Both the position numbers and the translations under genes were made by a program. A stretch of 25,598 nucleotides of DNA. It comes from an uncultured bacterium (GTDB lineage Bacteria > CAIJMQ01). The stretch spans positions 1 to 25,598 of the forward strand of contig CAIJMQ010000017.1 in NCBI GenBank assembly GCA_903821905.1. The letters run 5' to 3'. Below the pieces are notes generated by a model. That model was not told the DNA's origin. It ran no database searches and saw only the letters and a list, made by a program, of their open reading frames with translations. How positions within the stretch are numbered: the first letter of the stretch is position 1; each line of letters begins with the position of its first letter. Shown one piece after another: positions 1 through 25,598 of the stretch.

Positions 1-617
1 CCATCATGTCCAAATGTTGGCTGTACAATTCCTTTTTGTAATGTATCGTTTGATTTAGGTTGAAGGTAAAAAGCCCACTTGATTGTTTCATCATTGGGTA
101 AAGAATACCTATCAATTGGATTATCATCATACCTTACACAGTCACGATAATCATCAGATGTTGTCGTATAGCTCCCTTCTTTTAATTTTTTATTCACAAA
201 GTCAATTCTTTTATCATTTTCATAAACTGAAATCCTGACGAATATATCTTCCCCATTAGCATTTTCTTTAGGATTATCTTTTGCTCCTTTGTCTCCGGAA
301 TGGCGATGTTTGTTACTCTTTTTGCTTTCACTCAAAGATCTTAACTCAAAAAGTGTATTTCTCGGAATTAAAGAAATAGTATTGGTTTCCCCTAGAAATG
401 GTTCTGCTTCATTCAAAGCTATTGAAAATCCTTTTGCTATAATTTGTTTCCTATAATCGTTGAATTGACTATCAAAATCAACAATTAGCTCTCCATTATA
501 AACAACATATCTGTATGCTTGCCCATGGCGTTTGGCTTCTACAACTTGATAACCCATCCCTGTCTCAGGTAGAGAAAGGAATTTTTGTGTGTCTTGGAAG
601 TATGCTTTGTATATCAT
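1..617 (-). CDS. hypothetical protein, 5' part (3' end off the window)
   Basis: An open frame of 205 codons starts at ATG 617-615 and reaches the left edge without a stop. I do not recognise the family. The product begins MIYKAYFQDTQKF and has no signal peptide or membrane segment. It has two visible parts: an N-terminal part of about 95 residues, and a later part from about residue 125 with the segment YSLPNDETIKWAFYLQP. They are joined by a hydrophilic Lys/Ser/His/Asn-rich linker at about residues 96-122. A TTGTCT/TATAAT promoter lies just upstream on the same strand, which supports expression and the chosen start. It is divergent from the glycosylase gene at 730 and probably not part of the stress island. 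The long frame, sensible codon use and promoter make it a real gene; its function is unknown. Confidence 0.7.
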   Translation of the reverse strand, partial: MIYKAYFQDTQKFLSLPETGMGYQVVEAKRHGQAYRYVVYNGELIVDFDSQFNDYRKQIIAKGFSIALNEAEPFLGETNTISLIPRNTLFELRSLSESKKSNKHRHSGDKGAKDNPKENANGEDIFVRISVYENDKRIDFVNKKLKEGSYTTTSDDYRDCVRYDDNPIDRYSLPNDETIKWAFYLQPKSNDTLQKGIVQPTFGHD

Positions 618-653
618 ATTCAATATCTGTCCATTAATACTAAACTTTTAAAT

Positions 654-682
654 ATTATATATAACCCCCAATAATAAGACAA
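654..682 (-). promoter_or_regulatory. sigma-70-type promoter of the leftward hypothetical gene
   Basis: On the minus strand, a -35 TTGTCT (682-677, 4 of 6 consensus) is followed by exactly 17 bases and a perfect -10 TATAAT (659-654). The expected transcription start is near 647, giving a leader of about 30 bases to the ATG at 617. Consensus match and spacing are seen directly; activity is inferred. Confidence 0.6.
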
Positions 683-715
683 TTGAATTGGGCATATTAA
701 AAGCAAGTCCTGTTG

Positions 716-721
716 TATAAT
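716..721 (+). promoter_or_regulatory. possible -10 box for the glycosylase gene (near-leaderless)
   Basis: A perfect TATAAT ends 8 bases before the ATG at 730. No -35 match sits at normal spacing. If used, transcription would start at about 728-730, so the mRNA would be leaderless or nearly so. This fits the absence of any Shine-Dalgarno sequence before this ATG. AT-rich DNA gives such boxes by chance, so confidence is low. Confidence 0.3.
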
Positions 722-729
722 AACAATAT

Positions 730-1374
730 ATGAATTCTATACAACAGATAAAGAGTATCTATAAGGAAATCCGCCCTAAAATAGAATCTCGTTTGGCTGA
801 ATTTAAACAGCTTTTTCAAGAAGGAACCGAAAAAGATATATTTGCCGAACTTGTATTTTGTATATTAACTCCTCAATCCAAAGCCCAATCCTGCTGGTGG
901 TGTGTGGGAAATCTTAATGAGAAAAACTTACTGCTTAAAGGAACTCCCAAAGAAATAGCCAAGGAAATAAATAAAGCACGGTTCAAAAATAACAAAGCAA
1001 AGTATATAGTAGAGGCAAGAAAGAAAGTCTTCTCGGGCGATAAATTAAATATCAAATCTCCAATTACTCAATTTAGAAATGTACAGGAAGCAAGAGAATG
1101 GTTTGTTGAAAACATTAAAGGGATAGGTTACAAAGAAGCAAGCCATTTTTTGAGGAATATTGGCTTTGGCAAAAATATTGCTATTCTTGATAGGCATATA
1201 CTAAGAAATTTAAAAGAACTTGGAGTTATACGCGAGATTCCCATATCTTTATCTAAGAGAAAATATTTAGAGATTGAGATGCAAATGAAAGAATTTGCAA
1301 GAAATGTTAATATTCCTCTAAGTCATCTTGATTTGGTATTTTGGTATAAGGAGACAGGGGAAATATTTAAATAG
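730..1374 (+). CDS. ogg: 8-oxoguanine DNA glycosylase/AP lyase, archaeal Ogg2 type
   Basis: This enzyme excises 8-oxoguanine from DNA and cleaves the abasic site by beta-elimination. The 214-aa length is right for the short Ogg2 branch of the HhH-GPD superfamily, which lacks the N-terminal domain of eukaryotic OGG1. The helix-hairpin-helix loop is at residues 128-143 (IKGIGYKEASHF), with the expected Schiff-base Lys at K135. The catalytic Asp is D154 in ILDRHI. The protein ends FWYKETGEIFK; in the Methanocaldococcus Ogg structure the C-terminal Lys helps recognise the damaged base, and a terminal Lys (K214) is present here. No Shine-Dalgarno precedes the ATG. The gene leads a plus-strand run of redox and metal genes, which suits repair of oxidised DNA. 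MutY/Nth assignment is unlikely because no FeS-cluster cysteines are present. Confidence 0.9.
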   Translation: MNSIQQIKSIYKEIRPKIESRLAEFKQLFQEGTEKDIFAELVFCILTPQSKAQSCWWCVGNLNEKNLLLKGTPKEIAKEINKARFKNNKAKYIVEARKKVFSGDKLNIKSPITQFRNVQEAREWFVENIKGIGYKEASHFLRNIGFGKNIAILDRHILRNLKELGVIREIPISLSKRKYLEIEMQMKEFARNVNIPLSHLDLVFWYKETGEIFK

Positions 1375-1386
1375 AGATAATCATAC

Positions 1387-2256
1387 ATGTTGAGTGAAGA
1401 AATAAAAAATAAAATACTAATTGCACAAAGGAATGAAGTAACGGAACATTTTATTTATAAGAAACTTTCGGAATCAATGAAAGACCCCCAGAACGAAGAA
1501 ATCTTAAAACACATCTCGGAAGATGAGTTAAAACATTACAATATTTGGAAGGGTTATACCCAAGAGGAAATAAAGCCCAGCAAACTAAGCATATGGAAGT
1601 ATTCTTTGATTTCAAGGATATTCGGTATAACGTTTGGAACAAAGTTGATGGAAAAAGGGGAAGAAAGAGCTCAAATATCATATGACGAACTTTCCAAGTT
1701 TGTGCCTGATGCCAAAGATATTGAAAAAGATGAGTATGAACATGAAACAAAGCTCATAGGCCTTATAAATGAGGAGAAATTGAAATATGCCGGTTCAGTG
1801 GTTTTAGGTTTGAATGATGCGCTTGTGGAACTTACTGGAGCACTTGCAGGATTTACTCTTGCTCTCAAAAATGCACACCAGATTGCAGCAATAGGTTTGA
1901 TTACCGGGATTGCAGCTTCTCTTTCAATGGCTGCTTCGGAATATCTTTCAACTAAGACGGAAGCAAATACAAAGAATCCGATTAAAGCATCAGTTTACAC
2001 TGGCATAACTTATATATTTACCGTTCTTTTCCTTATATTGCCCTATTTACTTTTCTCAAACTATTATTTGTCCCTGATTATTACTCTCTTTAATGCGATT
2101 TTAGTAATAGCCATATTTACTTTCTATGTTTCTATTGCTCAGGATATTCCATTCAGAAATAGATTTGCTGAAATGGCAATTGTCAGCTTAGGAGTAGCAG
2201 CATTATCATTTGGTATAGGATTCCTAGTAAGAATATTTTTCAGGGTTAATGTTTAG
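1387..2256 (+). CDS. ferritin-like domain fused to VIT1/CCC1-family iron/manganese transporter
   Basis: This 289-aa protein joins a cytoplasmic diiron domain to a membrane transporter. Residues 5-130 form a ferritin/rubrerythrin-like four-helix bundle with putative iron ligands E17/E20, E47 and H50 (EDELKH), E89/E92 and E117/H119 (DEYEHE). Residues 138-287 hold about five membrane helices with the VIT1 signature LNDALVELTGALAG in the first and AASEYLSTK after the second. The layout matches membrane-bound ferritins (MbfA-like) that oxidise or collect Fe(II) and move it across the inner membrane, so iron export during oxidative stress is the likely role. It starts 12 bases after the glycosylase stop, so the two are probably co-transcribed; no strong ribosome site is visible. 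Whether it moves Fe, Mn or both cannot be told from sequence. Confidence 0.88.
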   Translation: MLSEEIKNKILIAQRNEVTEHFIYKKLSESMKDPQNEEILKHISEDELKHYNIWKGYTQEEIKPSKLSIWKYSLISRIFGITFGTKLMEKGEERAQISYDELSKFVPDAKDIEKDEYEHETKLIGLINEEKLKYAGSVVLGLNDALVELTGALAGFTLALKNAHQIAAIGLITGIAASLSMAASEYLSTKTEANTKNPIKASVYTGITYIFTVLFLILPYLLFSNYYLSLIITLFNAILVIAIFTFYVSIAQDIPFRNRFAEMAIVSLGVAALSFGIGFLVRIFFRVNV

Positions 2257-2339
2257 AAAGAAAATTTAAATGTTTTCCAAAAGGAGAAACTTTAAGTATA
2301 GAAGCCAAAGCACTGGATTTTAGAGTCGTATCACAAGAT

Positions 2340-4646
2340 ATGAATATTAATCCTGACTTATTAACGAAACGCTGGCAAGCGTCTTGGGTTTCACATCCTA
2401 CGGCGTCGCTAAAAGATTATGGCGTGTTTCATTTCCGCAGGAACTTTGATCTTGATTCAAAACCTGGGAAATTTGTCGTTCACATTTCAGCAGATAACCG
2501 CTATCACCTTTTTGTCAATGGACAAAGTATTTGTCTTGGACCTGCACGTGGTGACCTAATGCACTGGCGATTTGAAACCGTTGATATCGCCCCTTACCTT
2601 GTAAAAGGCAAAAATGTAATTGCTGCTGTTGTCTGGAATTTTGGCGAATTCATAGCTTGGGCACAAATGACCCTTCGGACAGCTTTTGTATTTCAGGCGG
2701 ATGACCCTAAGAATAATTTTATTAACTCTGATGACAAATGGAAGGTCATCCAAAATAACGCATATTCTCCTGTTGCACCGAGTTTGAACGTTTTTAATGT
2801 TGTAGGGCCGGGGGACAAGGTTGCTGGAGAAAAATATTCCTGGGACTGGCAGCAAACCAATTTCGATGACAGTAACTGGCTTAAAGTCCGAGTCCTATTT
2901 AAAGCTGTTCCGCCGGGCGTCTCCACTGATAATAGCTGGTGCCTGGTGCCCCGGTCGATTCCGTTTATGGAAGATAAATTACAGAGGATTACTAAAATTA
3001 GACGGTCGGTTGGCCTTGAAATCAACGATTTTTTCTTTGATGGTCAAAAAAAATTAACCATTCCCGCAAATTCAAATGCGATAGTTCTTTTTGACCAGAC
3101 ATTTCTAACTACCGCCTATCCTGAGCTTTTAGTCACAGGCGGAAAGAATTCTCAAATTAAATTGATTTACAGCGAAGCACTTTTCGATTCCAAATCGCAA
3201 AAAGGCAACAGGGACGAGATAGAAGGCCGGCATATCGAGGGCTCCAATGATATTTTCTTGCCCGACGGCGGTGACAATCGCTTGTTTGCCACATTGTGGT
3301 TTCGCACCTGGCGTTATCTGCAAATGGAAATCCAGACAAAAGAAGAACCTCTGACGATTAATGATTTTTATTGCAGATTTACAGCATATCCATTTGAGGA
3401 AAAAGCGAGTTTTAGCATCAGAGATGCTTCCTTAAAAAATATCTGGGATGTTGGCTGGCGAACTGCCAGACTATGTGCAAATGAAACATATTTCGATTGT
3501 CCTTATTATGAGCAGCTCCAGTATGTCGGCGATACGCGTATCCAGGCACTCATATCGCTTTATGTTTCCGGAGATGACCGTCTGATGCGAAGTGCCATTA
3601 CTGCTTTCGATGATTCCCGCATCACCGATGGTCTGACTCAGAGTAGATATCCTTGCTCATCTATGCAAATAATTCCGCCTTATTCACTGTTCTGGATTGC
3701 CATGATTTACGATTATTGGATGCATTGCGACGACTCTCAATTTGTAAAGTCATATTTAGAGGGTATTGACTCTGTTCTAAGTTGGCATGAAAAATATATT
3801 GGTATAAATGAAATGCTTGGCCCGACTCCTTGGTGGAATTTCGTTGACTGGGCCTGGAAATGGGACACAAACAAGGGTATAGGCGGTGTCCCCGCGAACG
3901 ACACCCAGGGCCGTTCTTCCATCCTCACGCTTCAATATGTTTACGCCCTCGATTATGCCGCACAACTGAATGACGCTTTCGGCAGAAAGTATTTCGCGGA
4001 CCATTACAGAAAGCTTGCCGATTCTCTCAAAAAAGCCACGTATAAACTTTGCTGGGATGACAAACGCGGTCTTCTTGCTGATACTTCCGATAAAAAAAAT
4101 TTCAGTCAACATGCCAATATACTTGCTGTGCTGGTTGATTTGATTCCCCCAAAAGAGCAGAAAAAACTTATGGATAAAGTCATTTCCCAAAAAGACCTTA
4201 CCCAGTGTACGTTTTATTTTCGCTTTTATCTTGTAAGGGCTATGAAAAAAGTCGGCTTTGTCGACCGATATATAGAAATGCTCCAGCCCTGGCGCGATAT
4301 GCTCAAAATTGGTCTTACAACATTCGCGGAAAATCCCGAACCCAGCCGTTCTGACTGTCATGCATGGAGCGCAAGCCCAAATTATGATTTACTTGCAACT
4401 GTCTGTGGTATCGAGCCAGCTGAGCCGGGCTTCAAGTCAGTCAGAATTGAACCTCACCTCGGTCCTTTAAAGTGGGTTGAGGGCAAAGTACCGCATCCCT
4501 TAGGAGAAATAAAAATCAGATTTGAGCGCAGTGGAAAGACAGGCATCAAAGGCAGTATAATTTTGCCTCAGGGTCTGACAGGAAAATTTTTCTGGGATGG
4601 AAAATCAATCAATTTAAAATCAGGTTCACAAAGAGTTGCTATATGA
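2340..4646 (+). CDS. alpha-L-rhamnosidase, GH78-like, cytoplasmic
   Basis: This 768-aa glycoside hydrolase should release terminal alpha-L-rhamnose. N-terminal beta-sandwich domains (about 1-350; RRNFDL near 33, YHLFVNG at 55-61) precede an (alpha/alpha)6 barrel from about 360, and a short C-terminal beta domain starts near 695. Barrel residues typical of the family are DCPYYEQLQYVGD at 386-398 (acidic D386, E391, D398) and TTFAEN with E664 as candidate base, followed by DCHAW with H674. There is no signal peptide, so it would act inside the cell on imported oligosaccharide, or be exported another way. GC content is clearly higher than in its neighbours and it interrupts a stress island, suggesting acquisition. 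No Shine-Dalgarno precedes ATG 2340. The frame is open back to 2250, and AAAGGAG at 2280-2286 lies 53 bases upstream, so the true start is uncertain. No sugar transporter is nearby. Confidence 0.85.
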   Translation: MNINPDLLTKRWQASWVSHPTASLKDYGVFHFRRNFDLDSKPGKFVVHISADNRYHLFVNGQSICLGPARGDLMHWRFETVDIAPYLVKGKNVIAAVVWNFGEFIAWAQMTLRTAFVFQADDPKNNFINSDDKWKVIQNNAYSPVAPSLNVFNVVGPGDKVAGEKYSWDWQQTNFDDSNWLKVRVLFKAVPPGVSTDNSWCLVPRSIPFMEDKLQRITKIRRSVGLEINDFFFDGQKKLTIPANSNAIVLFDQTFLTTAYPELLVTGGKNSQIKLIYSEALFDSKSQKGNRDEIEGRHIEGSNDIFLPDGGDNRLFATLWFRTWRYLQMEIQTKEEPLTINDFYCRFTAYPFEEKASFSIRDASLKNIWDVGWRTARLCANETYFDCPYYEQLQYVGDTRIQALISLYVSGDDRLMRSAITAFDDSRITDGLTQSRYPCSSMQIIPPYSLFWIAMIYDYWMHCDDSQFVKSYLEGIDSVLSWHEKYIGINEMLGPTPWWNFVDWAWKWDTNKGIGGVPANDTQGRSSILTLQYVYALDYAAQLNDAFGRKYFADHYRKLADSLKKATYKLCWDDKRGLLADTSDKKNFSQHANILAVLVDLIPPKEQKKLMDKVISQKDLTQCTFYFRFYLVRAMKKVGFVDRYIEMLQPWRDMLKIGLTTFAENPEPSRSDCHAWSASPNYDLLATVCGIEPAEPGFKSVRIEPHLGPLKWVEGKVPHPLGEIKIRFERSGKTGIKGSIILPQGLTGKFFWDGKSINLKSGSQRVAI

Positions 4647-4664
4647 AACTTATGGAGGTGTCCT

Positions 4665-4790
4665 ATGGCAGTAGAAAAAGTCGGAGAAAAATATCAATGT
4701 GGTATTTGTGGTAACGTTGTAGTTGTTGTAAAAGTAGGTGGTGGTGAACTTGTATGTTGCAGTCAGCCGATGGAAAAGATAGAAAATTAG
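4665..4790 (+). CDS. dsr: desulforedoxin (stand-alone rubredoxin-like Fe(Cys)4 protein)
   Basis: This 41-aa protein begins MAVEKVGEKYQCGIC. Four cysteines are arranged C-x2-C (C12, C15) and adjacent CC (C31, C32), the exact desulforedoxin pattern. The family is a small Fe(SCys)4 electron carrier that also forms domain I of two-iron desulfoferrodoxin. The GGGELVCC stretch before the CC pair matches known desulforedoxins closely. A strong GGAGGTG site at 4654-4660 sits 4 bases before the ATG. The gene ends 13 bases before the lactate dehydrogenase ATG. A complete one-iron superoxide reductase is encoded at 10295, so this carrier may supply its electrons; that partnership is inferred. The symbol dsr follows older usage and should not be confused with dissimilatory sulfite reductase. 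Confidence 0.9.
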   Translation: MAVEKVGEKYQCGICGNVVVVVKVGGGELVCCSQPMEKIEN

Positions 4791-4797
4791 AAGGGAT
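4791..4797 (+). promoter_or_regulatory. ribosome binding site that decides the ldh start
   Basis: AAGGGAT ends 6 bases before ATG 4804 but directly abuts the in-frame TTG at 4798. The spacing favours ATG 4804 as the start of the lactate dehydrogenase. Confidence 0.6.
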
Positions 4798-4803
4798 TTG
4801 ATT

Positions 4804-5760
4804 ATGGAAAAATTGAACCCTAAAATATCTATCATTGGATGCGGTAATGTAGGGCTGCGTTATGCTTATGCTTTAATTATTAGCGGGCTGGCGCGTCAAA
4901 TTGTTCTTGTTGACATTGATAAAAAGAGAGTTGAGGGAGAAGTGCTGGACCTTTCCCATACTGCTCCGTATGTATCTCCTGTTGAAATAATTGCAGGGGA
5001 TTATTCTGATATAAAAGATTCCGATTTAGTGGTTGTAACTGCAGGAAAGAAGCAAAAAGTTGAGCAATCGCGTTTGGATTTGGTAAAAGACAATGTAGAT
5101 ATTTTTAAGAAAATAATACCGGACATCGTAAAGTTTAGTCCCCATGCTATTATTCTTGTTGTTTCAAATCCCGTAGATATTCTTTCCTATGCCGCATATA
5201 AATTTTCATCGAAACCATCAAAGGAAGTAATCGGTTCCGGAACAGTTTTAGATACGGCAAGATTCAGGTTTTTACTTGCCAAGCATTGCAATATAGATTC
5301 TCATAATGTTCATGCTTATATACTCGGAGAACACGGAGACAGTGAGTTTCCCGTATGGAGTAGGGCGATGATAGGGGGAATTCTCTTCAAGGAATATTGT
5401 CCTATGTGTAGTCGGCATGAATCTTGTTCAAGTGATAAGATGCTTAATAATATCTTTCTTGAAGTAAAAAATTCCGCATATGAAATAATAGAGAAAAAGG
5501 GCGAGACGTCACATGGAATAGGATTAGCTTTAGTGAGAATAACCCGCGCAATACTTCATGATGAGAATGCCATTTTACCAGTTTCGTCTTTAGTTGATAA
5601 TTATTTAGGAATAAACGATATTTATTTGAGTTTACCTGCTATTATTAACAAAAATGGAGTGAAGCAAGTTTTGGATATTAAACTTAATCAAAAAGAAGAA
5701 CAGGCGTTCAAAAATTCTGCTTCAGCTGTTAAAAAAATAATTCAAGCTATAAGGTTATAA
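4804..5760 (+). CDS. ldh: L-lactate dehydrogenase
   Basis: This enzyme interconverts pyruvate and L-lactate with NAD(H) in the cytoplasm. The 318-aa protein has the Rossmann motif IGCGNVG at 11-17 and D38 for NAD preference. The active-site set is Q84 (AGKKQ), R90 (QSRLDL), D150, R153 (DTARFR) and proton-relay H177 (GEHGD). Q84 is the residue that marks lactate rather than malate dehydrogenase, where Arg is found. A TTG six bases upstream is in frame, but ribosome-site spacing favours this ATG. Residues 199-208 carry C-x2-C-x2-H-x2-C, a short Cys-rich segment; I recall cysteines at the same place in Thermotoga-type enzymes, so this may be ordinary. The gene lies between desulforedoxin and a metal ATPase, suggesting NADH disposal when conditions turn oxidising; that link is inferred. 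Confidence 0.9.
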   Translation: MEKLNPKISIIGCGNVGLRYAYALIISGLARQIVLVDIDKKRVEGEVLDLSHTAPYVSPVEIIAGDYSDIKDSDLVVVTAGKKQKVEQSRLDLVKDNVDIFKKIIPDIVKFSPHAIILVVSNPVDILSYAAYKFSSKPSKEVIGSGTVLDTARFRFLLAKHCNIDSHNVHAYILGEHGDSEFPVWSRAMIGGILFKEYCPMCSRHESCSSDKMLNNIFLEVKNSAYEIIEKKGETSHGIGLALVRITRAILHDENAILPVSSLVDNYLGINDIYLSLPAIINKNGVKQVLDIKLNQKEEQAFKNSASAVKKIIQAIRL

Positions 5761-5770
5761 AAGACTAATC

Positions 5771-7951
5771 ATGTTCATAGACCCTGTGTGTGGTATGAAG
5801 GTTGATGAAAAAACCGCCGTAAAATTAGAAAAAGACGGCAAAGTTTATTATTTCTGTAGTGAACATTGTAAGAATAAATTCTTATCAAAGGATAATCTGG
5901 AAATGTCTGGTGCTAAACATGAAGGGCATCAGGCTCATCATGGACACGGGGAACAGATAGTTGGCGGAGGATGCTGCGGACATAACCATTCAGGACATCA
6001 TGAACACATGGTTGCTGATTTTAGGAAACGGTTCTGGATTTCTTTAGTTATTACTGTACCAGTACTTATCCTTTCCCCGATGATTCAGCAATTTCTTGGG
6101 CTGGGGACAACAATTAGATTTATCGGAGATTTATATTTACTCTTCGTGTTTTCTTCCATAATATTTTTCTATGGCGGGCGACCCTTCTTAAAAGGATTAG
6201 TAGACGAATTTAAAGACAGGCAACCCGGCATGATGACCCTTATAGCCATAGCAATTACAATCGCATATGTATACAGCGCAGCAGTTGTATTTGGCTTAAG
6301 CGGAAATATATTTTTCTGGGAACTAGTAACTTTGATAGATATTATGCTTCTGGGGCACTGGATAGAAATGAAATCTGTTATGGGAGCTTCCAAGGCACTT
6401 GAAGAATTAGCCAGACTTATGCCTTCAGAAGCTCATAAAGTAATGCCTGACGGAACTATAAAAGATGTGCCGTTGGATGAACTAAATATAAATGACAAAA
6501 TTATCATAAAACCAGGAGAGAAAATTCCCGCGGACGGAGATATCGTTGAAGGAGAAAGTTCTATAAATGAAGCTATGCTTACAGGTGAGTCTAGGCCTGT
6601 ACCCAAGAAAATGGGAGGCAAAGTCATAGGTGGCTCTATAAACGGTGAAGGTTCGCTGACGGTAGTAGTTAAGAAAACCGGTAAAGATTCATTCTTGTCG
6701 CAAATTATAAATCTGGTTCAGGAAGCGCAACAGAGCAAGTCCAGAACGCAAGATTTAGCTAATCGTGCTGCATTATGGCTGACAATTATTGCAATAAGCT
6801 GTGGTGTAGTCACTCTTTTTGTATGGCTTGTCTTAATGCATAAAGATTTTGCATTTGCAATTGAAAGAACCGTGACCGTTATGGTAATTACCTGTCCACA
6901 TGCTTTGGGATTAGCTGTGCCGCTCGTAGTAGCCGTTTCAACGACACTTGCTGCAAGCAACGGTTTACTTATACGTAACAGAGCTGCTTTTGAAAGGGCA
7001 AGAAACATACAGGCAATAATATTCGATAAAACGGGAACGCTTACAGAAGGGAAATTCGGCGTAACCGATAAAATTGTTTTTACAAGTGATATTAAAGAAG
7101 ATGAGCTTTTAAAATACGCTGCATCAGTAGAAGCGCGTTCCCAGCACCCCATAGCAAAAGGAATTGCAACTTCCGTAAAAGATGTTATTCCTGTGGAAGG
7201 ATTTAAAGCTATAACGGGTAAGGGTGCCGAAGGAAAAGTAAATGGAAAAAACATTAAAGTAGTAAGTCCGGGTTATTTACGAGAAAAGAATATACCAATG
7301 AATGATGAGCGGATAAAAAAGCTTTCTTCCCAGGGTAAAACCGTTGTTTTTGTAATGATTAACGGAAAGCTTAAAGGTGCAATTGCACTTGCCGATATCA
7401 TCAGGCCTGAATCTAAAAAAGCAATTTCGATGCTTAAGAAAATGGGTGTTAAATGCATGATGCTTACAGGTGATAATAAACAGGTTGCTCAATGGGTATC
7501 GGAAGAAATAGGGTTAGATGAATATTTTGCAGAAGTTTTGCCTCAGGAAAAAGCATCGAAGGTAAAAGAGATTCAACAGAGAGGGTTAATTGTAGCAATG
7601 ACAGGGGATGGAGTGAATGATGCCCCGGCGTTAGCTCAGGCGGATGTAGGTATCGCTATCGGTGCAGGTACCGATGTTGCTGTTGAAACTGCGGACATTA
7701 TCCTTGTGAAAAGCAATCCGCTTGACGTTGTGGCAATTATTGGTCTTGCACGGGTTACATATAAAAAAATGATTCAGAATCTGGCGTGGGCTACTGGATA
7801 CAATGCTTTTGCTATTCCTCTTGCAGCCGGTGTTTTGTATAAATCAAACATACTTCTAAGCCCGGCTATGGGTGCAGTACTTATGTCTTTGAGTACAGTG
7901 ATAGTGGCAATCAATGCGAGATTAATTTCTTATAAAAAGGAGGAGGATTAA
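5771..7951 (+). CDS. copB: CopB-type heavy-metal P1B-ATPase with N-terminal YHS domain
   Basis: This 726-aa inner-membrane ATPase probably exports copper or a related soft metal. The N-terminus is a YHS/TRASH-type domain (DPVCGM at 4-9; C7, C29, C33) followed by a His/Cys-rich stretch at about 50-79. The pump core shows TGES at 271-274 (actuator), CPH at 375-377 in the transport helix, phosphorylation site DKTGT at 419-423, HP at 459-460 and hinge TGDGVND at 611-617. YN is at 677-678 and MSLSTVIVA at 705-713. CPH with these last helix motifs defines the CopB (P1B-3) group rather than CopA (CPC); reported substrates are Cu(II) and Cu(I). It starts 10 bases after ldh, and its stop lies 2 bases before the wrbA ATG, so it is firmly in an operon. 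The ribosome site before it is weak. Confidence 0.9.
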   Translation: MFIDPVCGMKVDEKTAVKLEKDGKVYYFCSEHCKNKFLSKDNLEMSGAKHEGHQAHHGHGEQIVGGGCCGHNHSGHHEHMVADFRKRFWISLVITVPVLILSPMIQQFLGLGTTIRFIGDLYLLFVFSSIIFFYGGRPFLKGLVDEFKDRQPGMMTLIAIAITIAYVYSAAVVFGLSGNIFFWELVTLIDIMLLGHWIEMKSVMGASKALEELARLMPSEAHKVMPDGTIKDVPLDELNINDKIIIKPGEKIPADGDIVEGESSINEAMLTGESRPVPKKMGGKVIGGSINGEGSLTVVVKKTGKDSFLSQIINLVQEAQQSKSRTQDLANRAALWLTIIAISCGVVTLFVWLVLMHKDFAFAIERTVTVMVITCPHALGLAVPLVVAVSTTLAASNGLLIRNRAAFERARNIQAIIFDKTGTLTEGKFGVTDKIVFTSDIKEDELLKYAASVEARSQHPIAKGIATSVKDVIPVEGFKAITGKGAEGKVNGKNIKVVSPGYLREKNIPMNDERIKKLSSQGKTVVFVMINGKLKGAIALADIIRPESKKAISMLKKMGVKCMMLTGDNKQVAQWVSEEIGLDEYFAEVLPQEKASKVKEIQQRGLIVAMTGDGVNDAPALAQADVGIAIGAGTDVAVETADIILVKSNPLDVVAIIGLARVTYKKMIQNLAWATGYNAFAIPLAAGVLYKSNILLSPAMGAVLMSLSTVIVAINARLISYKKEED

Positions 7952-7953
7952 AC

Positions 7954-8568
7954 ATGAATCCTAGAATTATGGTTCTATATTACAGTATGTTTGGTAACAC
8001 TTACTTGATGGCAAAGGCGGTTTGCGAAGGTATAGAAGCTGAGGGTGGAGAACCTATCTTGCGCACTGTGCCGGAATTGATGCCTCCAAAAGTTATTGAG
8101 AGTAACGAGAAAATGAAAAAAGCAAAACAATTACAGAAAGATATACCTTTAGTTAAGATGGAAGAATTAGAAAACATTGACGGTATAATTTTGGGTTCTC
8201 CGACAAGATTCGGTAACATGTGTTCGCAACTTCGGAATTTTCTTGACCAGACAGGAGAATTGTGGATGAAGGGTGCTCTTATTGATAAACCTGCCGGCGT
8301 ATTCTGCTGTACTGCTACCTTGCACGGGGGGCAAGAAACAACGCTTATATCTATGATGTTTACACTCATACATCATGGCGCAATAGTTGTCGGTGTCCCA
8401 TATAGCGTAAAGGAATTAGTATTGACTACAAGCGGAGGAACTCCTTATGGTCCTACTGCTGTAGTGGGTGCTTCATCAGACCAGCTACCAACAGAAACAG
8501 ATTTAAAAATTGCCCGCGAATTAGGCAAAAGATTGACGAGAATTGCAAAGAAGCTGAACAAAAACTAA
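7954..8568 (+). CDS. wrbA: WrbA-family NAD(P)H:quinone oxidoreductase (flavodoxin-like)
   Basis: This FMN enzyme reduces quinones by two electrons, avoiding semiquinones that would produce superoxide. The 204-aa protein has the flavin phosphate loop SMFGNT at 11-16, the WrbA hallmark SPTRFGNM at 82-89 with FLDQTGELW near 96-104, and HGGQETT at 124-130. Length and motifs fit the family throughout. A very strong AAGGAGGAGG ribosome site lies inside the end of the preceding ATPase gene, with the start 2 bases after its stop, so translation is probably coupled. Its position beside the metal pump and the superoxide and diiron genes supports a role in oxidative defence. Confidence 0.92.
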   Translation: MNPRIMVLYYSMFGNTYLMAKAVCEGIEAEGGEPILRTVPELMPPKVIESNEKMKKAKQLQKDIPLVKMEELENIDGIILGSPTRFGNMCSQLRNFLDQTGELWMKGALIDKPAGVFCCTATLHGGQETTLISMMFTLIHHGAIVVGVPYSVKELVLTTSGGTPYGPTAVVGASSDQLPTETDLKIARELGKRLTRIAKKLNKN

Positions 8569-8577
8569 AATAAACAT

Positions 8578-8793
8578 ATGGGAAAGTTCCTTACTCCTTA
8601 TCGTTTAATTATATCTTCGGGTATCCTGGCTTTAATTTCTTTAATTATTACTATTACTCTTGGTATTACAGGAAGAAATTTCATACTTCATAAAATAAGC
8701 GGGCTTACTACACTGCTATTTGTTTTAATCCACATGTCTCCGACTATTTACAACAGAATAAAACTAATAAAGAAAAGGAGGATAGCTAAGTGA
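8578..8793 (+). CDS. small two-helix membrane protein, possible haem binder
   Basis: This 71-aa protein has two hydrophobic helices, about residues 9-30 and 37-54, and a very basic C-terminus (KLIKKRRIAK) that should stay in the cytoplasm. The second helix starts with H38 (LHKISG) and ends with H52 (IHM). Two histidines 14 apart on one membrane helix are common in b-type haem proteins, and the segment recalls small cytochrome b-like or DUF4405-like membrane proteins; this is resemblance only. With only two helices, a haem site might need a dimer or a partner. Its stop overlaps the GTG start of the next gene in GTGA, so the two products are likely made in fixed ratio and may act together. There is no strong ribosome site before this ATG. 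Confidence 0.72.
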   Translation: MGKFLTPYRLIISSGILALISLIITITLGITGRNFILHKISGLTTLLFVLIHMSPTIYNRIKLIKKRRIAK

Positions 8794-9131
8794 AAAGTTT
8801 AATATTATCTTTGATTCTTGTGTTTTTTGTTATTTCTTCGGTTTTTGCCAATGCTCCTAAAAGTGTTGATATAACTGTATCCGAAAAAAACATATCGGTG
8901 AACATCTCTCATCCTGTCTCAAATCCAAATAATCACTATGTAAAAAAGGTAGAAGTGACTTTAAATGACCAGAAAATAATTGAACAGACTTTTTCCCTTC
9001 AGGAAGGTAATTCGCAAGAAGCAATATATCATATCCCCGATTTGAAAATATCGGATACTGTCACAGTGGAAGCTTTTTGTAATATGGGAGGAAGTCAGAA
9101 AAAAACAATTATAGTGCAGTCAGTAAAGTAA
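8790..9131 (+). CDS. exported superoxide reductase-like (neelaredoxin/SoxZ-like fold) protein with incomplete metal site
   Basis: This 113-aa protein has a signal peptide (MKSLILSLILVFFVISSVFA, likely cut after residue 20). The mature part resembles the superoxide reductase iron domain. HPVSNPNNH at 41-49 parallels the HPNTTEH ligand loop of true SOR, and FCNM at 96-99 parallels the axial cysteine motif CNVH. H41, H49 and C97 are kept, but the ligand His after the Cys is Gly (CNMG) and no EKH ligand occurs near the N-terminus. Classical SOR activity is therefore doubtful; the same fold is used by SoxZ and other carrier or structural domains. The start is GTG overlapping the previous stop, with AAAGGAGGA at 8775-8783 upstream, so it is coupled to the small membrane protein. 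Homology is inferred from motifs only. Confidence 0.7.
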   Translation: MKSLILSLILVFFVISSVFANAPKSVDITVSEKNISVNISHPVSNPNNHYVKKVEVTLNDQKIIEQTFSLQEGNSQEAIYHIPDLKISDTVTVEAFCNMGGSQKKTIIVQSVK

Positions 9132-9214
9132 TGAAAGATAATTCATGAAAAACCCAGTTTGGGAATAGTATTAATGATTTTATCTTTTCTCATTAGAGTT
9201 AAGAACAAATCCTT

Positions 9215-9242
9215 TTGATACCAATGCCAATATGATTATTAA
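9215..9242 (+). promoter_or_regulatory. possible promoter for the ferritin-like/SOR genes
   Basis: TTGATA (9215-9220), 16 bases, then TATTAA (9237-9242), each matching the sigma-70 consensus at 4 of 6 positions. It lies in the largest gap of the plus-strand island (9132-9312, about 180 bases), which holds no other gene or clear hairpin that I can see. A separate promoter for the downstream genes is plausible but weakly supported. Confidence 0.3.
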
Positions 9243-9301
9243 ATAGTGAAGGATTGCAAGGATATAAAAAAATATGATAAAGTTATTTTTGTATTTTAAA
9301 T

Positions 9302-9306
9302 AGGAG
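9302..9306 (+). promoter_or_regulatory. ribosome binding site that decides the rubrerythrin-like start
   Basis: AGGAG directly abuts ATG 9307 but lies 6 bases before ATG 9313. The spacing favours 9313 as the true start, shortening the longest frame by two codons. Confidence 0.6.
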
Positions 9307-9312
9307 ATGAAT

Positions 9313-9792
9313 ATGGGTGTGGAAAGAATACAAATTGGGGTAAGTGAAATTTTACAATTTGCCATTAAAATAGAGGAAAACGGAGAAGAATTTTACAGAA
9401 AAATTGCAGATGAAACCCAGAATGAAAAAATAAATAAACTATTCATATTGCTTGAGGATGACGAAGTAAAACATAAGGAAATATTTGAAAGGATGCTTCC
9501 TGAAATAGAAAAATACGAACCTCGAGAAATATATTCTCCTGAATATTTTGCATATTTGAGAGCATATGCTGACAATATAATATTCAAAAAAGGGATAGAG
9601 AAGATGTTACCTAAAAATATGAACCCTGGTTCTATTATGGATTTTGGCATGCGTATGGAACTTGATTCGATAGCATATTATCAGGAAACAAAAAACTTTA
9701 TTCCCCAGAATCAGCAAAATGTGCTTGACAGGATAATACAAGAAGAGAGAAAACATTTCTTAAAACTTGCGGAACTCAAAAAGAATCTATAA
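9313..9792 (+). CDS. rubrerythrin-like diiron protein (ferritin-like domain only)
   Basis: This 159-aa protein is a four-helix ferritin-like bundle without a rubredoxin tail. Helix 1 has EENGEEFY at 21-28, helix 2 EVKH at 51-54, helix 3 MELDSIAYYQE at 115-125, and helix 4 EERKHF at 144-149. Together these give two E-x2-H pairs (E51/H54 and E145/H148) plus bridging glutamates, the usual diiron set. Family members reduce hydrogen peroxide or handle iron, with electrons from rubredoxin-like donors. Because the fused rubredoxin domain is absent, an outside donor would be needed; the desulforedoxin at 4665 is a candidate (inference). The ATG 10 bases after its stop belongs to a second ferritin-like protein. 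Confidence 0.85.
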   Translation: MGVERIQIGVSEILQFAIKIEENGEEFYRKIADETQNEKINKLFILLEDDEVKHKEIFERMLPEIEKYEPREIYSPEYFAYLRAYADNIIFKKGIEKMLPKNMNPGSIMDFGMRMELDSIAYYQETKNFIPQNQQNVLDRIIQEERKHFLKLAELKKNL

Positions 9793-9801
9793 ATACCTAA
9801 T

Positions 9802-10266
9802 ATGAATAAAAAAGAACTTATTGAATTACTCGATGGGGCACTTGCAGATGAATGGTTGTCTTATTATAGGTATTGGATTGGGGCAAAAGTTGTAGTTGGA
9901 GAGACTAAAGAATCGGTTGCTTCAGAACTTGAGGAAATGGCTACAGCCGAACTTAAACACGCAGGTATATTGGTTGACCAGATTATCAAAATGGGAGTAA
10001 CCCCTATTATTAACCCTAAGGACTGGACTAAGATAGCCAATTGCAGTTACGAAGTACCAAAAGATTTTTCCGTTAAGGCAATATTATTACAAAATATAAA
10101 GAGTGAACAATGCGAAATTGATATTTATAAAAAACTGGTGAATTTTACGAAACATAAGGATACAGCTCTCAATGAAAAATTATTAAATATTTTGGACGAC
10201 GAAATAGAACAGAAAGATGACCTCATTAATATGTTAGAACACCTTGAAGTAAAAAATTCAGAATAA
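9802..10266 (+). CDS. ferritin/bacterioferritin-like protein with altered diiron ligand
   Basis: This 154-aa protein has the four-helix pattern of the ferritin-like superfamily: E17 in ALADEWLSYYRY, the E50/H53 pair in AELKH, E102/E105 in helix 3, and DDEIEQKDD at 132-140 in helix 4. In bacterioferritin-type proteins helix 4 normally reads DEEEH; here the His position is Q137, so one iron ligand appears replaced. It could be a variant diiron site, a DPS-like storage subunit or a partner of the preceding rubrerythrin-like protein. No Shine-Dalgarno is visible, and the gene begins 10 bases after the previous stop. The fold is confident; the exact family and activity are not. Confidence 0.78.
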   Translation: MNKKELIELLDGALADEWLSYYRYWIGAKVVVGETKESVASELEEMATAELKHAGILVDQIIKMGVTPIINPKDWTKIANCSYEVPKDFSVKAILLQNIKSEQCEIDIYKKLVNFTKHKDTALNEKLLNILDDEIEQKDDLINMLEHLEVKNSE

Positions 10267-10294
10267 AAATACAAAATTGTGAAAGGAGGTCAAA

Positions 10295-10690
10295 ATGGCA
10301 GATGTAAAAGATTTATTCAAGAGTGCTGACTGGAAAAAAGAAAAACATGTTCCGGTAATTGATGCTCCTGACAAGGTTAAGAAAGGCGAAATTTTCAATA
10401 TTAAAGTTGAGATAGGCAAAGAAATCCCTCATCCCAATACCACTGAACACCATATCCGTTGGGTTGATGTTTATTTTTTGCCTGATGGCGAAGCATTCCC
10501 TTGCCAAATTGGCAAACTCCAGTTTGAATCTCACGGAGAATCAGCCCAAGGCCCCAATACAGGCACGGTTTATACACATCCTATAGCAGTTATTAGTTTA
10601 AAGACCGGTAAATCGGGGATAATATTCGCTTCATCATATTGTAATGTCCATGGTTTATGGCAGAATTCCAAAGAACTAAAAGTAGAGTGA
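10295..10690 (+). CDS. sorA: superoxide reductase, one-iron (neelaredoxin) type
   Basis: This enzyme reduces superoxide to hydrogen peroxide without releasing oxygen, an anaerobe strategy. All active-site elements are present in the 131-aa protein: E16-K17-H18 (EKHVP), H46 and H52 in HPNTTEHH, and C116/H119 in CNVHGLW. These provide the four His and one Cys of the square-pyramidal iron centre and the catalytic Glu-Lys pair. It lacks the N-terminal desulforedoxin domain of two-iron desulfoferrodoxin; that domain occurs as a separate gene at 4665. A strong AAAGGAGGT ribosome site precedes the ATG. It has no signal peptide, so it is cytoplasmic. Peroxide it makes could be removed by the rubrerythrin-like protein just upstream. 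Confidence 0.95.
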   Translation: MADVKDLFKSADWKKEKHVPVIDAPDKVKKGEIFNIKVEIGKEIPHPNTTEHHIRWVDVYFLPDGEAFPCQIGKLQFESHGESAQGPNTGTVYTHPIAVISLKTGKSGIIFASSYCNVHGLWQNSKELKVE

Positions 10691-10697
10691 TATATAA

Positions 10698-11510
10698 TTG
10701 AGTAACTTCCATATAATTCCGATACTGCAAGCTCTTTTTGCAGGAGTTTGCACGTGGTTAATGACTGCATTAGGAGCATCAACAATATTTTTAACTAAAG
10801 ACGTAAACCGTAAATTTTTAGATGTAATGTTAGGTTTTGCCGCAGGTATTATGGCAGCTGCTATTTACTGGTCAATGCTGGCTCCGGCAATACAGATAGC
10901 AGTTGATAGGAATATTATTCCATGGATTCCTGCTGCAGTTGGTTTTCTAGCTGGAGGAATTTTCTTAAGAATTCTGGATAGAGTATTACCCCATCTTCAA
11001 TTAGATTCTCCAATTGACCAAGCCGAAGGTATCAAAACCTCTTGGCAGCGCACTACCCTGCTTACTCTTGCTATGGCATTACATAATCTTCCCGAAGGAT
11101 TAGCTATAGGGGTTGCCTTTGGTGCTATTACGGCAGGGAATTCTTCATCTACTCTACCAGCAGCAGTAGCTTTAGCTATAGGAATAGGGATTCAAGATAT
11201 TCCTGAAGGCATGGCAGTTGCCATGCCACTGCGTAGAGAAGGGCTCTCGCGTTTTAAAAGTTTCTGGTACGGACAATTATCTGGAATAGTTGAACCGATT
11301 GGAGCTGTTATTGGAGCAACAGCGGTTATTTTAACTAACTCACTATTACCGTATGCATTAGCTTTTGCAGCCGGAGCAATGTTTTTTATTGTAATTGAAG
11401 AAATAATTCCTGAGTCACAGCGCGGTGGACATGGCGATTTGGCTACTATGGGCACAATCGTGGGATTTGTGATAATGATGATTCTTGATGTGGCGTTTAG
11501 TGGTTCTTGA
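10698..11510 (+). CDS. ZIP-family divalent metal transporter
   Basis: This 270-aa inner-membrane protein has about eight hydrophobic helices. The ZIP signatures in the fourth and fifth helices are HNLPEG (129-134) and QDIPEG (166-171), which form the metal site; EEIIPE at 234-239 lies in a later helix. The pattern is that of bacterial ZupT-like and GufA-like importers of Zn, Fe or Mn; substrate is not readable. The start is TTG, placed 7 bases after the SOR stop, with a weak GAGTGAT ribosome site; the next in-frame ATG would cut into the first helix, so TTG is preferred. It follows SOR directly, so uptake of metal for SOR and diiron proteins, or of Mn as an antioxidant, is a reasonable inference. 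Confidence 0.88.
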   Translation: MSNFHIIPILQALFAGVCTWLMTALGASTIFLTKDVNRKFLDVMLGFAAGIMAAAIYWSMLAPAIQIAVDRNIIPWIPAAVGFLAGGIFLRILDRVLPHLQLDSPIDQAEGIKTSWQRTTLLTLAMALHNLPEGLAIGVAFGAITAGNSSSTLPAAVALAIGIGIQDIPEGMAVAMPLRREGLSRFKSFWYGQLSGIVEPIGAVIGATAVILTNSLLPYALAFAAGAMFFIVIEEIIPESQRGGHGDLATMGTIVGFVIMMILDVAFSGS

Positions 11511-11516
11511 TATAAT
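11485..11516 (+). promoter_or_regulatory. extended -10 promoter for the PagL-like gene
   Basis: TGATATAAT at 11508-11516 is a perfect TATAAT with an extended TG. A weak -35 TTGATG (11485-11490) lies 20 bases upstream. The expected start near 11523 gives a leader of about 24 bases. The same nonamer occurs at the murB and ABC exporter promoters. Confidence 0.5.
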
Positions 11517-11546
11517 AATTCTATAAATTCAAAGAGGAGAGAATAA

Positions 11547-12083
11547 ATGTACCGAATTTCAATTTTTATAATTTTAATCTTTGGTTTGATATTTTTTAAT
11601 AATGTTTCTGCAGATGTCCTGTCGAAACAATTTGAAGTTATGACAGGATACGGGATTGGGCATTTGGCTGTAGAAGCAGAGGACTGCACGATAATTCCGC
11701 TCATAGCCCGAGCTTCATGGGAACTTAAACCAGGCGGATATTTGGGAGGAGATATATTTTACTCTTCAATTCTGAAGCCGGTCCAAGAAATGGAAGCAGG
11801 ATGCGGTATTTTCTGGCAACAAAGATATAGAAATCATGAAACTATTTCTCCGTACTGGGAAGTTGAAGGTGGGCTTATTTATGTCAGTCTTAAAACTGAA
11901 GAGCAGGCAACCCAGGGTAATTTTATTTTTCAAACCGGGCTTGGGACATATATTTCATTAAATGACGATTTGAAACTTGATATAGGTTATAGGTTCCGGC
12001 ATTATTCAAACTCAGCTATAGAGTTACCCAACATAGGAGTCAATCATCATATGCTCTTGATTGGACTATGCTGGGACTTTTAG
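11547..12083 (+). CDS. PagL-like lipid A 3-O-deacylase / acyloxyacyl hydrolase, outer membrane
   Basis: This 178-aa protein has a signal peptide (about residues 1-22, ending NVSA) and then amphipathic strands suited to a small beta-barrel, ending in the aromatic GLCWDF as outer-membrane proteins do. The region RFRHYSNSAIELPNIG (149-164) matches PagL, in which a His and Ser two residues apart form the active site (H152 and S154 here). The third PagL residue, a Glu 12 positions after the Ser, appears to be N166, so the triad may differ. The likely reaction is removal of the 3-linked acyl chain of lipid A. GAGGAG stands before the ATG, and the gene probably has its own promoter. Together with waaA at 19118 it argues for a lipopolysaccharide outer membrane. 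Confidence 0.75.
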   Translation: MYRISIFIILIFGLIFFNNVSADVLSKQFEVMTGYGIGHLAVEAEDCTIIPLIARASWELKPGGYLGGDIFYSSILKPVQEMEAGCGIFWQQRYRNHETISPYWEVEGGLIYVSLKTEEQATQGNFIFQTGLGTYISLNDDLKLDIGYRFRHYSNSAIELPNIGVNHHMLLIGLCWDF

Positions 12084-12095
12084 GAGGATTAAAAC

Positions 12096-12479
12096 ATGAA
12101 AGAAAAAGAAATATTTGAAATACAGTTTATTCAGTTTGTTTCATCTCTTTATTCAACTTGTATGTTTCAACTCGGTAAAATTATGAACCCTGTTACAGGT
12201 AAGGTAGAAAAAGACCTGTTTGGTGCAAGGGCTACGATAGAATTGCTGAGAATGCTCCAAGCAAAGACACAAGGTAATCTATCCGAAAAAGAGAAAAACG
12301 CGCTTACTGATGCGTTATCAAACATGCAAATGAATTATGTTGATGAAGTAAAAAGAGAGCAAGAGAAGAAGCCAGAACCGGAGACAAAAGCTAAAGAGGA
12401 ACAAAAGACGGAAGAAAAAAAACCAAAAGAAGAGAAACCGAGTAATAAGGATTCCAAGAAGAGAATTATTGTGCCTTAA
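12096..12479 (+). CDS. DUF1844 family protein
   Basis: This 127-aa cytoplasmic protein of unknown function matches DUF1844. It has an N-terminal hydrophobic-aromatic stretch (FIQFVSSLYSTCMFQLG, 11-27), the GKVEKDLFGARATIELL stretch (35-51) and the hallmark KTQGNLSEKEKNAL (57-70). The C-terminal third, from about residue 88, is a Lys/Glu/Pro-rich disordered tail. The family is widespread in Planctomycetes, delta-type proteobacteria and several uncultured phyla, with no established role. The start follows an AGGAGG ribosome site 12 bases after the preceding gene, so the two are probably co-transcribed. Its last 14 bases overlap the end of leuD on the other strand. Confidence 0.85.
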   Translation: MKEKEIFEIQFIQFVSSLYSTCMFQLGKIMNPVTGKVEKDLFGARATIELLRMLQAKTQGNLSEKEKNALTDALSNMQMNYVDEVKREQEKKPEPETKAKEEQKTEEKKPKEEKPSNKDSKKRIIVP

Positions 12480-12978
12480 GAGGAAGATCTTTATATTTCG
12501 TGATGTAATTTATAACCCCGCCTTCGTTTAAGATTTTTTGCATTAGCGGAGGGAGTGCTTTAAAAGTTATTTCTTTACCTGATGTTTTGTTCAAAACTAT
12601 TCCTTTTCCCATATTCAGCTTTAATTCATCGCCTTCTTTTATTTTATCGGTATCACATTCGATTGCAGGTAATCCTATATTTATAGCATTGCGATAGAAT
12701 ATTCTTGCAAAAGATTTAGCAAGAACAGCATTCACTCCCCTAATTTTCATAATGAGTGGTGCATGTTCTCTGGAAGAACCGCATCCGAAATTTCTTCCTC
12801 CTACAATAAAATCTCCTTCTTTCATGTTTTGGGTGAATTTCGGGTCTGCATCTTCCATCACGTGTTTTGCCAATTCCGGTAAATTACTTCTAAGGTGATA
12901 GTATCTGCCCGGAATAATATGGTCTGTAGAAATATTATCTCCGAACTTGTAGGCTTTACCTTGTTTTGAATCGTTCAT
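12466..12978 (-). CDS. leuD: 3-isopropylmalate dehydratase small subunit (aconitase swivel domain)
   Basis: The small subunit completes the isopropylmalate isomerase active site and sets substrate choice; the large FeS subunit (LeuC) is not in this window. The 170-aa length and motifs fit the short LeuD/HacB group: NISTDHIIPGRY at 15-26, GGRNFGCGSSREHAP (about 60-74) and FYRNAINIGLP (about 94-104). The specificity loop reads YHLRS at 27-31. In archaeal studies isopropylmalate enzymes carry YLVY-type and homoaconitase YLRT-type loops, so the Arg here leaves substrate open (isopropylmalate, citramalate or homocitrate). It overlaps the ABC exporter gene by 4 bases (ATGA), so translation is coupled. 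It also overlaps the DUF1844 gene tail to tail. Confidence 0.85.
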   Translation of the reverse strand: MNDSKQGKAYKFGDNISTDHIIPGRYYHLRSNLPELAKHVMEDADPKFTQNMKEGDFIVGGRNFGCGSSREHAPLIMKIRGVNAVLAKSFARIFYRNAINIGLPAIECDTDKIKEGDELKLNMGKGIVLNKTSGKEITFKALPPLMQKILNEGGVINYITKYKDLPLKAQ

Positions 12979-14810
12979 AGATTTTCTTCATTTGATTTTA
13001 AAAACTCTTCTTCGGGCAATTTAAACTGCAATTTATATAAATGTTTATAAAGTGTCCCAGTGTCTATTAATTCCTTATGAGTACCTTTTTCGACTATTTC
13101 ACCTTTTTGCATCACAAATATTCTATCAGCACTTCTGACGGTTGACAATCTGTGTGCGATTATAAATGTAGTCCGTCCTTGCATTAATTTTTCCAGGGCT
13201 TCATGGACTAATTTTTCGGTGTGTGAATCAAGCGAAGATGTAGCTTCGTCAAGTATAAGAATAGGAGGGTTCTTCAGAAATATTCTTGATATTGCAATTC
13301 TTTGCTTCTCGCCGCCTGAAATTTTTACTCCTCTTTCTCCAACTTCGGTATCGTATCCTTTTTGCAAAGATTTTATGAATTCGTATATATTGGCTTCTTT
13401 AGCGGCTTGTTCCATTTCTTCCATGGAAGCATCAGGTTTTCCGTAAAGAATATTGTCTTTTATTGTACCTGCAAACAAGAAAGGGTCCTGCAAAACTATG
13501 CCTATATTTTCTCTTAAATATTTTAGTTTATATCCTCTGATATCTTTTCCGTCAATTAGTATTTCACCTTTATCTGAGTCGTAAAATCTTGGGATTAAAC
13601 TTGCCATTGTAGTTTTTCCTGAACCTGTAGGTCCTACTATGGCAATCCGTTCGCCTTTATTTGCTGTAAAACTTATGTTTTTGATAGTTATTTCTCTTGT
13701 CTTATAAGTGAAAGAAACGTCTTTAAATTCCACTAACCCTTCTAAGGGTTGAGGTAATTCTATAGCAGAAGGTGCATCGTATACTTCAGGAGGTATTTTT
13801 GTAATATCGGATATATGTTCCGTTGCAGCACGTGAATGTTCCCACATATGCACCAATTGATTCACTTGCCATATTGGTTGATATAGGAGCTCCAGGTAAA
13901 GTAGGAATTGCACTAATTCTCCAGGTTTCATACGTGGTTGTCCTTTAATGCATAACCATCCACCGATAGCTAATACCAGTACATTGCCCATGGCGCTTAT
14001 AAACATAATAATTGGTTCATAGCGGGCATTAAGGTCAGCTATCTGTATGCCAAGTTGATAAACTTCATCGTTTTCATCGTCGAATCTGCCTTCCTCATAT
14101 TCTTCTTGAGCGAAAGATTTTATTTCTTTTATGCCTCCCAGATTATCATTAATTCTTGCGGAGAAATCTCCCCATTGTTTTCTTAGGGTGTGATATATGT
14201 TATGTACCATACTTCTATAGCGATTTACAATAAATGCAAGAATAGGCATGGGGAGCATAGCAAAAACGGTTAATTTCCAGTTAGTATGTAAGGAAAGGGC
14301 AACTACTCCTATAAAAGTCAAAGCAGATATGATTATAATATGAGAACCTTCGGCAAAAAATCGTTGAATAAAAGTAGTGTCACTGGTAATTCTGGTCATT
14401 AAGCTTCCTATTCTGGCATTATCAAAGAAAGTTAAGCTTAATCTCTGCATATGGAAGAAAATATCCCGTCGTAAATTGGAACCTATTCCTTCCGACATAC
14501 GGCTCATTAACTTGGTACGGAAATGAATTATAAGGCTGCGAAGAAGAAAAATTGCAATTAGAGTTGCGACTGCAATAAGAAGGGATTTAATGTTCCCTGT
14601 TGGTAGGGCATCGTCTAGGATTTTTCTGATAATTTGTGGAGGTAACAGGTTGAAAGAAGCAATACCTGCAGAAAATATTACTCCCAAGATAAAATAAGTT
14701 CTGAATGGTTTCAGATATTCAATGAGATATTTAAGAGTGCTTTTGCCGGAAGCTAATTTTGTTTCTTCTTCTCCAGCCCATCCCATTCTTTTAAATCCGT
14801 TTGGTGACAT
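12975..14810 (-). CDS. MsbA-like ABC exporter (fused membrane and ATPase domains)
   Basis: This 611-aa half-transporter should dimerise in the inner membrane. Residues 35-320 contain the six-helix exporter domain; residues 358-590 are the ATPase, with Walker A GPTGSGKTT (393-401), Q-loop near Q441, signature SGGEKQR (498-504), Walker B ILILDE (517-522) and H-loop H553. Such proteins export lipids, lipid A core, peptides or drugs. Close relatives are often called MsbA, and lipid A genes occur nearby (waaA on the same strand, the PagL-like gene opposite), so lipid export is a fair guess but not proven. An extended -10 promoter lies just upstream. The ribosome site is weak. Confidence 0.88.
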   Translation of the reverse strand: MSPNGFKRMGWAGEEETKLASGKSTLKYLIEYLKPFRTYFILGVIFSAGIASFNLLPPQIIRKILDDALPTGNIKSLLIAVATLIAIFLLRSLIIHFRTKLMSRMSEGIGSNLRRDIFFHMQRLSLTFFDNARIGSLMTRITSDTTFIQRFFAEGSHIIIISALTFIGVVALSLHTNWKLTVFAMLPMPILAFIVNRYRSMVHNIYHTLRKQWGDFSARINDNLGGIKEIKSFAQEEYEEGRFDDENDEVYQLGIQIADLNARYEPIIMFISAMGNVLVLAIGGWLCIKGQPRMKPGELVQFLLYLELLYQPIWQVNQLVHMWEHSRAATEHISDITKIPPEVYDAPSAIELPQPLEGLVEFKDVSFTYKTREITIKNISFTANKGERIAIVGPTGSGKTTMASLIPRFYDSDKGEILIDGKDIRGYKLKYLRENIGIVLQDPFLFAGTIKDNILYGKPDASMEEMEQAAKEANIYEFIKSLQKGYDTEVGERGVKISGGEKQRIAISRIFLKNPPILILDEATSSLDSHTEKLVHEALEKLMQGRTTFIIAHRLSTVRSADRIFVMQKGEIVEKGTHKELIDTGTLYKHLYKLQFKLPEEEFLKSNEENL

Positions 14811-14847
14811 AATAATTTCTAATAGTTTTGATTAAATAATAGCACAA

Positions 14848-14856
14848 ATTATATCA
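14848..14856 (-). promoter_or_regulatory. extended -10 promoter for the ABC exporter-leuD pair
   Basis: On the minus strand TGATATAAT occupies 14856-14848, a perfect TATAAT with extended TG, in the 69-base gap after the TPR gene. The -35 region is poor (TTATAT). The expected start near 14841 gives a leader of about 30 bases. It may give exporter and leuD a transcript separate from the genes to the right. Confidence 0.5.
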
Positions 14857-14879
14857 TAGGTTTGTTGTTATATAATGTG

Positions 14880-17800
14880 TCAGTCTATCTTGGCTTTGAA
14901 GAGTAACCATTTCCCTTCATATGACTTCACGAAGTAGACATAGCCATCTTTTATCTCGAAATTCGAGGGCCGGTCGAGAAGAACCTTATCTGTATTCTCA
15001 ATCCCCTTAAAATCATCTAAAGTTCCTTTGCCGAGGTCAATAGCATACCATGGGCCATAGTTTGACTTTAGGCTGAGTTTACCATCTTTCTGGAGAAATG
15101 AAAGACTCCAATATCCATTGAGTTGCGGCTGCCAACGTTTGTCGGGAACAAGAGTTATTTTTTCCTTATTCCCATCTAACCACGAACCGGTATATTCAAG
15201 GTTTAACTTTTTGGGCAACTCAAGGAGAATAGTTCCTAAGTTAAGTTTCTTGCCAGGTTGCAAATTTACAGGTATTGCTTGCCCTAAATATCCAGGCGCA
15301 GAAATCACTATAATGTACTCGGTGGGAGAGAATCCTTGTCCCTGTAATGTACCACTGGCATCAACAGCAATCCTGATCGGGGCCTGATTGTAGTTCAAGT
15401 TTTCGTATCTTCCGTAAGAATCAGCTATGCAATTGCAGGGAGTGTTATATGACTGTCGAATGTTGGCATATATTTTTATATCTGAAACATTCTCGTTGCC
15501 TTCAAGAACCACCTTACCAAAGAGAGAGGATTCTTCCTCTGTTTTAAGAGGTGAGAGATGTAATATTCCTATATTGGCAAATGGTTGTTTAATAATTGCA
15601 TTTAGATTAACATCAAGCGGTTTATAATCATACATTCGAAAACTCAAAGGACGAGTGGGATCTTTAACCAATGCAACAAAATACCCGCCTGAAAGAATAT
15701 CCGTTTGCGTTTTTACATCACTCTGGACATTTCCGTCACCATCAAGTGTGAGTTGCCCAATAACAATGTAACAGGACTGGTTGGGATTATCATTGCGATA
15801 GGTCACTGCTTTAGCAATACGAGTATTCATTTCATTTCTAACTTGGTTATCTTCAGGGACGAGACTATTCAATTCTTTCTGAATTAAAGATGAGTCTATA
15901 TCTATTTTGCTACTTATCTGGCTAAAAAGTTTAGCTATCTGGCTGTTAGCAGTCTGTTGAACCCATTCCTGCTTCGATTTGGTTTTAGCTTCTTCGTAAG
16001 CTTGTACTGCTTCGTCATACTTTTTCTGTTGAATATATATCTGTCCTATCTGCAGCAGGTAGTTGGCTTGATTATCTACATTCTTTTCCATCTCTATAGC
16101 TTTTCTATATAGCTCTATGGCTTTATCATAGTTCTTTGAGTTCTGATAAAGGTTGGCAGCTGTGCTGTAGGCATAGGCTTGGTCTGGGTTCTCCTTTAGG
16201 TATTCCTCGGCAGTTTTTATAGCATCGTCATTTCTGCCTGCTTGTTGGTAAACCCATATTAAAGAAGATAGGTAATTCTGCTTATTCTCCGGGAATTTAA
16301 CAATTAGCTCTTCGTATAGTTCTATCGCCTTATCATACTGCTTTGCATTCTGATAGGCAGAAGCTAACTGATTCAGAATATTTCGGTTTTCTGGTTCTAT
16401 CTTTAAAACTTTGTTATACAGTTCTACACCCTTCTCATATTGTTTATTTCTCGAATAAATTTCAGCCAACTGCTTTAAGAGCTCAACGTTTTCCGGTGTT
16501 TCTTTCAGCTTTGCCTCGTACTTATTGGTGAGCTCATCTATCTTGCCCATCTGGCGGTAGAGTTCGGCTATTTGACTATCTGCGTTCTGTTGAACCCATT
16601 CCTGTTTTGATTTGGTTTTGGCATCTTCATAAGCTTGTACTGCTTCTTCATACTTTTTCTGCTGGATATATATCTGTCCTATCTGCATCAGATAGTTAGC
16701 TTGATTATCTACATTCTCTTCCAGTTCTAAAGCTTTTTTGTACATCTGGATAGCTTTATCGTAGTCCTTTAGGTTATTGTAGAGATTGGCAACTGTAGTG
16801 TAGGCATGGGCTTGGTCTGGATTCTCCTTTAGGTATTCCTCGGCAGTTTTTATAGCATCGTCATTTCTGCCTGCTTGCTGGTAAGCTCCCATTAGAGAAG
16901 ATAAACAGTTTCGCTTATCCTCCGGGAATTTAACAATTAATTCTTCATATATTTTTATTGCTTCATCATACTGCTTTGCATTAAGATAGGCAGAAGCCAA
17001 CCCGAAGTATGCTGCTTTAGCGTTCGGCTTGAGAGTAATAGTCTTTTTATATTCCTGGATTGCCTTAGGAAATTCTCTTTTGGGGGAAGAAAAGAGTTTG
17101 GCCAGAGTATAATGTAGATTAGGGTCATCTGGATTTTTAGAGAGTTTAGAGTTTATTTCCTCTTCGCTGTACGCATTAAAATAAGTCAAAGTGTTTTTAT
17201 CTTCTAGTTTAAATAAATCCTCGCTCAAGTTGGGATTAATCTGGATATTAACAACTGATAAACTATAATTAGTCGTTTCAATCTTTACAGGGAAATCGTA
17301 TTCTCCTATTCTTTCATAATCTTTTACCTTGAGTATTTGAGTTGAACCGGGTCCATATATATATTCTACTTTTTCGAGTTTCAACCCTTCAGTATCAAAA
17401 TAAAACCTGAGATTCCGATTTAAGTTACTTCTTGTTTGAGGCGTTGTCTTAAAGGACATTTCCAAAACTACATAATTTTTGTTTTCAATCGATTCTTTCT
17501 TAGCAGTGACCTCACCCCAGCTTTTCAGAGTGTTCTTATCGAGTAATGGCAAGAAAAACCAAGCATTAAAGGAAATATTCATTCCAGCACTTTCAGTTAT
17601 TTCACCCATTCTTGCGTTATAGCTTAAAGACTTTTCCGGGGTGATAAAATAATCGGACTGGGCTTCATTAAAAGGATATCTCATCTGCAATCTGAGAAAA
17701 CCGCCCTGCTTGTAATAGCCATTAGTTGTATAAGATGGTGATTTACCTTCTATCTCCCAACTCAGTGATTTGATACCTGTTGTTTTGGCATGTATTTGGT

Positions 17801-18002
17801 CTAATAGTTTTTCTGCTTCAGGAGAAATTTCAGAAGCGAGGGAGGTGCTGGAATTAATCTGTGATTTGATATCTGCTATTTTTGCATGTATTTGGTCTAA
17901 CAGCTTATTTGCTTCTGGAGATGGTTCTGAAGCTAGGGAGATACTGGAACTAAAAAGTATAAATAGGAATACTACTTTTAACTTGACAAGAAAAGTTTTC
18001 AT
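14880..18002 (-). CDS. large exported protein: LolA-like domain, TPR array, C-terminal beta domains
   Basis: This 1040-aa protein begins with a signal peptide (1-24, ending SLA). Residues about 75-270 look like the LolA/outer-membrane lipoprotein-sorting fold (WEIEGKSP, YFITPEKSLSY, SEDLFKLE). Residues about 285-695 are TPR repeats with the usual Y-x-K/E-A-I pattern. Residues about 745-935 seem to be beta-rich domains of carboxypeptidase-regulatory type (SLFGKVVLEG, YGRYENLNYN), and the last 105 residues (TGSWLDGNKEKITL onward) a lipocalin-like barrel that measures matter in extracytoplasmic proteins. The role is unknown; it may be a periplasmic scaffold. Two internal duplications are recorded separately. 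A strong GGAGGAAA ribosome site precedes the ATG. It lies between argC and the ABC exporter, with gaps of about 70 bases on each side. Confidence 0.8.
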   Translation of the reverse strand: MKTFLVKLKVVFLFILFSSSISLASEPSPEANKLLDQIHAKIADIKSQINSSTSLASEISPEAEKLLDQIHAKTTGIKSLSWEIEGKSPSYTTNGYYKQGGFLRLQMRYPFNEAQSDYFITPEKSLSYNARMGEITESAGMNISFNAWFFLPLLDKNTLKSWGEVTAKKESIENKNYVVLEMSFKTTPQTRSNLNRNLRFYFDTEGLKLEKVEYIYGPGSTQILKVKDYERIGEYDFPVKIETTNYSLSVVNIQINPNLSEDLFKLEDKNTLTYFNAYSEEEINSKLSKNPDDPNLHYTLAKLFSSPKREFPKAIQEYKKTITLKPNAKAAYFGLASAYLNAKQYDEAIKIYEELIVKFPEDKRNCLSSLMGAYQQAGRNDDAIKTAEEYLKENPDQAHAYTTVANLYNNLKDYDKAIQMYKKALELEENVDNQANYLMQIGQIYIQQKKYEEAVQAYEDAKTKSKQEWVQQNADSQIAELYRQMGKIDELTNKYEAKLKETPENVELLKQLAEIYSRNKQYEKGVELYNKVLKIEPENRNILNQLASAYQNAKQYDKAIELYEELIVKFPENKQNYLSSLIWVYQQAGRNDDAIKTAEEYLKENPDQAYAYSTAANLYQNSKNYDKAIELYRKAIEMEKNVDNQANYLLQIGQIYIQQKKYDEAVQAYEEAKTKSKQEWVQQTANSQIAKLFSQISSKIDIDSSLIQKELNSLVPEDNQVRNEMNTRIAKAVTYRNDNPNQSCYIVIGQLTLDGDGNVQSDVKTQTDILSGGYFVALVKDPTRPLSFRMYDYKPLDVNLNAIIKQPFANIGILHLSPLKTEEESSLFGKVVLEGNENVSDIKIYANIRQSYNTPCNCIADSYGRYENLNYNQAPIRIAVDASGTLQGQGFSPTEYIIVISAPGYLGQAIPVNLQPGKKLNLGTILLELPKKLNLEYTGSWLDGNKEKITLVPDKRWQPQLNGYWSLSFLQKDGKLSLKSNYGPWYAIDLGKGTLDDFKGIENTDKVLLDRPSNFEIKDGYVYFVKSYEGKWLLFKAKID
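15918..16364 (-). repeat. TPR block copy B (residues 547-695) of a 149-residue duplication
   Basis: Matches the block at 16551-16997 at an exact offset of 633 bases (211 residues), without gaps. Both begin ASAY(L/Q)NAKQYD and end QIA(E/K)L(Y/F)(R/S)Q. Long identical runs such as YQQAGRNDDAIKTAEEYLKE and VDNQANYL are shared, and DNA identity is high too, so the duplication is recent compared with ordinary TPR divergence. Confidence 0.9.
16551..16997 (-). repeat. TPR block copy A (residues 336-484) of a 149-residue duplication
   Basis: Partner of the block at 15918-16364. The two copies are separated by about 62 residues of more diverged TPR sequence (485-546). Synonymous differences are scattered, so the copies are not identical, but the protein sequence is largely kept. 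Confidence 0.9.
17766..17939 (-). repeat. tandem duplication around the signal-peptide cleavage site
   Basis: Residues 22-47 (17939-17862) and 54-79 (17843-17766) of the TPR protein are near copies, 32 residues (96 bases) apart: SLASEPSPEANKLLDQIHAK versus SLASEISPEAEKLLDQIHAK. The repeated unit includes the SLAS stretch at the predicted cleavage site, so the mature protein carries a second, internal copy. Confidence 0.88.
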
Positions 18003-18073
18003 TATTTTCCTCCAAGGGTTAAAAAGTTATTCTATAAAATAGGTGCTGTCCTCCCGATAATGAGTACGAATAT

Positions 18074-19105
18074 TTAGGGGTAAACGGGAATGTATAAAAG
18101 CCCTTCTGTTTCATCCCAGCCATACATTAAGTTCATATTCTGGACTGCCTGGCCTGAAGCGCCTTTGATAAGATTATCTATTGCAGTTATTACGATTGCC
18201 AAGTCGTCCTTAACAATAACTGATATCTGGCATTTATTTGTTCCTCTTACCATTTTAATCTGTGGAGTTTCCCCCTCAGGAAGCAATTGAACAAAAGGTT
18301 CATTTTTGTAAGTTTCCTGGTATTTTCCCCAGATTTTATTTCTATCTGTTGGTTTATTAAGTTTTATATACATAGTAGTAAGTATTCCTCTTGATATCGG
18401 GACAAGATGTGGAACAAAAATTACTTTAATATTTGAACCAGCTGCTTTAGAAAGTTGTTCTGCCATTTCCGGCTGGTGTCTGTGAGAAGCAACTTTGTAT
18501 GCTTTAAGATTTCCTTCTATCTCAGGGAATATTAAAGACAAATCCGCTGTTCTGCCTGCGCCTGAAACACCCGATAAAGAATTGACTAATACCTCACTTA
18601 CAAGTCCCATTTTTACTAATGGGGAAGCGCCAAGTATTACTGATGTAGGATAACAACCGGGATTTGCAATTAAATCAGCTTTCTTGATTTTATCTCTATA
18701 TAATTCCGGCAGGCCATATACTTTTTTCTTAAGAAGCTCCGAATGAGTATGTTTTGTGCCATACCATTCTTCATATATTTCAGCACTATCAAATCTATAA
18801 TCTGCTGACAGGTCAATGACTTTTATCCCTTTTGCTAAAAACTCAGGTACAAATTTTAAAGCTACAGTATGAGGAACCGCAAGAAATACTAAGTCAACTT
18901 TCTTAGCTATACTCTCCACATTCTCAAAAACCTCACACTGCACATCAAACACGCCTTTGAAGTGAGGGAAAATTTTAGAAAAAGGTTGCCCCTTCTCAAT
19001 CTTTGCAGTCAGAGAAGTAATTTTCACTTGCGGATGATTAAGTAATATCCTTACCAGCTCCGCACCAGTATAACCTGTTGCACCGACTATTCCGGTTTTT
19101 ATCAT
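18074..19105 (-). CDS. argC: N-acetyl-gamma-glutamyl-phosphate reductase
   Basis: Third step of arginine biosynthesis: NADPH-dependent reduction of N-acetylglutamyl phosphate to the semialdehyde. The 343-aa protein has the nucleotide motif GIVGATGYTGAEL at 5-17, the catalytic cysteine C151 in NPGCYPT, the glycine-rich SGVSGAGR after it, and HRHQPEM with the expected active-site His. Length is normal for the type 1 enzyme. It starts 12 bases after waaA stops and has no close Shine-Dalgarno, so it is probably translated from the same transcript. Other arginine genes are not in the window; the neighbours are functionally unrelated. Confidence 0.95.
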   Translation of the reverse strand: MIKTGIVGATGYTGAELVRILLNHPQVKITSLTAKIEKGQPFSKIFPHFKGVFDVQCEVFENVESIAKKVDLVFLAVPHTVALKFVPEFLAKGIKVIDLSADYRFDSAEIYEEWYGTKHTHSELLKKKVYGLPELYRDKIKKADLIANPGCYPTSVILGASPLVKMGLVSEVLVNSLSGVSGAGRTADLSLIFPEIEGNLKAYKVASHRHQPEMAEQLSKAAGSNIKVIFVPHLVPISRGILTTMYIKLNKPTDRNKIWGKYQETYKNEPFVQLLPEGETPQIKMVRGTNKCQISVIVKDDLAIVITAIDNLIKGASGQAVQNMNLMYGWDETEGLLYIPVYP

Positions 19106-19117
19106 AGCGCTAATATA

Positions 19118-20368
19118 TTAAACTTCCTGCAATATTTTTGCAATTACTTCAAAATTTCTTTTTGTTGCACCAGGGTTAGACAATACTACATTGCGGGCAT
19201 TTTCGCCGAGTTTCTTTCTTTTTTCCGGAGAGGACAATAATTCAAGTAATTTCTCTTGTAGTTGTTGTTCATTTTCAACTTGTATAATACCATCACCTTT
19301 CTTGAGTAATTCTGTCATCTCATTCTGTTTAAATGTATATTGGCCAGTAATGATGGGTTTGGATAAAAAAGCAGGTTCAAGCAGGTTGTGTCCGCCTATT
19401 GGGACAAAACTTCCCCCAACAAAAACTACATCTGCCACTGAATAAATCTTTGAAAGTTCTCCGATAGTATCTACAAGGATTATTTTTTCTTTGAGTAAAT
19501 AAGAATTTGTTTCACTTCTTTTTACAAACGAATAGCCCTTTTCTTTTATTAGGTTTTCTATTTCCGTCAATCTTTCGGGATGTCTGGGGACTAATACCAG
19601 TAGTGTATTGGGGAATTTTTTGTCTATTTTCTTTAATAACTCAAGTAATATCTTTTCTTCTCCCGGATGAGTACTTCCTGCAACTATGATGGGAGAAAAT
19701 CCTGTCGTATTCCAATTCTCAAGCGGTTTTTCTTTGTCTAAATCCGAGTCAAACAAGTCAAATTTGGTATTACCTGTAACGATTATCTTCTCGGGATTAA
19801 CTCCTAATTGAATTAATTTATCTTTGTCTTCTTCGGTCTGCATACAAAAGATGGAAACTTTACCCAGTATTGGTGTGAAAAGAGGATGTATTTTTTTATA
19901 TTTTAAAAAAGAAGACGGTGAAATTTTCCCGTTGTTTAAAACGACAGGGATGTTTAAAAGTTCTGCATATCTTAACAGGTTTGGCCAAAGCTCTGTTTCA
20001 GCAAGAACGATTAAGGAAGGATTAATTTTTCTTAGCACTTTCTTTACAACGAAAGGAAAATCAAAGGGAAAATAAAATATATGTGAAAGTTGTTTCTGCA
20101 TTTTTTCAGCTATTTCCCTGCCTGTTTTGGTTACCGTAGAAAGAACTATTTCATAATCAGGAAGTTGTTTATTGATAAGGGAAATCAGAGGTTTGGAAGC
20201 TATAATTTCGCCTACGGAGACCGCATGAATCCATATGACTTTTTTATTTTCGTTTTCAGGTATTGAAATCCCGAATCTTTCCTTGCATCCTTTATTTTTC
20301 CACAAAACTCTTATGATATAGAAGGGGGAAGCGAGAATAAGTATTAAATTGTATAGAAAATATGTCAT
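19118..20368 (-). CDS. waaA: 3-deoxy-D-manno-octulosonic acid (Kdo) transferase
   Basis: This inner-membrane-anchored GT30 glycosyltransferase adds Kdo from CMP-Kdo to the lipid A precursor. The 416-aa protein has an N-terminal hydrophobic helix (residues 2-22) and then HAVSVGE at 48-54, whose Glu (E54) is the family's catalytic base. AETELWPN is at 123-130, and the C-terminal Rossmann domain carries GNTKFD, GSTHPGEE and the CMP-binding GGSFVPIGGHNLLEP. The match to WaaA/KdtA is full length. It begins 8 bases after the M50 protease stop. Its presence shows that the organism makes Kdo-containing lipopolysaccharide. Confidence 0.95.
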   Translation of the reverse strand: MTYFLYNLILILASPFYIIRVLWKNKGCKERFGISIPENENKKVIWIHAVSVGEIIASKPLISLINKQLPDYEIVLSTVTKTGREIAEKMQKQLSHIFYFPFDFPFVVKKVLRKINPSLIVLAETELWPNLLRYAELLNIPVVLNNGKISPSSFLKYKKIHPLFTPILGKVSIFCMQTEEDKDKLIQLGVNPEKIIVTGNTKFDLFDSDLDKEKPLENWNTTGFSPIIVAGSTHPGEEKILLELLKKIDKKFPNTLLVLVPRHPERLTEIENLIKEKGYSFVKRSETNSYLLKEKIILVDTIGELSKIYSVADVVFVGGSFVPIGGHNLLEPAFLSKPIITGQYTFKQNEMTELLKKGDGIIQVENEQQLQEKLLELLSSPEKRKKLGENARNVVLSNPGATKRNFEVIAKILQEV

Positions 20369-20376
20369 TTTAAATT

Positions 20377-21480
20377 CTATGGTACCATTTTTATAGGAAC
20401 AGGCATAAAGGTAAGAATAAAGATAATTGCTACTATAAGAGCTAATATCTTTTCATTTTTTCCTAAAGGTTCCAGTTCATTCATAGCTCCGGGATTACCT
20501 CCCCAAGAAAAAACAAAACCAAGTATCCCCCAGAATAGCCAACCCGGCCATACTGGATAATTAATAAAATGGAGTAGACCCACCATAATCATAAGACCGC
20601 ATATAAAAAAAGAAAGACGCTGATGATTTTTACTTCCCAATATTGCTCTTGCCACGTGACCTCCATCAAGTTGACCGACTGGAATGAGGTTTAAGAAAGT
20701 TACGAAGAGTCCCACCCAACCTGCAAAAGCAAGAGGATGCAGAGAAAGTCCCTTATCTTTGGGAATGTGCAATACCATACTCGTTAAAAATTTTAAAAGA
20801 AGTGATTCACCCAATATTGGACCGTTACTTAATGTTGCGGTTTCCACAGGAAAAGAAAGTTTTAGCCCTATAATTAGCACAATAACACTGAAGAAAAACC
20901 CGGTGATGGGTCCTGCTACTCCCAGCTGGACTTGCGAATTTTTATCGGGCATAGGCGAACGAATTTTTATAATTGCTCCTAAGGTTCCCAACGGTAGAAT
21001 GAACGGAGGAACAGGTATAAAGTACGGTCCATTAGCAGGGACATTATTTTTTGTTGATATTATTTTATGTCCTAGCTCGTGACTTCCCAAGACGAGCAGA
21101 AGCCCCAATGAGAAAGAAAAAGCGCCTAGCCAGATATTCTTCATATATCCTTCTTGAACTAAGCCGGAAGAAAAATAGTATCCAGCTATTGTTGTTGTAA
21201 GAAAGGTTAAGAAAAAAAGAGTAATAAGAAGACTATTTTTTACTGTTTCTGTTTTTTTCATTCTGACAAGTATACAGACGTTTTTTTCTTTTTCTTTCCT
21301 TAGAAAAGGATAAACTCCTTCGGCTTCGAAATCTTTTCTTACAGTATCAAAATTGTTAAGCATATGGCTGAATTCAAAAGAAAGAGTCCTTATTTCTTGG
21401 TTAAATTGTATGCCCTGGAAATTTTTTTGTGCAACAACAAGAAGCTTTTCAATATCAGGATAAATTATCTTAGATTCCAT
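20377..21480 (-). CDS. site-2-type (M50) intramembrane zinc metalloprotease
   Basis: This 367-aa membrane protein has the zinc-binding HELGH at 134-138 and the second motif NLIPVGQLDGGH at 264-275 with ligand D272. It has a soluble N-terminal part of about 75 residues and roughly seven or eight helices. The order and the GPYFIPVPP segment after HELGH resemble the EGY/S2P branch with homologues in cyanobacteria, plant chloroplasts and many bacteria, rather than RseP, because there is no PDZ domain. Such proteases cut membrane proteins, often anti-sigma factors or regulators; no substrate is evident here. The gene overlaps the helicase gene by 16 bases, so translation is probably coupled, and waaA follows 8 bases after it. 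Confidence 0.9.
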   Translation of the reverse strand: MESKIIYPDIEKLLVVAQKNFQGIQFNQEIRTLSFEFSHMLNNFDTVRKDFEAEGVYPFLRKEKEKNVCILVRMKKTETVKNSLLITLFFLTFLTTTIAGYYFSSGLVQEGYMKNIWLGAFSFSLGLLLVLGSHELGHKIISTKNNVPANGPYFIPVPPFILPLGTLGAIIKIRSPMPDKNSQVQLGVAGPITGFFFSVIVLIIGLKLSFPVETATLSNGPILGESLLLKFLTSMVLHIPKDKGLSLHPLAFAGWVGLFVTFLNLIPVGQLDGGHVARAILGSKNHQRLSFFICGLMIMVGLLHFINYPVWPGWLFWGILGFVFSWGGNPGAMNELEPLGKNEKILALIVAIIFILTFMPVPIKMVP

Positions 21481-23429
21481 TCTTCATATGCTCCTTTATC
21501 TATTTCACTTAAGAACGAAGACGGAGAATTTTGAGTCCACGGAGAATTGCTTCTCATGGAAACAACAGGGTAGGTAAGGTAAAGTTGATCTTTTGCTCTG
21601 GTTAAAGCCACATAAAAAAGTCTTCTTTCTTCTTCTTTCTCCTCTGCAGTTTCAGCTTTATAGGATGGGAAATACCCTTCAATGACCCCGATTATAAAAA
21701 CCACTTTCCATTCCAATCCCTTAGCTTGGTGAACAGTTGAGAGTATTAAACCCTGCCCAGCATCTTTTAAATCAACCATGTCTTCTGTTCTTATGCCGCC
21801 CATTAAAGCAAGTTCGGATACAAACGTTTCACAGGATGAATATGTTTTTGCGAACCGCGCAAGTTGTTGTATATCTTCCAGTCTTCTCTCCCAATCGGTA
21901 TAAGTTGTTTCTAAATATGAAGAGTAGTTGTCTTTTAATATTGTTTGTATCATTGAGGAAGGGTCGGTGTGTATTTTTTCGTTATCGAGTTTCTTAATTA
22001 AATTCATAAAACGGTCAAACTCTTTTTCAGAAAATTTTGGTATTCCTATTTTTTTGGCTGTAAGGTCAAAAGGCTGTGGACTATCTAATATTTTAGTATA
22101 TATTTTAGAAGCTGTCATTTCGCCGATCTTAGGTATATGTTTGAGCAATCTTGTCCAAGGAAGTTGGTCTTTTTTGTTTTCTATAATCCTCATATATGAA
22201 AGAATATCTTTGATATGTGCTTGTTCGAAAAATCTTAAACCTGACCTTGTCCAAAAAGGTATCCCTCTTCTGGTTAGTTCCATCTGAAGTTCCATTGAGT
22301 GGAAATGTGCCCGGTAAAGAACTGCGATATTTGATAAAGGCACCCCTTCTTCGTAAAGTTCAAATATTCTTTGAGCAATAAAGGAAGCTTGTTGATAAAC
22401 ATCTATTGCAGATACTACGATAGGTTTTATTCCTTCTTCTCTGACCGGTTTTAATCCTTTTTTGAATTTGTGGCGGGCAGATGAAATTATGCAATTTGCA
22501 AAGTTTAAAATATGCGGTGTTGAGCGGTAATTTATCTCTACCGTGAATATCTTCGCATCGGGATATTTCTTTGTGAATTCCAGAATATTTTCGTATCTTG
22601 CTCCTCTGAAGGAATAAATGGACTGGAAATCGTCTCCTACTACCATCAAATTGCGCCAACCGGCAGCTAAAATGTCAAGGATTTCTGACTGCAGGAGATT
22701 GGTATCCTGATATTCATCCACGAGAATATACCTGAAAAGACGGGAATATGTTTCCCTAATTTTTTCATCTTCGCTTAGAAGTATAAGAAATTTCTCGAGT
22801 AGGTCATCAAAATCCAGTGCATTTATGTCTTTTTTCTTTTTTTCGTACTTTTTAAAAATTTTCTGTATATCTTGAGTAAACTCTTCCATGTGAGGATATC
22901 TTTTTTCTATTATTTTTCGGATGTGTTCCCTAGTATTTATGGAAAGTCCCAAAATATCTTGAAGCACTCCTGCTTTTGGAAATAATTTACCTGTTTGTTT
23001 AGTTATTGATTCTTGTCGGGCAATATTAAGCAGGTCTTCCGAATCTCCTGTGTCCAAAATTGTATAGTTAGGATTAAAACCTATTTTAGAAGCATGTTTT
23101 CTTAAAATTAAATTGCTAATATGATGGAATGTTCCGCCCCACAACTTTGAAATGTTAGTGTTAATTAATCCCGAAGTGCGCTGCAGCATTTCTTTTGCGG
23201 CTTTCTGTGTAAAAGTGACAAGAAGGATGTTTTCTGTTGGAATACCCTTGTCTACAAGATAGGCAACCCTACAGGTTACAACTCTTGTTTTTCCGCTTCC
23301 TGCACCTGCAATCACCATGCAAGGACCGTCTTCTGCAGTAACTGCCTTGAGTTGTTCAGGGTTTAGATCTTTTAAGTAATCACAACTTGCTATAATTTTT
23401 GGGGAAGGTTGAAGGATATATTCGGGCAT
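21465..23429 (-). CDS. uvrD: UvrD/PcrA/Rep-family SF1A DNA helicase
   Basis: This ATP-dependent 3'-5' helicase acts in repair or replication restart. The 654-aa protein has the Q motif LNPEQ (22-26), Walker A GAGSGKT (42-48), motif Ia TFTQKAAKEM (72-81), Walker B VDEYQDT (237-243), motif III DDFQSIYSFRGA (266-277), motif IV NYRS, motif V STVHQAKGLEW and motif VI FYVALTRAKD. It lacks the long C-terminal tail of E. coli UvrD, so it may be nearer to PcrA or Rep; the symbol is a family label. No ribosome site stands before ATG 23429. A start a few codons later is not available without losing N-terminal sequence, so this ATG is kept. Confidence 0.9.
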   Translation of the reverse strand: MPEYILQPSPKIIASCDYLKDLNPEQLKAVTAEDGPCMVIAGAGSGKTRVVTCRVAYLVDKGIPTENILLVTFTQKAAKEMLQRTSGLINTNISKLWGGTFHHISNLILRKHASKIGFNPNYTILDTGDSEDLLNIARQESITKQTGKLFPKAGVLQDILGLSINTREHIRKIIEKRYPHMEEFTQDIQKIFKKYEKKKKDINALDFDDLLEKFLILLSEDEKIRETYSRLFRYILVDEYQDTNLLQSEILDILAAGWRNLMVVGDDFQSIYSFRGARYENILEFTKKYPDAKIFTVEINYRSTPHILNFANCIISSARHKFKKGLKPVREEGIKPIVVSAIDVYQQASFIAQRIFELYEEGVPLSNIAVLYRAHFHSMELQMELTRRGIPFWTRSGLRFFEQAHIKDILSYMRIIENKKDQLPWTRLLKHIPKIGEMTASKIYTKILDSPQPFDLTAKKIGIPKFSEKEFDRFMNLIKKLDNEKIHTDPSSMIQTILKDNYSSYLETTYTDWERRLEDIQQLARFAKTYSSCETFVSELALMGGIRTEDMVDLKDAGQGLILSTVHQAKGLEWKVVFIIGVIEGYFPSYKAETAEEKEEERRLFYVALTRAKDQLYLTYPVVSMRSNSPWTQNSPSSFLSEIDKGAYEEWNLR

Positions 23430-23487
23430 TTAGTATTTAGTAAAAAAACAACAATAAATTTGGTTTCTGAAACGAAGTGTTTTAATC

Positions 23488-23742
23488 CTAACTGGTTACT
23501 TTATAAACTTCATCGTGAATTCTTACGTGTTCACTCAATTTTATAGCTATATCATCTCCTCGTTTGCCTTCCTGGACGGGTGCTTTATCTATCTGCATTG
23601 ATTCAACGACTTGAGTTAAATCTGTAGTATGGCCTTTGATGTGTATTGTATCACCAACTGCCAAATCTCCTTCAAGTTCAACTACTGCTGCAGGTATATG
23701 AGGGAAGAAATGGGTAACTCTACCTATTTCTTCTTCTTTCAT
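23488..23742 (-). CDS. small EF-Tu domain-II-like protein
   Basis: This 84-aa protein is a single translation-factor domain II beta-barrel, with GRVTHFFPHIPAAVVEL at the start, AVGDTIHIKGHTTDLTQVVES in the middle and GDDIAIKLSEHVRIHDEVYKV at the end. The middle resembles the segment of EF-Tu and IF-2 that reads GDTIHIGG...VKS. There is no GTPase domain. Such proteins are annotated as 'translation elongation factor-like' and are also fused to or near U32 peptidases; the role is unproven. AAGGGGGTA lies about 11 bases before the ATG and a good promoter is further upstream. It ends 58 bases before uvrD and may head the minus-strand transcript. Confidence 0.85.
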   Translation of the reverse strand: MKEEEIGRVTHFFPHIPAAVVELEGDLAVGDTIHIKGHTTDLTQVVESMQIDKAPVQEGKRGDDIAIKLSEHVRIHDEVYKVTS

Positions 23743-23765
23743 ATAATTTTATACCCCCTTTCTTT

Positions 23766-23794
23766 TTCATCAGGTAAAAGATTTATGATATAAT
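23766..23794 (+). promoter_or_regulatory. extended -10 promoter for murB-ftsQ
   Basis: TGATATAAT at 23786-23794 is a perfect -10 with extended TG. The -35 at 23766-23771 (TTCATC) matches only half the consensus. The expected start near 23801 gives a leader of about 63 bases; AAAGGAT at 23846-23852 is the likely ribosome site. Confidence 0.5.
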
Positions 23795-23818
23795 TTCCAA
23801 CGCGTGATTTAGTAGCTG

Positions 23819-23847
23819 ATTCTATCATATTTGTATTTCCTGTTCAA
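23819..23847 (-). promoter_or_regulatory. promoter for the EF-Tu-like gene and downstream minus-strand genes
   Basis: On the minus strand, TTGAAC (23847-23842) is followed by exactly 17 bases and TAGAAT (23824-23819), with an extended TG before it. The expected start near 23812 would make a leader of about 70 bases. It lies face to face with the murB promoter, so the two transcripts would overlap at their 5' ends by about 10 bases. Confidence 0.55.
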
Positions 23848-23863
23848 AGGATAAAACATTATC

Positions 23864-24757
23864 ATGAGTGCTGTCTTACAGAAGAAACTTAGACTCAATT
23901 CAAGCTCAATAAAAGAGAATATTTCCCTTGCCGAATATACTACCTTTGGAGTTGGGGGTAGTGCAGATTATTTCTGTGTTGTCGATGAAAGAAAAGATTT
24001 AATTAGTCTATTCAAGTGGTGTAGGGACATCAAAATCCCCTTTCTGATAATAGGTAATGGAAGTAATCTGTTAATTAGTGATAAAGGATTCCGCGGGTTA
24101 GTAATAAAGCTGGGAATTGATTTTCAAAAGATAAACCATGTTAATAATATAGTTACCGCAGACGCAGGTGTTTCTCTACCCTTTCTTCTTAAAAAAACAA
24201 AAACTTATTCCTTAGCAGGGATAGAACCGCTCGTAGGTATCCCCGGGACAGTCGGGGGGGCGGTAATTACAAATGCTGGTACACGCTATGGGAAAATAGG
24301 AGATGTTATTTCTAAGTTAGTAGTAATGGATTTGAAGGGGGAAAGGATAATTCTTAAGAAAGACTTGAAATTTTTTTACAGGGGAAGCAATATAGATTCG
24401 CAGAAAGAAATCATTGTAGAGGTTGAGTTTTCTCTTTCAGAGAAAGATGAAGAACTGATAGACAAGGATATGAAAAACTATATGGAGGAACGGAAAAATC
24501 GTCAACCTTGGAATCTAAAATCAGCAGGTTGTGTTTTTAAAAATCCTTCCCAGGGATCTGCCGCTAAATTTATTGAAGAGGCAGGATTAAAGGGATTCTC
24601 CAAAGGTGGTGCGGAAGTTTCCAAACTACATGCTAATTTTATAGTTAATACTAAAGATGCAACCTCAAGCGATATATTATATCTTATACGAACTATTCAG
24701 GATGAAGTACATAAAAAGTTTGATATATTATTGGAGCTGGAGATAAAAATTGTTTAA
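23864..24757 (+). CDS. murB: UDP-N-acetylenolpyruvoylglucosamine reductase (type II MurB)
   Basis: This FAD enzyme reduces UDP-GlcNAc-enolpyruvate to UDP-MurNAc, the second committed step of peptidoglycan synthesis. In the 297-aa protein, TTFGVGG (26-32) and IGNGSNLL (63-70) bind FAD, and GIPGTVGGAVITNAG (125-139) is the central signature. R173 (YRGS), the proton donor C223 in SAGCVFKNP and E291 near the C-terminus complete the active site. The short form without the Tyr loop is type II; a Cys in place of the usual Ser at the donor site is known in that type. The gene overlaps ftsQ by 8 bases and starts the window's division and cell-wall segment. Confidence 0.95.
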   Translation: MSAVLQKKLRLNSSSIKENISLAEYTTFGVGGSADYFCVVDERKDLISLFKWCRDIKIPFLIIGNGSNLLISDKGFRGLVIKLGIDFQKINHVNNIVTADAGVSLPFLLKKTKTYSLAGIEPLVGIPGTVGGAVITNAGTRYGKIGDVISKLVVMDLKGERIILKKDLKFFYRGSNIDSQKEIIVEVEFSLSEKDEELIDKDMKNYMEERKNRQPWNLKSAGCVFKNPSQGSAAKFIEEAGLKGFSKGGAEVSKLHANFIVNTKDATSSDILYLIRTIQDEVHKKFDILLELEIKIV

Positions 24758-25463
24758 AGAAATTCCAACCTATCTGCTATTGACTAAGGTTGGCAGAATA
24801 ATTTCATTAATTCTTCTAGGATGTATTATCGTAATTTATTTTTTTATAGGGTCTAAATTTTTCCTTATTGAAAAAATTGAGGTCTTAAATTCAAAACTTG
24901 TAGATGAAAGAAGTTTGTCGCGGTGGAATGGGAAAAATATATTTCTTGTCCCCGTAAATTCATTGATAGAAAAAATAGATGAAATCCCCGAAGTAAAATC
25001 TGTAGTAGTCAGAAAAGAATTGCCACATCGGTTGATAGTTGAAATACAAGAATATATCCCGTGTGCATTTTTGAGAGAGAATAAAAAATTGGCCGTATCC
25101 AAAGAAGGAGTAGTTTTTCCTTTTAAAGGAGAAGCAGCGGAAACTTATGGTTATCCGATAGTTATTTATGAAAAGAGAAATGACGATGAAAATTTCCCCA
25201 TAGGACAAATATGGCCCGGCTTTGATAAAGCTATGGGGGCATATGTGTCCGTGAAAGAAATGGTTCCTATAGATATCATAAAAATAAAAGAAGATAAAGA
25301 AATATTCCTGTATATTAGAAACACAAAGACAGAAATTAGAATGAGTAGCGAAGACTATGAAAAAGAGGCAAATTATCTTAAAATTCTAATGAAAGAATTA
25401 CCTTCTAAAAATGTAGAATATATTGACTTGAGATTTGGCGAAGATGTTGTGGTAAAACCGTGA
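24750..25463 (+). CDS. ftsQ: cell division protein FtsQ/DivIB
   Basis: This bitopic inner-membrane protein of the divisome links FtsB/FtsL with other division proteins. The 237-aa product has a cytoplasmic N-terminus, one membrane helix at about 15-33, a POTRA domain at about 38-102 (FLIEKIEVLNSKLV then PEVKSVVVRKELPHRLIVEI) and the beta domain after it. The start is TTG inside the end of murB, with GGAGA at 24740-24744 five bases upstream. The position between murB and ftsA is the classical order in the division cluster. Confidence 0.9.
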   Translation: MFKEIPTYLLLTKVGRIISLILLGCIIVIYFFIGSKFFLIEKIEVLNSKLVDERSLSRWNGKNIFLVPVNSLIEKIDEIPEVKSVVVRKELPHRLIVEIQEYIPCAFLRENKKLAVSKEGVVFPFKGEAAETYGYPIVIYEKRNDDENFPIGQIWPGFDKAMGAYVSVKEMVPIDIIKIKEDKEIFLYIRNTKTEIRMSSEDYEKEANYLKILMKELPSKNVEYIDLRFGEDVVVKP

Positions 25464-25469
25464 AATGGA

Positions 25470-25555
25470 TGATTACAGCGATTAAAAAGATAGATTCCAG
25501 AGATTATTAATATTGTAATCTCCGTAATCTTGTTTTTTAAAAATCTCTGTAATCA
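25470..25555. repeat. 86-bp imperfect palindrome between ftsQ and ftsA
   Basis: Outer arms TGATTACAG (25470-25478) and CTGTAATCA (25547-25555) pair over 9 bases. GATT/AATC (25480-25483 with 25542-25545) follow, then, across an asymmetric internal loop, AGATT/AATCT (25492-25496 with 25526-25530) and GAGATTA/TAATCTC (25500-25506 with 25516-25522), closing on a loop of about 9 bases. Each arm also holds two related copies of GATTAC/GATTCC followed by AG/GG and GATT. The element fills nearly the whole gap and ends 6 bases before the ftsA ATG. It could be a REP-like or MITE-like dispersed repeat, or a cis-acting RNA hairpin. It lacks the T-tract of a terminator. Confidence 0.8.
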
Positions 25556-25561
25556 GAATTT

Positions 25562-25598
25562 ATGGAAGATAAAAATTTAATTACCGGAATAGACTTAG
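25562..25598 (+). CDS. ftsA: cell division protein FtsA, first 12 codons (cut by the window end)
   Basis: ATG 25562 opens a frame reading MEDKNLITGIDL to the last base. The short N-terminus leading into a (I/V)-x-G-(I/L)-D-(L/I) strand is the phosphate-1 start of the actin-fold protein FtsA, and the place after ftsQ is where ftsA normally lies. No Shine-Dalgarno is visible, and the palindrome ends 6 bases upstream. The identification rests on 12 residues plus gene order. Confidence 0.75.
   Translation, partial: MEDKNLITGIDL

Follow-up and report, generated by a model that had tools for sequence, protein, structure and literature searches.

A recurring gene pair for a two-helix membrane protein and an exported superoxide reductase-like protein looks like an undescribed redox or metal-handling module of uncultured bacteria

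In the window analysed here, a stretch of 25,598 nucleotides (contig CAIJMQ010000017.1) from the 1.3-Mb draft genome of an uncultured bacterium, a gene for a tiny membrane protein overlaps a gene for an exported protein resembling superoxide reductase (SOR), raising the question of whether the two products act together and what they do. The original prediction had proposed a membrane-to-periplasm redox or metal-binding pair distinct from a standard SOR. Public MAGs exist for two relatives in the same family, labelled Candidatus Omnitrophota and Candidatus Ratteibacteria. The features of the locus are as follows.

7954–8568, forward strand: WrbA-type NAD(P)H:quinone oxidoreductase (NCBIfam equivalog match)
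8578–8793, forward strand: small-protein open reading frame, a 71-aa two-helix membrane protein with an HX13H motif (H38 to H52)
8689–8691, forward strand: codon for H38, invariant in the alignment of small homologues
8731–8733, forward strand: codon for H52, invariant in the same alignment
8775–8781, forward strand: AAGGAGG, ribosome-binding-like sequence for the exported gene, within the 3' end of the small gene
8790–9131, forward strand: exported-protein open reading frame, 113 aa, GTG start, predicted SoxZ/SOR-type beta-sandwich
8790–8849, forward strand: predicted signal peptide, residues 1–20, cleaved between VFA and N; cleavage position aligned in 31 homologues
8850–8852, forward strand: first mature residue, Asn21 in the window, His in 29 of 33 homologues
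8910–8912, forward strand: codon for H41, candidate metal ligand, invariant in 33 homologues
8934–8936, forward strand: codon for H49, candidate metal ligand, invariant in 33 homologues
9078–9080, forward strand: codon for C97, candidate axial ligand, invariant in 33 homologues
9087–9089, forward strand: codon for G100, where SOR has the ligand His of CNxH; never His in the family
10295–10690, forward strand: cytoplasmic SOR with the full ligand set (Pfam and NCBIfam matches, PDB relatives)

The overlap of the 71-aa and 113-aa reading frames in GTGA (8790–8793) was confirmed in the sequence. The AAGGAGG stretch lies 8 nt ahead of the GTG start and is retained even in relatives in which the rest of the small gene is gone, and the WrbA-type gene ends 9 nt before the small gene. 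Values of dN/dS for the exported gene were 0.09–0.17 in five of six comparisons, the sixth (0.04) having a near-saturated dS, while the small gene gave 0.20–0.28 between the window and the family relative G002. Since both genes are under purifying selection and recognisable homologues of both proteins are present in other phyla, the pair is beyond chance, and both genes are real.

An AlphaFold model of the exported protein, built from three input sequences, has seven strands and a pLDDT of 75.7. The best Foldseek matches include SoxYZ and SOR at E values of about 0.003, none falling below 0.001. SoxZ heads the VIA ranking (Z 10.8), followed by the SORs of Giardia (10.1) and N. equitans (9.3), with SOR chains overall at 8.8–10.1 and unrelated FnIII/Ig domains reaching about 9. 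Structure prediction and both fold comparisons thus agree with the SOR/SoxZ-like sandwich that had been anticipated, and this modelled fold is supported, though not sharply set apart from other Ig-like folds. The balance is tipped by weak sequence matches: the window protein matches the neelaredoxin-domain model TIGR00332 with 25.7 bits (E 1.1e-5; cut-off 61.9), and PF01880 is matched weakly by 7 of 17 family members, the window protein scoring 19.4 bits, below the cut-off of 22.2. Single-sequence searches against solved structures returned nothing useful for either protein, family profiles against solved structures gave chance matches only, and a profile-profile comparison of the exported family with SOR, whose alignment was shallow, was weak at E 0.056. 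SoxZ, the best structural match, is likewise a periplasmic sandwich domain, and its Pfam model is matched weakly by 8 of 17 members; however, the exported family has an invariant His/His/Cys set, the window protein lies far under the SoxZ model cut-off (TIGR04490, 13.6 versus 76 bits), and no SoxY gene adjoins the exported gene at the locus.

A family profile built from six sequences was searched against 386 diverse genomes. Homologues were found in about 3–4% of them, 20 genomes scoring at E 0.01 or better with the weakest five or six chance-like, and further phylum searches added more. H41, H49, C97 and G101 are invariant in 33 of 33 members read, an invariance that is partly circular because part of the set was picked by requiring the H/H/C/G motif; none of the strongly profile-matched loci examined lacks the motif, and locus L005, missed by the picker, carries it too. 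None of the 33 members has His at the CNxH position (C97-N-M-G100 in the window protein), and the EKH loop is absent from all 33. The window protein has H41, H49 and C97, Gly100 in place of a ligand His and no EKH loop, as described, and an incomplete SOR ligand set is a property of the whole family.

These residues bear on whether the exported protein could still function as a SOR despite its changed ligands, receiving electrons through the small protein. The predicted fold, the axial Cys and two of four His placed comparably to those of neelaredoxin or desulfoferrodoxin centre II, the neelaredoxin-domain match, the anaerobe hosts and the oxidative-stress genes alongside all recall SOR. Unlike SOR, however, the protein is exported, its family usually has a His-His loop two residues longer and, in most members, a mature N-terminal His, and the Fe(His)4(Cys) set that includes the EKH and CNxH His is not found in it. 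With family scores under their cut-offs, SoxZ scoring as well as SOR in the fold comparison, and a complete SOR encoded about 1.2 kb downstream, continued SOR activity appears improbable.

Several exported-family loci have further features. In the window's relative G003, locus L006 (1430–1843 and 2385–2807) encodes a further exported SOR-like paralogue that has diverged more and lies close to an ordinary SOR gene; no small membrane gene accompanies it. Desulforedoxin-like small proteins adjoin the exported gene at L046 (4681–4959, Pfam match) and L003 (about 1270–1390, by eye).

With the signal-peptidase cleavage site assigned by eye from A-x-A, the first mature residue is almost always His, the exceptions being the window protein (Asn), L041 and L052 (both Thr) and L049 (Asn). 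A His directly after the signal peptide is a hallmark for finding N-terminal-His metal proteins (PMC12537917), which the family shows (29/33) but the window protein, with Asn21, does not. Like CopC, LPMO, DUF4198 and DUF6702, the family combines a secreted beta-sandwich with a first mature His and further His residues; it differs from them in its SOR/SoxZ-type sandwich, its extra invariant Cys and its membrane partner, and scans of the exported family gave no match to Pfam DUF4198 or DUF6702. The VIA alignments begin with model residue 23 against residue 9 of 6gq8 and with model residue 16 against residue 18 of 4bk8, while alignment to the window's own SOR puts the EKH His near residue 10 of 6gq8 and residue 25 of 4bk8. 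Taken together, these alignments would have the mature N-terminus (residue 21) precede the position of the EKH His by two or three residues, and the N-terminal His could replace that ligand, a placement read from alignments rather than coordinates. It is made uncertain by a plain sequence alignment, which disagrees in setting the mature N-terminus about five residues after the EKH His. The original prediction of a broken iron site thus holds in that the SOR ligand set is incomplete, but it missed the near-invariant N-terminal His, which turns a broken site into a possibly rebuilt one.

The same residue underlies the main competing explanation, metal capture and delivery, in which the exported protein would be a periplasmic N-terminal-His carrier for Fe, Ni, Cu or Co and the small protein a docking or transfer partner whose His bind metal ions instead of haem. 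The mature N-terminal His, together with two His and a Cys, fits such a carrier, and there is precedent in the N-terminal-His sandwich proteins DUF4198 and DUF6702, which bind Ni, Co or Cu and showed little or no oxidase or peroxidase activity; DUF4198 genes are located near NikR (PMC12537917). The homologues that lack the N-terminal His, including the window protein itself, speak against it.

For the small protein, His 38 and 52 had been placed on one helix at a haem-type spacing. In the two-helix model (pLDDT 73) both lie on the second predicted helix, residues 35–70, the structure-prediction alignments having comprised 2–3 sequences. Small homologues are 55–71 aa long and every one contains HX13H, the spacing of the TM3 pair of NOX2 (His 101/115, with 209/222 in TM5; PMC3591440). 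Ferric_reduct is the commonest weak Pfam match (8 of 11 small homologues, best E 0.005, below cut-off), covering the first half of the domain where ranges are given; the window protein scores 15.9 bits against PF01794, for which the cut-off is 28. In an hhalign comparison with the ferric reductase of G009, the helix pair and both His fall on TM2-TM3, although the match is weak (P 0.02). The small protein accordingly shares the TM3-type spacing of ferric-reductase domain proteins (FRE, NOX, MsrQ/YedZ) but each chain comprises just two helices with a single HX13H, and it lacks both the TM5 partner and a flavin domain. On these sequence comparisons it looks like half of a ferric-reductase membrane domain, equivalent to TM2-TM3.

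A second His pair in the same chain was found only in G416, where a 116-aa membrane protein (L095, 1492–1842, reverse strand) contains the two-helix unit twice in tandem and hence two HX13H motifs, as a fused homodimer of the small unit would look. In small homologues from outside the window's family, the loop carries a charge of +4 or +5 and the termini are little charged, which argues for a loop inside and both ends outside; the +7 C-terminal tail of the window protein is at odds with this topology.

Whether the two His would bind haem is less clear. HemC was absent from 21 of the 22 genomes tested, every pair genome included, and AhbA/B-type proteins from all 22, the controls being detected. 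The exception for HemC, G400, has no pair, and cytochrome bd, searched as a sign of haem use, occurs only in G228 and G400, both among the genomes of G357's phylum without the pair. These drafts are incomplete, although the pattern of absences is consistent. Since the pair genomes have neither HemC nor AhbA/B-type proteins nor cytochrome bd, any haem would need to come from scavenging, or a different ligand would serve; scavenging is possible in the clade of G228, which has cytochrome bd without HemC. The predicted spacing has stood up across the homologues, while haem itself in the small protein is unproven, and the missing haem-synthesis genes fit His that bind metal ions in a metal-capture system.

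Three groups of uncultured bacteria, unrelated to one another, contain the pair: the small gene is the immediate upstream neighbour of the exported gene in the window and G002, in G357's phylum (8 of 8 genomes) and in G441 and G448. All eight genomes of G357's phylum with the exported gene have the small gene, with outer neighbours partly shuffled, and none of the five without it does (Fisher p 0.0008). In G341's phylum the small gene is present in 5 of 9 genomes with the exported gene versus 1 of 26 without (Fisher p 0.002); both tests treat genomes as independent. Among the genomes of the latter phylum with the exported gene, G441 and G448 carry the small gene next to it, G443 and G446 carry it elsewhere, G416 has it duplicated and apart from the exported gene, and four lack it; G442 has it without the exported gene. 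Many other exported-family genomes have no detected small gene.

Within the window's family the small gene is intact in the window alone. A 4-bp deletion in G002 shortens it after the second His, both His being kept; in G001 a 3' remnant is fused to the start of a dehydrogenase; and in G003 it carries an internal deletion, for which an assembly error is possible given the contig coverage of 2.85. The exported gene is kept in both G001 and G003. Read from the window's relatives alone, with three of four small genes lost or shortened, the pairing had appeared spurious, a reading overturned by wider sampling.

Such losses (two of four family genomes, with one more shortened), and the unlinked copies in G443 and G446, would be expected if the two genes were incidental neighbours whose products do not act together, the small gene being dispensable or decaying in the window's lineage. 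The two genes are, however, independently adjacent in two further phyla, in one of which they co-occur strictly, and they are under purifying selection, which makes this the least probable of the explanations considered. Adjacency in distant genomes, which the prediction of a coupled pair had called for, was thus found. There are also exported proteins with no small partner, some of them encoded beside a full-length ferric reductase. The latter is the case in G009 and G296, where the exported gene is followed by a complete ferric reductase with FAD and NAD domains in place of the small gene. In G002, a soluble flavin dehydrogenase is encoded upstream in the neighbourhood of the pair; it shares 31% identity with the dehydrogenase half of the ferric reductase from G009 and is a candidate electron donor.

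Many loci have redox-defence neighbours, including peroxiredoxin, a Fur-type regulator, rubrerythrin, ferritin, nitroreductase and 2-oxoacid:ferredoxin oxidoreductase. In the window itself, 730–1374 encodes an 8-oxoguanine DNA glycosylase (Ogg-HhH), a further oxidative-damage gene, and 1387–2256 a protein whose rubrerythrin-like N-terminal part is fused to a VIT1-type membrane domain; the latter gene is conserved in the relatives. The P-type metal ATPase directly upstream of the WrbA-like gene (5771–7951) has a YHS domain at its N-terminus and also contains a His-rich stretch and a CPH motif. By eye, the exported gene at L080 (G453) stands beside FeoB and CbiM/PDGLE-type genes.

Metal handling is favoured by the locus in G244 (L043, 1777–9166), where the exported gene has an iron-dependent repressor/FeoB on one side and NikR/CbiM/PDGLE on the other, the iron-dependent repressor/FeoA fusion and NikR having been confirmed by Pfam; the P-type metal ATPase and a ZIP transporter near the pair in the window point the same way. 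However, in G009 and G296 a full NAD(P)H ferric reductase takes the place of the small gene, and this substitution, like the redox neighbours at most loci, weighs against metal capture and for electron transfer. An electron relay serving a mononuclear metal site is thus favoured, tentatively and with a little under even confidence, and metal capture, as its main rival, is a real but lesser possibility. Against the relay stand the lack of haem-synthesis genes, the loss of the small gene in G001 and G003 and its absence from many exported-family genomes, the missing N-terminal His and the +7 tail of the window proteins, and the sub-cut-off Ferric_reduct matches.

In the relay, the exported sandwich would carry one mononuclear metal site. 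Of the SOR ligands it retains the axial Cys and two loop His but neither the His after CN nor the EKH loop, and the mature N-terminal His probably adds a ligand in most members. The small protein, as the TM2-TM3 equivalent, would pair as a homodimer, whose two HX13H helices may form two bis-His sites, one near each membrane face. Electrons could then pass between the cytoplasmic side, where the partner would be a flavin reductase or quinol, and the metal protein in the periplasm, with reductive defence or control of metal redox state in the periplasm of strict anaerobes as the likely use. The two genes, their recurrent pairing, the predicted fold, the invariant residues and the selection on both genes are observed, whereas in this scheme we infer the dimerisation, the bound cofactor, the direction of electron flow and the substrate. 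Its fullest version, a homodimerising half ferric-reductase wire in bacteria apparently unable to make haem, possibly using scavenged haem or a non-haem metal to feed a periplasmic SOR-fold site rebuilt around the N-terminal His, is speculative and, taken as a whole, rather unlikely.

In the papers searched, neither an exported SOR-like protein with an N-terminal His nor a two-helix ferric-reductase fragment is described, in line with the original view that no named system has this form, and the exported family therefore appears undescribed. The pair, apparently a redox or metal-handling module not described before, is not categorically new, since its parts resemble the N-terminal-His metal proteins, the SOR fold and the gene pairing with a periplasmic protein in MsrPQ. 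Both proteins are short and directly testable.

Collectively, the exported family represents a SOR fold with a different metal site, and among transmembrane electron-transfer units of the ferric-reductase type the small protein may be the smallest. If true, this would inform how the four-His ferric-reductase core arose through the doubling of a helix pair, and how anaerobes not yet in culture deal with metals or the by-products of oxygen beyond the cytoplasm.
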